Below, piece by piece: positions 1-64,000 of a stretch of 64,000 nucleotides of DNA. Location: positions 124,001-188,000 of the forward strand of contig NZ_JAGKSQ010000004.1 in NCBI RefSeq assembly GCF_017939705.1, read 5' to 3'. The stretch's first letter is position 1; the number at the start of each line of letters is the position of its first letter. Source of the stretch: Halalkalibacter suaedae. Lineage in GTDB: Bacteria > Bacillota > Bacilli > Bacillales > Bacillaceae_D. The notes beneath the pieces were generated by a model that had not been told where the DNA came from, made no database searches, and saw only the letters and a list, made by a program, of their open reading frames with translations. A program made the translations under genes and the position numbers.

Positions 1-35
1 TGATTCTCTTTAAGGAGCTAGGCGAAAAGCTTTAA
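1..35 (+). CDS. C-terminal end of an unidentified protein (partial)
   Basis: Reading in frame from base 3 gives the plausible C-terminal tail ILFKELGEKL followed by TAA at 33-35. The rest lies outside the window, so no function can be given. It ends 17 bases before the next gene, which suggests the two are co-transcribed. The evidence is only an open frame of ten codons with protein-like composition, so this is tentative. Confidence 0.35.
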   Translation, partial: ILFKELGEKL

Positions 36-52
36 GAAGGGAGTTGATTAAA

Positions 53-220
53 ATGAGATGCGGGTCGAAATGTTTTCTTGTTGAACTAGAAGTGGATGGA
101 GAGATGCATCGAAAGTCAGTTAATGCTAGAACACAGGTTGACGCCAGAAAAACGATACGAGTTGAATATGGAGTTGGTGCTCAGATCATATCTGTTAAAG
201 AGGAGAAAAGAGACAAATGA
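53..220 (+). CDS. Small conserved-looking protein, 55 aa, unknown function
   Basis: A 55-residue protein starts at ATG 53 behind a clear AAGAAGGGAG ribosome binding site at about 35-44 and ends at TGA 218-220, just before a terminator. It begins MRCGSKCFLVELEVDGE and is rich in basic residues in the middle (KSVNARTQVDARKTIRVEYG). The alternating hydrophobic pattern looks like a small beta-alpha fold and there is no membrane segment. I recall similar short cytoplasmic proteins in Bacillus but cannot name a family. It probably ends the operon whose upstream gene finishes at base 35. Confidence 0.6.
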   Translation: MRCGSKCFLVELEVDGEMHRKSVNARTQVDARKTIRVEYGVGAQIISVKEEKRDK

Positions 221-236
221 TTTTTATATACCAATG

Positions 237-262
237 GCAACCTTCTCAGAGGGTTGCTTTTT
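237..262 (+). terminator. Intrinsic terminator
   Basis: GCAACC at 237-242 pairs with GGTTGC at 252-257 and is followed by TTTTT at 258-262. It closes the small gene ending at 220. Confidence 0.75.
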
Positions 263-446
263 GTGATGATTTATTTAAATTATTTAACTATCCTAACATG
301 TGTATCTGTTGACTCTCATGAGATACAGGCTACAAGATAAGCACTAAGAAAGTTTAGAGAAAATCTTGTTTTTGATTCTATGTTTAAACATATGTAACTC
401 GTGGAAAGGCAGTAGTGACACACATATATAGAAAGAGGGGATAGTA

Positions 447-1172
447 ATGAGTAAGAAAAATTTATTTATTGCAGGTGTTGTTTGTTCTACTTTTCTTCTA
501 GCAGCGTGTAATAATGAAGAGGAAGCTGTTGAAGAAATCACAGAAGAGGTTACAGAAGAGACTACAGAAGAGTCTGTTTCATCTGAGACGACAGAGGCAG
601 AAATTGTGGAGTCAGATGCAGTGGTTGCTACAGTTAATGGCGAAGAAATTACAGGAAGTAAGTACAATGATATGTATAGCCAAACATTACTGATGTTTCA
701 ACAGAATGGACAGGATGCAACAGATGAGGCAATGGTACAGGAGCAGACATTAAGTAGATTAATTGAACAAGAATTACTTATGCAGGAAGTTGAGACGTTA
801 GGTATTGAAGCACCTAGTTCAGAAATTGAGGAGCGTTTAGAGCAGATTAAATCTCAGTTTGAGAATGAAGAACAATTTGAAGAACAGCTTGCCCAGCTAG
901 ATTTAACAGAGCAAGCACTTGAAGATCAACTTGCCTATGAAATTCGGGTAAATAAATATATCGAACAAGAGGTACCGGAAGTAGAAATAGATGAAAATGA
1001 AGTTCAAGCATATTACGATCAATTAGTCAGTCAGCAAGGTGAACAGGTTCCTGCCTTAGAGGAGGTAAGAGACCAAATCGAAGAAGTATTAATGAACCAG
1101 AGAAGACAAACGAATTTTGCTTCTATGATTGAAATTCTAAAAGAAGAGAGTGAGATTGAGACTCTAATTTAA
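447..1172 (+). CDS. SurA_N/PrsA-like lipoprotein chaperone without a PPIase domain
   Basis: This is a 241-residue exported lipoprotein. The signal peptide ends in the lipobox LLAAC, with Cys21 as the predicted lipidation site. Residues about 22-58 are an extremely acidic Glu/Thr/Ser linker. Then comes a SurA_N/PrsA-type module: VVATVNGEEITGSKYNDMY, where foldases begin with 'A.VNGe.It', followed by long helices with QTLSRLIEQELLMQE. The family foldase PrsA is about 280-300 residues and carries a central parvulin domain; no parvulin signature is visible here. It is therefore likely a holdase-type chaperone at the outer membrane face rather than an isomerase. The AGAGGGG ribosome binding site before ATG 447 supports the start. 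It appears to be monocistronic, with a terminator directly behind it. Confidence 0.8.
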   Translation: MSKKNLFIAGVVCSTFLLAACNNEEEAVEEITEEVTEETTEESVSSETTEAEIVESDAVVATVNGEEITGSKYNDMYSQTLLMFQQNGQDATDEAMVQEQTLSRLIEQELLMQEVETLGIEAPSSEIEERLEQIKSQFENEEQFEEQLAQLDLTEQALEDQLAYEIRVNKYIEQEVPEVEIDENEVQAYYDQLVSQQGEQVPALEEVRDQIEEVLMNQRRQTNFASMIEILKEESEIETLI

Positions 1173-1184
1173 TGTTTTGTGTAA

Positions 1185-1220
1185 GGGAGTGGTGTCTGCT
1201 ATAAGGCACCGCTCCTTTTT
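1185..1220 (+). terminator. Intrinsic terminator
   Basis: GGAGTGGTG at 1186-1194 pairs with CACCGCTCC at 1207-1215, with one G-T pair, and runs into TTTTT at 1216-1220. It ends the SurA_N-like lipoprotein gene. Confidence 0.85.
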
Positions 1221-1322
1221 CTGTAGTTATTACTAAGTAGTATCGAATATTCAGGCTATTAATTCATTAGGTCATGACCCTCTAAAAACATTACTACTAT
1301 CATCCAAAAGACTAATAATAAG

Positions 1323-1418
1323 TTAATTTAGTTCAATTATTTTAGCATTCTGGCTCTGTAATTTCGAAAATTGCCATAAACAAACAACTAGTATAATGAC
1401 CAAAACCATAAAAACCAT
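1323..1418 (-). CDS. Tiny membrane peptide, 31 aa
   Basis: On the minus strand an ATG at 1418-1416, preceded by an AGGTGA-like ribosome binding site at about 1424-1429, opens a 31-codon frame ending in TAA at 1325-1323. The peptide begins MVFMVLVIILVVCLWQFSKL and ends in a polar tail SQNAKIIELN. One hydrophobic segment of about 14 residues with a short cytoplasmic tail is typical of small membrane regulators or type I toxin-like peptides, but no family is recognised. Its upstream region holds three spaced TGTTC-containing repeats. The reality of the gene rests on the ribosome binding site and the peptide's composition alone. Confidence 0.5.
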   Translation of the reverse strand: MVFMVLVIILVVCLWQFSKLQSQNAKIIELN

Positions 1419-1450
1419 TTTATTCACCTCAAATGTGATTCTCTATAATT

Positions 1451-1620
1451 GTTCTGATAATTTTCTAATATGCTGTAATAACAATGTATTATCGCATAAA
1501 TTACATAGCTGTTCGAAAGATAATCATACTCGCTTCATAAACTATTTGAACATCCTACTAGTATGTTTGCATAACTGTTCAAATGATTTCCTTAGGTAGG
1601 AGAACAGAAACGAAATGTTC
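1451..1620. repeat. Spaced TGTTC direct repeats upstream of the tiny membrane peptide
   Basis: Copies related to CTGTTCaAA-gAT occur with GTTC at 1451, 1511 and 1577, and a fourth shorter GTTC at 1617. TTTGAACA at about 1542-1549 and TGTTCAAA at 1576-1583 also form a perfect 8-bp inverted pair. The spacing is 60 and 66 bp. I could not match these to LexA boxes, which need GAAC-N4-GTTC. They may be operator sites for the minus-strand peptide. Confidence 0.35.
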
Positions 1621-1629
1621 AATTAAAAG

Positions 1630-2883
1630 CTAACGAATGCACTCTTCAATAAAATCAACTGTATCCTTGATGCCTTCCTCTTGTGCAATTCGTTCTGACA
1701 GTGCTATCGCATTAGAAGTCAGTTCCTGGTTATTTACTAGTTCTTGTATTCTAGTTACAAATGCTTCAACGGTCATATCCTTTTCTCTTAGTGGTGCAGT
1801 CGATAAATGTAGGTCATGCATTCGTTTTGCCCAGAAAGGCTGATCCCCCGAAAACGGGCAGATAATCATTGGCTTTCCAGCCTTTAACACTGCAGCAGTG
1901 GTACCGGCACCACCATGATGAACGACTCCTGACGTTCTTTTAAACAACCACGAGTGTGGTATAGACTGAACGGAATGGATATGAGCTTTAGTCTTTTTCG
2001 TATCCATTCCACTCCAACCAGTGATAAATAAGCCTCGTTGACCTATGATCTCTAAAGCTTCTTCAAGCATTGCTTTTATTTTGTAAGGATTTTTTAAAGG
2101 CATACTGCTAAAACTTATTGCTATTGGTGGTGGACCTATTTCAAGGAAATGTAACAAATCGGTAGGTGGTTCCCAATCTATTTTATCCTCTAAAAACCAG
2201 AAGCCTGACATCGAAACACTACCATTCCAATTTGGGTCAAAGGGAATTATTTCAGGACTGCACCCATAGAGAACAGGAATCGGTTTATTATGTAGGGTTA
2301 AATCATTGGTAAATAGGTTTCGTTTCTTATTCAAACCTAATGTTTCTCGTCTCCAGTTATTAATAAGTTTAAAGAAACTTGCCATAAACAATCGATTGGC
2401 TTTAAAACTAATTTCATTCACCCATCCGAAGTTAAATGAAACTGGTAGGGCGGGATTTGAGAACAAACGAGTAGGCGCAATCGCCGGGATTGGGTGAGCA
2501 ACGAATACAGGAACACCAAGCTTTTCGGCAATATCATAACCCCCGAAAGCCTTCGGATGATAAATGATCAAATCTGCATCTCTAGAAGAAGCCCATAAAT
2601 CATCTAACATTCGTTCCATCATAGGTATGATCATCGTTTTCATGTTTTTAACGATTTCAATCGGATTGCCACCCATCATTTTTTTCCCTTCCTCAGACTG
2701 CGTTAATTCGAGGTAATCAATAGTGACAGGCGAAAAGATTAGTCCGTTGTCTTCAACAAAACGTTTAAAGTTTTTTCCGGTGCAGATTGTAACATGATAA
2801 CCCCGGTCAACAAGCTCCTTTCCAAGAGCAACAAAAGGTTGTACATCGCCTCTAGTGCCAACTGTCAAAATAGTTATATTCAT
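1630..2883 (-). CDS. Family 1 glycosyltransferase (UDP-glucosyltransferase, MGT/sterol-glucosyltransferase type)
   Basis: This enzyme transfers a sugar from an NDP-sugar to a hydrophobic acceptor such as a lipid, macrolide or flavonoid. It has the two-domain GT-B layout. The N-terminal acceptor domain opens with TVGTRGDVQPFVALGKEL (about residues 8-25). The C-terminal donor domain carries the signature HHGGAGTTAAVLKAGKP followed by GDQPFWAKR near residues 325-360, the nucleotide-sugar site of GT1 enzymes such as sterol 3-beta-glucosyltransferases and glycopeptide Gtfs. At 417 residues it is full length. Two consecutive ATG codons occur; GGAGG lies 3 bases from the first and 6 from the second, so I place the start at 2883. 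There is no biosynthetic cluster next to it, so the acceptor is unknown. Confidence 0.85.
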   Translation of the reverse strand: MNITILTVGTRGDVQPFVALGKELVDRGYHVTICTGKNFKRFVEDNGLIFSPVTIDYLELTQSEEGKKMMGGNPIEIVKNMKTMIIPMMERMLDDLWASSRDADLIIYHPKAFGGYDIAEKLGVPVFVAHPIPAIAPTRLFSNPALPVSFNFGWVNEISFKANRLFMASFFKLINNWRRETLGLNKKRNLFTNDLTLHNKPIPVLYGCSPEIIPFDPNWNGSVSMSGFWFLEDKIDWEPPTDLLHFLEIGPPPIAISFSSMPLKNPYKIKAMLEEALEIIGQRGLFITGWSGMDTKKTKAHIHSVQSIPHSWLFKRTSGVVHHGGAGTTAAVLKAGKPMIICPFSGDQPFWAKRMHDLHLSTAPLREKDMTVEAFVTRIQELVNNQELTSNAIALSERIAQEEGIKDTVDFIEECIR

Positions 2884-2999
2884 CATCTACCTCCAGTTTA
2901 ATCCTTTACCATACAGTCCCTTTTATTCTATTGGAACAGCTTTTGCTTAGTATATCAAGTCAATTAGGGGCCGATGGACGAATGCTGAGATGAGCTCTG

Positions 3000-3041
3000 T
3001 AAAAAAAGTTGCCCAAAAAGAATCGGATTCTTTTCAGGCTT
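3000..3041 (-). terminator. Intrinsic terminator of the threonyl-tRNA synthetase gene
   Basis: On the minus strand a GCC-T-GAAAAGAATC arm pairs with GATTCTTTTT-G-GGC (between about 3012 and 3038) and leads into a run of seven T (3007-3001). It lies directly after the TGA of the synthetase gene. Confidence 0.8.
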
Positions 3042-3056
3042 TTAATCTTGATAATC

Positions 3057-4268
3057 TCAACTAAGATGATGAATCTCCTTAACAAACCTTTTAATTGTAT
3101 CTTGTATGCTCATACTACCTAGGTTTCCTTGTTTTCGTTGTCGTAATGCTAAGGATTGATTTTCCATTTCTTTATCACCAATCACAAGCATATAAGGAAT
3201 CTTCTGTTTTTCAGCTTCTCTAATCTTCAATCCCATTTTCTCTGTTCTGTAGTCAACTTCGACACGTATTCCTGCTGACTCAAAATGTGATCTCACCTCA
3301 TTGGCAAAAGCTGCATGTGCGTCAGAAATAGGAATGATCTTTGCTTGGACTGGTGCGAGCCAGAGAGGGAAGTCTCCAGCGAAATGTTCAATTAAAATCG
3401 CCATAAATCGTTCAACAGAACCCAAAATCGCTCGATGAATCATAACGGGCTGCTGTAATTTATTATCTTCATCAACATATGCACAATTAAATTTTTCTGG
3501 CATTTGGAAATCTAATTGGACAGTTCCGCATTGCCAGTTTCTTCCGAGAGAATCTAATATATGAAAATCGATCTTTGGACCATAAAAAGCCCCATCACCA
3601 GCATTAATTTGATAATTCACTTTCTTCATGTTCAAAACAGACTCCAAGGCTAATTCGGCCATATCCCAAATTTCCACAGAACCCATATACTCTTCGGGTC
3701 TTGTCGAAAGTTCTACCCTATACTCAAACCCAAAGTAGGAATAAAACTCATCAATTAATACAAGTATTCGCTCGAGTTCTGATTCGATCTGATCAACCCG
3801 AACAAACAAATGTGCGTCGTCCTGAGTAAACGAGCGAACCCTTAATAGCCCATTTAAAGAGCCTGATAGTTCATGTCTGTGGACTAAGCCAAGCTCTGCA
3901 TAACGAATAGGGAGCTCTCGATAGCTTCGTCGTTTGCTATTGAAAATTAGTATTGCACCAGGGCAGTTCATTGGCTTGATGGCATAATTTTGATTATCAA
4001 CGTTGGAAAAATACATATTTTCATGATAGTGATTCCAATGACCTGATTGCTCCCAGAGCTCCTGTTTCAGCATGACAGGTGTTTTGATTTCCTGGTAGCC
4101 TGCAGTTTGATGCTTTTTTCTCCACAGATTTTCCAGTTCATTTCGAATGATCATTCCATTCGGTAAGAAAAAAGGCATGCCTGGAGCCTCTTCCATTGAA
4201 GTGAAAAGTTCTAATTCTTGACCCAACCTTCTATGATTTCTTCTTTCAGCTTCCACTTGTTTAGACAT
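3057..4268 (-). CDS. Threonyl-tRNA synthetase lacking TGS and editing domains
   Basis: A class II synthetase that charges tRNA-Thr. The 403 residues contain only the catalytic core and the anticodon-binding domain. The zinc ligands of the ThrRS active site are visible as Cys102 (in KPMNCPGA), His153 (in QDDAHLF) and His278 (in VMIHRAILGS). Motif 2 is RHELSG...GLLRVRSF (about 131-147) and motif 3 is HRAILGSVERFMAILIEH. Normal bacterial ThrRS is about 640 residues, with TGS and serine-editing domains in front; both are absent. The start at ATG 4268 has AGGAGG at the right distance; the frame stays open further upstream but only through the terminator of the leader. Two tandem T-boxes control it, as in thrZ of B. 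subtilis (three there). It is probably a starvation-induced or inhibitor-tolerant paralogue of a housekeeping thrS elsewhere. Confidence 0.9.
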   Translation of the reverse strand: MSKQVEAERRNHRRLGQELELFTSMEEAPGMPFFLPNGMIIRNELENLWRKKHQTAGYQEIKTPVMLKQELWEQSGHWNHYHENMYFSNVDNQNYAIKPMNCPGAILIFNSKRRSYRELPIRYAELGLVHRHELSGSLNGLLRVRSFTQDDAHLFVRVDQIESELERILVLIDEFYSYFGFEYRVELSTRPEEYMGSVEIWDMAELALESVLNMKKVNYQINAGDGAFYGPKIDFHILDSLGRNWQCGTVQLDFQMPEKFNCAYVDEDNKLQQPVMIHRAILGSVERFMAILIEHFAGDFPLWLAPVQAKIIPISDAHAAFANEVRSHFESAGIRVEVDYRTEKMGLKIREAEKQKIPYMLVIGDKEMENQSLALRQRKQGNLGSMSIQDTIKRFVKEIHHLS

Positions 4269-4302
4269 TGTAATCCTCCTCAATTTTGTTTGAATTAAAT
4301 AT

Positions 4303-4558
4303 AAAAAAGACCGCACTCTTCCCAATAAAAGGGACGAGTACGGTCGTGGTTCCACCCTGATTCCATAAAACTAATACGTCTTATGCTCAGAAAGATAACG
4401 GATTTACCGATTATAGATACTTTGATTGAACATTTCCCTATAATAGCTCAAAGGTGGTAAACCACTCACATTTCTTCAGGGTTCTCAGCCACCGACCCTG
4501 TTCTCTGTAAAGGAAATATTTGAATGATTCGTGTCCTTTTCAACGCCTAACTATTTCA
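4303..4558 (-). promoter_or_regulatory. T-box riboswitch, gene-proximal unit (Thr specifier ACC)
   Basis: The minus strand carries a complete T-box leader. The T-box core GGTGGAACCACG is at 4356-4345, the terminator hairpin GACCGTACTCGTCCC/GGGAAGAGTGCGGTC at 4345-4309 and its T-run at 4308-4303. The specifier region reads ACC ACC TTTGAGC; ACC at 4458-4456 is a Thr codon, agreeing with the downstream gene. It senses uncharged tRNA-Thr and causes antitermination. Confidence 0.9.
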
Positions 4559-4566
4559 TTTCTAAT

Positions 4567-4830
4567 AAAAAAAGACCGTACTCCTCCCAATAAAAGGGAC
4601 GAGTACGGTCGTGGTTCCACCCTGATTCCATAAAACAAATGCGTCTTATGCTCAGAAAGATAACGGATTTACCTATTATAGATACTCTGATTGAACATTT
4701 CCCTATAATAGCTCGAAGGTGGTAAACCATTCACATTTCTTCAGGGTTCTCAGCCAATGACCCTTTTCTCTGTAAAGAAATAAATTGAATGATTCATGTC
4801 CTTTTCATAGCTTGATTAAATATCGATTAT
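4567..4830 (-). promoter_or_regulatory. T-box riboswitch, promoter-proximal unit (Thr specifier ACC)
   Basis: A second, nearly identical leader copy lies upstream. The core GGTGGAACCACG is at 4621-4610, the terminator hairpin at 4610-4574, the T-run at 4573-4567 and the specifier ACC at 4723-4721, followed by ACCTTCGAGC. Two terminators in series mean both must be antiterminated, which sharpens the response to threonine starvation. Confidence 0.9.
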
Positions 4831-4841
4831 TATTGCTGATA

Positions 4842-4870
4842 ACATTATTACACATACTGGAAAATGTCAA
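4842..4870 (-). promoter_or_regulatory. Promoter of the T-box/thrRS transcript
   Basis: TTGACA (4870-4865) and a TAATGT -10 element (4847-4842) are separated by 17 bases on the minus strand. They sit immediately upstream of the first T-box leader. Confidence 0.65.
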
Positions 4871-5068
4871 GCGGGTTATTATACAGTAAAATTACCCTAT
4901 TCAATGATTAATGATTGAATACTGAGCATTTCAGTTTTTTATAAGTTACTAGAATCTTCGAGTGTTTGTAACAAAAAAGTAAATTAATGTTAAAATAAAA
5001 CAATAAACAGTAAAAAACTAGTCGTGGTAGGTAGCAAAAATTTTTGGAGTAACTAAGGAGGTAGCATA

Positions 5069-5353
5069 ATGAGTCAACATCTGGTATTCATAGCAATCAT
5101 CCTCTTTGTATTAGCTTATTTTGTCGGTGTTAAGAAGAAAACTTGGCTATTGACTGGTTATAACCAAAGACGTGTTAAAGATCAAGATAGGTTGGCAAAT
5201 CTTGTAGGTTCTTATAATTTTGTAATGGGTATGATTATGCTTGGTGGTTCTTTCATTAACCATCCAGATACCCAAGTATTAATTCCTATTTTAGTAATTG
5301 GTTATGTGATTCTGCTCGGTTATGTAAACACAAAAATGGTTGATTCGCAGTGA
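5069..5353 (+). CDS. DUF3784-type small membrane protein
   Basis: A 94-residue protein with three hydrophobic segments (about 5-20, 47-63 and 68-86). After the first comes the conserved-looking cytoplasmic stretch VKKKTWLLTGYNQRRVKDQD, which matches the DUF3784 family as I know it (a 'GVKK..WLLsGyN' pattern). The family has no established function. AAGGAGG lies 8 bases before ATG 5069, so the start is secure. The next genes are also small exported or membrane proteins on the same strand, but nothing links them in function. Confidence 0.75.
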   Translation: MSQHLVFIAIILFVLAYFVGVKKKTWLLTGYNQRRVKDQDRLANLVGSYNFVMGMIMLGGSFINHPDTQVLIPILVIGYVILLGYVNTKMVDSQ

Positions 5354-5414
5354 AGTTCAAGGATTTTGATTAGAGTAAATCTTCTCCAAACGTCTTAACT
5401 GTAGGATGATAAAA

Positions 5415-5690
5415 ATGAAAAAAATTAATCTCATTATTTTATTTATCTTGTCGCTTTACATTTTAACCGGTTGCCAAAATGCGAATCCGAACATAACTGT
5501 AGAAGAAGCGGAAACCATTGTCGTTGAAAAACATACTGTCGACATAGGCGAAGTTGAAATAGTATCAATAAGTCACAAAAGAGGTAAGTATATTGTAGAG
5601 TGGGAAAATACAGATAACTGTGAAAATGGTGTTGATCATATTGATGACCAGAGCGGTGGATATATTAAAGGCGAGACAACCATTTGTTAA
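5415..5690 (+). CDS. Small lipoprotein, 91 aa, unknown function
   Basis: The signal peptide MKKINLIILFILSLYILTGC ends in the lipobox LTGC, so the mature protein is a membrane-anchored lipoprotein of about 70 residues. The mature part starts near NPNITVEEAETIVVEKH, resembling the helix of PepSY-like or YpeB-like small lipoproteins, and holds two Cys (near NCENG and at the C-terminus) that could form a disulfide. An ATG at 5406 overlaps the weak AGGAT ribosome binding site, so ATG 5415 is preferred. The function is unknown. Confidence 0.65.
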   Translation: MKKINLIILFILSLYILTGCQNANPNITVEEAETIVVEKHTVDIGEVEIVSISHKRGKYIVEWENTDNCENGVDHIDDQSGGYIKGETTIC

Positions 5691-5741
5691 ATTGTTGAAT
5701 GGTGCTTCTTCTGAATTTATCAAAACAAGGGAGGGGAAGTT

Positions 5742-5954
5742 GTGAGTAAACCCTTTTGGATACCACTAATAGTTGCATTTGGAACGATGGCTTTGCTTTA
5801 TTCAATAGGCATTATAGCTAATGAAAAACTTCTTATCATGAAACTCTCACCCTCTTATACTGAGATATCCCTCGTACCAATCATTATTGGTATATTGATA
5901 GGATTTATAACCGAGAGAATGATAAAAAATAGATCTAAAAAGTATAAGTATTAA
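5742..5954 (+). CDS. Two-helix membrane protein, 70 aa
   Basis: The gene starts with GTG at 5742 behind GGGAGGGGAAG. It encodes two hydrophobic segments (about residues 5-25 and 43-60) joined by a short loop, and ends in a very basic tail, RMIKNRSKKYKY, which should face the cytoplasm. No family is recognised. It lies between a lipoprotein gene and an APH-fold kinase gene on the same strand. Confidence 0.55.
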   Translation: MSKPFWIPLIVAFGTMALLYSIGIIANEKLLIMKLSPSYTEISLVPIIIGILIGFITERMIKNRSKKYKY

Positions 5955-6025
5955 TATAGCATTCAATTTTAGATGACTTTGGACATGAAAATGTTCTGTA
6001 TTAAGCATTGTGAGGAGTAGGTAGA

Positions 6026-7042
6026 ATGACAGCGGCTGCTGAATTTGATTATCTAATTAACTATTTTTTTGATGACAACGTACCACAGGTAATATATGAA
6101 GGAAAAAGTGGATATAACAATACGACTCGTTACCTTGAACGAGATAGAAAGAAATATATTATTCGTATCTATGAGACGCATCAGGAGGAATCGAAGGTTA
6201 AGGTGGAACATGAGCTCCTATTGAAACTAGCTGAAGATCCTGAACGTCCTTTCCAGATTCCTATACCAGTCTGCAAGGAAGGTAATTCCTTAGTTCGTTT
6301 GCCATCAAATAAAATTGGATGCTTGTATCACTATATCGAAGGAGATAACCCAGTTTTTGATCGAGCTGACGTGCTCTTTTCGTTTGGACAAAGTACAGGG
6401 TATTTATTGCATGCATTAGAAAAGATCAAGCTGAATCAGCCTCTAGTGTACCGTCCATATTATGAGATCGAATATGCTCATCCTAATTGTCCTATAGAAA
6501 AAGTAGAAGCTTGGTGTAGTCAGCCACCTGACTATTTCAAAAGATACATAAAGGAGCTTTCATGGGTGTCATCTGAGCTAGTTGATTTTCAGAGGTTCAC
6601 CCCACAACTTAAGAGACTTCCCCATCAAATGATCCATGGAGATTTAAACGAGTCGAATGTTCTCGTAGGTGCAGATAATAAAATAAATGCTATTCTTGAT
6701 TTTGAATTTGCTACATGGGATCTTCGAATAATGGAAGTCGCTGTTTGTATATCAGAAATCATGTCTGAGGAACCAAATGAAAACATTTATCTTGATAAAA
6801 TCAAACACTTTTTCGATGGCTTAGGAAATACGGGGACGTTTACAAATCCTGAACTTGAGGCATTACCTGTGCTCGTTCTACTTCGCAGGTTAGATGTATT
6901 TCTACACTTTTTAGGCAGATACCAAGATGGACTAGATGATGCCTCGGTGCTTGAGGAACAAATTATTAAGGTAGCTACTTATGAAAACTGGTTAACTAGT
7001 AGAGCGGAAAAAGTAGTGAGATTATTGAGACGAGCTGAGTAG
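6026..7042 (+). CDS. Aminoglycoside phosphotransferase/homoserine kinase-fold small-molecule kinase
   Basis: A soluble 338-residue ATP-dependent kinase of the APH/ChoK fold. The Brenner-type catalytic motif is MIHGDLNESNVLV (about residues 205-217), with the metal-binding loop ILDFEFATWDLR (about 227-238). The N-lobe contains the nucleotide-binding beta hairpin YEGKSGYNNTTRYL. This is the arrangement in aminoglycoside phosphotransferases, homoserine kinase II and spore-coat CotS-like proteins; the substrate cannot be told from sequence. GAGGAG lies close before ATG 6026. An AadK-like gene lies 2 kb downstream, so a role in antibiotic modification is possible but not shown. Confidence 0.8.
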   Translation: MTAAAEFDYLINYFFDDNVPQVIYEGKSGYNNTTRYLERDRKKYIIRIYETHQEESKVKVEHELLLKLAEDPERPFQIPIPVCKEGNSLVRLPSNKIGCLYHYIEGDNPVFDRADVLFSFGQSTGYLLHALEKIKLNQPLVYRPYYEIEYAHPNCPIEKVEAWCSQPPDYFKRYIKELSWVSSELVDFQRFTPQLKRLPHQMIHGDLNESNVLVGADNKINAILDFEFATWDLRIMEVAVCISEIMSEEPNENIYLDKIKHFFDGLGNTGTFTNPELEALPVLVLLRRLDVFLHFLGRYQDGLDDASVLEEQIIKVATYENWLTSRAEKVVRLLRRAE

Positions 7043-7084
7043 AACTCAAGAAAATTATAGATGATTTAAGGCAGGTGAGAATCT

Positions 7085-7507
7085 CTGAAAAAGATTATAT
7101 TGCCAATAATTTATGCAGGTGAATGGATTCTATTCCTGTATGTTTTTCTCTTTGTCACTGTATTTAATATGGCATATTACGCTAATACCCTTCTAATTGA
7201 TCTGCCATGGGAAGAGCCAATTGTTTTACCTATTGTAAATTCATCATTGGCTGTAGTAGGAACTGGTATCGTTTGCTTTTTATATATCAAGTTTTTAACA
7301 GGAAATAGGTTATATAAAAAATGTAAAGAAGTGATTTGGGGATTGTTATTTGGAGCAAACCTAGTATCATGTATTCTCTGGGTAGTGCTTAGTTATCCTG
7401 TTGGTTTGTCAAATAGTGAACGAACATTACTATTAATAGCTATTGTAGTTAGCTCTGTACTAACAATTCAGGTTATTAGAAAATTTCGAAATGAAAATAA
7501 GGAGTAG
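7085..7507 (+). CDS. Four-helix membrane protein with apparent CTG start
   Basis: The protein has about 140 residues and four predicted membrane segments (near residues 10-30, 45-67, 82-105 and 113-130 from the CTG). The only conventional start is TTG 7100, which has no ribosome binding site. AGGTGA at 7073-7078 lies six bases before CTG 7085, which would give the typical N-terminus MKKIILPIIYAGEW; a TGA at 7076-7078 blocks any earlier start. I therefore place the start at CTG. No family is recognised. It follows the kinase gene by 42 bases and may share its transcript. Confidence 0.6.
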   Translation: MKKIILPIIYAGEWILFLYVFLFVTVFNMAYYANTLLIDLPWEEPIVLPIVNSSLAVVGTGIVCFLYIKFLTGNRLYKKCKEVIWGLLFGANLVSCILWVVLSYPVGLSNSERTLLLIAIVVSSVLTIQVIRKFRNENKE

Positions 7508-7766
7508 ACATTTTTTCACAAAGGCATAAGGTGTGGACGTTATTCTACATAGGTGTCGAGGATAAATACTAAACTAGTCAATCTGTATTGTAGAATTGGA
7601 AAAATGAAACCGGTTTATATTGTCAGTCGTAATCAATATCGTAAGAAGGTTAATTAGGGAAGAGATTGTTAATTCTATTATTATTGTTACGAGTCCCACA
7701 TGTATTATTCTAAAATATCAAGAAAATCCAACTAGAGAGTAAGCCAATATATATAATTGGGGAGAG

Positions 7767-8282
7767 ATGAATCTGAAAAAGAATATTATAATTTCTATTT
7801 TAAGCGTATTGGCTGTCATTTTTGTTTTAACTAGTTCGCATTTTTTCAAAGAAACCAAGAGAATGAAAGTGGATGTGGGTTATGATTACGCGGCATTAAT
7901 TGAGGAAGCAGATAATGCTCTGGACCATATGCTATCAACTAATGTAAGGGATGCACTTCAGACAGATCATGGAATTGCCCTAATCGAGACTTTTAGAACT
8001 CAAACAATTAATAAACATTTCCAATTTTCCCGTCATTATGAGCCAATGCCGCAGATTGGAGATCTGTTTTATGAACTGTATTTAATTCAGGATAAGGCTC
8101 TAGAACATAGAGAAATTCCAGAAGAAGATATAGAAATTTACAAGGATCGACTGGAGAAACTTACATATATAATGTTGGATTTAAGTCATAGTTCAATGCC
8201 TGAACTGTTTGACACCTTTCATGGTAATGCAGATCCAGAAGTTACCGAGGAAATTAGAAAACGTATAGAAGCTGATTATTAA
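7767..8282 (+). CDS. Membrane-anchored extracytoplasmic protein, 171 aa
   Basis: One N-terminal hydrophobic segment (residues about 7-24) is followed by about 145 polar, helix-rich residues, so the protein is probably anchored with its body outside. No lipobox Cys is present. The body includes EEADNALDHMLSTNV and a C-terminal stretch ending TEEIRKRIEADY. No family is recognised. GGGGAG ends only two bases before ATG 7767 but eight before an in-frame CTG at 7773 (which would give MKKNIIISIL), so even this start is slightly uncertain. Confidence 0.55.
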   Translation: MNLKKNIIISILSVLAVIFVLTSSHFFKETKRMKVDVGYDYAALIEEADNALDHMLSTNVRDALQTDHGIALIETFRTQTINKHFQFSRHYEPMPQIGDLFYELYLIQDKALEHREIPEEDIEIYKDRLEKLTYIMLDLSHSSMPELFDTFHGNADPEVTEEIRKRIEADY

Positions 8283-8337
8283 AAGAATTCGGTCAGCTTA
8301 ATATAATGAATTAGTTATTGTCAGGAGGGAAATAAAT

Positions 8338-8883
8338 ATCATAACTAGCTATAGTAATAGACATATCTATATGGCATTAGGAGTTGGATTGGTCTTTCTA
8401 TCACCTGTTCTGTTGTTATTAATACCATCTTTTGTAGCGAATACTATCCACCATACTTCAGGGTCTTGGCATGTTATTATACCAAAGGAAGGTTATATTA
8501 CTTATGGTGTAGCTTTTATTTTTTTATGCTTAGCTCCATTCATTGTTTTTATTTATGACATGAAGAAAAAGTCAATTATCATAGCCCTTATTTTAGTATT
8601 CTTCAGTGGCGTATTCTTCTATTTGGCAAGCTTTCACTTTATTTCAATCGGTGGCAAATCAATTATGTATAGAGAAGGCTATTTTAAAGAGGAATATCAC
8701 TATTCTTGGGATGATGTAAAGAAGGCAGAATATTATGAGGTACCTAGATCAGATGGATTTTCAACGTATAATATATTCTTTGAAGATGGAAATACGGTTT
8801 CTTTAAAAGAGAATGGCATAGTTAGAAATTATAGAAGAGCTATATATGCTAAATTGAGTGAAAGAAATATAGCTGTTGAATAA
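8338..8883 (+). CDS. Membrane protein with PH-like C-terminal part and apparent ATC start
   Basis: Three membrane segments (about residues 12-35, 57-75 and 82-102) are followed by a soluble beta-rich tail with YFKEEYHYSWDDVKKAEYYE, similar in style to YdbS/PH-type domains of small Bacillus membrane proteins. ATG 8371 has no ribosome binding site and would cut into the first segment. AGGAGGG at 8323-8329 lies eight bases before ATC 8338, giving the N-terminus (M)ITSYSNRHIYMALGVGL. I place the start there. The function is unknown. Confidence 0.5.
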   Translation: MITSYSNRHIYMALGVGLVFLSPVLLLLIPSFVANTIHHTSGSWHVIIPKEGYITYGVAFIFLCLAPFIVFIYDMKKKSIIIALILVFFSGVFFYLASFHFISIGGKSIMYREGYFKEEYHYSWDDVKKAEYYEVPRSDGFSTYNIFFEDGNTVSLKENGIVRNYRRAIYAKLSERNIAVE

Positions 8884-8969
8884 TGTACTAATAGGTAAAG
8901 GATATAAATGTTTTATACATACTTTAGTCTCTATGCAGATGCTCGCATAACTAGGAAGGGAAAATACAC

Positions 8970-9851
8970 ATGAGAAGTGAAAAAGAAATGTTTGATCTAA
9001 TCATAGGAGTAGCAGAAAGAGATGAACGAATTCGAGCAGTATATATGAACGGTTCTAGAACGAATGCTAATGCTCCAAAGGATATTTTCCAAGACTATGA
9101 TATTGTCTATGTAGTGACGGAAACTGGTTCATTCATAAAGGATGAAAAGTGGTTAGAGGTGTTTGGAGATTTATTGATGCTTCAAGAGCCTGACAAAATG
9201 GATTATGAGATTGGTATGAACCGAGATCTTGAACGTTCATATGGGTATTTAATGCTTTTCACTGATGGGAATCGAATAGACCTTCATCTTGAAACGAAAG
9301 AAGCCATGATTGAGAGTTATGGCAATGATAAACTTACAGTTCCACTATTAGATAAAGATACTATTCTCCCATCGATCCCCGCTCCAACAGACATCGATTA
9401 CCATGTGAAAAAACCTTCAGAAGCTCTGTTTGTAAGTAATACCAATAATTTTTGGTGGTGTTTACAAAACGTAGCAAAAGGAATCTGGAGAGATGAATTG
9501 CCATACGCGAAATTAATGTTTGAGTATAATACGAGAAGCTCTCTTGATCAAATGGTCTCTTGGTGGATAGGAACGAAATATGATTTTCAACTGTCAACAG
9601 GGAAGTTGGGTAAGTACTTTAAAAATTATCTTCCGGAACCGTATTGGGAGATGTATGTAAATACATATTCTGATCATAACTATGAACATTTTTGGGATTC
9701 GATCTTTGTTACATGTGATTTATTTAGGGTTTTAGCAGAGGAGGTTTCAGAGAACCTCTCGTTCACCTATCCAGTTGAAGATGATAAAAATATGACTCAA
9801 TACCTTAAACATGTTAGAAGTTTAACTCCCGATGCAGAGGGGATTTATTAA
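8970..9851 (+). CDS. aadK: Aminoglycoside 6-adenylyltransferase-like protein (AadK/ANT(6) family)
   Basis: This 293-residue protein belongs to the streptomycin adenylyltransferase family, which transfers AMP from ATP to streptomycin. The nucleotidyltransferase signature is visible as YMNGSRTNAN (about 25-34) followed by FQDYDIVYVV (about 40-49), where the two Asp bind metal. Downstream, LFTDGNRIDLHLE provides the third acidic strand. The C-terminal helical domain carries FWWCLQNVAKGIWRDELPYA, typical of AadK. Length matches the family (about 285-300). Chromosomal copies are usual in Bacillus. AGGAAGGG precedes ATG 8970. Confidence 0.88.
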   Translation: MRSEKEMFDLIIGVAERDERIRAVYMNGSRTNANAPKDIFQDYDIVYVVTETGSFIKDEKWLEVFGDLLMLQEPDKMDYEIGMNRDLERSYGYLMLFTDGNRIDLHLETKEAMIESYGNDKLTVPLLDKDTILPSIPAPTDIDYHVKKPSEALFVSNTNNFWWCLQNVAKGIWRDELPYAKLMFEYNTRSSLDQMVSWWIGTKYDFQLSTGKLGKYFKNYLPEPYWEMYVNTYSDHNYEHFWDSIFVTCDLFRVLAEEVSENLSFTYPVEDDKNMTQYLKHVRSLTPDAEGIY

Positions 9852-9869
9852 TTACATATAAATAAGTTT

Positions 9870-9900
9870 GCGATTGCTCTAATGGGTAATCGCTCTTTGT
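9870..9900 (+). terminator. Probable intrinsic terminator
   Basis: GCGATT at 9870-9875 pairs with AATCGC at 9888-9893 and is followed by TCTTTGTGTTT. It is weak, but it lies just after the AadK-like gene. Confidence 0.45.
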
Positions 9901-10024
9901 GTTTAAATAGTTAACTAAAGGCATAAAAATTAGCTGTCTGACTTTTTCAAATGACTTCAACTTGCAAGACAAATGAACGATATATGTAGCTTAGCTATTC
10001 CTACATAAAAAAATAACAATTGCT

Positions 10025-10071
10025 AAATAGTAATGATTACGATAATATATAAAACGTAATCATTACTACTT
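10025..10071 (+). promoter_or_regulatory. Two Zur-type operators before the NikA/CntA-like operon
   Basis: Two 9-1-9 boxes match the Bacillus Zur consensus (TCGTAATNATTACGA core). Box 1 at 10025-10045 has GTAATGATTACGAT, and box 2 at 10051-10071 has ACGTAATCATTACT. Their centres, 10035 and 10061, are 26 bp apart. The same motifs occur before znuCBA in this window. This makes the operon a predicted member of the zinc-starvation regulon. Confidence 0.85.
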
Positions 10072-10091
10072 GTGGAGGTTAGCTTGAAACA

Positions 10092-11645
10092 ATGAAACTA
10101 TCATCATACATACAAATTCGTAATTTTGCTTTTGTCAGTTTATTTTTTGTCGTTTGTTTACTAGCAGCATGTGGAGATACGACGTCATCGAGTGAGAAGG
10201 AAGTGGCTCAAGAGAAACATATTCACTTCCTGTATAATTTCACAACAAATTCCTTGGATCCGCATGTGGATAGTAGCTATGTCCCATTAAGGGCAGGGAT
10301 TACGGAAACTTTAGTTCGTTTAGATGAAGAAAATTTAACAGTTGAACCTTGGCTAGCAGAGAGCTGGGAAGGTGAGGATGGCATCAATTGGATTATTCAT
10401 CTTCGCGAGGGGATAACCTTTCATAATGGCAAAGAAATGGATGCAGATGCAGTCAAGGCTTCATTGGAAAGAGCGATTACAGAGAGTGTTGCAATGGAAA
10501 ATGCTTTAAAAATCGATGAAATATCAGCAGAAGGATATACGCTAAAGATTTCAACAACCGAAGCGTTCCCGGAGTTTATTTCCGAGCTTGTTAACCCGAA
10601 TGTATCAATAATTGATGTGACAGCAGAAGATATCTTGAACAAACCAATTGGAACAGGTCCTTTTGCATTGGAAACATTTACGCCAGGAAGTCGACTTGAA
10701 CTAGTGAGATATGATGAGTATTGGGACGGGGCTTCAAACTTGGATCGTGTAACTTTCTCCTTTAACGAAGATGCTAATGCGAGGTCTCTTGCATTAGAAT
10801 CTGGTCAAGTTGATATTGTCTATCGTCCAGAAGTCGAGAGCTTAGATTCATTAGAACAAATAGAAGGTATACATGTTGAGGCAACGTCAACATTTCGTGT
10901 TCATCAGATGACGATGAATATGGAACGTGAGAGTTTGAAGGATGTTCATGTTCGTCGTGCCGTTGATGCTTTGATCGATCGACAGGAGATCGTTGATTCG
11001 ATTTTGTTAGGGTACGGTGAGGCAGCTGTTAGTCCGTTCCTACCGAGTCTTCCATTTGCACCTGCTTATGAGGAGCGTGAGTCTGGTGCTGAGATAGCTA
11101 TTGAGCATTTGCAGAAGGCTGGTTATACACTTGAAAATGATGTAATGCAAAAGGATGGAGAGGCCCTAACACTTACATTATTAACGTATCCGGCAAGAGC
11201 TGATTTACCTTTGATTGCCCAGGTATTTCAGTCAGATGCTAAGCAACTTGGAATTGGAGTGGAAATTAAGCAAATTGATACTCCTGAAGAATACATGGCT
11301 TCGAATCGAGATTGGGATTTGGCAACGTATAGTAATTTAACTGCACCTCGTGGTGACGCAGGCTATTATCTAAATGCAACCTACCATCCAACAGGAGCAC
11401 TTAATTTCAGTGGAGCTGAAGAGCCAGAGCTGACTGCGATTATTGATGAGCTCAATCGAACGGTTGACCAAGAAGAGAGAGCTAAGCTTGCAAGAAGAGC
11501 AACGGATTATGTGAATGGAAATGTGATTAATTCATTTGTATTACATCCATCTACAATCGTTGCCTATAACGAAAACAAAGTGAAAAACTGGGTAACGACC
11601 CGAAGTGAGTATTATATGATTACCAACCAATTGGATGTGAACTAA
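10092..11645 (+). CDS. NikA/CntA-like solute-binding lipoprotein of a metal(lophore) ABC transporter
   Basis: This is the extracellular binding lipoprotein of a peptide/nickel/opine-type ABC importer. The signal peptide ends in LLAACG (lipidated Cys near residue 27). The SBP_bac_5 fold is evident from LAESWEG..GINWIIHLREGI, then TFHNGKEMDADAVKASLERA and PIGTGPFALETF. At 517 residues it has normal family length. NikA-like and CntA-like proteins bind metal chelates such as Ni-histidine or staphylopine. The Zur boxes in front point to zinc or a zincophore rather than peptides or nickel; this is inference. GGAGG lies 12 bases before ATG 10092. The following five genes are tightly coupled to it. 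Confidence 0.85.
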   Translation: MKLSSYIQIRNFAFVSLFFVVCLLAACGDTTSSSEKEVAQEKHIHFLYNFTTNSLDPHVDSSYVPLRAGITETLVRLDEENLTVEPWLAESWEGEDGINWIIHLREGITFHNGKEMDADAVKASLERAITESVAMENALKIDEISAEGYTLKISTTEAFPEFISELVNPNVSIIDVTAEDILNKPIGTGPFALETFTPGSRLELVRYDEYWDGASNLDRVTFSFNEDANARSLALESGQVDIVYRPEVESLDSLEQIEGIHVEATSTFRVHQMTMNMERESLKDVHVRRAVDALIDRQEIVDSILLGYGEAAVSPFLPSLPFAPAYEERESGAEIAIEHLQKAGYTLENDVMQKDGEALTLTLLTYPARADLPLIAQVFQSDAKQLGIGVEIKQIDTPEEYMASNRDWDLATYSNLTAPRGDAGYYLNATYHPTGALNFSGAEEPELTAIIDELNRTVDQEERAKLARRATDYVNGNVINSFVLHPSTIVAYNENKVKNWVTTRSEYYMITNQLDVN

Positions 11646-11646
11646 T

Positions 11647-12594
11647 TTGATCCGAATCGTAACACGTAAATTTCTTGAAGTATTTATTTTCGTACTAGCT
11701 ATTACATTTTTGAGCTTTTTGTTTGTTCGCTTGGCTCCTGGTGACCCTGTGCTAACGATATTAAACGCCGATGAGCTATCGGTTAGCCAGGAGCAAGTAG
11801 AGCAGTTAAGAGAGGATATGGGATTCAATAAGCCGCTACTCGTTCAATACGGGTATTGGCTTATTGATTTTGTTCAGTTTGATTTTGGATCGTCCTATGT
11901 TACAGGACAGCCTGTCATGGAAATGATCTTACTAGGTCTTCCAGCTACGCTTGAATTAACGTTGGGAGCCTTATTCGTCATGATCCTTATCGCCATTCCG
12001 CTCGGCTCTTTGGCCGCCGTTTATCGAGATAGTTGGATTGATCAGCTAAGCCGTATCCTATCGATTATTGGTGCAGCCATACCGAGCTTTTGGCTTGGAC
12101 TCATTTTAATTGATTTGTTTAGTGCTCGTTTACATTGGCTCCCGAGCATGGGAAGAGATGGAACAATGAGCCTGGTTTTACCGGCATTAACACTCGGCTT
12201 AGCCATATCGAGTGTCTATGTCCGATTACTTCGATCCAGCTTGCTCGATTCTCTTAGCCAGGAGTTCATACGAGCAGGGAGAGCAAGAGGTCTATCAGAG
12301 TTTCGCATCTTTTTCTATCATGCTTTTCGTCATAGCCTGCCTCCTGTTATTACTGTTTTTGGGGTTAGTCTAGGAAGTTTAATTGGTGGCGTAGTCGTGA
12401 TAGAGGTATTGTTTGCTTATCCAGGGATAGGAAAAATGGTTGTTGACGCGATACGAGGGCGAGATTATCCGTTGATTCAAGGATATATTTTAATAATGGC
12501 TGTGATCGTGTTTGTCGTAAACACATGTGTTGATTTGTCATACCGTTATTTAAATCCTGAGTTAAAAATGAAAGAAAGAGAGATAAATAGATGA
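11647..12594 (+). CDS. ABC permease, NikB/CntB/DppB type
   Basis: First membrane subunit of the importer, 315 residues with six predicted helices. The N-terminal helix LEVFIFVLAITFLSFLFVRL followed by APGDP is the hallmark of DppB/NikB permeases. The cytoplasmic EAA loop, which contacts the ATPases, is near FIRAGRARGLSEFRIFFYHAF. The gene starts at TTG 11647, two bases after the stop of the binding protein, so it is probably translated by coupling. It overlaps the next gene by four bases. Confidence 0.88.
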   Translation: MIRIVTRKFLEVFIFVLAITFLSFLFVRLAPGDPVLTILNADELSVSQEQVEQLREDMGFNKPLLVQYGYWLIDFVQFDFGSSYVTGQPVMEMILLGLPATLELTLGALFVMILIAIPLGSLAAVYRDSWIDQLSRILSIIGAAIPSFWLGLILIDLFSARLHWLPSMGRDGTMSLVLPALTLGLAISSVYVRLLRSSLLDSLSQEFIRAGRARGLSEFRIFFYHAFRHSLPPVITVFGVSLGSLIGGVVVIEVLFAYPGIGKMVVDAIRGRDYPLIQGYILIMAVIVFVVNTCVDLSYRYLNPELKMKEREINR

Positions 12595-13439
12595 AGAGAT
12601 TTGCTGTACGTTTGCCTCAAAAAAGAAAACAAAAATTTCAAGTCGGCATTGCAATCATCTTCGTTGTCCTGCTTTTGCTAGGAGTAGGGTATACTTTTTT
12701 GGTTTTAAAGCATGACCCCTACTTAACTAATTTAAGTGGTAGACTTCAAGGTGCGAGTCTGCAGCACCCATTTGGTACAGATCATCTTGGTAGGGACGTG
12801 TTAACACGGATACTGCTTGGAGGAGGGCAAACGATAGGTTTTAGTTTATTAGCACTTATTATAGCCCTAGGCATTGGAGTGCCACTAGGTATTTTTGCTG
12901 GATATAAGGGTGGCTTCATTGATCGGTTGTTTATGCGAATTGCGGACGGCTTTTTAGCTTTTCCAGATACAATTGTTGCCATCGTTTTAGTTGGTTTGCT
13001 CGGGCCTAGTATCAGTAATTTAATTCTTGCTATCATTTTAGTCAAATGGGTTAATTACGCCAGACTAGTGAGAAGCACTGTATTATCAGAATCACAAAAA
13101 GAGTATATCCTACTTGCACGTATCAATGGATTAACTGGAACAAGAATTATGACAAAGCATTTGTTTCCACATATTGTCGGCCACGTACTAGTACTTGCAA
13201 GTCTTGACCTAGGGAAAATCATCTTACTAATATCTGCATTTTCATATATTGGCTTAGGAGCACAACCACCAATGCCTGAATGGGGAGCGATGTTGAATGA
13301 TGCTCGTTCGTATTTTAAGTCGATGCCAGAATTGATGATTTATCCTGGACTCGCAATTGTCTCTGTTGTATTAGTAACGAATATGTTAGGAGATTACTTA
13401 AGGGATCGCTTTGATGTGAAGAAAGAGGTAAAGCCATGA
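12591..13439 (+). CDS. ABC permease, NikC/CntC/DppC type
   Basis: Second membrane subunit, 282 residues. A helix at about 18-38 is followed by the periplasmic-side segment with HPFGTDHLGRDVLTRIL, the DppC/NikC signature, then five more helices. The EAA loop is near YILLARINGLTGTRIMTKHL. It overlaps NikB-like by ATGA at 12591-12594 and the first ATPase gene by the same kind of overlap at 13436-13439, so expression is tightly coupled. Confidence 0.88.
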   Translation: MKRFAVRLPQKRKQKFQVGIAIIFVVLLLLGVGYTFLVLKHDPYLTNLSGRLQGASLQHPFGTDHLGRDVLTRILLGGGQTIGFSLLALIIALGIGVPLGIFAGYKGGFIDRLFMRIADGFLAFPDTIVAIVLVGLLGPSISNLILAIILVKWVNYARLVRSTVLSESQKEYILLARINGLTGTRIMTKHLFPHIVGHVLVLASLDLGKIILLISAFSYIGLGAQPPMPEWGAMLNDARSYFKSMPELMIYPGLAIVSVVLVTNMLGDYLRDRFDVKKEVKP

Positions 13440-14227
13440 TACTGTCTCTAGAAGGAATGACGATTCGCAGTGAAAGTAAGATCATAGTCGACCAAGTATC
13501 ACTTTCGATTCGGGAAGGTGATTGGTTTGCGTTAGTTGGAGCAAGTGGCAGCGGCAAAAGCATTCTCTCCCAAAGTATTGGACAACTGCTTCCGTCCCAA
13601 TTGCAAATTGAAGGTAGTATCACTTTCAAAGAACAAGACTTGCTCAAACTTTCTGCGAAAGAAATTCGTAAGGTTCGTGGAAAGAAGATTGCCTATATTT
13701 TTCAAGATTATCAAGGCTCGTTTACCCCCTTTCGAAAAATTGGACAGCATTTTGATGAATATCTACGTGTACATACTCAATCTGCAAAGAGGACGCGTTA
13801 CGAGCAAGCAATAGAAGCACTTGAATCGGTTGGCTTAGCGGAAGATCTTTATCATCGTTATCCTTTTCAGCTAAGTGGAGGTCAGCTTCAGAGAGTGGCA
13901 ATTGCATTGGCACTATTACTGTCACCAGACCTTGTTATTGCCGATGAGATTACAACAGCACTTGATAGTGTTTCAGGACATCGTGTATTAGAAATGCTTG
14001 CAAAAAAACAGAAAGAAACAGGTTGTTCGATTTTATTCATTACCCACGATTGGCGTCATGTGAGACGCTATGCTGATCGATTAGCGATCATGAAGGACGG
14101 AAGCATTGTTGAAACTGGTGGAAAGCATCGAATCCTTGACCATCCTCAGCATGAATATACCAAACAACTAATAAAAACAGCCCCGATCTTTGAAAAAGGG
14201 CTTCGATCTGGTTTAGATAGGAGTTAA
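13436..14227 (+). CDS. ABC ATPase, NikD/CntD type
   Basis: Cytoplasmic ATPase, 263 residues. Walker A is GASGSGKS (about residues 36-43), the signature is LSGGQLQRVAIA (about 146-157), Walker B is LVIADEITTALD and the switch His lies in FITHDW. Walker A has ALVGASGSGKSIL where most relatives have GESGSGKS. It pairs with the next ATPase to energise the two permeases. Like NikD, it lacks the long C-terminal oligopeptide-transporter extension, consistent with small metal-chelate substrates. Confidence 0.88.
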   Translation: MILSLEGMTIRSESKIIVDQVSLSIREGDWFALVGASGSGKSILSQSIGQLLPSQLQIEGSITFKEQDLLKLSAKEIRKVRGKKIAYIFQDYQGSFTPFRKIGQHFDEYLRVHTQSAKRTRYEQAIEALESVGLAEDLYHRYPFQLSGGQLQRVAIALALLLSPDLVIADEITTALDSVSGHRVLEMLAKKQKETGCSILFITHDWRHVRRYADRLAIMKDGSIVETGGKHRILDHPQHEYTKQLIKTAPIFEKGLRSGLDRS

Positions 14228-14230
14228 GTC

Positions 14231-14992
14231 ATGACATTGCTTACTGTAAAAGACTTATCAAAATCATATAAGCGAGGTAGACCGGTATTTTCTAATATAA
14301 GCTTCGATTTACATAAGGGAGAATGTCTCGCACTTGTCGGAGAGAGTGGTTCTGGTAAAAGCACATTAGCCCGTTGCTTACTGCGAATTGAAGCGACTGA
14401 TCATGGTAGCATTTTCCTGAATGGAAAAGCTATAGAAAAGTTAAGTGAACGTCAATTGAAGCCTTATCGTAAGAAAATACAAGCGGTCTTTCAGAATCCC
14501 ATGGCTTCGTTAAACCCAAAGCTCAAAATAAAAGACTCTCTTATTGATCCATATATGCAATACAAGAGTGAATTACGTTTAGCACATTTCTCTTATACGT
14601 CTAAGGATGCTTATGTGAAGCAACTTTTAGAGGCAGTTGAATTACCGGTATTTCTAGCAGATCGCTATCCACATGAATTAAGTGGAGGACAGCGTCAAAG
14701 AGTGACGATTGCTCGTGCAATTAGTATAGAACCAGAGCTGGTTCTCCTCGATGAGCCTACTGCGAGCTTGGATGTTATTTCTCAAAATGCTGTGCTACAA
14801 TTATTGACTGAACTTCGGCAAAACTTGAATTTATCTTATTTATTTATCTCACATGATTTAGCAGCAGTTAACCAAATGAGTCAGCGTACGATGGTGATGA
14901 AGGATGGCCAAATTGTCGATCAGTTTGAACAGCAGCATTTATTTGCAGACGAACGTCATCCTTACACAAAGGAGCTTGTTTCGATTTTCTAG
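14231..14992 (+). CDS. ABC ATPase, NikE/CntF type
   Basis: Second ATPase, 253 residues. Walker A is GESGSGKST (about 36-44), followed by the Q-loop VFQNPMASLNP, the signature LSGGQRQRVTIA, Walker B LVLLDEPTASLD and the switch FISHD. It starts at ATG 14231, three bases after the stop of its partner. A strong hairpin follows before the MATE gene, which may lower downstream expression. Confidence 0.88.
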   Translation: MTLLTVKDLSKSYKRGRPVFSNISFDLHKGECLALVGESGSGKSTLARCLLRIEATDHGSIFLNGKAIEKLSERQLKPYRKKIQAVFQNPMASLNPKLKIKDSLIDPYMQYKSELRLAHFSYTSKDAYVKQLLEAVELPVFLADRYPHELSGGQRQRVTIARAISIEPELVLLDEPTASLDVISQNAVLQLLTELRQNLNLSYLFISHDLAAVNQMSQRTMVMKDGQIVDQFEQQHLFADERHPYTKELVSIF

Positions 14993-15005
14993 ACTAAATA
15001 TACAG

Positions 15006-15048
15006 AAGTTGAACCGGGACCAACGATTATGTTGGCTCGGTTCAACTT
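15006..15048 (+). other. Strong intra-operon hairpin
   Basis: AAGTTGAACCG (15006-15016) pairs with CGGTTCAACTT (15038-15048), and CCAAC/GTTGG pairs inside. There is no proper T-tract behind it, so it is more likely a partial terminator or mRNA-stability element between the ABC genes and the MATE gene than a full terminator. Confidence 0.6.
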
Positions 15049-15115
15049 GTTCTGATAATGGGGATACAACATCGTCATTTTCAATGTGATGATTGATGTA
15101 AGGAAGGGGAACGTG

Positions 15116-16462
15116 ATGCAAGCCAAAGCAAGCTATCAAAACATTGAAACGAAACCATCGGTGAGTCAGCGGCAATATTTAATGCTGGCTATTCCGTTAA
15201 TTATTTCAGGAATATCAACACCAATCTTAGGGGCAGTTGACACAGCGGTAATTGGCCGTATGTCTGATGCAGCTGCAATCGGTGGAGTTGCGATTGGTGC
15301 AGTCATTTTCAACACGATGTACTGGCTACTTGGATTTTTGCGAGTAAGTACAAGTGGTTTTACTGCACAAGCCCAAGGAGCAAATGATTCGCAGGAAATG
15401 CTATTATCCTTTGTACGCCCAATGATTATAGCTCTTCTTTTTGGACTACTCTTCATTATTTTCCAAAAGCCAATCATTACAATAGCTCTATCTGTTTTTG
15501 GAGGGAGCGAAACGGTCTCATCATTTGCTGAGAGCTATTTTGTCATTCGAATTTGGGGAGCGCCCTTTATGCTATTAAGCTATGTAATCATTGGCTGGTT
15601 GATCGGCATGGGAAAGGTACGGCTCTCGTTGATTACCCAAATTTTTATGAATTTATTAAATATTACCTTGGACATTATATTCGTATTTGGCTTTGATATG
15701 GGGATCAAAGGTGTAGCAGTTGCAACCCTTATTGCCGAAGTTAGTGCAGTACTACTAGGAATCGGCATCATCCTTTATACAAAGCAAATCAGCTTCTCAT
15801 CACTAAAACTTTCTATGCTTATGGAGGCTAGTCCACTACTTAAGATGTTAAAGGTTAATAGTGATTTATTTTTAAGGACGGTGTGCTTACTCACTATGAC
15901 GGGTATGTTCACAGCGATGGGAGCCAGTATGGGAGAGGTCACATTGGCTGCAAATGCGATTCTGTTACAGATCCATTATATTATGGCCTATTTATTCGGC
16001 GGATTTGCTAATGCATCTAGTATTCTAGTAGGTAGGGCAATCGGTGGCAAACAGAAGCCATTATATAACCGGGCATTTACGCTGTCAGCTCAATGGGGTT
16101 TTGGTTCAGCCGTTGTGATGTCCTTAGTCATGCTAATAATAGGGCAAGAGGTCATCTCCTTTTTCACGACTATTTCAGATGTAGTAGCTACTGCGAATAC
16201 CTTGATTATCTGGATGGTCATCTTCCCAATTTTTGGCTTTTGGGGGCTCCAACTGGAAGGTATTTTCTCAGGGGCAACAGAGGCTAGACCGATTAGGAAC
16301 TCCATATTCTATGCACTACTTATCTTTTTACTTGCAATCTGGTTACTTGTGCCTGCATATCTGAATCATGGTCTTTGGTTAGCGTTTGTTTTATTCAGCC
16401 TGTCTAGATCAATCTTTCTGTCATTATATGTGCCGAAATTAAATAAAATCATAAACAATTAA
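15116..16462 (+). CDS. MATE family efflux transporter (DinF-like)
   Basis: A 12-helix Na+ or H+ coupled exporter of about 448 residues. The first MATE repeat opens with LMLAIPLIISGISTPILG followed by AVDTAVIGRM, the DinF-branch signature, and the second repeat has FGGFANASSILVGRAIGG. AAGGAAGGGG at 15100-15109 points to ATG 15116; the frame extends upstream to GTG 15086 without a ribosome binding site. It is last in the Zur-box operon. Metallophore systems often include an exporter for the newly made chelator, so this is a candidate for that role, but no chelator biosynthesis genes are in the window. Confidence 0.85.
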   Translation: MQAKASYQNIETKPSVSQRQYLMLAIPLIISGISTPILGAVDTAVIGRMSDAAAIGGVAIGAVIFNTMYWLLGFLRVSTSGFTAQAQGANDSQEMLLSFVRPMIIALLFGLLFIIFQKPIITIALSVFGGSETVSSFAESYFVIRIWGAPFMLLSYVIIGWLIGMGKVRLSLITQIFMNLLNITLDIIFVFGFDMGIKGVAVATLIAEVSAVLLGIGIILYTKQISFSSLKLSMLMEASPLLKMLKVNSDLFLRTVCLLTMTGMFTAMGASMGEVTLAANAILLQIHYIMAYLFGGFANASSILVGRAIGGKQKPLYNRAFTLSAQWGFGSAVVMSLVMLIIGQEVISFFTTISDVVATANTLIIWMVIFPIFGFWGLQLEGIFSGATEARPIRNSIFYALLIFLLAIWLLVPAYLNHGLWLAFVLFSLSRSIFLSLYVPKLNKIINN

Positions 16463-16557
16463 CGTTCTGAAAGAGGTCAATCCTGTCCGCGGTTTTAAAG
16501 TAATGTGGACAAGAATTCTTTATATCCTAAATGGCAGAAATAAGTGAAATAAATATG

Positions 16558-16586
16558 TTGACTGGATGTATAGTATATTATATATT
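16558..16586 (+). promoter_or_regulatory. Promoter of the T-box/HIT transcript
   Basis: TTGACT at 16558-16563 and TATATT at 16581-16586 are 17 bases apart, just upstream of the T-box leader. Confidence 0.65.
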
Positions 16587-16615
16587 TAGTGAAAATTTAC
16601 CATATTATAAACACA

Positions 16616-16851
16616 GTGATTAGGAGTATTAAGGAGTCCTTATTGTTTAGAGAGCTATCGGACGCTGAAAGATAGTCAATAAACTCCCCAACTCGCCTAT
16701 GAGTGGTTAGACCGATATGTAGGTCTGAACGGTTCACTTCCGTAATAAAGTTTTGAGAAGGTTTGTTCAAATGGTTATCTGACAAACCAAGAAGAGTGGT
16801 ACCACGCGAGGTTAATCCTATCGTCTCTTTATGAGATGTTAGGATTTTTTT
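16616..16851 (+). promoter_or_regulatory. T-box riboswitch, probable Leu specifier (CTC)
   Basis: A canonical leader. The stem I AGAGAGC block is at about 16657-16663, the T-box AGTGGTACCACGCG at 16795-16808 and the terminator hairpin AATCCTA...TAGGATT at 16814-16846, followed by a T-run. The specifier region reads AACTCGCCTATGAG; aligned with known leaders (GAA-codon-ACC-TTTGAG) the codon is CTC at 16692-16694, so uncharged tRNA-Leu is the likely effector. The gene it controls is not a synthetase or amino acid gene but a HIT hydrolase. Confidence 0.85.
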
Positions 16852-16892
16852 ATTTTTCATATTTCAAATACTTACATGAAGGGGAGTTTATA

Positions 16893-17348
16893 ATGGAGGG
16901 AGATTGTTTCATTTGTAACAAACATCGTGGAACGATACGAACATCTGGATCTACTATCTACGAAGATGATTATGTATATGTTGGGCATATAGATAATGAT
17001 GGGAAATCTAATTATCTAGGACATATTATGATTGATTTAAAGAGACATGTTCCAACGCTTGCGGAAATGAATCCTGATGAAGCAAAAGCGTTTGGAGTCA
17101 TGATGGCGAGAGTGAGTAGAGCATTGAAGAAGAGTGAGAATGCTGAACATATTTATGCCCTAGTGACTGGAAATTCAGTTCCGCATCTTCATATGCACGT
17201 AGTCGCTCGTTATCCCAATACCCCTGAGCAATATTGGGGACCATTTGAAGTTTCTCACTCTCCAAATGCCAGAATGGGCACGAATGATGAAGTAATTGAG
17301 CTATGTAATAGAATAAAAGCTCACTTGGAGATAAATCGATATGAATAA
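16893..17348 (+). CDS. HIT family (histidine triad) nucleotide hydrolase
   Basis: A 151-residue protein with the histidine triad SVPHLHMHVVAR (His98, His100, His102) and an N-terminal CFIC pair that may bind zinc. HIT proteins hydrolyse or transfer nucleoside monophosphates; the Hint branch is known to cleave aminoacyl- and lysyl-adenylates. It begins at ATG 16893 behind GAAGGGGAG; the frame extends upstream only through the leader terminator. It is the first gene behind a T-box, so it should be induced when a tRNA (probably Leu) is uncharged. It overlaps the following PP2C gene by eight bases. Confidence 0.88.
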   Translation: MEGDCFICNKHRGTIRTSGSTIYEDDYVYVGHIDNDGKSNYLGHIMIDLKRHVPTLAEMNPDEAKAFGVMMARVSRALKKSENAEHIYALVTGNSVPHLHMHVVARYPNTPEQYWGPFEVSHSPNARMGTNDEVIELCNRIKAHLEINRYE

Positions 17349-18165
17349 TAAAACGGGAATTTATGATTATGATTGGGTAGGTAGCCAAGAAGATTTTGTG
17401 GATGACATAAGTGTCGTTAAGTTAAATCATATTGTTTTAGGTCGTTTTGGAGGTAATTCATCTGCAGGTCAGGATAAAAATGAAGACGGATGTATCGTTT
17501 GGATAAATACTGATTTAGGGTATGAATTTTCGGTGGTGCTAGATGCACATCAAACGGCTGAAAGTGCAGAGTTAGTTGTATCTACAATATGCTCCCTTAA
17601 AGAAGACATAAAAAGAATATTGACCTTTTCAACACGACAAGCGTTTATCAGTCTCGATAAATTATTGATAAGAACGTTTGAGAGTAAAAGGTTTAGAGAC
17701 GCTTGTAAAAACATTCAAGGAGAAACGGCATTTTTGTGTGCAGTAAGAAAAGAGAAGTTCCTTTGGTGGTTTTCAGTTGGAGATTGTCTCCTTCTTTTAA
17801 ACCATCCAGAGCTGTCAGACTTAAATGAGTACCAACAAAATCATCGCAGCTTCTATGAGTGGATCGGAAATGTGAATACTTTTGATTTAGAAGTTCCTTG
17901 TTTCAGCACGGGAACAAAGGAACTTCGTCAAGGAATGAATCATATCTTCTTAACTACTGATGGACTTGTAGAATGCCCTAACGTAGACTTTGCGGATCCG
18001 CTTAAATTATTTAATCAATTTCAGAAGAGTACGAATGAACAAGGGGTAAAGGCGTTGTTGAAGGAGATTCAGGATAATCATGTAAGAGATAGCACAACAC
18101 TATTGTCGTGGTTTGTTGATATTGATATAGCAGGAAGTTATCCGAGTAATAGGGTGTCCGATTGA
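17341..18165 (+). CDS. PP2C-family protein phosphatase
   Basis: A 274-residue cytoplasmic Ser/Thr phosphatase-like protein. PP2C elements occur in order: SSAGQDKNEDG (about 40-50, metal Asp), FSVVLDAHQ (about 62-70, replacing the usual DGHGG), GETAFLCAVRKEKF, WWFSVGDCLLLL and HIFLTTDGLVE, with the late Asp in RDSTTLLSW. The core metal-binding acids appear to be kept although the second motif is altered, so activity is likely but not certain. Its ATG lies inside the end of the HIT gene, so both are translated from the T-box transcript. The target protein is unknown. Confidence 0.78.
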   Translation: MNNKTGIYDYDWVGSQEDFVDDISVVKLNHIVLGRFGGNSSAGQDKNEDGCIVWINTDLGYEFSVVLDAHQTAESAELVVSTICSLKEDIKRILTFSTRQAFISLDKLLIRTFESKRFRDACKNIQGETAFLCAVRKEKFLWWFSVGDCLLLLNHPELSDLNEYQQNHRSFYEWIGNVNTFDLEVPCFSTGTKELRQGMNHIFLTTDGLVECPNVDFADPLKLFNQFQKSTNEQGVKALLKEIQDNHVRDSTTLLSWFVDIDIAGSYPSNRVSD

Positions 18166-18190
18166 TGTGGATAATAGAAGGAGGTTTTTT

Positions 18191-18616
18191 ATGCATCCAA
18201 CAGAGATAATTGAATTAATTGTTGTTGGGCTAATCATTGTTGGAATCATAATTATCTCGCTCCTTCTAAAAGGTAACTGGAGAAAGCTAGTTTCCTTGGT
18301 AGCGGTAGTTGTTTTTCTAGTTTATACTGCATTTTTCATTGCTCGTCCGTATTGGATTGATGCACAAGTTGAAAAGAAAGTTGAACTGTTAGAATCATAC
18401 TTAGAGCGCCAGTATCCAGATGAAATATGGACAATAGCGACTGTCCCTCATCGAAAGCAAGGCTACAAACACCTTAATCCCTATTATATTGGGGTCATTT
18501 TTGAAAACGAGAAAGAAGTTACTTATCATTATTGGGTAGACGAGAATAATATTTACCAAATTAGTTATTCGACAAACAAACATGTTGACGAGTTAATCTA
18601 TAAAGAAAGTGAATAA
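18191..18616 (+). CDS. Membrane protein, 141 aa, unknown function
   Basis: GAAGGAGG lies seven bases before ATG 18191; the frame opens earlier but without a ribosome binding site. Two hydrophobic segments (about residues 6-26 and 34-53) are followed by a soluble domain of about 85 residues with VELLESYLERQYPDEIWTIA and a C-terminal beta-rich part. The pattern 'LE.YL...YP...W.I' resembles extracytoplasmic domains of small Bacillus membrane proteins related to PepSY or DUF3139, but I cannot place it firmly. It is the last gene of the HIT-PP2C cluster. Confidence 0.6.
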   Translation: MHPTEIIELIVVGLIIVGIIIISLLLKGNWRKLVSLVAVVVFLVYTAFFIARPYWIDAQVEKKVELLESYLERQYPDEIWTIATVPHRKQGYKHLNPYYIGVIFENEKEVTYHYWVDENNIYQISYSTNKHVDELIYKESE

Positions 18617-18745
18617 GTATTACTTTATTTAGGACACGGTTTGAAATTATTTACAAATAGTTCACATAGATTTGTTAATGTAAGACCAACACAATTAATT
18701 TGTCATCTCTGGTAAAAAGCCCATCCAAAAAAACGGAGGTACCTT

Positions 18746-19702
18746 ATGAAGGCCATTATTTGTAGAGAGTACGGCTCGGCAGATGTCCTACAGCTTCAAG
18801 AGGTTGAAAAACCTGTTCCAAAGGAAAATGAAATACTAGTCAGAGTGCACTCGACAGCAGTAAACTCAGCTGACTGGCGTTTGCGGAAGGCTGAACCAGC
18901 TGCTGTGCGTTTGTTCTTCGGTTTGACAAAGCCAAGAAAGGGGATTTTAGGTGGTGTTTTTTCAGGAGCAGTTGAAGCGGTAGGTAAGGGCGTAACCCGT
19001 TTTAAGGTTGATGATTTACTCTATGGATCTACTGGAATGCGTTTGGGTGCTTATGCAGAGTATATATGTCTTTCAGAAAAAGGGGCTATTGTTACGAAAC
19101 CAAAAAACATGTCCTTTGAAGAAGCGGTATCTATACCTTTCGGTGGGTTGACAGCCTTGCATTTCTTAAAGAAAGCAAGAGTCGAAAAGAGGCAAAGCAT
19201 TTTTATTTATGGGGCCTCTGGGGCGGTTGGGACGATGGCTGTGCAGCTTGCAAAATACTTTGAGGCAGAAGTGACCGGGGTTTGTAGTACGGCCAATCTC
19301 GATCTAGTTACGTCTTTAGGGGCTGATTACGTCATTGATTATACACAAGAAGATGTTGCTAGTAGTGGCAGATCATATGATATTATTTTTGACACGGTGG
19401 GAAAGATGTCTTTCTCAGCAAGTAAAAAGCTAGTCAAGAAAGAGGGCATTATAATTTTAGGATCCTCTAATGTGTCCAAAGAAATTCAAGGCGTATGGAC
19501 TTCAATAAGTAGCAGCCGAAAAGTAATCTCGGGTGTAGCGAGTGAAAAGGCTGACGATCTCATCTTTCTCAAAGAGCTTATTGAGCAAGGATACATTAAA
19601 CCCGTTATCGATAAAAACTACAAACTAGAAGAAATTCCAAATGCTCATCGCTATGTAGAACAAGGTCATAAAAAGGGAAATGTAGTTATTACAATAATTT
19701 AG
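18746..19702 (+). CDS. NAD(P)-dependent quinone oxidoreductase-like protein (medium-chain, zinc-free)
   Basis: A 318-residue medium-chain dehydrogenase. The N-terminal GroES-like part has MKAIICREYGSADVLQL and VHSTAVNSADWRLRKAEP, typical of the quinone oxidoreductase branch. The Rossmann motif is IYGASGAVGTMAVQLAKYF (about 150-168). No catalytic zinc ligands (GHE with Cys) or structural Cys cluster are visible, so it is a zinc-independent NAD(P)H enone or quinone reductase. ACGGAGGTACC precedes ATG 18746. It appears to be a single gene, closed by the large palindromic element downstream. Confidence 0.85.
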   Translation: MKAIICREYGSADVLQLQEVEKPVPKENEILVRVHSTAVNSADWRLRKAEPAAVRLFFGLTKPRKGILGGVFSGAVEAVGKGVTRFKVDDLLYGSTGMRLGAYAEYICLSEKGAIVTKPKNMSFEEAVSIPFGGLTALHFLKKARVEKRQSIFIYGASGAVGTMAVQLAKYFEAEVTGVCSTANLDLVTSLGADYVIDYTQEDVASSGRSYDIIFDTVGKMSFSASKKLVKKEGIIILGSSNVSKEIQGVWTSISSSRKVISGVASEKADDLIFLKELIEQGYIKPVIDKNYKLEEIPNAHRYVEQGHKKGNVVITII

Positions 19703-19720
19703 ATAACGATACGTATGTAG

Positions 19721-19861
19721 AGGCTGGGACATAACTAAAGTGACTAACTGAAATACCGAACAAAGCAATCACATAGCGAAGTATATTTCAGGAGCGGTTT
19801 ATAACTGCCAACTTTTGTTCGGTTTTCTATTAGTTCATTCACTTTTGTCCCAGCCTTTTTG
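19721..19861. repeat. Nested palindromic element of about 136 bp, terminator-like
   Basis: The outer arms AGGCTGGGACA (19721-19731) and TGTCCCAGCCT (19846-19856) are perfect. Inside them AAAGTGA pairs with TCACTTT, and CCGAACAAA (19756-19764) with TTTGTTCGG (19814-19822). The right end runs into TTTTT, so it can act as a terminator. Its size and nested arms resemble interspersed elements with GGCTGGGACA ends that I recall from Firmicutes. No second copy lies in the window. Confidence 0.7.
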
Positions 19862-20014
19862 TGTTCTGATAAGAAAGAGTATCAAAGTTTTCTTTGATTT
19901 ATTAGAAGAACCTACAGATTTTTTACAACATGAATTTCATTGATAAATAGTATTCACTTGATCTCCTATGTTAAATTAAACTGGAGTAAACTAATAGAGC
20001 TGGAGAAATCAAAC

Positions 20015-20719
20015 ATGGAAAAAATGATGATTGTTGAAGATGATATGAAAATTGCTGAATACCTAGGTTCCTATATAAAGAAATACGGCTATGAAGTGGT
20101 GATTGCAAAGGATTTTGAGAGGATCATGGATACATTTCGGGATATGCAACCGAAGCTCGTGCTGTTAGACATCAATCTACCTAGTTATGATGGCTATTAT
20201 TGGTGCAGGCAGATTCGAAAGGAATCGATTTGCCCAGTGATTTTCATTTCGGCAAGAACAGGTGAGATGGATCAAGTCATGGCACTGGAGAATGGGGGGG
20301 ATGATTTTATCACGAAGCCATTTCATCCCGATATTGTGATGGCGAAAATACGGAGTCAGCTGCGTCGTGCTTACGGGGAGTATGCTGTTCAATTAGAGGA
20401 GAGAAAGCTTGTTGAAGAAGGATTGAACTTGTATCCGGAGCGTCTGGAGCTACGATTTGAAAATAGAATGACGCAATTAACGAAGAAAGAATCAGACATC
20501 ATTGAAAGTCTAATGGAGCGCTATCCTCGTGTGGCAGGTCGGCAGGATTTGCTTGCGAAGCTTTGGGATGATCATGCGTATGTCGATGAAAATACGTTAA
20601 ATGTAAATATCACACGTGTGCGAAAGAAGTTTCAGGAGATCGGGATTGAAGATGCAGTTGAAACGGTTCGTGGAGCAGGATATCGTCTAAAGATGACCTG
20701 GAAAGAGGGGCAGGGATGA
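20015..20719 (+). CDS. OmpR-family response regulator, BceR-like
   Basis: A 234-residue regulator. The receiver domain has MMIVEDD (acid pocket), the phosphorylation site LLDINLP (Asp near 52), ISAR (Thr/Ser switch) and ITKPFHP (Lys). The C-terminal winged helix has LNVNITRVRKKFQEIG and TVRGAGYRL. The start at ATG 20015 follows TGGAG; the frame extends to 19940 without a ribosome binding site. It overlaps the histidine kinase gene by ATGA. With that kinase and the ABC genes it forms a Bce-type antimicrobial peptide sensing module. Confidence 0.85.
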   Translation: MEKMMIVEDDMKIAEYLGSYIKKYGYEVVIAKDFERIMDTFRDMQPKLVLLDINLPSYDGYYWCRQIRKESICPVIFISARTGEMDQVMALENGGDDFITKPFHPDIVMAKIRSQLRRAYGEYAVQLEERKLVEEGLNLYPERLELRFENRMTQLTKKESDIIESLMERYPRVAGRQDLLAKLWDDHAYVDENTLNVNITRVRKKFQEIGIEDAVETVRGAGYRLKMTWKEGQG

Positions 20720-21717
20720 AGTTATTTCTACGCGAGCATTTGTTACTGATCGTCATTCAACTGATTCAATGTACCTTAATCCCTGTTCTGTTTTTATTGG
20801 ATGGGTATCGAGGTACTGGCGTAATCATCTACGCGATTTTTTTATCATTAATACTTTTCTTGGCATTTCTTATTTATCGATACATCAGTAGAAGGAAATT
20901 GTATCAAAGGCTACAGACACCAATGGGAACGTTAGATGCATCACTCGAGACTAGTGGACGAACGTCATTATCAGTGGCACTTGATCAATTGCTAATCGCT
21001 CAGTATCGTTTGTACCAAGAAGAAATTCAGAAGGCTGAGGAAAGACAGGATGAGCACCTGTTATTTATGGATCGTTGGGTTCACCAGATGAAGACACCCC
21101 TTTCTGTGATTGAACTAACGGCACAAACCCTCGATGAGCCCGAATCTTCTAGCATTCGAGAGGAAACAGAGCGTATGAGAAATGGGTTAAATACAGTCCT
21201 CTATATGGCAAGGCTCCGTACGATTGAGGAAGATTTTCAGATTAAGCCGGTTGTTCTATCCAATCTCATTCATGAGGTGAATCAGGAGAATAAGCGTTTT
21301 TACATTCGAAATGAAGTATATCCACAATTAAAGGAAGAAACCACTGGTATCACCGTTGAAACCGATGAGAAGTGGCTTTTCTTTTTATTAACACAGCTCG
21401 TACATAATGCAGTGAAATATTCGAGTGAACTAACAAACCATCTCGTTATATCGATTTATGAAAGAGGAGGGGAAGCGGTTCTTGAAGTGAAGGATTTTGG
21501 TATTGGTATCCCGGTAAGTGATCAAAAGCGGGTTTTTAATAAGTTTTATACTGGGGAAAATGGCCGAAAATACCGAGAATCAACGGGAATGGGGCTTTAT
21601 TTAGTAAAGGAAGTAGCTGAAAGACTTGAGCACCGCATCGAAATAGAATCCTACGTTTCAGAAGGAACGACCGTCCGAATCATTTTTCCTAAAACGCAAA
21701 ACATTACAGCGATGTAA
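20716..21717 (+). CDS. Intramembrane-sensing histidine kinase, BceS-like
   Basis: A 333-residue kinase with two N-terminal helices joined by a very short outer loop (DGYRGTG), the hallmark of intramembrane-sensing kinases that rely on the partner ABC transporter for ligand detection. The dimerisation motif is DRWVHQMKTPLSVIEL (phospho-His near 122). The ATPase domain has the N-box LVHNAVKYSS, then DFGIGIP and STGMGLYLVKEV. In Bce systems the transporter BceAB signals flux through the kinase to BceR, which activates bceAB. The neighbouring genes fit that scheme. Confidence 0.86.
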   Translation: MKLFLREHLLLIVIQLIQCTLIPVLFLLDGYRGTGVIIYAIFLSLILFLAFLIYRYISRRKLYQRLQTPMGTLDASLETSGRTSLSVALDQLLIAQYRLYQEEIQKAEERQDEHLLFMDRWVHQMKTPLSVIELTAQTLDEPESSSIREETERMRNGLNTVLYMARLRTIEEDFQIKPVVLSNLIHEVNQENKRFYIRNEVYPQLKEETTGITVETDEKWLFFLLTQLVHNAVKYSSELTNHLVISIYERGGEAVLEVKDFGIGIPVSDQKRVFNKFYTGENGRKYRESTGMGLYLVKEVAERLEHRIEIESYVSEGTTVRIIFPKTQNITAM

Positions 21718-21796
21718 GGTAAGTGAAAGCATAATCGATAGTTCAGAAGGGAACACTCGAGCTATACTTTTACTAGAAGCGGAGAGGAGAATGATT

Positions 21797-22561
21797 ATGC
21801 TTAAAGTTACTAAATTAAGTAAGGTGTACGAGGGGAAGGTCGCGTACCGAGCCCTAACTGATATCAATCTAGAAATTGAAAAAGGTGAGTTTGTTGCGAT
21901 TATGGGTCCGTCTGGAAGTGGGAAAACGACGTTGCTAAATATTATCTCAACGAACGATGTACCTACAACGGGTGCAATAGAAATCGAAGGACAAAATCCA
22001 CATCAGCTGAAGAAAAATGCATTAGCTAAATTCCGTAGAAACGAACTAGGATTTATCTTTCAGGATTTCAATCTTTTGCATACATTAACAGTCGAAGAAA
22101 ATATTGTTTTACCCCTGACACTAGATGGAGCTCGTGTGCAAGAGATGAAGGAAAAGGCTGATCAAATGGCGGAGAGTCTGGGGATCTCGTCGATTATGAA
22201 GAAACGAACGTTCGAAATATCTGGTGGGCAGGCACAACGGGTTGCAATTGCAAGGGCGATGATTCATCAGCCGAAACTACTTTTAGCTGATGAGCCAACA
22301 GGAAACCTCGATTCGAAAGCGGCAAAGGATGTTATGAACATGCTTGTCTCGATCAATGAAAGGGAGAAAACGAGCTTGTTAATGGTTACACATGATCCAC
22401 AGGCAGCGAGTTACTCCGATCGTGTGGTCTTTATCCGAGATGGTAAGCTACATTCGGAAATTTACCGTGGTGATAGTAGACAAGCCTTCTTCCAAAAGAT
22501 TATTGACATGCTTTCGTTGATGGGAGGCGAAGGTAATGACTTTTCGTCAGTTCGCGTTTAA
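21797..22561 (+). CDS. ABC ATPase, BceA-like
   Basis: A 254-residue ATPase of the MacB/LolD/BceA group. Walker A is GPSGSGKTT, the Q-loop FIFQDFNLL, the signature ISGGQAQRVAIARA, Walker B LLLADEPTGNLDS and the switch MVTHD. GGAGAGGAG ends seven bases before ATG 21797 and only one before ATG 21791, so the second is taken as start. Its 3' end overlaps the permease gene by 26 bases. It powers removal of a cell-wall-active peptide from its lipid target. Confidence 0.88.
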   Translation: MLKVTKLSKVYEGKVAYRALTDINLEIEKGEFVAIMGPSGSGKTTLLNIISTNDVPTTGAIEIEGQNPHQLKKNALAKFRRNELGFIFQDFNLLHTLTVEENIVLPLTLDGARVQEMKEKADQMAESLGISSIMKKRTFEISGGQAQRVAIARAMIHQPKLLLADEPTGNLDSKAAKDVMNMLVSINEREKTSLLMVTHDPQAASYSDRVVFIRDGKLHSEIYRGDSRQAFFQKIIDMLSLMGGEGNDFSSVRV

Positions 22562-24431
22562 CAATGTTCTACGCAACAAGAGACTATATATTGCTTATTT
22601 CCTGAGTAGCATGTTCACGGTGATGGTCTTCTTCACCTTTGCGATCTTTGCATTCCATCCAGCATTTTCAGATCCCTCTATTAACGAAAATGTCATGCTG
22701 GGAATGGCTGCTGCAGGTGGGATCATTTATGTGTTTTCCTTCTTTTTTGTCCTATATTCGATGAGTGCATTTCTCCAGTCGAGAAAGAAAGAGTTTGGCT
22801 TGTTGCTGATGATGGGGGCCTCGGATAAGCAAATTCGTTTGATGGTATTTCTAGAAAACATATTAATTGGCTTTACAGCGACAATCGGAGGTATTCTATC
22901 TGGATTGTTATTTGCCAAAGCGATTCTGTTGCTTGCTGAGAATGTACTAATCATTAGTGAATCACTTAATTTTTATTTTCCTACATTTGCAATCGTCGTA
23001 ACATTAATTAGCTTTGCGATTCTCTTCTTTTTGATATCAGTATTTGTTTCGTTTATTCTACGGACGAACAAATTAGTTGATCTACTTAAAGGAGATAAAG
23101 CATCTAAGGGTGAGCCAAAAGCCTCTATTATTTTGTCGATCTTAGCGGCACTTCTACTTATCGGAGGTTATGGTACGGCTCTTTATGTGAAGGGTATTAA
23201 TGTAGCCTTTGCGATGATTCCGGTTATGATTGTTGTCACATTAGGAACCTATCTTTTATTCACTCAGTTAAGTGTGTATGTCATCCGTCGTATGAAAAGG
23301 AACAAATCATTCTTCTGGAAAAAAACGAATATGATTCTGTTTTCTGATCTATCGTTTCGAATGAAGGATAACGCTAGAACGTTTTTTATGGTAGCGATCA
23401 TCTCAACTGTTGCTTTTAGTGCAATTGGTTCATTATATGGATTTCAGTCCTACTTAACGAAAGGAGTCAAGGAGAATAATCCATATAGTATTACGTATAT
23501 TCCCTGGCTTAATGATACTCAGGATGTTATCAAACAGGATGTTAAGTTAATTAACGACATCTTACAGAAAGCAAAGATTGATACAAAGTCAGAAGCCTTA
23601 GAATTAAACTATTTTGAGATACCAGACTTAGGTGGAAGAGTACTAGTCGTTAAAGCGTCCGACTTTAACCGGTTTGCATCATTGATTCAGGAAGAGGAAA
23701 TTCATCCGGAGAGAGATGAGGCAATTGTAGTGGAACAGAGTGACGTAATGATAGTAGATGGGCCGAAAGCGAGTGTAGCATTAATGAAAACAATGCTTCA
23801 ACTAGATGACGGACAAGAGATTCAACCTAGTCGTGTTGTAGAGTCCAACGCATTATCTGAAATAGGCGGCTATTATGTTGTAAATGATCAGATCTATGAG
23901 CAGCTCGGAGCACCAGCAAGCAGTGATATGACTGCCGCATGGAAAGTGAAGGCTGGACAACAGGATCAACTCATTGATGTCGGAAGAAATTTTGATGGAC
24001 GGTTGAAACACAAAGCGTTTTCTGTTGATTATGCAATATATGAAATCAATAAAGCCTATGGACCGATCTTATTTATCGGCTTGTTCATTGGGATTGTTTT
24101 CTTTGTTTCTGCGGGAAGTTTTCTCTACTTCCGGGTATTCAGTGACTTGGATGAAGAAAAGCGAAAATTCCGTGCCATTGCCAAAATTGGCTTAACAGAA
24201 TCCGAGCTTAAGAAAGTCGTTACAAGGCAAATTGCCCTTCTCTTCTTCTCGCCAATTGTTATTGCATTAATTCACGGTTCTGTTGCATTGACCGCTCTAT
24301 CCCATTTGTTTAATTATAATTTACTCGTGGAATCCTCCCTTGTATTAGGAAGTTTTGCTGCTATTCAAATCATTTACTTCTTTATCGTACGTTTTTCGTA
24401 TGTGAAGCAATTGAGAAGGTCGGTATTTTAA
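22536..24431 (+). CDS. ABC permease, BceB-like (FtsX type, ten helices)
   Basis: A 631-residue permease. Ten hydrophobic segments occur, with a large extracellular domain of about 210 residues between the seventh (FFMVAIISTVAFSAIGSLYG, near 287-306) and the eighth (GPILFIGLFIGIVFFVSAG). That domain is the substrate-sensing part of BceB-type transporters for bacitracin, mersacidin, nisin and similar peptides. Length and layout match the family. A strong terminator follows at 24437, closing the module. The specific peptide cannot be predicted. Confidence 0.87.
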   Translation: MTFRQFAFNNVLRNKRLYIAYFLSSMFTVMVFFTFAIFAFHPAFSDPSINENVMLGMAAAGGIIYVFSFFFVLYSMSAFLQSRKKEFGLLLMMGASDKQIRLMVFLENILIGFTATIGGILSGLLFAKAILLLAENVLIISESLNFYFPTFAIVVTLISFAILFFLISVFVSFILRTNKLVDLLKGDKASKGEPKASIILSILAALLLIGGYGTALYVKGINVAFAMIPVMIVVTLGTYLLFTQLSVYVIRRMKRNKSFFWKKTNMILFSDLSFRMKDNARTFFMVAIISTVAFSAIGSLYGFQSYLTKGVKENNPYSITYIPWLNDTQDVIKQDVKLINDILQKAKIDTKSEALELNYFEIPDLGGRVLVVKASDFNRFASLIQEEEIHPERDEAIVVEQSDVMIVDGPKASVALMKTMLQLDDGQEIQPSRVVESNALSEIGGYYVVNDQIYEQLGAPASSDMTAAWKVKAGQQDQLIDVGRNFDGRLKHKAFSVDYAIYEINKAYGPILFIGLFIGIVFFVSAGSFLYFRVFSDLDEEKRKFRAIAKIGLTESELKKVVTRQIALLFFSPIVIALIHGSVALTALSHLFNYNLLVESSLVLGSFAAIQIIYFFIVRFSYVKQLRRSVF

Positions 24432-24436
24432 GGACT

Positions 24437-24476
24437 AACTCGCAAATGTTGAGAAATCAACGTTTGTGAGTTTTTT
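24437..24476 (+). terminator. Intrinsic terminator of the Bce-like operon
   Basis: AACTCGCAAATGTTGA (24437-24452) pairs with TCAACGTTTGTGAGTT (24457-24472), and TTTTTT follows. Confidence 0.9.
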
Positions 24477-24606
24477 AGTTCAGAAACCTTTGAAAACGAT
24501 CACTAAACAAATATTGGGGAAACTTCAAACTTATTTCACATAATCATGATAAGATAAATAATCAAATGTAAAATAGATACTAGAACACTTAAATAAGGAG
24601 AACTCA

Positions 24607-25581
24607 ATGAAACTGAATGTCTTTGCTATATTTGGATTTATTCTTTTAATCCTTTGTGGATGCAATACTGAACGTTTTCCTAGTCCGGATCTTACCGACC
24701 CTGTTTTGATGGTGTCCCATGTCAATCAAGAGAAAATGTCCTTCGTTGATATTGTGCAATCGACTGAGGTGATTACTGAAAATAGTCATTATCCAATAAC
24801 CGAAATGGTTAGCATTGGCAATGGTCAGATTGTTGCTACAAGTCAGCAGGAGGACTCGCTTCTACTCTATGACTTAGAAAAAGGAACGGTCTCAGAGTTC
24901 TTAGAAATAAATGAAGGGTTGACTGGACTAACGTATAACGCAGTGACGAATAGAATATTTGTTACAGATAGTATAAATAACAAGGTACATTTAGTAGATA
25001 TGAATACAAAAGAATTGATTCAAAGCATAGAGGTCAATTCATTCCCAACTGATATGAAGCTTGGCAATGATGAAGTGTATATCCTTGGCGGAGAGACCAA
25101 TGAGGTGACGGTTACCGACCTTGGCTTACGGAATACGTTACGTTCATTTCCGGTTTTAGAGCGTCCTGCAGGAATGTATTTGGATGGTAACAAATTGTGG
25201 GTTGGAGGTCATGGTTCAGTCGGTGAGTTAAATAAGCAGATTTTTGCGTATGATATTCAGACTGGAGAGATTGTTGAAGAAGTTGAAGTAGGACAAATGC
25301 CGATTGATTTCTTTGGGGATCAGCATGAGCCTTATTTCTACGTTCTTTGCCACGGCGATAACCAGTTATACAAGGTTAATAAGGAAACTGGTGTCGTTGA
25401 AGCTACGTTGAGTGTTGGACAAAATCCGAATTTTGTTACGGGCAATGAGAGTGAGCTGTATGTAACAAATCTTGATGGTGATTCCTTGTCAATCATTAAT
25501 AGAGAATCCTTTGAACTGAAACAAGAAATCGCCATAACAACTAGTCCTTATTCAATCGTACTGTTGGAGGAATCAAAATGA
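24607..25581 (+). CDS. YVTN/YncE-like beta-propeller lipoprotein
   Basis: A 324-residue exported protein. The signal peptide ends in LILCGC, with lipidation probably at Cys19. The rest is built of repeats of about 40 residues such as NRIFVTDSINNKVHLVDM, GEVYILGG-type and ELYVTNLDGDSLSIINR, the blades of a seven-bladed YncE/surface-layer propeller. Its stop overlaps the start of the response regulator gene by ATGA, and that gene overlaps a kinase gene. The propeller may be the extracytoplasmic ligand or metal sensor feeding the kinase; this is inference from the operon. ATAAGGAG precedes ATG 24607. Confidence 0.8.
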   Translation: MKLNVFAIFGFILLILCGCNTERFPSPDLTDPVLMVSHVNQEKMSFVDIVQSTEVITENSHYPITEMVSIGNGQIVATSQQEDSLLLYDLEKGTVSEFLEINEGLTGLTYNAVTNRIFVTDSINNKVHLVDMNTKELIQSIEVNSFPTDMKLGNDEVYILGGETNEVTVTDLGLRNTLRSFPVLERPAGMYLDGNKLWVGGHGSVGELNKQIFAYDIQTGEIVEEVEVGQMPIDFFGDQHEPYFYVLCHGDNQLYKVNKETGVVEATLSVGQNPNFVTGNESELYVTNLDGDSLSIINRESFELKQEIAITTSPYSIVLLEESK

Positions 25582-26258
25582 ATAATACTACCATTTTAGT
25601 CGTTGATGATGAGGTTGCCTTACTCGATCTGGTAACGTCCTTTTTGAAAAAAGAATATAATGTCATAACAACAACAAGTGGTATGGAAGCCATTCAACTT
25701 ATTCAAACAAAGGCAGTAGACTTAATTATTTTAGATGTCATGATGGAAAAGATGGATGGGTTTACAGCTTGTGAGAAAATAAGAGAGATTTCTTCTGTAC
25801 CAGTTCTTATGTTGACTGCGAGAAGTGGGGAAGAAGATAAAATAAGAGGATTGAAGCTAGGGGCTGATGATTATATTGTCAAACCATTCAGTCCAAGAGA
25901 ACTTGTTGCTAGAGTCGAGGCTGTGTTACGAAGGTCTAGTGGTCAAAAAGCAGCGAGTAACATAATTAAATTTCAGGACCTAGAGTTAGATAAGAGTGGA
26001 AGAATGGTCTATGTTAATCATGAGCCGGTTAATGTCACTAAAAAAGAGTATGATCTGCTGCTTTTTTTACTAGAGCATCATGGACAGGTATTCTCACGGG
26101 AGCATCTTCATGACCGGATTTGGGGGATGGATGCTCAAATGGGGACATTACGAACAGTTGATACCCACATTAAAACTTTACGCCTAAAGCTGAAATCGGG
26201 AGAACGATATATTAAGACCGTTTGGGGAGTAGGCTATAAATTTGAGGGTGGAAAATGA
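25578..26258 (+). CDS. OmpR/PhoP-family response regulator
   Basis: A 226-residue regulator. The receiver has LVVDDE, the phospho-acceptor LIILDVMMEKMDG (Asp near 54), MLTARSG and IVKPFSP. The DNA-binding domain ends in TVDTHIKTLRLKLK and TVWGVGYKFEG. It is translationally coupled on both sides (ATGA overlaps with the propeller gene before and the kinase gene after). Its targets are unknown; no direct-repeat boxes stand out upstream of 24607. Confidence 0.88.
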   Translation: MNNTTILVVDDEVALLDLVTSFLKKEYNVITTTSGMEAIQLIQTKAVDLIILDVMMEKMDGFTACEKIREISSVPVLMLTARSGEEDKIRGLKLGADDYIVKPFSPRELVARVEAVLRRSSGQKAASNIIKFQDLELDKSGRMVYVNHEPVNVTKKEYDLLLFLLEHHGQVFSREHLHDRIWGMDAQMGTLRTVDTHIKTLRLKLKSGERYIKTVWGVGYKFEGGK

Positions 26259-27640
26259 AGAATTGGTCGATTAAGAAAAAGGTTTGGCTAGCTCTTACGG
26301 CAATGATTGTAACAATTATCATTGGAGCTTGTTTCCTTATTTTATTTTTATACAATGAGCTCTATGTTGAAAAACAAAAGGAACTATTAGTAATGGAAGG
26401 AAAGCAAATTGGCGATTATTTTGATACATATGGTCCGAATGAGGCATTTGTTGAGCGATTACGGTGGACAGAGCAAAATAAAGCGATCAATGTGTTATAT
26501 TCCGATGATCCGATGCAATTAGGAAGTGGAGTGCCGTTTGGGCCATATTCACAAGGGAATGTGATCACCTTTCAAGAAAGACAGCAGCTATTAGACGGGA
26601 AAACGGTCGTGATGATTCGTCCACATCCACATTTTGAACAGGACATACTTGGTGTCGCGATCCCTTTATTTCAAAATGGGAATTTAGCTGGATCTGTTTT
26701 GTTATCGATGCCACTTGCAGATGTTTATGAGCCTTTTACAGAAGTAAGGACGATTATTATTGTCACACTAATACTCATTATTATCCTTATTGCATTTATC
26801 GGTAACCAAGTGATTAACCATATCGTGCGGCCATTATATGAAATGAAGGTGACCTCAAAGTTAATGGCTGACGGGGATTTTACAAGAAGGATTAATGTGA
26901 ACAGAGCGGATGAGCTTGGTCAATTAGCCAACTCATTTAACGTACTTTCCACATCGTTGGAAAAGGTAGATGAGAATCGACGAGAGTTTCTAGCGAACGT
27001 ATCACATGAGCTTAGAACACCTCTGAGTTATATGAAAGGATATGCAGAAGCTATTGAAGAAGGAATGATTGATCAAAAAAGAGGAATTGAGATCATTCAA
27101 ACAGAGTCAGATCGATTAGAGCGCTTGGTTAACGACTTATTGGATTTGGCACAGCTTGAAGGTGATTCCTACCCATTAAGACTAGAGCCTGTTGCATTTG
27201 CTCAACTTGTTAACGATGTTATTCAATCATTGCAAGTGATTGCTGTGAAAAAAAATATAAAGCTACAGTGCAACTTGAATGAGGAGAGTATTGTCTATGG
27301 GGATAGTGACCGGTTAGAACAAGTTATCCGAAATCTACTAGATAATGCAATAAGACACACTCCAGAAATGAAGGACATCTGGATAACATTAATGAGTAAC
27401 AATGGTAGAAGTGAGCTTGTTATTGCAGACGAAGGGGAAGGAATCCCTGAAGAAGAGCTGCTTGCAGTGAAGGAGCGCTTTTATAGGGTCAATAAGGCGA
27501 GAACTCGACATAATGGTGGGACTGGACTTGGCCTTTCGATTGTCAGTGAAATAATAAAAAAACACGATGGTACGTTTGAATTGCAGTCAGAGATTGGACA
27601 AGGCACTAAAGCAATTATTACTCTAAATGAACTAGCCTGA
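26255..27640 (+). CDS. Sensor histidine kinase with HAMP domain (BaeS/PhoR type)
   Basis: A 461-residue kinase. Helices at about 11-32 and 168-188 enclose an extracytoplasmic sensor of about 135 residues with IRPHPHFEQDILGVAIPLF, a His-containing stretch that could bind metal. HAMP follows at about 189-241. The phospho-His lies in FLANVSHELRTPLSYMKGY, and the ATPase motifs are LLDNAIRHTP, DEGEGIP and GTGLGLSIV. It completes the propeller-regulator-kinase operon. The sensor domain has no recognised family. Confidence 0.88.
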   Translation: MKNWSIKKKVWLALTAMIVTIIIGACFLILFLYNELYVEKQKELLVMEGKQIGDYFDTYGPNEAFVERLRWTEQNKAINVLYSDDPMQLGSGVPFGPYSQGNVITFQERQQLLDGKTVVMIRPHPHFEQDILGVAIPLFQNGNLAGSVLLSMPLADVYEPFTEVRTIIIVTLILIIILIAFIGNQVINHIVRPLYEMKVTSKLMADGDFTRRINVNRADELGQLANSFNVLSTSLEKVDENRREFLANVSHELRTPLSYMKGYAEAIEEGMIDQKRGIEIIQTESDRLERLVNDLLDLAQLEGDSYPLRLEPVAFAQLVNDVIQSLQVIAVKKNIKLQCNLNEESIVYGDSDRLEQVIRNLLDNAIRHTPEMKDIWITLMSNNGRSELVIADEGEGIPEEELLAVKERFYRVNKARTRHNGGTGLGLSIVSEIIKKHDGTFELQSEIGQGTKAIITLNELA

Positions 27641-27888
27641 TAAAAAGTGTTTTTTAAGGGAGAATAACCTTTTTAAAACATTTTTTTTGTGGACTACTTT
27701 TTTATAAAACTGCTTTTTTTATTGTTAATTAGTCGTTCTAGCTTATTGATAGGAGAGTTATTTATAGTGAAAAGTTTCTGACTTTTATCCGATATATATG
27801 AGGGAGTCGTTAAGCGTTTATTGAAAGAACGAGAGTCCACGTTATGGAAGGGAATTATTGGAATACATCACAAGGGGGGGAACCACAA

Positions 27889-29853
27889 ATGTTTACTAAA
27901 ACACTAAACAGAAAAATTTTATTAATAATGTTTATAACAGCTATCATCCCGATTATCGCTATTTCACTCGCTAATCATATCAATACTAGTCAAGCTTATT
28001 CTGAACTAATCAATGATCAGCAACTGACTATACAGAACTCGGTAACAAGCCAGCTAACAATTGCCTCAGAGGATTTATTGGAAATCTCTGAAAGCTACGC
28101 ATCTAATGAACAACTTATCAGTGCATTAAACTCCGATGATCGTGAGCAGATGGCCTCTGTTCTAGACGGAATATTTCAAAGACTAAAGGAAGAACATAAC
28201 TTAGAGGTTTTTGAAATTGGAGATGAGCAGGGAATTGTTTTTTATCGGGCACATAATCCGGAAAAGTTTGGGGATGACAAGAGCGGAGATCAAGCTATTA
28301 ACTCAGCTTTAAGTGGAGAAAGTCAAGCAGGGTTTGCTTTTGGTAGTTCTGGTTTAAATATTCGAGCCTTTATTCCAATTCAATCAGGTGGTCAAACGAT
28401 TGGAACATTACAAACAGGTCTTAATGATGTGTTTTTACAAAATATAATACAAAGTTTATCAGGGGTCTCAATTAGTCTGTATAACGACCAAGGTGAATCG
28501 TTAGCCTCAACTAATGAAAATATAGAGCAAATAACTATCAATAATGATCTAAAAAAAGTTCTAACAGGTGAAACCATTACAAGTGAGGACAGTAATTACA
28601 TAGTTACGTATCTTCCAATGTTTGAACCGACACAAACCGAAACAATCGGTTTTGTTCAGATTAAACAAGATATTTCAGATGTTAGTCGAGTTATAGCACA
28701 AAATGAAGTAATAGGTATGGTAATTGTGCTGATTACTTTAGTATTTGTTATTGTCGTTTCTGTTTTATTCAGCAGAGGGATCTCTGTTCCGTTAAAACAG
28801 GTTGCAACTAACATGAATGAAATCTCTAATGGTAACCTACTAGTTAAAGACATCAAATACAGAGGGAAAGATGAATTAAAGCAGCTATCAGATTCAGTTA
28901 ATTCAATGAAAAATAACTTAAAAGAAATTATTACAAATGTATCAAAGGCATCAAAGAATGTTTCAAATAAAAGTGAAAAATTAACACAATCTGCTAAAGA
29001 AGTGAGAGATGGTAGTGAGCAAATAGCTTCTACAATGCAAGAGCTGTCTTCGGGTACCGAAAATCAAGCTACAAACTCTACTAGCTTGTTTGAGGTGATG
29101 GAAGACTTTGAAGCGAAAATACAGCATGCCAATAACAATGGAAACGATATGGCTAATATGTCTACAGATGTATTAGAAATGACTCAAAAGGGCAGTCAAT
29201 TAATGCATCAATCAGTGTCACAAATGAAAACGATTGATGATGTTGTACAGACATCTATTTCAAAGGTTGAAGGATTGCAAGAGCAATCTAAAAAGATTTC
29301 TACTCTAGTTAAAGTGATCAATGACATAGCAGAGCAAACCAATTTATTAGCTCTAAATGCAGCAATCGAAGCTGCACGTGCTGGCGAACATGGAAAAGGA
29401 TTTGCGGTTGTTGCTGATGAAGTTCGTAAATTAGCTGGACAAGCATCTGAATCTGCTCAAGATATTACAAGCATTGTTTCAAGTATTCAGTCGGAGACAG
29501 GTAATGTTGTTCATTCTTTGAACGTAGGTTACGAAGAGGTTAATAAAGGTAGAAACGAAATAGAATTAACGGGCCAATCATTTGAAGCGATTAACGAGTC
29601 TGTAACTGAAATGGCAACTAAGATTCAAGAAATATCAGCCAGTCTGAGGGAGATTGCAAATAATAGTCACGCTATGAAATCCTCAATTGAAGAAATCGCG
29701 TCAGTTTCAGAAGAATCAGCAGCTGGAGTTGAACAGGTAGCAGCTTCAGCCCAACAATCTACGAGTTCAATGGAAGAGATAACTCGCAACGCTATGGAAC
29801 TAGATGAATTAGCTGTAGATTTAAACAATCATGTCAAAAGGTTTAAACTATAA
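27889..29853 (+). CDS. Methyl-accepting chemotaxis protein with Cache-type sensor
   Basis: A 654-residue chemoreceptor. A helix near 9-28 is followed by an extracellular Cache-like domain to about residue 265 (with [19 protein letters not shown]), a second helix ([20 protein letters not shown]), HAMP, and the signalling domain with the invariant hairpin tip [20 protein letters not shown]. The sensor HNP...FGDDKSGD...G pattern fits the dCache/sCache group that binds amino acids or organic acids. GGGGGGAA points to ATG 27889 rather than 27844. It is monocistronic. Confidence 0.88.
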
Positions 29854-30002
29854 CCATTATAAGCAGCCCTTCCATGTCTAATGATTTCTACTTTCGTAGG
29901 ACATTACAGTAATAACCACCACCTTTTTCCTGAATTTAGAATGCTTCTTTTCTCTATGGGGGAATCTAAAAACATATGGTTTTTAGAAGAGGTGATGGAC
30001 TA

Positions 30003-30875
30003 GTGAAGAACAGAACGCATTATTTTGGTTTATCTATTTTGTCAGTATTAATACTGGCGATTGCTAGCATGAAAGTTCAGAAGCAGCAGCGGCGATTTAT
30101 ACTGCCGCTATTTCTGGCATATACAGGGATGAATTACATTTTTGAATACTTCATTTTAATTATTGGTAATTCATATCGGTATTACCCGAAGCTGTTGAGA
30201 AATTCGTATTTTGACAATGTGTTTGGCTCCACTATTTCGCAGTTATTTGTTATCCCTACTTCTGGTGTTGTCATTGCTCTATTTCGATTATCCTATAAAT
30301 GGATCTTATGCTGTGCGGCTGTTTTATTAGTTATTGAACAATTGTTTATTAAGAGAGGATTGTTTAAGCACCATTGGTGGAAAGGGTATTATACACCGGT
30401 TTTAGTCCAGTTTTTTTATGGTTTTGCAAAGCTTTGGCGTTATTTACTTGTGGATAAGAAGACAAAGGTGGTTAGGTTAATAACAGTTGGATTAGCAATA
30501 TTTTCTTATTACGCGACTATAACCTCCTTGCATGTTTCGTTACTGAAAACATGTTTGGTGAATACTCAATTGTTTCAAAATCGGTATAGGGACCATTTTA
30601 TTATGGCAACAATCTATTGTGGGATAAGTGCGTTTATATTTTTTATGCTAATAAGGTTGAAAAGTCGAGTTGTGACAGTTTGTACGGTATTGACTTTGCA
30701 AGGTTTCGAACAGTTCCTTATTAAAAAGAACCTTCTGATAGTTTCTAATCAATTACTGTTTGTAATAGTATCTCTTTCTACAAAGGTTTCGAGTCTTTGG
30801 GTTGGAATATATATAAGTCAACTGCTTACAAACGGACAAAGTAAAAAAAATTTGAAAGTCAATATTGAAAATTGA
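30003..30875 (+). CDS. Polytopic membrane protein, possibly CBO0543 family
   Basis: A protein of about 290 residues with around eight hydrophobic segments and a strongly basic tail (QSKKNLKVNIEN). The stretch YYPKLLRNSYFDNVFGSTISQ resembles the 'D...GN..SQ' core of CBO0543-type membrane proteins, although I am not certain. AGAGGTGA ends seven bases before GTG 30003, which I take as start; ATG 29976 has no ribosome binding site. A T-rich terminator follows. The function is unknown. Confidence 0.6.
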   Translation: MKNRTHYFGLSILSVLILAIASMKVQKQQRRFILPLFLAYTGMNYIFEYFILIIGNSYRYYPKLLRNSYFDNVFGSTISQLFVIPTSGVVIALFRLSYKWILCCAAVLLVIEQLFIKRGLFKHHWWKGYYTPVLVQFFYGFAKLWRYLLVDKKTKVVRLITVGLAIFSYYATITSLHVSLLKTCLVNTQLFQNRYRDHFIMATIYCGISAFIFFMLIRLKSRVVTVCTVLTLQGFEQFLIKKNLLIVSNQLLFVIVSLSTKVSSLWVGIYISQLLTNGQSKKNLKVNIEN

Positions 30876-30896
30876 TGCTCTTTATAATAACTCATG

Positions 30897-30922
30897 AAAG
30901 GACTTGTTATAGTCCTTTTTTT
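30897..30922 (+). terminator. Intrinsic terminator
   Basis: AAAGGACT (30897-30904) pairs with AGTCCTTT (30911-30918), followed by further T residues. Confidence 0.85.
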
Positions 30923-31078
30923 GTTGAAGAAATTAAGTAAATGTATTGAGAATTGAAGATTATTACCTATTAATTAAATAGAATAAATTACTATAAATAT
31001 AATGTACTAACAAACAAATTTACGCTATACTAAAATGGTAAAAAAATACAAATATCCCAAATTAGGTGGTGGCGTAAA

Positions 31079-31450
31079 ATGGTTGAAGTAACCGAAAAAT
31101 TAGTTGAACGAATTGATGCAGTATTCCTCCCTGTTAGTAATCTCGAAGAATCGTTGAAATGGTACCAGGACTTATTTGGTTTTAAATTAAGATGGAAAAA
31201 TGAACGAATGGCTGGTCTCGCCATTGCGTCGAATTGTGGGTTTCACTTGGTACAAGTTGAAGAACATACTCCAAATAGAAACTATGTCCCCTTCAATTTT
31301 GCCACTAAAGACATTCAATTATTACATCAAACCTTGAAGGATAAAGGCGTGAAAGTAACAACCGTTGAGAATGACGTTGATTTTAAAGAAATGAGATTGT
31401 TTGATTTTTGGGATTTGGATGGAAATATTCTTAATGTTATAGCAATCTAA
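31079..31450 (+). CDS. VOC superfamily (glyoxalase/bleomycin-resistance fold) protein
   Basis: A 123-residue single-chain VOC protein. The opening RIDAVFLPVSNLEESLKWYQ followed by DLFGFKLRW is the typical first beta-alpha-beta module ('P..D...a..FY...LGf'). The C-terminal LFDFWDLDGNILNVI carries the closing 'DPdGN...l' signature. Usual ligands are a metal and a small hydrophobic molecule; the function may be a lyase, dioxygenase or antibiotic-binding protein. GGTGGTG precedes ATG 31079. It appears to stand alone. Confidence 0.8.
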   Translation: MVEVTEKLVERIDAVFLPVSNLEESLKWYQDLFGFKLRWKNERMAGLAIASNCGFHLVQVEEHTPNRNYVPFNFATKDIQLLHQTLKDKGVKVTTVENDVDFKEMRLFDFWDLDGNILNVIAI

Positions 31451-31476
31451 TAGATTTATTATTTGAAAGAATGGAT

Positions 31477-31507
31477 GCGGTTGCTCAAAATTGGGTGATC
31501 GCTTTTT
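31477..31507 (+). terminator. Probable intrinsic terminator
   Basis: GCGGTTGC (31477-31484) can pair with GGTGATCGC (about 31494-31502) with mismatches, and TTTTT follows. Confidence 0.5.
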
Positions 31508-31607
31508 GTTAAGCTATGAAAAAACATCTACCATTTATTGGGCGGAGATTATGATAATATGTAGATAAGTATACTGGTTGAAAAACGTTCAAGAAAGTAG
31601 GAATTAA

Positions 31608-32372
31608 ATGATATACGAAGTGAACGCAGATGTAAGAAAGAAGCTAGTACCAATGTTCGAAAAAATTGACAGCACAATGACTCTCTCGTATTTGCAAGGA
31701 CATATGGGAACGGCTTGGGTGGACAACTTGGAAAATCCAACTGTCGCTCAAATAACGGTTGGGATTTTTGTTTTCTTTGCAGGGGATCCAAAAACAAACG
31801 AAGCTAAAGAATTACTTTATAATCTTCCTGATTTTGCCCTGGTAATTGTTGATTCTGATGACTGGAAGGAGCTTATAGAGACTGTTCATGATGGGGTATG
31901 TGAGAAATTTCAACGATTTCGCTTTCATAAAAAACCAGATCATTTAGATCGAGACCATATTCAGCAACTACTCACTGCATTACCGGAGGGGTATGAACTG
32001 AAGAGAGTTGATAAACATATTGTAGAGGCAGCAACATTCCATGATCTATCAGAAGACTTTATTAGTCAATTTGATTCGGTTGAAGACTTTTTAGATAGAG
32101 GGGCGGGTTATGCTATTTTAAAGGAAGGGCAGGTTATTTCAGCGGCAACATCATTTAGTATTTATGATGATGGACTCGAGATTGAGATTGCAAGTCATCC
32201 TAATTATAGAAGACAAGGTCTAGCAACAATTGTTGCCTCAACCCTAATACTAGATTGCCTAGAACGAGGAAAATACCCTAGTTGGGACGCTGCTAATCCT
32301 GAATCGGTTGAACTAGCTAAAAAGCTCGGGTACATTTTTAAGGAATCATATGATACTTATTTTATTGAATAG
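31608..32372 (+). CDS. GNAT family acetyltransferase (GNAT_acetyltran/ZmaR-like)
   Basis: A 254-residue two-part acetyltransferase. The N-terminal half (to about 120) has TLSYLQGHMGTAWVDNL and AGDPKTNEA, as in the GNAT_acetyltran group that includes the zwittermicin A resistance protein ZmaR. The C-terminal half holds the acetyl-CoA site EIASHPNYRRQGLATIVAS. Closing PSWDAANPESVELAKKLGY is the alpha-beta end of the fold. The substrate is unknown and could be an antibiotic or an amino-group metabolite. Confidence 0.82.
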   Translation: MIYEVNADVRKKLVPMFEKIDSTMTLSYLQGHMGTAWVDNLENPTVAQITVGIFVFFAGDPKTNEAKELLYNLPDFALVIVDSDDWKELIETVHDGVCEKFQRFRFHKKPDHLDRDHIQQLLTALPEGYELKRVDKHIVEAATFHDLSEDFISQFDSVEDFLDRGAGYAILKEGQVISAATSFSIYDDGLEIEIASHPNYRRQGLATIVASTLILDCLERGKYPSWDAANPESVELAKKLGYIFKESYDTYFIE

Positions 32373-32433
32373 ACATGTGCGATGCTAAACAAGGGCAATC
32401 GCTTCTTTTACGAAGAAAAGATAAAGAAGTTGA

Positions 32434-32562
32434 AAGGTAAAAGAGTTAACAAGTTACATACTAAGAGATGTAGCTGAAAGGAAAGGAATCCCGTTTAACG
32501 TCCAAATTTGGCAAGCTTCTAACAGGGCTTATTCCATAAGAAGGATGCTTGGATTGATATGA
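32434..32562 (+). pseudogene. Orphan coding-like fragment without a start
   Basis: Between two stop codons an open frame encodes a protein-like segment including ILRDVAERKGIPFNVQIW, and ends in TGA at 32560-32562. There is no ribosome binding site and no start codon in a sensible place. It looks like the C-terminal remnant of a longer enzyme. The 'L...AE..GIPf.v' pattern is weakly like M42 aminopeptidases, but that is a guess. Confidence 0.3.
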
Positions 32563-32620
32563 AACCAATACCAATTACCTGACGTAACATAGATATATCT
32601 TATATAAGGTGGGCGAAAAA

Positions 32621-32830
32621 GTGACAATCAATCATGAAAAGAGCTGTGTGAAATGTGGAAGCGATATGATAGAGTGTTATGTCGATCAAGGTTTAAAAGG
32701 CTTGTTAGTGAAAAACCCCAGTGGAGAACAGCTGTTTAAGAATAAGAAGAATACCCGTATGAATCCTTTCGTCTGTATTAAGTGTGGCTATGCAGAGTGG
32801 TACGCTGATACCCCAGAGGATTTGATATAA
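32621..32830 (+). CDS. Zinc-ribbon protein, 69 aa
   Basis: Two CxxC knuckles, KSCVKCGSD near the N-terminus and FVCIKCGYAE near residue 53, form a zinc ribbon around a basic middle (NKKNTRMNP). Such small proteins are common in Bacillus, and their role (nucleic acid or protein contact) is unknown. AAGGTGGG lies seven bases before GTG 32621, which is preferred to an overlapping GTG at 32609 inside the ribosome binding site. Confidence 0.72.
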   Translation: MTINHEKSCVKCGSDMIECYVDQGLKGLLVKNPSGEQLFKNKKNTRMNPFVCIKCGYAEWYADTPEDLI

Positions 32831-32896
32831 AAATAACCGATAATTAAAGTTGAAGGTTAACTGTGGAGGATTCTCCTTATAGGCCTTAAATATTTC

Positions 32897-32935
32897 TAGC
32901 GAATGCGTTCCTCTAAAGAAGGTACGCATTCGCTA
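32897..32935. other. Perfect 12-bp inverted repeat without T-tract
   Basis: TAGCGAATGCGT (32897-32908) and ACGCATTCGCTA (32924-32935) flank a 15-base loop containing CCT/AGG. No T-run follows on either strand, so it is a stable RNA hairpin or operator between the zinc-ribbon gene and the acetyltransferase gene rather than a standard terminator. Confidence 0.6.
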
Positions 32936-32993
32936 TATCAAGAGAAAGGATGAATGGTAAAATCAGATTGGAGAACGGAAAGGAGCTGTAACT

Positions 32994-33554
32994 ATGAGAA
33001 CAGAAAAAGAAAAAATGTTGGCTGGTGAAATGTACAATCCTGCAGACCCATTATTAGTATGGGAACGTCAGGAAGCGAGACGGAAAGTAAGGGTATATAA
33101 CCAAACATTAGAAACTGAAGAAGAAACAAGGACAAAATTATTAAAGGATTTACTTGGTTCTACCGGAGAAAAGGTGTATATGGAGCCCAATATACGTTTT
33201 GACTATGGCTATAACACCTATGTGGGAGAAAACTTTTTTGCGAACTTCGACTGTATAATTTTAGATGTTTGTGAGGTAAAGTTTGGTGATAATTGTATGC
33301 TCGCCCCTGGCGTTCAAATCTATACAGCCACACATCCCATTCATCCGACTGAACGTAATTCGGGGAAAGAATACGCAAGACCAATTACTTTTGGTGACAA
33401 TGTCTGGATTGGTGGTGGTGCAATCGTCAATCCAGGTGTGAGAGTAGGAAACAATGTTGTCATTGCATCAGGTGCAGTGGTAACTAAAGATGTACCAGAC
33501 AATGTTGTTGTTGGTGGTAATCCAGCTAAAGTAATTAAACCAATTGATGTGTAG
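32994..33554 (+). CDS. maa: Maltose O-acetyltransferase-like protein (hexapeptide repeat)
   Basis: A 186-residue left-handed beta-helix acetyltransferase. The Maa/LacA/NodL N-terminus is visible as [18 protein letters not shown] and the hexapeptide coils run from about residue 60 to the end. The catalytic His lies in [15 protein letters not shown], and the C-terminal loop [13 protein letters not shown] is typical. It transfers acetyl from acetyl-CoA to the 6-OH of glucose or maltose, possibly as detoxification of unmetabolised sugars. GGAAAGGAG lies before ATG 32994. It is full length. Confidence 0.88.
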
Positions 33555-33632
33555 GCTAGCTTCCTATTCCGCAATGACTAGAAATATAACCTCTAATAAT
33601 TAAATGGCAACCAGCATATCAAGGGGGATAAG

Positions 33633-34007
33633 ATGCTAGCCTATATGATTTTATATTTATCTGTTTGTGCTGTTCAATTTCTTTTAAAGAAATTTGTTAG
33701 AAAAAAATATAATATCGAACCCGATCCTGAAGGGTATAGAACATACGTGAACAACGAACATAAAAAAGGTCTCTACATACTAGGTTCGTTAACTATCGTT
33801 TTTCTTGTCCTTGCCTATATTATCCAACACCCAGTATTGTTAGGTGCTTTCGTGATTAGTGCGATTGCACTGGGTGGTTTCGGTGCTTTTATGGAATTTA
33901 GATACGAGCGTGAGAGAAAAGGATTCATCATTTCCATAATTGAGACTGTATCTATTAGTATATTGGTAATCGGGGGAGTTCTTTTAATTATGAATGATCT
34001 ATTGTAA
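33633..34007 (+). CDS. DUF4181-like membrane protein
   Basis: A 124-residue protein with four helices and a cytoplasmic loop KKYNIEPDPEGYRTYVNNEH. The motif FMEFRYERERKGFIISI near residue 88 parallels FERKYAENPNDYKVTIS in the DUF4181-like protein at 60407 in this window, so the two are probably paralogues of one family. The function is unknown. AAGGGGGATAAG precedes ATG 33633. A 51-residue membrane protein gene follows at once. Confidence 0.6.
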   Translation: MLAYMILYLSVCAVQFLLKKFVRKKYNIEPDPEGYRTYVNNEHKKGLYILGSLTIVFLVLAYIIQHPVLLGAFVISAIALGGFGAFMEFRYERERKGFIISIIETVSISILVIGGVLLIMNDLL

Positions 34008-34031
34008 AAGCAGTTAGTAGGAGGTGTTATA

Positions 34032-34187
34032 TTGGGAGAAAGTATAGTAGTTTTATTATATTTAATACCTATTATTTTAGTTGCTCTGGTCATTCGATGG
34101 ATTAGGATCATCATGTTAAATTCAGAGGAACAGGTTAAACAAAATCAAGAAATAATAACGCTTCTTAGAGAACTGAAGGAGAAGTAA
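34032..34187 (+). CDS. Small membrane protein with coiled-coil tail, 51 aa
   Basis: GGAGGTG ends six bases before TTG 34032, and the frame closes at TAA 34185-34187. The peptide has one hydrophobic segment (VVLLYLIPIILVALVIRWI) followed by a polar heptad-like tail with NQEIITLLRELKEK. This architecture is frequent in short Bacillus proteins of unknown role. It lies 24 bases behind the DUF4181-like gene and is probably on the same mRNA. Confidence 0.65.
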   Translation: MGESIVVLLYLIPIILVALVIRWIRIIMLNSEEQVKQNQEIITLLRELKEK

Positions 34188-34294
34188 GACATCTTCCTCC
34201 AATGTTTCTGGTGGTTATAGAGTTGAAATAGATTTACATTGTCTTAGTTTTTATATTATTAGAAAACATTAACTGTTTAGCAGGAAGTGTAATT

Positions 34295-35119
34295 ATGATT
34301 AATAGATTAAAGTCAGATTGTAGTCATTGTTTTGGTTTATGTTGTGTAGCATTGCCTTATGGAAAATCAGCTGATTTTCCTTTCAATAAAGATGGTGGAG
34401 TGCCTTGCCGAAATTTATGTTCAAATAACCTTTGTTCTCTACATGATCAATTGCGAGAGAAGGGATTTCGTGGTTGTGTATCCTATGAATGCTTCGGTGC
34501 GGGTCAGCATGTCTCACAATTTATTTATCATGGGCAAGACTGGCGTGAAGACATTAAGCAAGCCGAAGAGATGTTTGCTGTATTTCCACTTGTTCAACAA
34601 CTGCACGAAATGCTTTGGTATCTTCAACAAACACTCACTTTAAGAGAAGTAGAATCATTACATAATAGCCTGAAAAAAATGTACGAAGAAACAGTTGAAC
34701 TAACAGAAAAAAGGCCAGAAGACATTTTTAAAATAGATATTGTAGCACATAGAAGTAAGGTCAATTCTCTATTAGTAGAGTCAAGTAAAATCTATAGAGC
34801 AAACAGCAGCAAAAAAAGTCAACAGAACAGATTAAAGAATAAATCAGATTACTTAGGAGCTAACTTAAAAGGATTGAACCTTCAGGGTGAAGATTTTCGT
34901 GGCAAACTCATGATCGCATCAAATTTAAGCAAGAGTGACTTGAAGAGAGCGGACTTCATCGGTGCTGACCTTAGAGACGCTAATTTAAATGGTGCCGACT
35001 TAACCGAGGTTCTCTTTCTTACCCAGTCGCAGATCAACTCAGCCCTTGGTGATAATCATACTAAAATACCTAGTTATTTAGAAAGGCCAAGTCATTGGGG
35101 AAAGAAAAATATTTCTTAG
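34295..35119 (+). CDS. Cys-rich N-domain fused to pentapeptide repeats
   Basis: A 274-residue protein in two parts. The first 75 residues carry about ten Cys, including CSHCFGLCC and CRNLCSNNLC, a CxxC..GxCC pattern like YkgJ-type metal-cluster proteins. A helical linker follows. Residues about 190-255 are pentapeptide repeats, for example ADFIGADLRDANLNGADL, which form a right-handed beta-helix; some such proteins mimic DNA and protect gyrase. The combination suggests a redox or metal-dependent pentapeptide protein, but the function is unproven. AGGAAGTG precedes ATG 34295. Confidence 0.75.
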   Translation: MINRLKSDCSHCFGLCCVALPYGKSADFPFNKDGGVPCRNLCSNNLCSLHDQLREKGFRGCVSYECFGAGQHVSQFIYHGQDWREDIKQAEEMFAVFPLVQQLHEMLWYLQQTLTLREVESLHNSLKKMYEETVELTEKRPEDIFKIDIVAHRSKVNSLLVESSKIYRANSSKKSQQNRLKNKSDYLGANLKGLNLQGEDFRGKLMIASNLSKSDLKRADFIGADLRDANLNGADLTEVLFLTQSQINSALGDNHTKIPSYLERPSHWGKKNIS

Positions 35120-35225
35120 CTTGTTGTAATGAGTGAAGAAGATCATCATTAGAATATCTGTTAGGTAGTTTTAATTATCTAGTTTATGAAGGGAGTGAAT
35201 TTATACTCCAGGAAGAGGCGGTTTA

Positions 35226-35327
35226 ATGATAATAAGCATAGCAAGCTTAACGGATGTACAAGGTATTGCAAAAGTACATGTCGATCCAATTTCAGGTGCT
35301 GAGTCGAGTCTTCTTATCTACGAATAG
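35226..35327 (+). pseudogene. Truncated N-terminus of a GNAT acetyltransferase
   Basis: GGAAGAGGCGG precedes ATG 35226. The 33-residue product begins MIISIASLTDVQGIAKVHVD, the standard opening of many GNAT proteins ('R.A...D...I..VhvdsW'), then diverges and stops at TAG 35325-35327. No acetyl-CoA site follows in any frame, so the gene appears to be truncated by deletion. Confidence 0.55.
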
Positions 35328-35430
35328 CAGGATCTAAAAGAGGTATTTTCTAAGCTGTAAATTGAATTATTTTTTTAGTCAGACTCATTAGTAGTAGAAC
35401 TTTTTTCATACATGGAAATGGTGTGCTTAA

Positions 35431-35562
35431 ATGAAAGGAGTCGAAGTACATTATCATAATTTTAGATGGTTTGATTTTATTATCGAATTACGTATCTTTG
35501 TTGGTACACTACTGTTGGTCTTCGTTAGTTATAAGTTTGTAAGAAGGTTAAAGCGAAAGTAA
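35431..35562 (+). CDS. Possible small membrane protein, 43 aa
   Basis: A 43-codon frame from ATG 35431 to TAA 35560-35562 has one hydrophobic segment (ELRIFVGTLLLVFVSYKFV) and a strongly basic end, RRLKRK, both reasonable for a real membrane peptide. No good ribosome binding site precedes the ATG; an AAAGGAG lies just inside the frame instead. The start and even the reality of the gene are therefore uncertain. Confidence 0.4.
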   Translation: MKGVEVHYHNFRWFDFIIELRIFVGTLLLVFVSYKFVRRLKRK

Positions 35563-35608
35563 TTGTACTAAGAAAATGATAAACAAAATAATACTAAGGG
35601 TGAGTTAG

Positions 35609-35806
35609 ATTAGACAAGAGAGAGAAAGACCTGAAAGAAGAAGAGAAAGAATGAGGCAAGAAGAACTAAAAAGAAATCCGACTAGTAGTTTCCAAGGTGG
35701 TGGAGGGTTGTCCGATTTGGTGGGAAGCTTAGGTTGGAAAGGCATGGGAATACTTATCCTTCTTTGTATTTTAGCTACTATTATTTATTCAGTTTTCTTT
35801 CAGTAA
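35609..35806 (+). CDS. DUF6366-like small membrane protein with apparent ATT start
   Basis: A 65-residue product. The basic N-terminus RPERRRERMRQEELKRNPTS is followed by LSDLVGSLGWKGMGIL and a C-terminal helix, which matches small Bacillus proteins of the DUF6366 type as I recall them. The family pattern needs the charged N-terminus, which lies upstream of the only ATG (35651). GGGTGAG at 35598-35604 sits four to five bases before ATT 35609, and a TAG precedes it two codons earlier in another frame. I place the start at ATT. Confidence 0.6.
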   Translation: MRQERERPERRRERMRQEELKRNPTSSFQGGGGLSDLVGSLGWKGMGILILLCILATIIYSVFFQ

Positions 35807-35846
35807 ATCTCCGATGGTTATGACATTATGTAGAGGAGTGTTTTAG

Positions 35847-36293
35847 CTGAATACTCGAACTATTGTTGATGAGGATTATTTTACAATAATTGATGTTATA
35901 GATAATTGGTGGGGGGATAGACAAATGTCGCATTTGTTACCTCGATTATTTTTTGAACACTTTCAGCAAACGAGTTTTATCGTTGAAGATAGCAATCATC
36001 ATCTGGCTGCTTTTCTTATTGGTTTTCTCTCGCAAACCCAACGAAATGTAGCATATATTCATTTTGTCGGGGTGAATCCTGAATTTCGAAATAAAGGACT
36101 AGCTAGAGAATTATATAATTTATTTTTCTTGACGGTTCATACTTTAGGTTGTGAAACGGTTAAGTGTATAACGTCCCCAACTAACGAAGGATCTGTGTCT
36201 TTTCATAGAGCCATGGGCTTTTCTGTAGCATTAGGCACAAATTATGCAGGTTATGGACAAGATCGAATTATATTTTCAAAATACTTAGGTTAA
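35847..36293 (+). CDS. GNAT family acetyltransferase with apparent CTG start
   Basis: A protein of about 148 residues. From CTG 35847 it opens NTRTIVDEDYFTIIDVIDNW followed by WGDRQMSHLLPRLFF, matching a GNAT group with the conserved 'WWGGR.M..mLPRLFF.hF' start, so the N-terminal 26 codons upstream of ATG 35925 are probably translated. The acetyl-CoA loop is VNPEFRNKGLARELYN, and the final FHRAMGFSV is the usual ending. GAGGAGTG at 35833-35840 is six bases before the CTG. The substrate is unknown. Confidence 0.75.
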   Translation: MNTRTIVDEDYFTIIDVIDNWWGDRQMSHLLPRLFFEHFQQTSFIVEDSNHHLAAFLIGFLSQTQRNVAYIHFVGVNPEFRNKGLARELYNLFFLTVHTLGCETVKCITSPTNEGSVSFHRAMGFSVALGTNYAGYGQDRIIFSKYLG

Positions 36294-36351
36294 CTAGTTT
36301 TTGAGTCTTACGTATATTAGACAGTACATATGATAAGATTGGAGCGTCATT

Positions 36352-36540
36352 GTGAAGAAATCTGAAAAGGTTATTGTAGTTATTTCAGTAATTGTTTATT
36401 GTCTAGCATTTTTAGGCTATATAGGTTTAGCACTATTTTCTAATGGTGTAGAACCATATCTTCATGCTGTTTTTATCTCTACATTTTTTCTTTTTGTATT
36501 CTTTATTGTTAAGAAAGGTAAGAAAAGTAGTAGTAGCTAA
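36352..36540 (+). CDS. Two-helix membrane protein, 62 aa
   Basis: GGAG lies seven bases before GTG 36352. The product begins MKKSEKVIVVISVIVYCLAF, continues with a short outer loop (SNGVEPY) and a second helix, and ends in a basic Ser-rich tail KKGKKSSSS. No family is recognised. It is convergent with the YjcZ-like gene, and a terminator hairpin lies between them. Confidence 0.6.
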   Translation: MKKSEKVIVVISVIVYCLAFLGYIGLALFSNGVEPYLHAVFISTFFLFVFFIVKKGKKSSSS

Positions 36541-36620
36541 GTAAGTAAACTGAACTGAGTGCATTGTGTGCTTGTATCAGTTAAATCATGCATATCTTTG
36601 TTAATATGGAGATAATACAA

Positions 36621-36658
36621 GGGTGACTCATTGTGGCACTGCCACGTGTGAGTCACCC
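36621..36658 (-). terminator. Terminator hairpin after the YjcZ-like gene
   Basis: GGGTGACTCA (36621-36630) and TGAGTCACCC (36649-36658) are perfect arms, with TGGCA/TGCCA pairing inside. On the minus strand TTGTATT follows, so it mainly serves the YjcZ-like gene; it may work both ways. Confidence 0.7.
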
Positions 36659-36674
36659 AATCCCACTTATTTAA

Positions 36675-36809
36675 TTAAAGCCAAGAAGCGCCGACAATGA
36701 TAAGAAGGATGAACAACACGACGATTAACGCGAAGCCATTACCTCCAGTAGTTGGTGCGACTGGAGTGCCGTACCCATAACCATATGGTGTATATCCGTA
36801 ACCGAACAT
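36675..36809 (-). CDS. YjcZ family small sporulation-type protein, 44 aa
   Basis: On the minus strand GGAGTG precedes ATG 36809, and the frame ends at TAA 36677-36675. The product starts MFGYGYTPYGYGYG, a Gly/Tyr-rich leader, and ends in the hydrophobic helix FALIVVLFILLIIVGASWL. That helix is the conserved core of the YjcZ/YmzF-type proteins of Bacillus, which are small membrane proteins often made during sporulation. It is short but its sequence identity is clear. Confidence 0.85.
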   Translation of the reverse strand: MFGYGYTPYGYGYGTPVAPTTGGNGFALIVVLFILLIIVGASWL

Positions 36810-36865
36810 TCTCAATCACTCCTTTCTGCTATTACATTAATACTCTATTCAAAAATAAAGTGAGT

Positions 36866-36958
36866 GTGAAAGTTTACTCTGGAAATGGGCAGTGGACCTG
36901 GCAGAATAGTGAACATGCTTTTAAGGAATGGAATTGTATCAAAACGAAAAATGGATAA
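36866..36958 (+). pseudogene. Protein-like C-terminal remnant
   Basis: From GTG 36866 to TAA 36956-36958 an open frame encodes VKVYSGNGQWTWQNSEHAFK and a further ten residues. The composition is protein-like, but there is no ribosome binding site, and upstream the frame runs through the antisense of the YjcZ-like gene. It is best read as the decayed end of a lost gene. Confidence 0.3.
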
Positions 36959-36997
36959 GTATAAATCAATTATGATATAAGAAATGGGGTGATTTTC

Positions 36998-37411
36998 ATT
37001 AATCCTGTAACAGACAGTCCTGTAGGTATAACGGAGCGAGGTTTCGCATTTGTGATTGACTTATTAATTGCTTTTGGGATTGCTTTGTTACTCAATATCA
37101 TCTTTGGTTATCAGACGCTTATTATTGCGGTATTTTTTTCGTATATCTACGAGGTATTCCTGCCGTTATTTTGGAACGGGTATACTGTTGGAAAACGTAT
37201 AGTTGGAATTCGAATAGCTCCGTTATCAGGGGAAAAGTTAACTTTAGGTACAATGATAATTAGAGGGTTTTTAATACAGATCCTTTATAACATTACTGCT
37301 GGCCTGCTTACAATCATCAGCATATATTTTGTCTCAACAAGAGTTGATAAACGTTCAATACACGATTTAGTAGCACAAACCTATGTTACAGCTAATCCAC
37401 CGGAGTCATGA
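36998..37411 (+). CDS. RDD family membrane protein with apparent ATT start
   Basis: A protein of about 137 residues with RDD-type architecture: (M)NPVTDSPVGITERGFAFVID at the N-terminus (Arg and Asp of the name), helices at about 22-45, 48-65 and 85-105, and the conserved YTVGKRIVGIRI loop. The natural N-terminus is NPV..., read from ATT 36998. GGGGTGA at 36986-36992 lies five bases before it and contains the only alternative, GTG 36989, which therefore cannot be used with this site. RDD proteins include Na+/H+ antiporter-like transporters in halophiles; the function here is unknown. Confidence 0.72.
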   Translation: MNPVTDSPVGITERGFAFVIDLLIAFGIALLLNIIFGYQTLIIAVFFSYIYEVFLPLFWNGYTVGKRIVGIRIAPLSGEKLTLGTMIIRGFLIQILYNITAGLLTIISIYFVSTRVDKRSIHDLVAQTYVTANPPES

Positions 37412-37469
37412 ATTACTAATCAAAACTGAATAAATAACTTGCTTCCAAATAGATAATGTACTACAATTT

Positions 37470-37490
37470 AAAACGTAATGATTACGTTTT
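37470..37490 (+). promoter_or_regulatory. Zur operator 1 of znuCBA
   Basis: A perfect 21-bp palindrome (half-sites AAAACGTAAT and ATTACGTTTT around a central G) matches the Bacillus Zur box. It lies 182 bases before the znuC start. Confidence 0.85.
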
Positions 37491-37595
37491 GTAGACAAGA
37501 CTTATGATTATAGTTGATTTTCTTATAGATAATTCAGACTAAGTTTTTTACATACAAAATTCGTTTCCAAAAGTCATACTATTTTTTTACTCCTT

Positions 37596-37616
37596 AAATC
37601 GTAATCATTACTTTTT
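37596..37616 (+). promoter_or_regulatory. Zur operator 2 of znuCBA
   Basis: AATCGTAATCATTACT at 37597-37612 is the core of a second Zur-type 9-1-9 box, 36 bases before GTG 37652 and 126 bp from the first (centre to centre). Confidence 0.85.
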
Positions 37617-37651
37617 ATTTTGTGGAAATTCAAAAATTGAGGGGGGAAATA

Positions 37652-38419
37652 GTGTCTGGTCGCAAGATAGTCGAAGTGAAAAATGTTTCTTTTAAATACG
37701 AAAAAGAGTGGGTAATCGAGAATAGTAACTTTTCTCTCGAGGAGGGGCAATTCCTTGGATTGATTGGTCCAAATGGTTCAGGGAAGTCAACTTTAATTAA
37801 CTTAATCCTCGGGCTTGTCAAACCTGATAATGGAAGCATTCAGGTCTTCGGTAAACCTATCAAACAATTTAATGATTGGAAAGAGATCGGTTATATTTCA
37901 CAGAAGTCCAATAGTTTTAACTCTGGTTTTCCGGCGAGTGTGTTAGAAGTAGTAAGATCTGGTCTCGTCTCGAGTCTAGGTATGTTCTGTTTTCTAAAAC
38001 AAGAGCATACACAAAGAGCGTTGGAAGCATTAAGACTGGTAGGGATGGAGAAATTCTCAAAATCAAATATAGGAGAGTTGTCCGGTGGTCAGCAGCAGAG
38101 AGTATTTATTGCACGTGCTCTTGTTAGTGAACCTTCCCTCATCATTCTTGATGAACCAACAGTAGGAGTTGACACCAAGAATGTAAACAAGTTCTATGAT
38201 TTATTGAACAGATTGAATAAGGAAAATGGAGTCACACTTCTTATGATCACGCACGATTTAGACAGAATCAAGAAATATGCAACTGAGATCGTTTCAATGA
38301 AGAGCAAAAGTTTCACTGGTCTTTCAGATGATGTTAGCTATATCACTAATCCTGGAGATGATCACAAGTATGAAGATACGGACCAACTACTTTCTAGCAG
38401 TAGGGAGTTGAATTCCTAA
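37652..38419 (+). CDS. znuC: Zinc ABC transporter ATPase ZnuC/AdcC
   Basis: A 255-residue ATPase for high-affinity zinc import. Walker A is GPNGSGKST, the Q-loop lies in YISQKSNSF, the signature is ELSGGQQQRVFIARAL, Walker B IILDEPTVGVD and the switch MITHD. The long C-terminal tail after the core is short on motifs. GAGGGGGGAAATA leads to GTG 37652; an ATG-free frame extends upstream to 37622. It overlaps znuB by one base (TAATG). Zur boxes upstream predict derepression under zinc starvation. Confidence 0.92.
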   Translation: MSGRKIVEVKNVSFKYEKEWVIENSNFSLEEGQFLGLIGPNGSGKSTLINLILGLVKPDNGSIQVFGKPIKQFNDWKEIGYISQKSNSFNSGFPASVLEVVRSGLVSSLGMFCFLKQEHTQRALEALRLVGMEKFSKSNIGELSGGQQQRVFIARALVSEPSLIILDEPTVGVDTKNVNKFYDLLNRLNKENGVTLLMITHDLDRIKKYATEIVSMKSKSFTGLSDDVSYITNPGDDHKYEDTDQLLSSSRELNS

Positions 38420-39273
38420 TGCTGGAAGTGTTCTTGAAATATGAATTTTTACAGAACGCTGTCATTACAGGATTGTTGATTGGACTTGTTGCACCTATTC
38501 TTGGCATTTTTATCGTTGTCCGTAGACTGTCCCTAATAGCAGATGCTCTTTCTCATATTACATTAACAGGAATTGCAGCAAGTCTATTTTTAGAAAAGAA
38601 GGTGCTCGGAATAGACACACTGAATCCAATTTATCTGGGAATGATCTTTTCTGTTATAGGAGCATTGTTAATTGAGCGACTTAGAAAAGTGTATAGACAT
38701 TATGAAGAATTAGCTATTCCTATTATCCTATCTGGTGGGATCGGTCTAGGTGTGATATTCATTTCCTTGGCAGAAGGCTTTAACACAGATCTGTTTAGCT
38801 ACTTGTTTGGCAGTGTAGCTGCGGTGAGTCGTTCGAATATGTGGATTGTTTTAATCATTACCATTATTGTTTGTTTACTAGTTTTCTTGTTTTACAAAGA
38901 GTTATTTATTTTATCGTTTGATGAAGAGCATGCGTCGATTTCAGGTGTGAAAGGTCGATGGATTCATCTTCTATTTATCTTGATGGTTGCGTTAGTGATT
39001 GCTTCATCTATGCAGGTAGTCGGAATTTTACTCGTTTCAGCCCTGATTTCATTGCCAGTAGCCTCTGCTATCAGGATTTCAAAAAGCTTCAAGCAAACAA
39101 TGTGGGTATCCGTCATCTTTAGTGAAACCTCTGTTATTGTAGGGTTGATTTCTGCCTACTATTTAGGTGTTCCTCCTGGTGGAACCATTGTTATGACAGC
39201 GATTCTTATTTTGATCCTAGCAATTGCTTACAGTAAGTTCAGTAGATATTTTTGGTCAAGATTGATGAGGTGA
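38419..39273 (+). CDS. znuB: Zinc ABC transporter permease ZnuB/AdcB
   Basis: A 284-residue permease of the ABC-3 family, with eight to nine predicted helices. Conserved stretches include RRLSLIADALSHITLTGIAA, GSVAAVSRSNMW and SFDEEHASISGVKG, all usual in ZnuB/AdcB. It forms the membrane channel for zinc with ZnuC as motor and the downstream binding protein as donor. The gap to that gene is 66 bases. Confidence 0.92.
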   Translation: MLEVFLKYEFLQNAVITGLLIGLVAPILGIFIVVRRLSLIADALSHITLTGIAASLFLEKKVLGIDTLNPIYLGMIFSVIGALLIERLRKVYRHYEELAIPIILSGGIGLGVIFISLAEGFNTDLFSYLFGSVAAVSRSNMWIVLIITIIVCLLVFLFYKELFILSFDEEHASISGVKGRWIHLLFILMVALVIASSMQVVGILLVSALISLPVASAIRISKSFKQTMWVSVIFSETSVIVGLISAYYLGVPPGGTIVMTAILILILAIAYSKFSRYFWSRLMR

Positions 39274-39339
39274 ATGACTTGAAAGAATTCTAAATTGTAG
39301 GAATGCCTTAAAAAATAGTAGAAGGGTGGATTAGAAACA

Positions 39340-40923
39340 ATGTATAAAAAATTGGTTGGTGTAATGAGTCTATCTATTATGATTTTGACAATAGCAGCTT
39401 GTGGCAATGTAGATACGAATAGCAGTGGAGGAAATGGTCATCTCCAGGAAGAGACCGAGCCGTTACATATATATACTACTGTCTATCCTTTACAATTTTT
39501 TGCTGAACAGATTGCAGGAGATGAAGCTCTGGTAGAATCGATCTTGCCACCAGGTTCAAATCCTCATAACTATGAACCAACGACAGAAGATATTGTAGAG
39601 CTTGCTGAATCAGATGCTTTTATTTACATTGGAGCTGGACTGGAGCCTTATGCAGAGAGTATTTCAGAATCAATTAAATCTGAGGACGTAAAAATAGTAG
39701 CAGCATCAAATAACTTAGAGTTAATTGATCACATCCATGATCATGAGGAAGAACATAGTCATGAAGAAGAGGAAGCTGACCATCATGATGAAGAAGATCA
39801 GCATGATCACGGAGACAAAGATCCACATGTATGGTTAGAACCGGTTCTTTCTATTAAGGTTGCAGAAACGATTAAAGAAACTCTTGTGGAGCTCAATCCT
39901 GGTAAAGAAGAAGAATTTAATCGGAATTTCGAGAAACTAAAAGAAAATCTAGAGAATCTAGATAGCGAGTTTCGTTCACAGCTTGAACCTTTACCTGGTA
40001 ATAAAATAATTGTCTCACATGCAGCATACGGATACTGGGAGCGGGCCTATGGTATTGAACAAATTGCCGTTTCGGGTCTAAGTCCGACGAATGAACCTTC
40101 ACAAAAAGATATAAAAGATATTATCGAAGTTGCCGAACACTATGAGCTGAAGCATGTCTTTTTTGAGCAAAATGTTACGCTAAAGGTTGCGGACGTTGTA
40201 AGAAAAGAAATTGGTGCAGAAGCGTTACAGATCCATAATTTATCTGTGTTAACAGACGAAGATATAGACAATAACGAGGATTACTTTTCACTCATGCGTA
40301 AAAATTTAGAGACTTTAACAAAAGCTCTATCTATTGCTTCAACAGCTAAATCAAGTGAGCACACTCATTCACATGATGAAGAAAGTGAGAAAATCCATGA
40401 AGGGTACTTTGAAGACAGTCAAATAAAGGATCGTTCTCTTTCTGATTGGGAAGGTGACTGGCAGTCTGTCTATCCATATCTTCAAGACGGGACTCTTGAT
40501 GAAGTGTTTGCTCATAAAGCAGAACATAACGATGACAAAACAGCGGACGAATATAAAGAATACTATCAGGTAGGGTATCAGACAGATGTAGACCGAATCA
40601 TAATTAGTGAAGGTACAGTAACATTCTATGAAAATGGTCAGGAAAATTCTGGCGAGTATGTATATGATGGGTATGAGATTCTAACGTATGAAAAAGGCAA
40701 TAGAGGAGTTAGATTTATATTTAAACGAGTAGAAGAAGCTGAGGAACTTCCTCAATATATCCAATTCAGTGATCATAGCATTTACCCGACGAAAGCCGAT
40801 CACTATCATTTATATTGGGGTGACGATCGTGAAGCATTACTAGAGGAAGTAACGAATTGGCCTACCTACTACCCTTCAGAAATGAATGGGGAGGAAATAG
40901 CCGATGAAATGATGGCTCACTGA
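39340..40923 (+). CDS. znuA: Zinc-binding lipoprotein ZnuA/AdcA with C-terminal ZinT domain
   Basis: A 527-residue two-domain lipoprotein. The signal peptide ends in TIAACG (lipidated Cys near 21). The cluster A-I domain runs to about 330 and contains PPGSNPHNYEPT, a His/Asp/Glu-rich mobile loop near 125-160, DPHVWLEP and SHAAYGYW, which supply the zinc His ligands. A second short His-rich linker (HTHSHDEE) leads to a ZinT/YodA domain from about 345, with LSDWEGDWQSVYPYLQDG and a C-terminal HLYWG. The same fusion exists in streptococcal AdcA and aids zinc capture. Zur boxes lie upstream of the operon. Confidence 0.92.
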   Translation: MYKKLVGVMSLSIMILTIAACGNVDTNSSGGNGHLQEETEPLHIYTTVYPLQFFAEQIAGDEALVESILPPGSNPHNYEPTTEDIVELAESDAFIYIGAGLEPYAESISESIKSEDVKIVAASNNLELIDHIHDHEEEHSHEEEEADHHDEEDQHDHGDKDPHVWLEPVLSIKVAETIKETLVELNPGKEEEFNRNFEKLKENLENLDSEFRSQLEPLPGNKIIVSHAAYGYWERAYGIEQIAVSGLSPTNEPSQKDIKDIIEVAEHYELKHVFFEQNVTLKVADVVRKEIGAEALQIHNLSVLTDEDIDNNEDYFSLMRKNLETLTKALSIASTAKSSEHTHSHDEESEKIHEGYFEDSQIKDRSLSDWEGDWQSVYPYLQDGTLDEVFAHKAEHNDDKTADEYKEYYQVGYQTDVDRIIISEGTVTFYENGQENSGEYVYDGYEILTYEKGNRGVRFIFKRVEEAEELPQYIQFSDHSIYPTKADHYHLYWGDDREALLEEVTNWPTYYPSEMNGEEIADEMMAH

Positions 40924-40953
40924 AAATGAGGACATATGACTAAGTATGAAGGA

Positions 40954-40981
40954 GAAGCTGCCTTGTGCAGCTTCTTTTTTC
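40954..40981 (+). terminator. Intrinsic terminator of znuCBA
   Basis: GAAGCTGC (40954-40961) pairs with GCAGCTTC (40967-40974), followed by TTTTTT. Confidence 0.9.
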
Positions 40982-41142
40982 GTAATTACAGAATAATTAA
41001 AGCACTGTAGAAGCCTTAACTTTAAATAGATAATATAGGTATTTATATACATTAAAATAATTATATGTAAATTAGAAGGTTTTTGAATTAATAGAAAGAA
41101 TTATTTACCTGCTTAAAATAAAAATTGATTGGAGATGAGGGA

Positions 41143-41583
41143 ATGGGATTAAAGGTGGAAAAATTAGATTTAACTAAGGTTGATATTTCTGGCTCCAAGT
41201 GGCAAGAAGTTAATGCTGAGAGACTGGAAATAGATAATGTTAGTTTAGCAAATACAAAAATTAATAATGTAAACATGAGAAGAATGATATTGAATGATAT
41301 AAATATGGAGGAATGTACAATAACAGATGCTAACTTTAGTAATGCAGTTATTGACCATGTTCATTTATTTGGAACAGAATTTCGAAATATAGTATTACCA
41401 CTGGAGGGTGATGGGAACTTTAAGCAAGATGGACAGTATAAATCAATAAGTTTCAAAGATAGTAATTTGGCAGAAGGACAGCTAATGAACTGTGATCTAA
41501 CAAATATGGAGATAATTGATTGTGATATTACTGGATTAAAAATTAATGGAATACTAATTGATGAACTGATTAGAAATAAGTAA
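41143..41583 (+). CDS. Pentapeptide-repeat-like protein, 146 aa
   Basis: The product consists almost entirely of degenerate five-residue units, for example VSLANTKINNVNMRRMILND and ITDANFSNAVIDHVHLFG, with a charged insertion (PLEGDGNFKQDGQYKS) near residue 90. This should fold as a short right-handed beta-helix. GGAGATGAGGG sits just before ATG 41143; TTG 41125 also lies in frame but has no ribosome binding site. The function is unknown; it is not close in sequence to the Cys-rich pentapeptide protein at 34295. Confidence 0.72.
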   Translation: MGLKVEKLDLTKVDISGSKWQEVNAERLEIDNVSLANTKINNVNMRRMILNDINMEECTITDANFSNAVIDHVHLFGTEFRNIVLPLEGDGNFKQDGQYKSISFKDSNLAEGQLMNCDLTNMEIIDCDITGLKINGILIDELIRNK

Positions 41584-41651
41584 GGGTTAAATGAAACTTA
41601 ACTACAAAAGGATAGTTTCTCACTACGATCTGAGGCGTTATTTTCACCTAG

Positions 41652-41681
41652 AAAAAAAGGCTGTTGAGACTCTCAACAGCC
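41652..41681 (-). terminator. Intrinsic terminator of the chemoreceptor gene
   Basis: GGCTGTTGAGA and TCTCAACAGCC form a perfect hairpin (41659-41681); on the minus strand it runs into seven T (41658-41652). Confidence 0.88.
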
Positions 41682-41709
41682 AAAAAACATCATTGTCTAA
41701 AGGTTATTC

Positions 41710-43455
41710 CTAGTCAATCTTATATTCCTTTAACATATTGTTTAGTTGATGATTTAATTGGCTTAGTTCCTCTGCAAGCTTAGCAACGTCAGTAACAGCT
41801 TTCGATTGATCTTCTACAGACGAGCCTATTTGCTCTACTGTCGCCGCTATCTCTTCAGAAACACTTGAGGAGCTACTAATTCCATCACTGATTTTTGAAC
41901 TTTGTTCGATAATTTTAGTGATTTCTTTATTCAGAATATCTAGTGCGTTTCCAGTGTCTACAATTGATGAAGACACTTGATTGAATTTGCTTTCTGTTTC
42001 TAAAACATCCTCACTTAATTGCTTGGTAGTGTTTCTTGTACCTTCTACTGTTTCAACTGTCTGTTCTGTTTGTTTAGCGATGCTTGTAACAACTTCTTGC
42101 ACCTCGTGTGTAGCTCTACTAGATTGTTCAGCAAGTTTGCGTATTTCCGATGCTACGACTGAGAAGCCTTTTCCATGTTCTCCAGCTCTAGCAGCTTCAA
42201 TACTAGCATTTAGTGCAAGTAGATTCGTTTCAGCAGAGATACTCTCTATCGTCTCCATAATATGGTATATTTCTCTTGTTCGCTCATATAAACTTTTGAC
42301 ACCAACACTTATCTCTTCTGAAGCAGCCAATGAATCTTCATTCGACTTTTTCAGCTTATTCACAATAGAAATTCCTTGTGTTGAAGCATCCTCAGAATGT
42401 GCGATGATATCTTTAATGATCGTGCTTTGCTCATTCATCGCTTCAATCGATTGTGTCAGCTTTTCGACACGATGATTAATATCTTCTAGAGCATGAGCTT
42501 GGTCCTGTGTACCTTTTGTAATCTCCTCCATAGAACTCCCAACTTCTGCACTACTAGCGGACGTCTGTTCTGAAACGGCCGATAGGTTTGTCGATGAATC
42601 CAAAAGTTGATTGCTTGTGTCAGAGACTGTTCTAATTAAATGTTTAATTTGTTTGGTCATTTTATTAAAGGATACGGCTAATTGTCCTAATTCATCCTTC
42701 GATTCTGGTAAATTAGTATCCATACAATTTCCATCAGCTATTTGAACTGAAACATAGGTTAATTGTTTAAGTAATTTGACTTTCTTTCTAATTGCTACAT
42801 AGAAAAGAATGAGACTTATAACAATAATTATAATCATGCTGGAAATAATGAAAAGCTTAACAACTGACAATCCTTCATAAAATTCATCTTCGTAGACCGC
42901 CATCCCAACATACCATTCAAACGGTTCGTAGTAGTTCATATAGACAATCTTATCACGGATTTCTCCTGTTTCGTCATTTTTGTCTTCATAAGAGACGTAA
43001 TGCTCCTCAATAACAGTGGACCTTGCCCCAGCAACCATCATCTCTCGGTTAGTAACGTTGTCAGGAACGATTCCTATCTCATTAGTTGGGTGTACTTGTG
43101 AGGATAAATCTAATCCGTAGGCGAGCATATAGCCCTCTTCTTTGTACAAAAACTTAGATTTTTGAAAATCATAGCCTTCAGCTAACTTAGGTCCACTTAG
43201 GTAAATTCGAGCTTGTTCTTTCGCTTCTTCTAATGTGATTTCTCCGGAGATAACCCGGTCATTTAAAGAATCTAAAGTGGAAAACGAACTGTCGACAATA
43301 TGTTTTAAATCTAACTTACCTGCACTAATTAACTGGTCTTCTGCAATAAAATAACTAATTGAACCAATGACTGCACCGGTAACCAAAACAATACATGTAA
43401 TCAAAATCATCAGTTGTGTAAAAATACTTTTACTAGCTAGCTTCAACCTGTTCAT
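41710..43455 (-). CDS. Methyl-accepting chemotaxis protein with single-Cache sensor
   Basis: A 581-residue chemoreceptor. A helix near 12-34 is followed by an sCache_2-type sensor to about 195 (ending [20 protein letters not shown], characteristic of that family), a second helix ([20 protein letters not shown]), HAMP with [17 protein letters not shown], and a signalling domain with [20 protein letters not shown]. sCache_2 sensors bind small organic acids or urea-like compounds. No methylation-enzyme tether pentapeptide is seen at the C-terminus. It is transcribed alone on the minus strand. Confidence 0.88.
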
Positions 43456-43680
43456 AAAAACACCCCATTTTAGTTTTCTTTTTTTATTATCGACAATTTA
43501 CGACAAATTCGGTATAGCGTTTTCATATTAATTGAGTTAAATGAGGTGGCAATTACTTCCTCGAATACCTATTGTGGTGGAGAAACCAAAGTCGTTTGAG
43601 AAAGGGGAATCGTTCTTTCTGTTGAATTACTAGATAAGGGAATCTTTTTGAGGAAATTGGATAGAAAAGGAGGGAATGAA

Positions 43681-43863
43681 ATGATACCGATTATTTTATC
43701 TGTGATAACCATAATTGTATTTATTCTTTCAATAACTCTTGTGATTAAAAAAAGGAAAAAAGAAGGAATAACCGGGATCAAAAGTGCTTTAACTCCAATT
43801 TGTTTCTATCTAATTTGTATAATAAATCTTTTAGCCTACTGGTTTAATTTTGTTGGTTATTAA
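43681..43863 (+). CDS. Two-helix membrane protein, 60 aa
   Basis: GGAGGG lies six bases before ATG 43681. The protein begins MIPIILSVITIIVFILSITL, has a basic linker KKRKKEGITGIKS and a second helix (PICFYLICIINLLAYWFNF). No family is recognised. The frame extends upstream to 43648, but that part covers the ribosome binding site. Confidence 0.6.
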   Translation: MIPIILSVITIIVFILSITLVIKKRKKEGITGIKSALTPICFYLICIINLLAYWFNFVGY

Positions 43864-44080
43864 ATTGGTGTATTACTTTGCTTTTGTTAATTTTAGGTGT
43901 TTATTTCACAAAGTATTTGCCGTTATCTAAAACACAAAGTTGAGGGAGTATCTTTAAAAGGGGATGCTTTTTCTTTTGATATTTCAACCAAAATATGGAT
44001 TAGGTGTTAAAATGAAGTTGTATGATTGTTAGAGTGTTGGAATAGAAATTGATTATTTAAGTGTTTTTGAGGAGGAGAAA

Positions 44081-44302
44081 ATGAACTATTATATTATGTT
44101 TGGTTTAGCTCTTGTCATAGGCCTTTTATTCATATCTGTTACTGGGTTTGGCTTTAACTTATTTATGTTTTTACCTCTAATTATCTATCTTTTTGCCATA
44201 GCCTTTGTTGTTTGGTTTGCAGTTAGCTTTATTAACATTCAGCGAAAAAGAAATGATCTTCTTGCTGAAATATCAAACAAGCTTGAGAGGAAAGACTCGT
44301 AA
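44081..44302 (+). CDS. Two-helix membrane protein with charged tail, 73 aa
   Basis: GAGGAGGAG precedes ATG 44081. Helices at about 3-20 and 27-50 are followed by a cytoplasmic tail NIQRKRNDLLAEISNKLERK that looks like a short coiled coil. Such proteins are common and uncharacterised in Bacillaceae. It is flanked by intergenic stretches on both sides, so it is likely a single gene. Confidence 0.62.
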   Translation: MNYYIMFGLALVIGLLFISVTGFGFNLFMFLPLIIYLFAIAFVVWFAVSFINIQRKRNDLLAEISNKLERKDS

Positions 44303-44320
44303 TCTGTTTTGTGACTTTCC

Positions 44321-44362
44321 TTCCGATAAATAGGTGATTGCTCAAGTAGAAGGGCAATTGCC
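44321..44362 (+). terminator. Possible weak terminator
   Basis: GGTGATTGC and GCAATTGCC (44331-44362 region) can form a hairpin with G-T pairs, but only a poor T-tract follows. It is the only structure seen between the genes at 44081 and 44472. Confidence 0.3.
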
Positions 44363-44471
44363 TGTTGGTGTGGATTGTTTGAAATTACCACAGATTGGAG
44401 AAAAGTGATTTGGATTAAGGGTGATATATGGGTGGATAGTGCAGAAAGTTTGCTATTTTTGAGGTGAAACT

Positions 44472-44894
44472 ATGAATAAATATCTATTTCTATTAGTGTC
44501 AGTTATGTTAATTAGCACAGGGTGTTCAGCTGCGAGCGAGGATGAAAACGAACAAAAAATAATGGACTACATGACATCTATTGGGTCTGTAAATCTTGAT
44601 CAGGACAAGAACGATATGCAAAAGCTGACTTATGAACTTACAATAGCCAATGCAGACGATATTAATATTGTTGACGAGGTAAATGTTATTCCAGCCAAAC
44701 TTATCCAAGATAGATTAATCGAGACGACAAGGCAAGGAATCTCATACCACCAGAATACTATTGATATTAACGGAGAAATTGTTTTTGATTCAAGGGGGCT
44801 TTCAAAAGAGGAGATTACTAATTTTGAACCTCTTATAAAAGGAGTACAATTTATTGGTGATAATAACAAAGAATATTTACTTATTAACAAGTAA
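44472..44894 (+). CDS. Lipoprotein, 140 aa, unknown function
   Basis: The signal peptide ends in the lipobox ISTGC (Cys18), so the mature part of about 120 residues is anchored outside the membrane. That part is mixed alpha/beta with DYMTSIGSVNLDQDKNDMQK and IVFDSRGLSKEEITNFEPLI. No family is recognised; the size and style resemble YhcN/YlaJ- or GerM-like small lipoproteins but no diagnostic motif is present. GAGGTG lies before ATG 44472. Confidence 0.65.
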   Translation: MNKYLFLLVSVMLISTGCSAASEDENEQKIMDYMTSIGSVNLDQDKNDMQKLTYELTIANADDINIVDEVNVIPAKLIQDRLIETTRQGISYHQNTIDINGEIVFDSRGLSKEEITNFEPLIKGVQFIGDNNKEYLLINK

Positions 44895-45010
44895 GAAAAA
44901 GTAGAGCGATACTGATTATTTGATCAAATAAACAAGGATCTCTGTTTCCCCATTTAGTATAATAAATGTGAGGAATATCTCCTAATCCATTGAAAAAAGG
45001 AGCATTTTAT

Positions 45011-45862
45011 TTGAACACAAAATTAATAATAGTAGAAGGTCTTCCGGGATTTGGAAAGTCGACCACTGCAAAGTTACTCTACGACATTCTTAATGAAAAT
45101 AATATTGATGTTGAGTTATATCTTGAAGGGAATCTTGATCACCCTGCTGATTATGAGGGTGTAGCTTGTTTAAATGAGGATGAATTTGAGAGTTTTTTAG
45201 TCAATAGTGGACATTTAGGCGAAGTATTTAATGAGCAAGTTATGAAGACCGGAAACAATTACTTATTACCATATCAAAAAATTAGAAATGAAAACAGCGC
45301 CAATATTCCTGACAGTCTATTAAACAGCATTGCCCAGAATGATATATATGAACTGCCTTTTGAAAAGAATGTCGAGTTAATAGCTGAAAAATGGAGACAA
45401 TTTGTAAGTGAAGCTCTTACGGGGAACAAAACGTACATTTTTGAATGCTGCTTAATACAAAACCCTGTTACAATCGGTATGTTGAAATATAATGAGCAAA
45501 GAGAAAAAGTTGTTAGTTATATTTGTTCACTAGCGAAAATAACAGAGCAGTTAAATCCAATCCTATTTTATGTAGAGCAAAAAGATTTGGAATTCTCATT
45601 CAGAAAGGCAGTTCAGGAAAGACCAAAAGAATGGTCTTCTGGTTTTGTTGATTATTATACAAACCAAGGATATGGAAAGATGAAAGGTTATCAAGGTTTA
45701 GATGGAACAATCAAAGTTTTAGAAGCTAGAAGAGAGCTGGAAAGAGAAATATATGATAGCTTACATATTAAAAAGACAAAGATCAATAATTCCAATTATG
45801 AAACTGTCAATTATAAGTCAAAGCTAAGTGAGAAATTGAATGTACTAGAAATTCTAAATTGA
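45011..45862 (+). CDS. P-loop NTPase/kinase-like protein
   Basis: A 283-residue soluble protein. The N-terminal strand and loop LIIVEGLPGFGKSTTAKLLY carry Walker A GLPGFGKS, like thymidylate kinase-type NTPases ('EG.DGsGKST'). A later Arg-rich stretch FRKAVQERPKEWSSGFVDYY could be the lid. Phosphate-transfer activity on a nucleotide or small molecule is plausible but unproven. AAAGGAG lies eight bases before TTG 45011; ATG 44990 lies upstream of that ribosome binding site and lacks its own. It is a known but uncharacterised type in Bacillus genomes. Confidence 0.68.
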   Translation: MNTKLIIVEGLPGFGKSTTAKLLYDILNENNIDVELYLEGNLDHPADYEGVACLNEDEFESFLVNSGHLGEVFNEQVMKTGNNYLLPYQKIRNENSANIPDSLLNSIAQNDIYELPFEKNVELIAEKWRQFVSEALTGNKTYIFECCLIQNPVTIGMLKYNEQREKVVSYICSLAKITEQLNPILFYVEQKDLEFSFRKAVQERPKEWSSGFVDYYTNQGYGKMKGYQGLDGTIKVLEARRELEREIYDSLHIKKTKINNSNYETVNYKSKLSEKLNVLEILN

Positions 45863-45881
45863 AAAACGATGTTGGAAAAAA

Positions 45882-45913
45882 GAGTGCGACCTGTAATCAC
45901 AGGGCGCTTTTTC
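45882..45913 (+). terminator. Intrinsic terminator
   Basis: AGTGCG..CCTGT pairs with ACAGG.GCGCT around AATC, and TTTTT follows. It ends the P-loop protein gene. Confidence 0.75.
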
Positions 45914-45979
45914 TATGTTGAATACAAAAAAAGCTTCAAAAATTTGAGAATATCATCAACTCCTGTTCGTTGTACTTTA

Positions 45980-45993
45980 TGAAACGCGTTTCA
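45980..45993. promoter_or_regulatory. Perfect 14-bp palindrome upstream of the ECF sigma gene
   Basis: TGAAACGCGTTTCA lies 21 bases before the sigma gene. The half TGAAAC is the usual -35 element of ECF sigma promoters; the whole is a palindrome that differs from a cre site at the central GC. It may be an autoregulated promoter element or a repressor operator. Confidence 0.45.
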
Positions 45994-46013
45994 GCTATAA
46001 GGGAGAGAAGAAT

Positions 46014-46577
46014 ATGAAAAGCTCACCAACAAACTTTATTAAAAGATTAAAGAAGCAAAAAGAGGATGCACTCGAATTCATCATTGATGTTTATATGCCA
46101 TTCGTTAAAACAATTGCAACGAAAATTCTGATAAGTACAAGACGTCAAGACATTGATGAATGCATCAATGATGTCTTTCTAACGGTTTGGCAAAATGCAT
46201 CGCAATTTGACGGCGATGCTGAGGATTTTAGAAAATGGATTGGCATGATTACGAAATACAAGGCGATTGATAGGTATCGAAAAGTACAAAAACAACTGTC
46301 ACAAGAACAATCTGATGCTCCTCTTAAACAAGAAGCAAGCCCGTTGCAAACAGATCGAACTGTACTGAAAAAAGAAGAAAAAAATGAATTATTACTAGCC
46401 ATTAGTCAATTAGATCAACTCGATCGTGATATTTTCATGATGAAATATTTCATGGAACTACCTAACACCGAGATTGCCGAGGAGCTAGGACTAACAAAAG
46501 CAGCTGTAGATAACCGCCTGTATCGAGGGAAAAAAGTATTAGCGACAAACACCACGTTGAAGGGGCGATTTGTATGA
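46014..46577 (+). CDS. ECF-type sigma-70 family RNA polymerase sigma factor
   Basis: A 187-residue sigma factor. Region 2 is seen in DECINDVFLTVWQNASQFDG and KWIGMITKYKAIDRYRK; region 4 is the helix-turn-helix LPNTEIAEELGLTKAAVDNR ending RLYRGKKVL. GGGAGAGAAG lies before ATG 46014. It overlaps by four bases (ATGA) with the gene for a DUF4179 membrane protein, the standard partner of this sigma group, so its activity is probably held back by that protein until an envelope signal arrives. Confidence 0.9.
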   Translation: MKSSPTNFIKRLKKQKEDALEFIIDVYMPFVKTIATKILISTRRQDIDECINDVFLTVWQNASQFDGDAEDFRKWIGMITKYKAIDRYRKVQKQLSQEQSDAPLKQEASPLQTDRTVLKKEEKNELLLAISQLDQLDRDIFMMKYFMELPNTEIAEELGLTKAAVDNRLYRGKKVLATNTTLKGRFV

Positions 46578-47599
46578 GTATGAAAGAATGGATGGACTTA
46601 GATATTGATCAACTTGAGTTACTTGAAGTTGATGACTTAGAAAAAGCAAGAGTGAAAAAACATGTTTTGAACAGACAAAAAAAGTCGTCGATTTGGCGGA
46701 ACATGGTTGTTTCAGCGGCACTAGGAGTCAGTGTATTAACAGTGGCAACGGGATTTGCATTTCCGTCCCTAGTATCACAAATTCCATTTATGGATCATGT
46801 CATTAGTTATTTTGATGATGAGGAGCAACACTATAAGAATTTTGAGACTTTCTCGACCGACATTGGTCTTGCACAATCGAGTAATGGGATTACAGTTATG
46901 ATCGACAATGCGGTTTATGACGGGACCAATGTTACGGTCGCATATGCAATCGAAACGGAGCATGATTTTGGTGAGGTAATGGATGTACGTGCCCCGAACT
47001 GGTTTGATGTTAGTGAAGCAAGCGGTAGTGGTGGGACATCTAAGATTACAAAAATTAGCGATAATCATTATGTAGGATTAGAAACATTTACTCCTCATTT
47101 CGAAGAGAATCAACACCCAGAAACCATAGAAGTCACATGGAAACCAGAAGCATTTAACAGCTTTTCAAATGAGTTAGAAGTAGAGGGGGATTGGTCTTTT
47201 GCTTTTTCACTAAACCGTGTAGAAGGCGATATACAGCTAGTGAATGAAACGGTACAACAAAAAGATGTGAGCTTTACATTGAAATCGGTTGAATTTACTG
47301 ATGTGTCAACTGTTATTAGCTATGAACAAGTGGTGTCAGATGAACTACTTAAAGAGTGGCCAAGTGTAACACCAACATTCCATATAAGCGATGATCTTGG
47401 TCATGTGTACTTAGATGGAGGAGGTGGAGGTGGAACGTCACATGATAATGGAAAAGCATTTTACGGAACAACTGACTTCGGTACGATTCAAGAAGGGGCT
47501 AGTAAATTAATCATACAGCCTGTGGAAATTGCTAGTCTTATGTCTGGGAAAGGGCATATTGAAGTGGAGCTTGAGCCGATTGTGATTGAGTTACAGTAA
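46574..47599 (+). CDS. DUF4179 anti-sigma factor
   Basis: A 341-residue single-pass membrane protein. The cytoplasmic N-terminus (about 1-45, LDIDQLELLEVDDLEKARVK) should bind the sigma factor, a helix at about 48-68 crosses the membrane and an extracellular beta-rich domain follows (DUF4179, with DNAVYDGTNVTVAYAIETE). A Gly-rich loop HVYLDGGGGGGTSHD lies near residue 280. It is coupled translationally to the sigma gene. What the outer domain senses is unknown. Confidence 0.88.
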   Translation: MSMKEWMDLDIDQLELLEVDDLEKARVKKHVLNRQKKSSIWRNMVVSAALGVSVLTVATGFAFPSLVSQIPFMDHVISYFDDEEQHYKNFETFSTDIGLAQSSNGITVMIDNAVYDGTNVTVAYAIETEHDFGEVMDVRAPNWFDVSEASGSGGTSKITKISDNHYVGLETFTPHFEENQHPETIEVTWKPEAFNSFSNELEVEGDWSFAFSLNRVEGDIQLVNETVQQKDVSFTLKSVEFTDVSTVISYEQVVSDELLKEWPSVTPTFHISDDLGHVYLDGGGGGGTSHDNGKAFYGTTDFGTIQEGASKLIIQPVEIASLMSGKGHIEVELEPIVIELQ

Positions 47600-47678
47600 C
47601 AATTAGAAGAATCGTACTGGTTTCTTTCTACAACAACTTTTATATTGCGAATCCATGAGAAGTTTTGTTTTGTAAGAG

Positions 47679-47711
47679 GAGCGATTACTTGAAGTAATCG
47701 CTCTTTGTTTT
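47679..47711 (+). terminator. Intrinsic terminator of the sigma/anti-sigma operon
   Basis: GAGCGATTAC pairs with GTAATCGCTC around TTGAA and is followed by TTTGTTTTG. Confidence 0.75.
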
Positions 47712-47718
47712 GACTAAC

Positions 47719-48177
47719 TTAAGAATTATTAAGCTTTATTAGAACGCATATTTCACAATAATCGTTTTTAAGTAAATCGCCAATATACCTTTCCATAATT
47801 GGTTTGTCCGCTATTTGAAATTCACTGCTTTCTAGAGAAGTAAAGATTTCAAAATAGGCTCTTTGAATATCAGTTGCCGTATCTTTGACTTTATAAATAA
47901 GAAATCTTCCTCCAGCAAGCTCAGCTTCAAAAACTTAATCATCTACCTGATAATCACTTGGAATTACAATGCATGCATCAAATCTACAGTTGTTAGGATG
48001 GGTTGTTTCTGGATTATCTTGTGGAATTGCAAAAAGAATTGCAGATGCAAGAAGGTGATTCTCGTTAGCCCACTTCTTTAATCGCTCCATTATTTCAATA
48101 TTAGCAGAACCATATTGTCCAAAACGTCTCATATAAGTAATACGATAAGTAGGGAGTGTTTCGATTTTGTATTTCAT
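47719..48177 (-). pseudogene. GyrI-like/AraC effector-binding protein broken by one in-frame stop
   Basis: On the minus strand AAGGAG precedes ATG 48177. The first 80 codons read MKYKIETLPTYRITYMRRFG and on to SDYQVDD, a GyrI-like small-molecule-binding domain. A TAA at 47937-47935 then interrupts the frame, but the same frame continues for 71 codons as VFEAELAGGRFLIYKVKDTA to its own TAA at 47721-47719, exactly the second half of the family. The total of about 152 residues is the normal GyrI-like length. One nonsense change thus appears to inactivate the gene. Confidence 0.82.
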
Positions 48178-48398
48178 TACATTTTTTGCTCCTTTCTTTT
48201 ATTATTTTGTTTGACAAATACTGAATGTAGCATGCTTTAAAAATATATTCATTTCGATGATTAAATTTTTTTAAAAAGACTTTATCCGTAACTCAGCAGA
48301 CAGTGTTACAAGGGGAGTTTTCCTTATTTTGAATTGAAACTATTTCAATTTTTTTGCGTATAAAGGGATAGATATTTTTTTCAAGGGGTGATGGTTAT

Positions 48399-48704
48399 AT
48401 GTTTGTTGTATCAATCATTGTTATGCTTTGTGGGTTAACAGTTATCTTTATTGGAAATAAAGTACGAGTGAGTGGTAAGACGACATTTATTGCTGGGAAT
48501 CATGTAACATTTCATCCTCAGAATGAACAAAAATTAGCGATAAGAATTGGAATTTTATTAATGGTGTTAGGCTTAGAGACTTTATTATTTCCTCTAGTTT
48601 TTCATTTAATAAGTGGAATTGAGGGTTATCATTTTGCAGTGGTTGTCTTCTTACACGTATTTGTAGTTTTTATTTTAATGATTTTTGATCAGGTGGGAAT
48701 ATAG
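48399..48704 (+). CDS. Three-helix membrane protein, 101 aa
   Basis: AAGGGGTGAT precedes ATG 48399. Hydrophobic segments lie at about 2-20, 45-65 and 78-98, with a polar loop VRVSGKTTFIAGNHVTFHPQ between the first two. No family is recognised. Its stop is followed one base later by a small 35-codon frame with its own ribosome binding site. Confidence 0.6.
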   Translation: MFVVSIIVMLCGLTVIFIGNKVRVSGKTTFIAGNHVTFHPQNEQKLAIRIGILLMVLGLETLLFPLVFHLISGIEGYHFAVVVFLHVFVVFILMIFDQVGI

Positions 48705-48705
48705 T

Positions 48706-48813
48706 ATGTTAGTTGAATTCTTAATGCGGATGGTCCAAATCTTTATTACTAACGATCAGAACGGATTGTATTATAAGACCTACAAGCAGAGTGAAGTGGG
48801 AGAGTTTTTCTAG
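48706..48813 (+). CDS. Possible 35-residue peptide
   Basis: AGGTGGG lies eight bases before ATG 48706, inside the end of the preceding gene. The frame gives MLVEFLMRMVQIFITNDQNG and a charged end, stopping at TAG 48811-48813. The translation signals are good, but the peptide is not recognised and may be a remnant. Confidence 0.42.
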   Translation: MLVEFLMRMVQIFITNDQNGLYYKTYKQSEVGEFF

Positions 48814-48850
48814 AAAAAAGTGATATCTCTTTGATTTTCTATCAATTTAA

Positions 48851-48898
48851 AAAAGGCCACTGAAAAAGGGAAGCCCTCTTTCAGTAGCCTTTATTTAT
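48851..48898. terminator. Bidirectional terminator
   Basis: AAAGGC-C-ACTGAAA pairs with TTTCAGT-A-GCCTTT, with GGG/CCC inside (48852-48892). A-rich and T-rich flanks serve both the genes from the left and the minus-strand permease gene. Confidence 0.8.
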
Positions 48899-48927
48899 AC
48901 TAGAATAATTTCTGGTGTTCTAAAAAG

Positions 48928-50298
48928 TTAATTTGCTTTTCTCTCGAGTAAAACGACATCTACTTTTACTGGTTCTATCTCTGGTAGTGATTGTTTAAAT
49001 CCTTTTGTTACGAATCCTAGGTAAATCAAACCGAGTGCAACCCAGATGAATCCACCGATTAACGTCGGGAGATCTAATAAGAATAGCAGCCATGTAATGA
49101 AGGCAGTACCAATAATCGGTGAAATTAGGTTAGCAACTAATCCTCGAATCGAGCTTCTATGCTGCTTCTTGTTCTTAAAATAGAGTGTAATGACACATAG
49201 GTTAACAAAGAAGAAAGCTGTTAACGCACCGAAGTTAACAAAACGAAGGGCCGCATCAATTGAAATGAAAATCGCTGATAATGTGATAACGGATGAGAAA
49301 AGAATATTTAGTACAGGTGTCTTATATTTTGGATGAATATAACCAAAGAATTTTTTTGGAAGCATCGAATCACGGCCCATCACATACAAGAGTCTTGAGA
49401 CAGCTGTAACTGAAGCTAAACCTTGTGTGAAAATCGCTGCAATAAGGACGGTAATGAAGATCGAACCTAACAGACTTCCACCAACAATATTGACTAGCTC
49501 CAAGGCTGCGGAGTCTTGGTTTTGAAAAGTGAAATTAGGAACTATCAATTGGATGAAATAGGATGTGGCAACGTGTAATATACCGACAATTCCAATCATG
49601 ATAAAGATTGCACGAGGGATTGTTTTCTTAGGATTGATCGTTTCTTCTGATAAAGTCGTCATTGTATCAAAGCCTAAAAAGGAGAAGATAACTATCGATG
49701 CACCGGCTAAAACAACCGAAAGGGACATTCCACTATTTATAAAAGGGTCCATTGAAACAAGTGTTCCGCTGCCTTCACCGCTAACCAATCCTTTAATGAT
49801 AAAGCCGCAGAAAACGACAATGAAGATGATTTGTAATAGAACGAAGAAGCTACTAATATTGGCTGAAGAATTTACTCCTAATATGCTAATGATGGCTAGT
49901 AGGATTGTTAATCCAATAATCCAAGCATATGGCGGTACTTGAGGGAATTGGGTATTTAGGAAGATTCCAAATGTAATGCAAGCAATAATCGGGGCAAACA
50001 AGTAGTTAAATAGTAAGACCCATCCAACAATAAAACCAAGCTTCGGATTCATTGTTTTCTTTACGAATGTATATGCGGAGCCTGAGATTGGAATTTTCTT
50101 TGCCATAACGGCATAACTCGCTCCAGTAAAAATTACTGCTAACACGGCTACAGCATAGGCAGGAGTTAAGAACCCGCTTGATCCTTCATAAGCTACTCCA
50201 AAAACAGAGAAATATATCATGGGGGTATTCCACGCAAGACCAAGCATGACGACTTGAAATAACGTCAACGTTCTCTTTAAATCTGATTCTTTGTTCAT
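48928..50298 (-). CDS. APC family permease, urea-carboxylase-associated type
   Basis: A 456-residue transporter with 12 predicted helices. The N-terminus TLFQVVMLGLAWNTPMIYFS followed by PAYAVAVLAVIFTGASYAVM is characteristic of the amino acid/polyamine/organocation permeases found beside 'urea carboxylase' operons. It is divergent from the guanidine catabolism operon and shares its intergenic region, including the TnrA-type box. Guanidine or a related nitrogen compound is therefore the likely substrate; this is inference. GGAGCTG lies before the ATG at 50298. No riboswitch is visible in its own leader. Confidence 0.82.
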   Translation of the reverse strand: MNKESDLKRTLTLFQVVMLGLAWNTPMIYFSVFGVAYEGSSGFLTPAYAVAVLAVIFTGASYAVMAKKIPISGSAYTFVKKTMNPKLGFIVGWVLLFNYLFAPIIACITFGIFLNTQFPQVPPYAWIIGLTILLAIISILGVNSSANISSFFVLLQIIFIVVFCGFIIKGLVSGEGSGTLVSMDPFINSGMSLSVVLAGASIVIFSFLGFDTMTTLSEETINPKKTIPRAIFIMIGIVGILHVATSYFIQLIVPNFTFQNQDSAALELVNIVGGSLLGSIFITVLIAAIFTQGLASVTAVSRLLYVMGRDSMLPKKFFGYIHPKYKTPVLNILFSSVITLSAIFISIDAALRFVNFGALTAFFFVNLCVITLYFKNKKQHRSSIRGLVANLISPIIGTAFITWLLFLLDLPTLIGGFIWVALGLIYLGFVTKGFKQSLPEIEPVKVDVVLLERKAN

Positions 50299-50488
50299 CT
50301 CTAAACAGCTCCTTTTTGTGGTTACTACTCATCCTTACATTTTTCTGCAATACTAATTTGCTTCGGTAACGGTTGAAAATGATTATGTTGTTAATTCTTG
50401 TGTAAAATGGATCGGTCTTGCAACAAGTGTGTGATATAAGCTGACATACTTTTCGAACAATTAAGATTTTTCGCATTTGTGAAAACTT

Positions 50489-50505
50489 TGTCATGTTTTC
50501 TAACA
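50489..50505. promoter_or_regulatory. TnrA/GlnR-type box
   Basis: TGTCATGTTTTCTAACA is an exact match to the TGTNA-N7-TNACA pattern of nitrogen regulators TnrA and GlnR. Its centre (50497) is about 50 bp before the predicted transcription start of the guanidine operon, the position from which TnrA activates. Confidence 0.65.
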
Positions 50506-50511
50506 GACTCC

Positions 50512-50540
50512 TTGTTGTCGGTTTGATAAGTCTTTATACT
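50512..50540 (+). promoter_or_regulatory. Promoter of the guanidine catabolism operon
   Basis: TTGTTG at 50512-50517 and TATACT at 50535-50540 are 17 bases apart. The riboswitch begins some 45 bases downstream. Confidence 0.6.
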
Positions 50541-50587
50541 TCGAGTTAAGTTAACCGAATAAAGGTTCTCACAAAGCGTTGAGGACG

Positions 50588-50716
50588 AAAAAGCTTTCTA
50601 GGGTTCCGTTGATGATTGATCAAGCCTGGTCCGAGAGAGAGCGGTACAGATATTCTGTATTACACGGAAGGATAAAAGCCTGGGAGACGACTCCCAACGC
50701 TTTTATCCTTTTTTTT
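50588..50716 (+). promoter_or_regulatory. Guanidine-I (ykkC) riboswitch with terminator
   Basis: The conserved blocks of the guanidine-I aptamer are in order: TTTCTAGGGTTCCG (50595-50608), CTGGTCCGAGAGAGAG (50626-50641) and ACACGGAAGGATAAAAGCC (50662-50680) with TGGGAGAC. The last block overlaps the terminator stem GGATAAAAGC (50670-50679)/GCTTTTATCC (50699-50708), which runs into eight T. Binding of guanidinium should prevent the terminator and turn the operon on. Confidence 0.95.
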
Positions 50717-50747
50717 ATTACCATTTACAAATTGGGAGGTAGCGGAA

Positions 50748-51458
50748 ATGAACTGGAACAAAACAATTCCTGCAGGAGGCAAATGGTCTGGCGTAATTAG
50801 TAAAGGGAAAGAAGTACGATTTACTGCACTTGAAGGGGGAGCAAATCTTTCTGTATTACTCTACAATCCGAACGATTTAAGCGAACGCTACAACATGCCT
50901 GATACTCTAAAGGCGCAGCATACAGCCCATTTAACGACAGGGCATGTTCTTATGAGTGATAACGGGCGGGCGATAGCAAGTATTGTAGAGGATACACTTG
51001 GCTGGCATGATTCAATTTCTGGTTACACAACAAGGGAACTAACAGATGAGAAATACGGCAAAACAACATATCAGGACCTACGTAATGAGTGGTATCGCAG
51101 TGGGCAGGAAAATCTACTAGTTGAACTTGTCCGAAATGGATTAGGAAAGAGAGACTTAGTTCCAAATCTTAATTTATTTTCAAAAGTGTTCTGTGATGAG
51201 GCGGGAAACATGAAGTATGTAGTTGACCATTGTGCAAAAGGAACAACCGTAACACTTCGAACGGAGATGGATTTGCTTTTTGTCGTATCGAACACGCCGA
51301 ATCCGCTTGATCCAAGAACGACGTATCCTTCCGTTCCAGTCAATATGGTAGTAGGAGACGCAGATGAAATCACAGCTGATGATTATTGTTTAAATTTTCG
51401 CCCTGAAAATCGGAGAGCCTTTGAAAATACTTGGGAATACGAAACGTTAGTGAAATAA
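50748..51458 (+). CDS. DUF1989 protein, carboxyguanidine deiminase subunit (urea carboxylase-associated protein 2 type)
   Basis: A 236-residue DUF1989 protein. It opens NKTIPAGGKWSGVISKGKEV followed by RFTALEGGANLSVLLYN and carries the family's conserved SDNGRAIASIVEDTLGWHDS and Cys/His-containing FCDEAGNMKYVVDHCAKG, likely zinc ligands. Two DUF1989 proteins next to a guanidine carboxylase form the heteromeric carboxyguanidine deiminase (CgdA/CgdB), which turns carboxyguanidine into allophanate and ammonia. It is the first gene behind the guanidine-I riboswitch, 12 bases before its partner. GGGAGG precedes ATG 50748. Confidence 0.88.
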   Translation: MNWNKTIPAGGKWSGVISKGKEVRFTALEGGANLSVLLYNPNDLSERYNMPDTLKAQHTAHLTTGHVLMSDNGRAIASIVEDTLGWHDSISGYTTRELTDEKYGKTTYQDLRNEWYRSGQENLLVELVRNGLGKRDLVPNLNLFSKVFCDEAGNMKYVVDHCAKGTTVTLRTEMDLLFVVSNTPNPLDPRTTYPSVPVNMVVGDADEITADDYCLNFRPENRRAFENTWEYETLVK

Positions 51459-51470
51459 GGAGGAGATCAT

Positions 51471-52121
51471 ATGGCAGTTTTTAATCGAGTTGAAAGTGAG
51501 CGTATAGCAGAAGAGGCAATTTACAGCGAGGTCATTCAAGCAGGAGATGGCTGGATGCGTGAAATCGAGCCGGGTCAAGTACTTAGAATAGAAGATTTAG
51601 AAGGAAATCAAGCAGCCGACACATTATTTTTTGATGCCGAGAACCTTGATGATCACTATAGCGCAATTGCTACAATTGCTGGTCAACAAAATATTTATCT
51701 ATCAACAGGTTCAGTGCTTAGAGCAGAATCTGGTAAGCCATTAATGACAATTGTTGCGGATACTTGTGGTCGTCATGACACATTAGGCGGGGCCTGCTCT
51801 GCACAAAGTAACACCGTTCGTTACGCACATGAGACACTACCAATGCATAATTGCCGTGATACATTTATGCTGCAAATGGCAAGATACGATGGCAGCTATA
51901 CGAAGCGTGACTTAGCACCGAATATTAACTTCTTTATGAATGTTCCAGTTACACCAGAGGGCGGACTTACCTTTGCGGACGGAGTATCAGCACCAAATCG
52001 CTATGTAGAAATGAAAGCAGAATGTCGTACGACAGCATTGATTAGCAATTGTCCACAATTGAACAATCCTTGTAATGCATACAATCCAACACCTGTACGG
52101 GTACTAATCTGGGAGAAGTAA
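51471..52121 (+). CDS. DUF1989 protein, second carboxyguanidine deiminase subunit (urea carboxylase-associated protein 1 type)
   Basis: A 216-residue DUF1989 paralogue with [20 protein letters not shown], then [20 protein letters not shown] and [17 protein letters not shown], in which Cys and His residues probably bind zinc. It is expected to assemble with the preceding subunit. The pair is required because carboxyguanidine, unlike carboxyurea (allophanate), must lose ammonia before the final hydrolase can act. AAGGAGGAG lies before ATG 51471. Confidence 0.88.
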
Positions 52122-52159
52122 TCATTTTCTGAGATGGTTCAAAAGGGAGGGAGAACCTT

Positions 52160-55100
52160 TTGAGCTATCTCTCACATAAACAAAGAGAGCGGGGTTTTCA
52201 TATGTTTAAGAAAGTGTTAATAGCAAACCGCGGTGCCATTGCGGTTAGAATAGAGCGAACATTGAAAAAATTAGGAGTGCAGTCAGTCGCAGTTTATACA
52301 GAAGCGGACCAAGACAGCTTACATGTCGACCATGCAGATGAAGCCGTGTTGATCGGTGATGGTCCAGCTAAAGATAGCTACCTAAACGCAGACCTAATTT
52401 TAGAAACAGCGATCAAGACAGGAGCAGAAGCGATCCACCCGGGCTACGGCTTCCTCAGTGAAAATGCCGACTTCGCTCGTGCGTGTCAGGAAAAGGGGAT
52501 CGCCTTCATCGGACCGACTGGGGAGCAAATGGAGATGTTCGGCCTTAAGCATTCAGCTCGTGACATTGCGATCAAAGCTGGAGTTCCTTTGCTACCAGGG
52601 ACGAACCTATTAACAGAATTAGATGAGGCCTTAACAGAAGCTGATGCAATTGGTTATCCTGTTATCTTAAAAAGTACGGCCGGTGGTGGCGGTATCGGGA
52701 TGCGTGTCTGTGAAGATGAGGCAACTCTCCGCCAAGCCTACGAGGGCGTTCGCCACATGGCAGAAACAAACTTTAACAATGGTGGACTCTTTTTAGAAAA
52801 ATATATTGTAAGAGCACGCCATGTCGAAGTACAGATTTTCGGAACAGGGTTAGGAGAAGTGGTGACGTTAGGAGAGCGCGATTGCTCGATCCAACGCCGC
52901 AATCAAAAGGTTATTGAAGAAAGCCCAGCACCTAACCTATCAGACGATGTCCGTGAAAAAATGTTTGCTGCTTCCAAGAGCCTAGCAGAAGAAGTAGGTT
53001 ATCGTAGTGCAGGTACTGTTGAGTTCTTGTATGATCCAGAATCTGAAGAATTTTACTTTCTTGAAGTGAATACGAGACTTCAGGTAGAGCATGGTGTAAC
53101 GGAAGAGGTATTAGGAATTGATCTTGTCGAGTGGATGGTTAAGGAAGCGGCAGATCAGTTGAAGGATTTATCTTCTCTAGTTCAAAAGCCTGTTGGTCAT
53201 AGTATTCAAGCGAGAATCTATGCGGAGGATTGCCTTCAAAACTTCCGTCCAAGTGCAGGTCAACTTGATCAAGTCGTTCTATCAGAGAAAGCTCGTGTGG
53301 AAACATGGTTGCGTGATGGAGTCACCGTGACCACACTCTATGATCCGATGCTTGCAAAGATCATTGTTCATGGTGAAAACCGTGAAGAAGCACTGACGAA
53401 ATTATACGAAGCCTTACAAGAAACCCGCTTCTATGGCCTGACGACAAATCTTCAATACTTACAAGCGTTATTAATAGATGAAGAATGCAAGGCAGGTCGT
53501 GTCTTTACACAAATGTTGAATGGCTTTGAGCCGGTAGAGAACGCGATTGAAGTTTTAGACGGTGGTGTGCAAACGACTGTTCAAGACTTCCCTGGACGTA
53601 CAGGTCACTGGGATGTTGGGGTTCCACCGTGCGGACCTATGGATCCACTTTCCTTCCGAGTTGGAAATAAGCTACTTGGAAACAAGGATGATGCACCAGG
53701 TCTTGAGCTGACATTACGTGGCGGCTCTTACAAGTTTAGAAATGACATCTGGTTTTGTTTAACAGGTGCAGACATGCAGGCTCAATTAGATGAAGAAATA
53801 GTTGAACTTTATAAGCCTATCCAAGCTAAGAAAGGTCAAACTCTCGAATTTGGTGAAGCAAAAACAGGTATGCGAAGCTACTTATTAGTTGCTGGTGGAT
53901 TCGATATGCCGCGCATCCTTAACAGTGCAGCAACATTTACATTAGGTGGATTCGGTGGACATGGTGGCCGTGCCCTTCGCCCTGGTGATGTGTTGAATGT
54001 TACTGGCGGAGTGGAGCCGTTTGAAACAAGAGAGCTCGACCTCACGTCACGACCAGAAATGACGAAAACATGGACAATTGGTGTCATTCCGGGACCGCAT
54101 TGTACAGAGGAGTTTCTGCAACCAGAATACTTAACTCAATTAACTGAAACAAGCTGGGAAGTGCATTTTAACAGCTCACGTACAGGTGTCCGTTTAATTG
54201 GACCAGCACCAAAATGGACGCGTGAAGACGGTGGCGATGCTGGCTTGCATCCATCGAACATCCATGACAATGCGTATGCAGTTGGAACACTTGACTTAAC
54301 AGGTGATATGCCTATTTTACTCGGCCCAGACGGCCCAAGTTTAGGAGGGTTCGTTTGTCCAGTGACAACTGCATCGGCTGAATTCTGGAAGCTTGGTCAA
54401 TTACATCCTGGAGATAAGATTCGTTTTGAGTTACTCACCCTTGATGATGCAAATGAACTGCGTGCGGAACAAGAAAAACAACTAACCGCAATCGGTGAAG
54501 GCACAAGAGCAGAGGTTCGAGTAGAAAGTGTCTTACCACCAGTGAGAGAGGTTGACTCAAATTACCCAATCCTTGCACAAGAAGAGGAAAACAGACGATT
54601 CCCGATGACGATTCGCTGTTCAGGGGATGAGTATCTTCTTGTCGAGTACGGGGAAATGGAGCTTGATTTACTGCTTCGCTTCCAAGCACATGTCTTAATG
54701 AATGCGATTAAGGAAGACGGCGAAATTCCGTATGTGGATCTAACACCAGGGATTCGCTCGCTCCAGGTGCATATTGATCCAACGAAGACAACGGTGCAAG
54801 AAGCCGCGGCGAAAATTATGGAGCTTGATAGCCAATTGCCACCACTTGAAGAGATTGAAGTGCCGTCTCGTATTGTAAAGCTTCCACTATCATGGGATGA
54901 TCCATCGACGCAGCTCGCAACTGAGCGTTATCAAAAAAATGTCCGCCCGGATGCACCATGGTGCCCGAGTAACTTGGAATTCATCCGTCGTATTAACGGT
55001 TTAAATAATTTAGATGAAGTAAAGGATGTTGTTTTTAACGCAAATTATATCGTTATGGGCTTGGGTGATGTGTATTTAGGAGCTCCAGTTGCGACTCCAA

Positions 55101-55837
55101 TGGATCCACGCCATCGTCTAGTGACAACGAAATATAATCCAGCTCGGACGTGGACTCCGGAAAATGCGGTTGGAATCGGTGGTGCCTACATGTGCGTCTA
55201 CGGAATGGAAGGTCCTGGTGGCTACCAATTCGTCGGTCGCACGATTCAAATGTGGAATAAGCTTCGTTCAACAAAGAGCTTTGAAGAAGGGAAGCCATGG
55301 TTGCTCCGTTTCTTTGACCAAATTCAATTTTACCCAGTTGGAGCAGATGAGTTGCTTGAGCTCCGAGAAGATTTCCCGCGTGGCCGGTTTGAAGCGGATA
55401 TTACCGAAACAACCTTTAAGCTTGGTGACTACTTAGCCTTTTTAAAGTCAATCGAAGCAGACACAGCCGTATTCCGTAAGAAGCAGCAGGACTCTTTTAG
55501 AGCCGAGCGAGAAAGCTGGAAGGAAAAAGGGCTAGCAGAATACATTTCCGAACAAGATACCGTAGTCGAAAGTGAAGAGCAAGAGCTTCCAGAAGGGGTT
55601 GTTGGTGTTCACTGCACAATGCCTGGAAGCGTTTGGAAGGTGCTAGTGGAACCAGGCCAATTTGTGAAAAAGGGTGAAACCATTTTAATCGAAGAAAGCA
55701 TGAAAACAGAGTTCCCCCAGCATGCCTCTTGTGATGGCTATATTGACAGCCTTTATGTGAAGCCAGGTGATGAAGTACACGCAGGGCAGCTTATTGCAGG
55801 TATTAGAGCAGAAAAAGTAGAGGCGGTGACGGTATAA
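52160..55837 (+). CDS. Guanidine carboxylase (urea carboxylase family, biotin-dependent)
   Basis: A 1225-residue multidomain enzyme that carboxylates guanidine with ATP and bicarbonate. Biotin carboxylase occupies about residues 15-460 (VLIANRGAIAVRIERT, STAGGGGIGMRVC, EVNTRLQVEHGVTEE). The carboxyltransferase follows as KipA/AHS2 (VPPCGPMDPLSFRVGNKLLG) and KipI/AHS1 (YGEMELDLLLRFQAHVL). The C-terminal biotinyl domain has EESMKTEFPQ, with the lysine to be biotinylated. The context (guanidine riboswitch, DUF1989 pair) argues for guanidine rather than urea. TTG 52160 has a strong GGGAGGGAG site, but relatives begin at MFKKVLIANRG (ATG 52202), so the start is uncertain. Confidence 0.92.
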   Translation: MSYLSHKQRERGFHMFKKVLIANRGAIAVRIERTLKKLGVQSVAVYTEADQDSLHVDHADEAVLIGDGPAKDSYLNADLILETAIKTGAEAIHPGYGFLSENADFARACQEKGIAFIGPTGEQMEMFGLKHSARDIAIKAGVPLLPGTNLLTELDEALTEADAIGYPVILKSTAGGGGIGMRVCEDEATLRQAYEGVRHMAETNFNNGGLFLEKYIVRARHVEVQIFGTGLGEVVTLGERDCSIQRRNQKVIEESPAPNLSDDVREKMFAASKSLAEEVGYRSAGTVEFLYDPESEEFYFLEVNTRLQVEHGVTEEVLGIDLVEWMVKEAADQLKDLSSLVQKPVGHSIQARIYAEDCLQNFRPSAGQLDQVVLSEKARVETWLRDGVTVTTLYDPMLAKIIVHGENREEALTKLYEALQETRFYGLTTNLQYLQALLIDEECKAGRVFTQMLNGFEPVENAIEVLDGGVQTTVQDFPGRTGHWDVGVPPCGPMDPLSFRVGNKLLGNKDDAPGLELTLRGGSYKFRNDIWFCLTGADMQAQLDEEIVELYKPIQAKKGQTLEFGEAKTGMRSYLLVAGGFDMPRILNSAATFTLGGFGGHGGRALRPGDVLNVTGGVEPFETRELDLTSRPEMTKTWTIGVIPGPHCTEEFLQPEYLTQLTETSWEVHFNSSRTGVRLIGPAPKWTREDGGDAGLHPSNIHDNAYAVGTLDLTGDMPILLGPDGPSLGGFVCPVTTASAEFWKLGQLHPGDKIRFELLTLDDANELRAEQEKQLTAIGEGTRAEVRVESVLPPVREVDSNYPILAQEEENRRFPMTIRCSGDEYLLVEYGEMELDLLLRFQAHVLMNAIKEDGEIPYVDLTPGIRSLQVHIDPTKTTVQEAAAKIMELDSQLPPLEEIEVPSRIVKLPLSWDDPSTQLATERYQKNVRPDAPWCPSNLEFIRRINGLNNLDEVKDVVFNANYIVMGLGDVYLGAPVATPMDPRHRLVTTKYNPARTWTPENAVGIGGAYMCVYGMEGPGGYQFVGRTIQMWNKLRSTKSFEEGKPWLLRFFDQIQFYPVGADELLELREDFPRGRFEADITETTFKLGDYLAFLKSIEADTAVFRKKQQDSFRAERESWKEKGLAEYISEQDTVVESEEQELPEGVVGVHCTMPGSVWKVLVEPGQFVKKGETILIEESMKTEFPQHASCDGYIDSLYVKPGDEVHAGQLIAGIRAEKVEAVTV

Positions 55838-57582
55838 TGCACATTCCATACGAGTTAACAGCCCAGTGGTTAAGAGAACAATATACTAGGAAGAAACTGA
55901 CTCCAAAAGCGGTCGTTCTTGAGATTATTGAACGAGCGAAAGCTGACGCTGGAATGAATATTTGGATTACGCCACCATCTCTTGATTTTATTCAACCATA
56001 CCTAGAAAGGCTGAACTCTCTTGATATTGAGAGTTCACCGCTCTGGGGAATTCCTTTTGCGATTAAAGATAATATTGATCTAACCGGTGTTGAAACAACG
56101 GCAGGATGTCCCGATTATGCGTATATACCCAATCAAGATGCATCGGTTGTCGCGAGGTTGATTGCTGCGGGTGCTATTCCAGTTGGGAAAGCGAATCTTG
56201 ATCAATTTGCTACAGGATTAGTGGGAACACGTAGTCCATATGGTGAAACTCATAATGCTTTACGGCCTGAGCTTATCAGTGGTGGATCAAGCTCTGGTTC
56301 AGCCGTTGCGGTCGCACGTGGCCAGGCAGTCTTTGCATTAGGAACAGACACAGCTGGCTCTGGTCGGATTCCAGCACTGCTAAACAACCTAGTCGGATAT
56401 AAGCCGAGTGTTGGAGCTTGGCCTACAAAGGGTGTTGTGCCCGCGTGTGCAAGCTTGGATTGTGTGACCGTCTTTACTCATCAATTCGAGGATGCCTTAC
56501 TTGTTGATCAGATTGCTCGTGGGGGTGAGGAACAGGATCCTTGGTCACGTGAAATTCCAGCCCCTGTTGCATCTGTTCCAGAGCGAATTGTTTTGCCAAA
56601 GGATACTCCGTCCTTTTATGGACCGTTTGCTGATCAGTATCGGCAAGCTTGGGAGCGTACAGTTACTCAGCTCGAGAATCTGAGTGTTCCAATTGACTAT
56701 GTTGACACTCAATTCTTGTCGGATGCAGCGACACTTTTATATGGTGGGCCGATGGTAGCGGAACGCTGGGCGGCACTTGGCTCGTTTGTAGAAGAACATC
56801 CTGGTGTAACGTTTCCAGTAACAGAAGAGGTACTTCGTTCAGGGGCTGCCAGTCATTACGATGCAGCTGCTCTCTTCCAAGCACAGCACCAGCTTCAGGC
56901 GTTTAAATTACAAGCGAGGCAGTTATTTAGAAATGCTGTTTTAATCTTGCCGACTGCTGGTGGAACATGGACGCGTGAGCAAGTACGTGAAAATCCAATT
57001 GAAACTAATAGTGATATGGGACGCTACACAAACCATTGTAATCTACTCGATATGTGTGCAGTCGCCGTTCCATCAGGTGAAGCGGAAGCGAATTTGCCGT
57101 TTGGCATTACGATGTTCGGCTTAGCGGATGAGGAAGGATTGATCTGTGGCACGGCAGATTTATTCTTGAAGGCTAGTAGTCAGATTCAGTTAGAAGAGAC
57201 GACATTTGTAGCGGTCTGTGGCTTGCATATGCGAGGCTTTCCGTTAGAGAAACAAATGAAGGGATGCCGGGCAACTTTTGTTCGTGAAGCTGTTTCAGCT
57301 CCTGTCTATCAATTCGTCAAGCTCCCATCCGAGCCGGCAAAGCCTGGTATGATTAAAAAAAGCGATGGTGGTGGAGGAGCAATCGAGCTTGAAATCTGGG
57401 AAATGCCTCTCAGTGAATTTGGCAAATTTGCAACAATGATCCCAGCCCCGCTCGGCATCGGCAAAGTAGAACTCGCAGACGGAAGTGAAGTCCCAGGCTT
57501 CATCTGTGAAGCGTATGCAGCTGATGGAGCAGAGGATATTACAGAGTTAGGTGGTTGGCGTAAAGTATTACAAGTGAATTAA
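55837..57582 (+). CDS. atzF: Allophanate hydrolase (AtzF/DUR1,2 type)
   Basis: A 581-residue two-domain hydrolase that splits allophanate to two ammonia and two carbon dioxide. The amidase-signature domain (to about 455) shows the catalytic triad: Lys in PFAIKDNIDLTG, then Ser in GGSSSGSAVAVA and Ser in GTDTAGSGRIPA. The C-terminal allophanate hydrolase domain begins near VAVCGLHMRGFPLEKQ and ends in TELGGWRKVLQ. Its ATG overlaps the carboxylase stop by one base, so stoichiometric expression is likely. It ends the guanidine operon; a terminator follows. Confidence 0.93.
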   Translation: MHIPYELTAQWLREQYTRKKLTPKAVVLEIIERAKADAGMNIWITPPSLDFIQPYLERLNSLDIESSPLWGIPFAIKDNIDLTGVETTAGCPDYAYIPNQDASVVARLIAAGAIPVGKANLDQFATGLVGTRSPYGETHNALRPELISGGSSSGSAVAVARGQAVFALGTDTAGSGRIPALLNNLVGYKPSVGAWPTKGVVPACASLDCVTVFTHQFEDALLVDQIARGGEEQDPWSREIPAPVASVPERIVLPKDTPSFYGPFADQYRQAWERTVTQLENLSVPIDYVDTQFLSDAATLLYGGPMVAERWAALGSFVEEHPGVTFPVTEEVLRSGAASHYDAAALFQAQHQLQAFKLQARQLFRNAVLILPTAGGTWTREQVRENPIETNSDMGRYTNHCNLLDMCAVAVPSGEAEANLPFGITMFGLADEEGLICGTADLFLKASSQIQLEETTFVAVCGLHMRGFPLEKQMKGCRATFVREAVSAPVYQFVKLPSEPAKPGMIKKSDGGGGAIELEIWEMPLSEFGKFATMIPAPLGIGKVELADGSEVPGFICEAYAADGAEDITELGGWRKVLQVN

Positions 57583-57593
57583 GTTGAAGAAGG

Positions 57594-57631
57594 CAACAAC
57601 TCCTCCTGGGAAAGGCGGGGTTGTTTTTTTT
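57594..57631 (+). terminator. Intrinsic terminator of the guanidine operon
   Basis: CAACTCCTCC pairs with GGCGGGGTTG around TGGGAAA, followed by eight T (57624-57631). Confidence 0.85.
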
Positions 57632-58019
57632 ATGTTCACAAGGGACCACTATCTTCGCGTCGCTGGTGCGGACAATCGTTCCGTTATGATAAAAAAAATG
57701 CGAGATTTCAGATTGTTGTGGACATACATTACTCTATTAATCTCAAATTAGTTGATTCACCAGAGCTCGACCAAATAAGGTACCAGAAGTGCCCCAATAA
57801 TATGAATCCTTTTTATATTAAAAAATACCTGATTCAATGTCCGTTAGTTCCTAGCTTACTTTGTTTGCTGACCACTAATTCTCAAACCTTTTTAAAAGAA
57901 TTACCTGACTGGGAAGAAGACTAGAGAATGTCAATGAAGAGAGAGGGGAATAGAGGTTTCTTTCGTTGAAAATAAGGAGGATGAAAAGCAAAGGGATTGT
58001 TTGAGTTCAGTGTATAGGG

Positions 58020-58050
58020 AAAATATTGTATTATTAAAGGACAATATTTT
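58020..58050. repeat. Inverted repeat and orphan ribosome binding sites before the TPR gene
   Basis: AAAATATTGT (58020-58029) and ACAATATTTT (58041-58050) form a perfect 10-bp inverted repeat, a possible operator. In the same leader AAGGAGG occurs at about 57974-57980 and 58053-58058, each followed by only a few codons before a stop (for example TTG 58072, ending TGA 58099). Between 57632 and 58134 I see no convincing gene; a 68-codon frame from GTG 57718 has no ribosome binding site. Confidence 0.45.
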
Positions 58051-58143
58051 ACAAGGAGGTTGGATAACATTTGAGAAAGCTAGGTGGATACGATACATGA
58101 GATGAAGATGTAAAATATAAATTCCATTATAAGGATGATACTC

Positions 58144-60060
58144 GTGAAAACAATCAATTTATCTAAACAACAAATAGAATCAGCGAGAATAGCAAATAGA
58201 CCTTCACTTAAACTCAAAATTGCATACCACACGACGAAGCAAGGCGATTACGAACGTGCCCGTAGGCTTTATGAGTCAAGCGATTTCTCATTGTTTTCTG
58301 ATGATCAAAAGCTTGATTATTGTAAAGTCCTTCATGAAGCTCAATATTCAGATCGAGCCTTGGGCCTTCTTATACAATTAGAAGACGAACTAGATGATCC
58401 CTTTTTATATAACCTAAAAGCAAACATTCTTAGAGAAACGGGTGATCATGATGAAGAAGCTCTTATTGCCATTAATGAGGGCCTAAAACGTAACCCGACA
58501 TCTCAGAGGGAGTTTTACTTTTACACAAGAGCACTAATTCATATGGACCTTGGCTATAACGAGGAAGCCATTCAGGATTACAAGGAAACCATTCGTTTGG
58601 AATCTCAAGAATCAGTTTGCTCTACTTGGTATGAATTAGCTGTTCATTATTCTACTCTATTAAGATCAGAAGAAGCCCTGTTTGCTTTTCACAAAGCCAT
58701 CGAAAGAGAAGAACATGTTGTGCCGATGTACTATTACCGACTAGCGATGGAGTTAAGAGAGAAAGGGCAATATTCTGATGCTGTGAGCTATCTTAAAGAA
58801 GCTTCCCATTTGCATCAGAAATTAGTAGTAACTGAGGATTTTGGCCGGGTGGAGTACTTCAATAGAGCTCAATATTCGACCGCTGCATTTTTGAATTTTC
58901 ATGAACAAGCCGAAGATCGTTGCTCCTACTTGATTGATCTTGCTCAAATTTATTTAGATCTGGAGCAAGTCGATGAGGCACTAGCCACATATGAGAATGC
59001 CATCTCTTTATACCCACGTTCTGATATTCCTTTTCTAGAAAGGGGATTGTTTTACCGGGGAATTAATAAGTATGAAAAGGCTATAGATGACTTTAAAAAA
59101 GGACTAGAGCTAGACCCAACTTATCCGATGTACACGTATTGGCTTGCAAGTTCCTATCTAGCATTAGAGCAGTATGAGAAGGCACTTTCACTTTACAATA
59201 TTGTAATTGAGGAAGACCCAGCAGATGGTCATATTCTGCTTGAACGAGGCTTAACGCTTTTGGGATTGAAACGTTATGAGGAGGCAGAAGCTGATTACAC
59301 GTCCGCTCTCCTGCTTGATCAGGAGAATAGTGAAATATTGTGGAAACGAAGCGACGCTCGAATGTATCTTGCAAAGTATGAAGAGGCTCTGGCTGATCTC
59401 ATGAAAGCTCAACATCATAATCCTACACTAGAACAAGATCCATTCTTCTTGCTTGACGTTGCGATGCTGTTAAAATCGTTAGACTATTATGATGAAGCGG
59501 CAGTCGAGTTAACCAAAGCAATTGAGTTAGATGAAAATCATCCTTTGTTTTACCTGAAGAGAGCTGAAATTTATACAGATGTGAAGAGACATGCAGAGGC
59601 GTTAGCTGATTGCGATCGAGCTCTTGTTCTTGGTGGCAATCAATCAAACATTCATTGGCTCCGAGGGCTCATTTATTTAAATGATGACAAACCAGAAGAG
59701 GCTCTTCTTGATGCAATAGAATATCAAATCCTTAATCCGGCAGACCCAGCTTCCTATTATAATCTGGCACTTGTTTATGCAGAACTTGCAGACATAGAAA
59801 ATGAAGTGACTAATCTGGAAACCTGTCTATCCATTGATCCATCCTACCGAGCCGCATACTATCAATTAGCCCAGTTACATGATTATTGGATGAACATGGA
59901 TGAGGCTCTTTCTCACCTCTTAACATGGCTTGAATTAGATAAAGAATGGACCTATGAAGAAAAAATGGAATTTCTAGAAGACTCCCATTTTTCGACTGAG
60001 CTTTTAGAAAACGTTCAAATACGCTTACAATTGGATCATCAAAAAGGCTTTCTTGCATAA
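58144..60060 (+). CDS. Tetratricopeptide repeat protein
   Basis: A protein of about 638 residues made mainly of TPR units of 34 residues, for example NKYEKAIDDFKKGLELDPTY, EQYEKALSLYNIVIEEDPAD and KRYEEAEADYTSALLLDQEN. About 14 repeats run from near residue 20 to 610, with no signal peptide, membrane segment or enzymatic domain. It should be a large soluble scaffold for protein contacts. GTG 58144 lies seven bases from AAGGAT; ATG 58135 overlaps that site. A long leader with an inverted repeat precedes it. No partner gene is evident. Confidence 0.85.
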   Translation: MKTINLSKQQIESARIANRPSLKLKIAYHTTKQGDYERARRLYESSDFSLFSDDQKLDYCKVLHEAQYSDRALGLLIQLEDELDDPFLYNLKANILRETGDHDEEALIAINEGLKRNPTSQREFYFYTRALIHMDLGYNEEAIQDYKETIRLESQESVCSTWYELAVHYSTLLRSEEALFAFHKAIEREEHVVPMYYYRLAMELREKGQYSDAVSYLKEASHLHQKLVVTEDFGRVEYFNRAQYSTAAFLNFHEQAEDRCSYLIDLAQIYLDLEQVDEALATYENAISLYPRSDIPFLERGLFYRGINKYEKAIDDFKKGLELDPTYPMYTYWLASSYLALEQYEKALSLYNIVIEEDPADGHILLERGLTLLGLKRYEEAEADYTSALLLDQENSEILWKRSDARMYLAKYEEALADLMKAQHHNPTLEQDPFFLLDVAMLLKSLDYYDEAAVELTKAIELDENHPLFYLKRAEIYTDVKRHAEALADCDRALVLGGNQSNIHWLRGLIYLNDDKPEEALLDAIEYQILNPADPASYYNLALVYAELADIENEVTNLETCLSIDPSYRAAYYQLAQLHDYWMNMDEALSHLLTWLELDKEWTYEEKMEFLEDSHFSTELLENVQIRLQLDHQKGFLA

Positions 60061-60182
60061 TAGGTAAATTTCCTCCGTCCTTTAGAGTGTTATATGGACA
60101 TGGGTTCCGCTATACACCTCAAAATAGGACTCATTCAACAAACCTTTGTTGCATAAGGTATCTGATGTCCGTCAATCATATC

Positions 60183-60220
60183 AAAAACCGTTCCTTTCAT
60201 TAGAAACGGTTTTTGTTATT
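60183..60220 (+). terminator. Intrinsic terminator of the TPR gene
   Basis: AAAAACCGTT (60183-60192) pairs with AACGGTTTTT (60205-60214), then GTTATTT. The rest of the gap to 60407 holds only a doubtful 23-codon frame (60251-60322) that encodes a hydrophobic peptide without a ribosome binding site. Confidence 0.75.
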
Positions 60221-60406
60221 TAATAATAGGAAATTAATGTTAAACTATGAATGAGTTATGTGAAACTAGTAATTGCAATTGGAATAATTGTAATTCGTGT
60301 GATCTTTAATTGGATTAAATAAATTTATCATAGTAACGAATAGTCGGAAACAAGTGTTTAGAAAAGGAAACCTAGTAAAACACGGTAAATGGGGGACAAC
60401 AACTAT

Positions 60407-60835
60407 ATGTATGGGATTGAACCGAACTTTTGGCTGAGATTAATAGTGTTATTAACAATTGTATTATTATTGTTAATTTCATTTGACAAACTAATGAGAA
60501 CCTTGTTCAAAACGAAGAAAAAGAAACGATTTTCCTATAACCATATCAATGAAAAACATAAAAAAATAGACTGGATCATTAGAATAGCGACAATGGTTTT
60601 TCTCATATTGGGATTTGTAAATAATATTATGACAGATCCTAATAGATGGCCTTGGTTCTTGGAGCCATGGTTGATCACATTTGTTTTTATTTCTCTTTCC
60701 GAAATGGTTAGAGCAATTTTTGAGCGAAAGTATGCTGAGAATCCTAATGATTATAAAGTGACCATTAGTCAAATTGTATTTATTCTTTTATTAGTTTTTG
60801 TATTGTTTCAGACTGATTTTTTTGGACTCGTGTAA
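60407..60835 (+). CDS. DUF4181 family membrane protein
   Basis: A 142-residue four-helix protein. The diagnostic stretch KKRFSYNHINEKHKKIDWII and the later SLSEMVRAIFERKYAENPND fit DUF4181 as I know it. Helices lie near 8-26, 52-72, 83-100 and 118-138. The function is unknown. GGGGGA lies ten bases before ATG 60407; ATG 60389 precedes that ribosome binding site and is less likely. A relative lies at 33633 in this window. Confidence 0.75.
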   Translation: MYGIEPNFWLRLIVLLTIVLLLLISFDKLMRTLFKTKKKKRFSYNHINEKHKKIDWIIRIATMVFLILGFVNNIMTDPNRWPWFLEPWLITFVFISLSEMVRAIFERKYAENPNDYKVTISQIVFILLLVFVLFQTDFFGLV

Positions 60836-60932
60836 AGAATGGAGGGATTTATTGATGACTGTCACTACCTGAACTATGTCGAAGTCATATTGACAAGATA
60901 CGGGTTTTGACAGCCTGTTTTACGATTCATGA

Positions 60933-61247
60933 TCACGATACAAGTTTAAGTCCTACCGCAGCACTTAAAATCATTGCAATGAAAACCAACCTTTTCCAAT
61001 CCTTTGATTCTCCATAGAAAATCATCCCTAAAATGGCTCCACCAGACGCACCAATTCCTGTCCAAATGGCATAAGCGGTTCCCATAGGGAGTGTTTTCAT
61101 TGAAAAAGATAATAATAGGAAGCTTGCTCCAAATCCAAAAACTAATAGAATTAGGGATTTCCAATGACGGTCCTTATGAAATTTATTTATCATAGCGACA
61201 CCAAACATTTCAAATATTCCAGCTAAGATTAAAGAAATCCAGGCCAT
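60933..61247 (-). CDS. ykkD: SMR family transporter, YkkD-like guanidinium exporter subunit
   Basis: A 104-residue four-helix small multidrug resistance protein. The active Glu lies in the first helix (ISLILAGIFEMFGVAMINKF), and the central IWTGIGASGGAILGMIFYGE segment is typical. Its ATG overlaps the stop of the upstream SMR gene by one base (TAATG on the minus strand), so the two should be made together as a paired exporter. Riboswitch-controlled SMR proteins of this kind (Gdx, YkkCD) export guanidinium in exchange for protons. Confidence 0.88.
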   Translation of the reverse strand: MAWISLILAGIFEMFGVAMINKFHKDRHWKSLILLVFGFGASFLLLSFSMKTLPMGTAYAIWTGIGASGGAILGMIFYGESKDWKRLVFIAMILSAAVGLKLVS

Positions 61248-61588
61248 TAGGAATCAGCCCCTTCCTGAACGTTATCCTTAGTTAGTAATTTCAAGCCAGT
61301 TACCCCCACTAGCAACAGTAAAATCAAAAGTATTTTACTCATCTTGAATGGTTCTCCGAAGAGTATGATTTCGGAAATAACAGTGCCAGCTGTACCCAGT
61401 CCTACAAAAACGGCATACACAGTTCCGACGGGGAGTTTTCGCCCTGCCATAATCAATACATAGAAGCTGATGATGATGGATATGACTGTTCCAGTCCAAG
61501 TCCAAAAGCCATCTGCATATTTCAAACCAATAACCCAAAATACTTCGAATAGAGCCGCAATAAAAACTTTCATCCAATCAGTGTTCAT
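61247..61588 (-). CDS. ykkC: SMR family transporter, YkkC-like guanidinium exporter subunit
   Basis: A 113-residue four-helix SMR protein. The first helix carries the conserved Glu in [20 protein letters not shown], and the [20 protein letters not shown] segment follows. GGAGGTGA lies seven bases before the ATG at 61588; the frame opens earlier at 61621 but only through the leader. It sits directly behind a guanidine-I riboswitch on the minus strand, so induction by guanidinium is expected, as for ykkCD of B. subtilis. Confidence 0.9.
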
Positions 61589-61620
61589 TGAAATGTCACC
61601 TCCAAAATTAATGCTGACCA

Positions 61621-61747
61621 AAAAACAAAAAAACCTAGAGATACTGTTTAACAGTTATCTCCCAGGCTTTTTTCCTTCCGTGACACAGCAAGCTGTGAGT
61701 TTTCTCTCGGACCAGTCCAACGGTAATGCTGCGGAACCCTAGAAAAC
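61621..61747 (-). promoter_or_regulatory. Guanidine-I (ykkC) riboswitch with terminator
   Basis: On the minus strand the aptamer blocks appear in order: CTAGGGTTCCGC (61742-61731), CTGGTCCGAGAGAAAAC (about 61716-61700) and CACGGAAGG...AAAAAAGCCTGGGAGAT. The terminator stem CCTGGGAGATAACTG/CAGTATCTCTAGG (61665-61634) runs into a T-rich tail (61633-61621). It controls the two SMR genes. Confidence 0.94.
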
Positions 61748-61770
61748 TTTTCTCAATGCAATTAACTTAG

Positions 61771-61798
61771 ATTATACACATAACTATAGAACATTCAA
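61771..61798 (-). promoter_or_regulatory. Promoter of the ykkCD-like operon
   Basis: TTGAAT (61798-61793) and a perfect TATAAT (61776-61771) are 16 bases apart on the minus strand, some 25 bases before the aptamer. Confidence 0.7.
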
Positions 61799-61982
61799 TA
61801 AAAAAAGCATCGATGGTCGACTTACGAATGATTGTCAGTTGGAAAAGTCTGCTCTTATAACAAAGAACTCTTTATCCAGAAGAAGGAGGGGCGAGATGAA
61901 GGAACGATCGTGTGGAGGATAATGAACTAAGAAAATAGAATTGTTTATACTTAAGTAGTGACATGATATAGGGGGGAGAATG

Positions 61983-62525
61983 ATGTTTGTATATAAAATA
62001 GATCGTGAAATCTCACTAAAATTAGTTGAGCTAAACGATGCCGAACAACTATTTGAGCTAACAGATCAATCTAGGGAACATTTAAGAGAGTGGCTTCCTT
62101 GGCTAGATACCAATACTAAGGTAGAGGATACACTGAATTTCATTAAGGCAAGCATGAAAAATTATGCAGAACACTGTGGCATAAACACAGTAATTTTATA
62201 CAAAGGTAAGATCGTTGGGGTTGCTGGTTATAACGAGATCGATTGGATTAATAAAATTGCTTATATTGGTTATTGGCTTGGTAAGGAATATGAGGGTAAT
62301 GGGATTATGACAAGAGTATCAAAAGCATTAACGAATTATGCCTTTAATGAGTTAAACTTAAATCGTGTTGAAATTACAGCTGCAGTTGAAAATATGAAAA
62401 GCAGGGCCATTCCTGAACGATTAGGCTTTATAAATGAAGGGTGCAAAAGACAGGCAGAATGGCTATATGACCATTATGTCGACCATGTGATTTATGCGAT
62501 GGTCGCTGCAGATTGGCCTAGCTGA
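61983..62525 (+). CDS. GNAT acetyltransferase, RimL/YdaF ribosomal-protein type
   Basis: A 180-residue acetyltransferase. The pattern REHLREWLPWLD (about 30-41) is the hallmark of RimJ/RimL/YdaF-like proteins that acetylate N-termini of ribosomal or other proteins. The acetyl-CoA loop is YWLGKEYEGNGIMTRVSKAL, and the family ending NRVEITAAVENMKSRAIPER followed by LGFINEG is complete. GGGGGGAG lies four bases before ATG 61983 and one before ATG 61980, so the second is preferred. It is likely monocistronic. Confidence 0.85.
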   Translation: MFVYKIDREISLKLVELNDAEQLFELTDQSREHLREWLPWLDTNTKVEDTLNFIKASMKNYAEHCGINTVILYKGKIVGVAGYNEIDWINKIAYIGYWLGKEYEGNGIMTRVSKALTNYAFNELNLNRVEITAAVENMKSRAIPERLGFINEGCKRQAEWLYDHYVDHVIYAMVAADWPS

Positions 62526-62600
62526 CAAAGCGTGTGTGAGTGCTCTATAACGAAATCAAAAAAATAATTGATTCCCATTCCGAAGCAAGGAGGAACTGTT

Positions 62601-63464
62601 ATGGGCACAACGATATTAGTAACAGGAGCGACTGGAAATATAGGCTATTATGTTGTTTGTGAACTGATTGCAAAGAAAGAAAAGGTTAGAGTTGCACTTA
62701 GAAATGTAGAAAAAGATAGGAATAAATTCACCGATTTAGATGTGGAGCTAGTTGAATTTGATTTCTTACATACGGAAACCTATGTTAAGGCTTTAGAAGG
62801 TGTTCGTAAGGTTTTTTTAATGCGACCACCACAGCTAGCCAAACCTAAGAAAGAGATGAAACCGTTTATTGATAAAATGAAAGAAGTCGGGGTTGAGCAT
62901 ATTGTATTTGTTTCGCTGATGGGAGTTGAGAAAAATCCAATTGTCCCACATCGAAAAATCGAAGATATGATTCAAGAGTCTGGAATTGGATTTACATTTT
63001 TAAGACCGGGATTTTTTATGCAAAATCTGAACACGAATCATTTAGAGGATATCGCACTACGTAACGAATTATTTATGCCTGTCGGTCAGGCAAAAACAAG
63101 TTTCATTGATACAAGAGATATTGCTTCCGTAGCGGCCGTCTGCCTCAAAGAAGAAGGACATTTGGGGAAGAAGTATACATTAACGGGTGCTGAAGCGATT
63201 GATTATTACGAAGTCGCCCAACTACTAACAGAAACCCTCGGGAGAAAAATTGAGTACAAAAATCCTGGCATTCTTGAATTCAGAAAAACTCTTATTAAGA
63301 GAGGCATAAAGAAGGAATTCGCAAACGTTATGACGATGTTATATGTTTTAACTAGGTTAGGGACTGCCGAGAAAGTAACAACAGGGGTGAGTGATCTCCT
63401 AAAACGAGCTCCTATTTCATTTAAGCAGTATGCAATCGATCATCAAGAGGAATGGAATAGATAA
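62601..63464 (+). CDS. NmrA-like/SDR NAD(P)-binding protein
   Basis: A 287-residue atypical short-chain dehydrogenase. The N-terminal nucleotide motif is ILVTGATGNIGYYV (GxxGxxG), followed by RVALRNVEKDRNK, suited to NADP binding. Further marks are FVSLMGVEKNPIVPHRKIED, LRPGFFMQN and FIDTRDIASVAAVCL, all standard in the NmrA/quinone oxidoreductase-2 (QorB-like) branch. The catalytic YxxxK is absent, as in that branch, so it may be a redox sensor or quinone reductase. AAGGAGG lies seven bases before ATG 62601. Confidence 0.85.
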   Translation: MGTTILVTGATGNIGYYVVCELIAKKEKVRVALRNVEKDRNKFTDLDVELVEFDFLHTETYVKALEGVRKVFLMRPPQLAKPKKEMKPFIDKMKEVGVEHIVFVSLMGVEKNPIVPHRKIEDMIQESGIGFTFLRPGFFMQNLNTNHLEDIALRNELFMPVGQAKTSFIDTRDIASVAAVCLKEEGHLGKKYTLTGAEAIDYYEVAQLLTETLGRKIEYKNPGILEFRKTLIKRGIKKEFANVMTMLYVLTRLGTAEKVTTGVSDLLKRAPISFKQYAIDHQEEWNR

Positions 63465-63600
63465 GGCAAGGTTTAACCATAGAAAATAAAGTTCCTTTAA
63501 GGAAGAGGGGGTGTCTTGATAGAACCGGACATTGCAAATAATGTCACATTAATTAATATCGTAAGTGACATAGATTTCTTGAAAAAGAGGAGGTGGAGGG

Positions 63601-64000
63601 ATGAATCAGCTATTACAATACAAAAGTGAAGCATTTGTAGTCGACCATACCGTCATTGATTCACCTTTCGATATTCTGACTCATATTCATGATTGCTACG
63701 AACTTTTCTTCTTTATATCGGGTGACCTCACTTATTACATAGAAGGTCAGGCATATAAGCTGTCTCCATATGACTTAATCATTACGAATTCTAGAGAGCT
63801 TCATCGGATTGTCTTTGATTCCGATGCGTTATACGAAAGAAAATATATTCATTTCAAACCTGAATATATATCATCCTTTCAAACAGAAGACTATAATATG
63901 CTGACCTGTATTGAAAATAGAAAGTTAGGTCATTTTAATAGAATCTCAGCAACAGACGTCCGAAACAGAAAGATTGATCTCCTATGGGAGAAGATTGAAG
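63601..64000 (+). CDS. AraC-family transcriptional regulator, N-terminal part (cut by window end)
   Basis: GAGGAGGTGGAGGG precedes ATG 63601, and the frame stays open to the last base. The visible 133 residues form an AraC-type cupin sensor: ILTHIHDCYELFFFISGDLT, then YIEGQAYKLSPYDLIITNSR followed by ELHRIVF. This is the usual 'H.H..yEl.y...G...y.i.g..y.l..gdl.li.p...H' arrangement. The two helix-turn-helix motifs would lie beyond the window. It probably senses a sugar or other small ligand for a gene further on. Confidence 0.78.
   Translation, partial: MNQLLQYKSEAFVVDHTVIDSPFDILTHIHDCYELFFFISGDLTYYIEGQAYKLSPYDLIITNSRELHRIVFDSDALYERKYIHFKPEYISSFQTEDYNMLTCIENRKLGHFNRISATDVRNRKIDLLWEKIE

Follow-up and report, generated by a model that had tools for sequence, protein, structure and literature searches.

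We identified in the window, a stretch of 64,000 nucleotides from a Halalkalibacter-like bacterium, what is quite probably a two-armed guanidine response, with nitrogen-gated assimilation on one arm and guanidine-only detoxification on the other. Degradation would require both nitrogen limitation and guanidine, and export guanidine alone; therefore, what keeps the two programmes apart is probably the promoters more than the affinities of the aptamers. With good confidence we extend this division to Bacillales at large, where assimilation (importers and the carboxylase operon) would have a conserved two-input gate, with TnrA/GlnR sensing nitrogen limitation at the promoter and guanidine-I sensing guanidine at the terminator, and export would answer to guanidine alone. 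A ligand-responsive RNA by itself cannot tell a cell whether to detoxify or to assimilate, and guanidine riboswitches control both. If the proposal is true, nitrogen status decides whether the cell eats or expels guanidine, and a nitrogen gate on one arm gives a simple and testable explanation of opposite actions from one molecule. It also supports the view of guanidine as a genuine nitrogen source in Gram-positives. The aptamers, terminators, carboxylase operon and SMR pair are each of a known kind. Our literature search found no paper describing the nitrogen gate; curated regulon databases may hold an earlier prediction.

Catabolic operon, permease and exporter pair

The catabolic operon lies on the plus strand. 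It encodes two DUF1989 proteins, UAAP1 (50748..51458; TIGR03425, 308.7 bits, above cut-off) and UAAP2 (51471..52121; TIGR03424, 306.3 bits, cut-off 284.7), both probable subunits of a carboxyguanidine deiminase, followed by a biotin-dependent guanidine carboxylase (52202..55837; TIGR02712, 1741 bits) and an allophanate hydrolase with Amidase and AH_C domains (55837..57582; TIGR02713, 620.7 bits). The guanidine carboxylase pathway is thus represented by both DUF1989 subunits and the hydrolase in one operon, with the heteromer and its activity predicted. In the carboxylase, D698 aligns with N1330 of the K. lactis enzyme and D956 with its D1584 (position counted along the alignment); both diagnostic aspartates are found in the window and in 80/80 related loci. 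According to excerpts of PMC11410670, aspartates at these two positions denote a guanidine rather than a urea carboxylase, and asparagine at the first marks the urea enzymes (also in an excerpt of the review PMC12186494). Judged from its sequence, the carboxylase is of the guanidine type by its two diagnostic aspartates. An operon that serves urea, with an incidental riboswitch, is extremely unlikely: the NCBIfam model for the enzyme does bear the name urea carboxylase, but D698 and D956 match guanidine carboxylase, and a guanidine-I aptamer and both DUF1989 subunits are present. We rejected a urea operon on the diagnostic residues.

Compared to the guanidine carboxylase pathway of Pseudomonas syringae and Vreelandella boliviensis, the enzymes, the diagnostic aspartates and the riboswitch heading the operon are alike. 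They differ in the transporter, an APC permease here and an ABC importer there, and in the nitrogen-control boxes that precede the leader here; in addition, unlike in V. boliviensis, Rfam cmscan gave no guanidine-II match in the window. The guanidinase locus of Nitrospira inopinata has a guanidinase where the carboxylase stands here, and the excerpted description of it includes neither an exporter nor a TnrA/GlnR box.

On the minus strand, 48928..50298 encodes an APC-family permease (Pfam AA_permease_2), a probable guanidine importer whose leader carries no aptamer. It falls just beyond the range covered by an earlier sequence-only reading of this DNA. It is distinct from the TIGR03428 urea-carboxylase permease (57.8 bits, cut-off 740). 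A homologue occurs in 49/80 related loci, two of the 49 matches being weak, and a guanidine-I aptamer stands immediately before a homologous APC permease in 34 leaders, 31 of them in operon loci. The uptake that the sequence-only reading had called probable is thereby much better supported, and these APC permeases are strongly linked to guanidine uptake in Gram-positives. Paenibacillus has divergent second aptamers, which we considered as exporter switches; this was rejected, as an APC permease follows them. A hidden aptamer before the permease of the window was likewise ruled out, by a filters-off search of 50200-50800 that returned no second aptamer and a next-best match of 2.9 bits.

The exporter pair consists of adjoining SMR genes on the minus strand, protein 1 at 61247..61588 and protein 2 at 60933..61247 (both PF00893). 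They score 76.6 and 75.1 bits to structure 6wk5, which we take to be Gdx-Clo and whose group contains their nearest relatives of known structure, and 30.9 and 31.8 bits to the best EmrE entry, so both sequences are nearer Gdx than EmrE. NCBIfam SugE is the top-scoring model for both, but its cut-off of 126 bits is missed (82.6 and 76.2 bits); therefore, we call the pair Gdx-like, not SugE, and regard it as a putative guanidinium exporter, with transport and its direction predicted, as for the permease. As in Gdx exporters and B. subtilis YkkCD, adjoining SMR genes lie under a guanidine-I leader, with EmrE far behind; in contrast to them, the exporter genes here neighbour the catabolic operon instead of lying elsewhere in the genome. 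The closeness of the two switches emphasized in the sequence-only reading is real in the window but not a general arrangement, and we rejected the exporter beside the operon as a general layout: an SMR match was found near the related operon in 2/80 loci (L043 and L062; up to 10 kb on each side, some cut by contig ends). The description of a nearly complete guanidine programme holds.

Nitrogen boxes in the window and in 195 leaders

The window contains just two exact matches to TGTNAN7TNACA, both within the 288-bp gap between the permease and the catabolic aptamer: one on the permease side (TGTGATATAAGCTGACA, 50430..50446) and one on the catabolic side (TGTCATGTTTTCTAACA, 50489..50505). Both are also exact in three aligned relatives, and these conserved consensus boxes at promoters are predicted TnrA/GlnR sites. 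The sequence-only reading had missed them. The centre of the catabolic-side box lies 38 nt before a probable -10 (TATACT, 50535..50540, plus strand), which has a weak -35-like TTGTTG (3/6) 17 nt upstream. The permease-side box has its centre 39 nt from a probable permease -10 (AAGAAT, 50394..50399, minus strand), which was assigned by eye in a region conserved in the alignment. The weakness of this -10 (4/6) counts against the nitrogen-gate reading. At the exporter, a near-consensus promoter (TTGAAT-N16-TATAAT, 10/12; 61771..61798, minus strand) is present, and the 300 bp upstream of the aptamer contain no exact box. Over the whole genome, 100 exact boxes were counted vs 130 for the reversed control pattern; therefore, the motif is not generally enriched. 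The genome encodes a TnrA-like protein (102 bits to 4r24) and a GlnR-like protein (95.7 bits to 4r4e), the ORFs L172 and L171; glnR was not found beside glnA in the glnA stretch read, the GlnR-like gene lying elsewhere in the genome.

We then surveyed 195 aptamers, all above-cut-off matches: 111 from the window and 80 loci, 48 further ones from 48 searched genomes, those of 49 of the 80 loci less L051, and 36 of 43 from the window's own family. The seven left out of these 43 were the two aptamers of the window itself and five from genomes already covered. A filter for identical rows removed none. Leaders were classified by BLAST to the window proteins within 450 nt of the aptamer. An exact box within 300 bp upstream was found in 59/64 catabolic leaders (0.73 expected by shuffling), 33/34 APC-permease leaders (0.25) and 27/31 other Bacillales leaders (0.23), compared to 0/56 SMR-exporter leaders (0.40; one of them, L122, with 189 nt of upstream sequence only) and 0/10 non-Bacillales leaders (0.06). 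The reversed pattern gave 1/64, 0/34, 2/31, 0/56 and 0/10, respectively, and the box pattern was absent from all 195 stretches 150-450 nt downstream. The split between catabolic and exporter leaders has a Fisher p of 8e-29, a value that ignores kinship among non-independent related genomes. With one mismatch allowed, boxes occurred in 9/56 exporter leaders (6.7 expected, range 3-12), a point against the nitrogen-gate reading. By eye, 21 of the 31 other Bacillales leaders start with an ABC-transporter gene and two with a chemoreceptor.

The split might in principle be an artefact of phylogeny, the sampled exporters belonging to lineages that lack TnrA/GlnR control; the window's own family, not genomes found through the operon, does supply 36 of the 195 leaders. 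This is very unlikely, as boxed catabolic leaders occur in that family too (L134, L135, L141, L145) and the split persists within single genomes: 24/27 genomes carrying both arms combine boxed catabolism with unboxed export, which largely refutes the artefact. The exceptions are the 5/64 catabolic leaders without an exact box and the 3/27 two-armed genomes off the pattern.

Aptamers and terminators of the two switches

The aptamer of the catabolic operon (50587..50688, plus strand) scores 90.4 bits and that of the SMR pair (61657..61753, minus strand) 81.4 bits by Rfam cmscan, both above the curated RF00442 covariance-model cut-off of 63 bits; at E <= 0.001, the genome has no further RF00442 match. 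Each runs into an intrinsic terminator. In the catabolic leader (50670..50716, plus strand), the stem 50670-50708 is followed by eight T, and its 5' arm shares 20 nt with the 3' part of the aptamer (-22.0 kcal/mol). In the exporter leader (61627..61666, minus strand), the stem 61666-61634 is followed by seven T and shares 11 nt (-12.9 kcal/mol). The two aptamers, their genes and the overlapping terminators are as the sequence-only reading described them, and the overlap predicts a switching expression platform in both leaders. Where a terminator was detected, it overlapped the aptamer by at least 5 nt in 61/61 catabolic and 52/54 exporter leaders; 3 further catabolic and 2 further exporter leaders gave no terminator. 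The arrangement resembles the RF00442 guanidine-I (ykkC) riboswitch in its above-cut-off score, transcription-ON layout and terminator overlapping the aptamer. The aptamers themselves show no difference from it; here two copies with opposite outputs lie 11 kb apart.

Could aptamer or terminator tuning, that is, different guanidine thresholds, mainly separate the switches, with the boxes secondary? We consider this rather unlikely. The catabolic terminator of the window is indeed the stronger, and among 25 of the 27 genome pairs, those with both terminators found, exporters have a longer distance between aptamer and T-run (median 26 vs 19 nt, p = 0.014) and slightly less stable hairpins than the catabolic leaders (medians of -22.8 and -24.7, respectively, p = 0.034). 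Over all leaders, the T-run distance (p = 0.029) and, slightly, the overlap (medians of 12 and 11 nt, p = 0.0006) differ too. However, terminator energies over all leaders show no difference (medians -23.1 vs -22.8 kcal/mol, p = 0.85), the platform effects are small compared to the box split, and the conserved core is identical in the two aptamers of the window, part of this invariance being built into aptamer set A1 by its selection with a regular expression. Terminator strength was rejected as a general class rule, its effect being absent over all leaders and weak in pairs. Affinity, the key question of the sequence-only reading, misses the clearest difference, which lies in the nitrogen-control boxes.

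Proposed nitrogen gate and its probable regulators

With promoters as the probable point of separation, we propose the following scheme. Under nitrogen limitation, TnrA (or GlnR) would bind both boxes at 50430-50505 and activate the divergent permease and catabolic promoters. Catabolic transcripts would read through the leader terminator only when guanidine occupies the guanidine-I aptamer, so that carboxylase, carboxyguanidine deiminase and allophanate hydrolase would be made only if nitrogen is short and guanidine present. The permease, aptamer-less in this lineage, would answer to nitrogen limitation alone. With a near-consensus promoter and no nitrogen box, the SMR pair would need guanidine alone to be turned on.

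TnrA activates from near -50 relative to the transcription start, and a box 37-39 nt before the -10 is the layout of activated promoters. Of the boxes in catabolic and permease leaders that lie between -79 and -104, 32/47 have a strong -10 (score at least 5.5, taking the best-scoring site between +30 and +51 from the centre) that starts 37-39 nt from the centre, and 15/47 have none at the expected distance; this spacing places the box near -50 from the start. The boxes might instead mediate GlnR repression under nitrogen excess, with the same net logic. GlnR and TnrA share their site (excerpt of PMC6191146), a GlnR-like gene is in the genome, and in many catabolic leaders of Paenibacillus a second box stands at about -19 relative to the aptamer; it resembles site II, the repressing one, of the nif promoter in the same excerpt and could repress rather than activate. 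Against this, the Bacillaceae catabolic box, that of the window included, mostly lies 37-39 nt before the -10, and a TnrA-like protein is encoded; we hold repression to be rather unlikely.

In B. subtilis, a ChIP-on-chip peak of TnrA falls at the exporter leader ykkC, where a non-exact box was newly predicted as well, but loss of tnrA left PykkC expression unchanged in the tested conditions (excerpt of PMC4475385). The peak counts against the nitrogen-gate reading. The exact TGTNAN7TNACA boxes at activator distance and the TnrA-like and GlnR-like genes are like those of the Bacilli TnrA/GlnR regulon, the excerpted literature of which does not name guanidine assimilation as a target; here, the nitrogen input is joined with a riboswitch.

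Guanidine-I leaders and the genes that they precede

The catabolic guanidine-I aptamer (RF00442) lies at 50587-50688 on the forward strand (cmscan 90.4 bits, cut-off 63), followed by genes for two DUF1989 proteins, a carboxylase of 1211 residues and an allophanate hydrolase. The exporter aptamer, at 61657-61753 on the reverse strand (81.4 bits, same cut-off), is followed by an SMR pair. These are the only RF00442 matches in the whole genome. The catabolic terminator (50670-50716, +) consists of GGATAAAAGCCTGGGAGACGACTCCCAACGCTTTTATCC and eight T, its 5' arm drawing on the last 20 nt of the aptamer; the exporter terminator (61666-61627, -) consists of CCTGGGAGATAACTGTTAAACAGTATCTCTAGG and seven T, and its 5' arm takes in the last 11 nt of the aptamer. 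Cmscan, gene calls and terminators bear out the sequence-only reading, which described two guanidine-I aptamers before a catabolic operon and an SMR pair, with terminators overlapping the aptamer ends. Genomes of the family also hold 16 RF00442 matches under the cut-off (33-44 bits), presumably ykkC subtype 2 leaders.

Guanidine carboxylases are marked by two aspartates, at the places of K. lactis residues 1330 and 1584, a rule stated in the available part of PMC11410670; that of the review PMC12186494 draws the same aspartate/asparagine distinction. The window carboxylase, 92% identical to its H. urbisdiaboli counterpart, has D698 opposite N1330 (alignment to 5i8i) and D956 opposite position 1584 (counted along the alignment), and both aspartates recur in 80/80 related loci. 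The window's genome shares its genus with another in which the two aptamers occupy contig positions identical to those in Halalkalibacter akibai.

On the question raised earlier, whether the two aptamers differ in affinity, genome pairs give weak hints. Terminator energies of the catabolic and exporter classes showed no overall difference. In the 25 of 27 genome pairs with both terminators detected, exporters have the longer distance from aptamer to T-run (median 26 nt, against 19 nt in catabolic leaders; p = 0.014). Catabolic hairpins are slightly more stable in these pairs (p = 0.034).

Nitrogen-control boxes and promoters

TGTNAN7TNACA is the TnrA and GlnR consensus in Bacilli (PMC3412718 and PMC6191146, in part). 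Two exact matches occur in the window (50430-50446 and 50489-50505), which is the chance level for 64 kb (1.65 expected); their placement is not as chance gives, as both fall in the 288-bp gap between a divergent APC permease (48928-50298) and the aptamer. Of the related loci, 58 have an aptamer no more than 600 bp from the first DUF1989 gene, and in 53 of these an exact box occurs in the 300 bp before the aptamer, with 88 boxes against 0.6 expected.

We sorted 195 guanidine-I aptamers by first downstream gene. The window together with its 80 related loci contributed 111, another 48 came from 48 searched genomes, and the window's own family supplied the other 36. Exact boxes within 300 bp upstream were found in 59/64 catabolic, 33/34 APC permease and 27/31 other Bacillales leaders (by eye, the first gene is an ABC-transporter gene in 21 of the 31 and a chemoreceptor gene in two), versus 0/56 SMR exporter and 0/10 non-Bacillales leaders, a split whose p-values are inflated by kinship of the genomes. 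The reversed pattern occurred in one catabolic, two other and no APC, SMR or non-Bacillales leaders, and a stretch of 300 nt downstream of each of the 195 aptamers held no box. One-mismatch boxes in exporter leaders (9/56) are at about shuffle level (6.7 expected, range 3-12). Of 27 genomes with both leader types, 24 have a boxed catabolic and an unboxed exporter leader; in the remaining three (G037, G054, G073) neither is boxed.

An APC permease homologue is present in 49/80 loci (two matches weak, 26-28%). In 34 leaders the gene immediately after a guanidine-I aptamer encodes a permease of this kind, in tandem before the operon (e.g. loci L005, L009, L031) or divergently (e.g. L007, L014, L038), which ties this permease to guanidine. 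A search in front of the window permease gave no aptamer.

Catabolic and permease boxes located between -79 and -104 relative to the aptamer number 47. In 32 of them a strong -10, usually TATACT, begins at 37-39 nt from the centre of the box, so that the box sits near -50 from the start; seven of the other 15 belong to divergent-type permease promoters. TnrA activates from near -50. GlnR repression may act in place of TnrA activation, above all in Paenibacillus. The genome encodes both a TnrA-like protein (102 bits to TnrA, 4r24) and a separate GlnR-like protein (95.7 bits to GlnR, 4r4e). In the window, the catabolic TATACT (50535-50540, +) has a weak -35, and the exporter promoter reads TTGAAT-N16-TATAAT. 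The permease side shows, by eye, a weaker AAGAAT at 39 nt from the box on that side, and the nearest relatives conserve this stretch. Promoters of exporters score a little closer to consensus (median 10 of 12) than those of catabolic leaders (median 9 of 12; p = 0.007).

In B. subtilis, glnR usually adjoins glnA. A 416-aa ORF immediately precedes glnA in the window's genome (contig stretch L167, 593-3344) with no adjoining glnR, and the GlnR-like gene is on another contig (L171).

A proposed nitrogen and guanidine gate

Guanidine-I switches over both outputs, the guanidine pathway and Gdx pumps are already known. In the most economical mechanism, for which we infer binding, activation and transport, assimilation would need nitrogen limitation together with guanidine, and export guanidine alone; in the window's lineage the permease would have the nitrogen input only. 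Since assimilation would thus have two inputs and export one, nitrogen status would decide between the two fates: guanidine would be expelled in nitrogen excess, and imported and broken down to ammonia in shortage. Against this gate, five of the 64 catabolic leaders have no exact match to the box, and B. subtilis ykkC has a TnrA ChIP peak with a non-exact box, with PykkC unchanged on tnrA deletion (PMC4475385, whose available part makes no mention of guanidine in its media). A search of papers, mostly ones outside subscription journals, found no description of a nitrogen gate on guanidine genes, nor do the available parts of PMC12452182, PMC4475385, PMC9948412 and PMC3412718 describe one.

Related and neighbouring loci

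By eye, a guanidine-I aptamer with a TnrA/GlnR box directly precedes a methyl-accepting chemotaxis protein gene in a genome of the same genus (L147, 1099-1200) and in Paenibacillus oryzisoli (L096, 1167-1263), possibly placing guanidine chemotaxis under the same gate. Locus L151 (G037, same family) has guanidine-I aptamers at 1095 and 2405 (-); one of them, with no nitrogen box, precedes an arginase/agmatinase-family protein (by eye) and then an SMR pair, perhaps a guanidinase-like detoxification unit. The window's SMR protein 1 (61247-61588, -) is 84% identical to its counterpart in Bacillus sp. SA1-12 and farther (about 46-73%) from the own-family exporters for which it is the best hit, so the exporter cassette may, by sequence likeness, have been gained from outside. 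Elsewhere in the window, tandem T-box leaders (4327-4817, -; 103.1 and 95.0 bits) precede a gene at 3057-4355 that by eye looks like threonyl-tRNA synthetase, and a third T-box lies at 16607-16831 (+).
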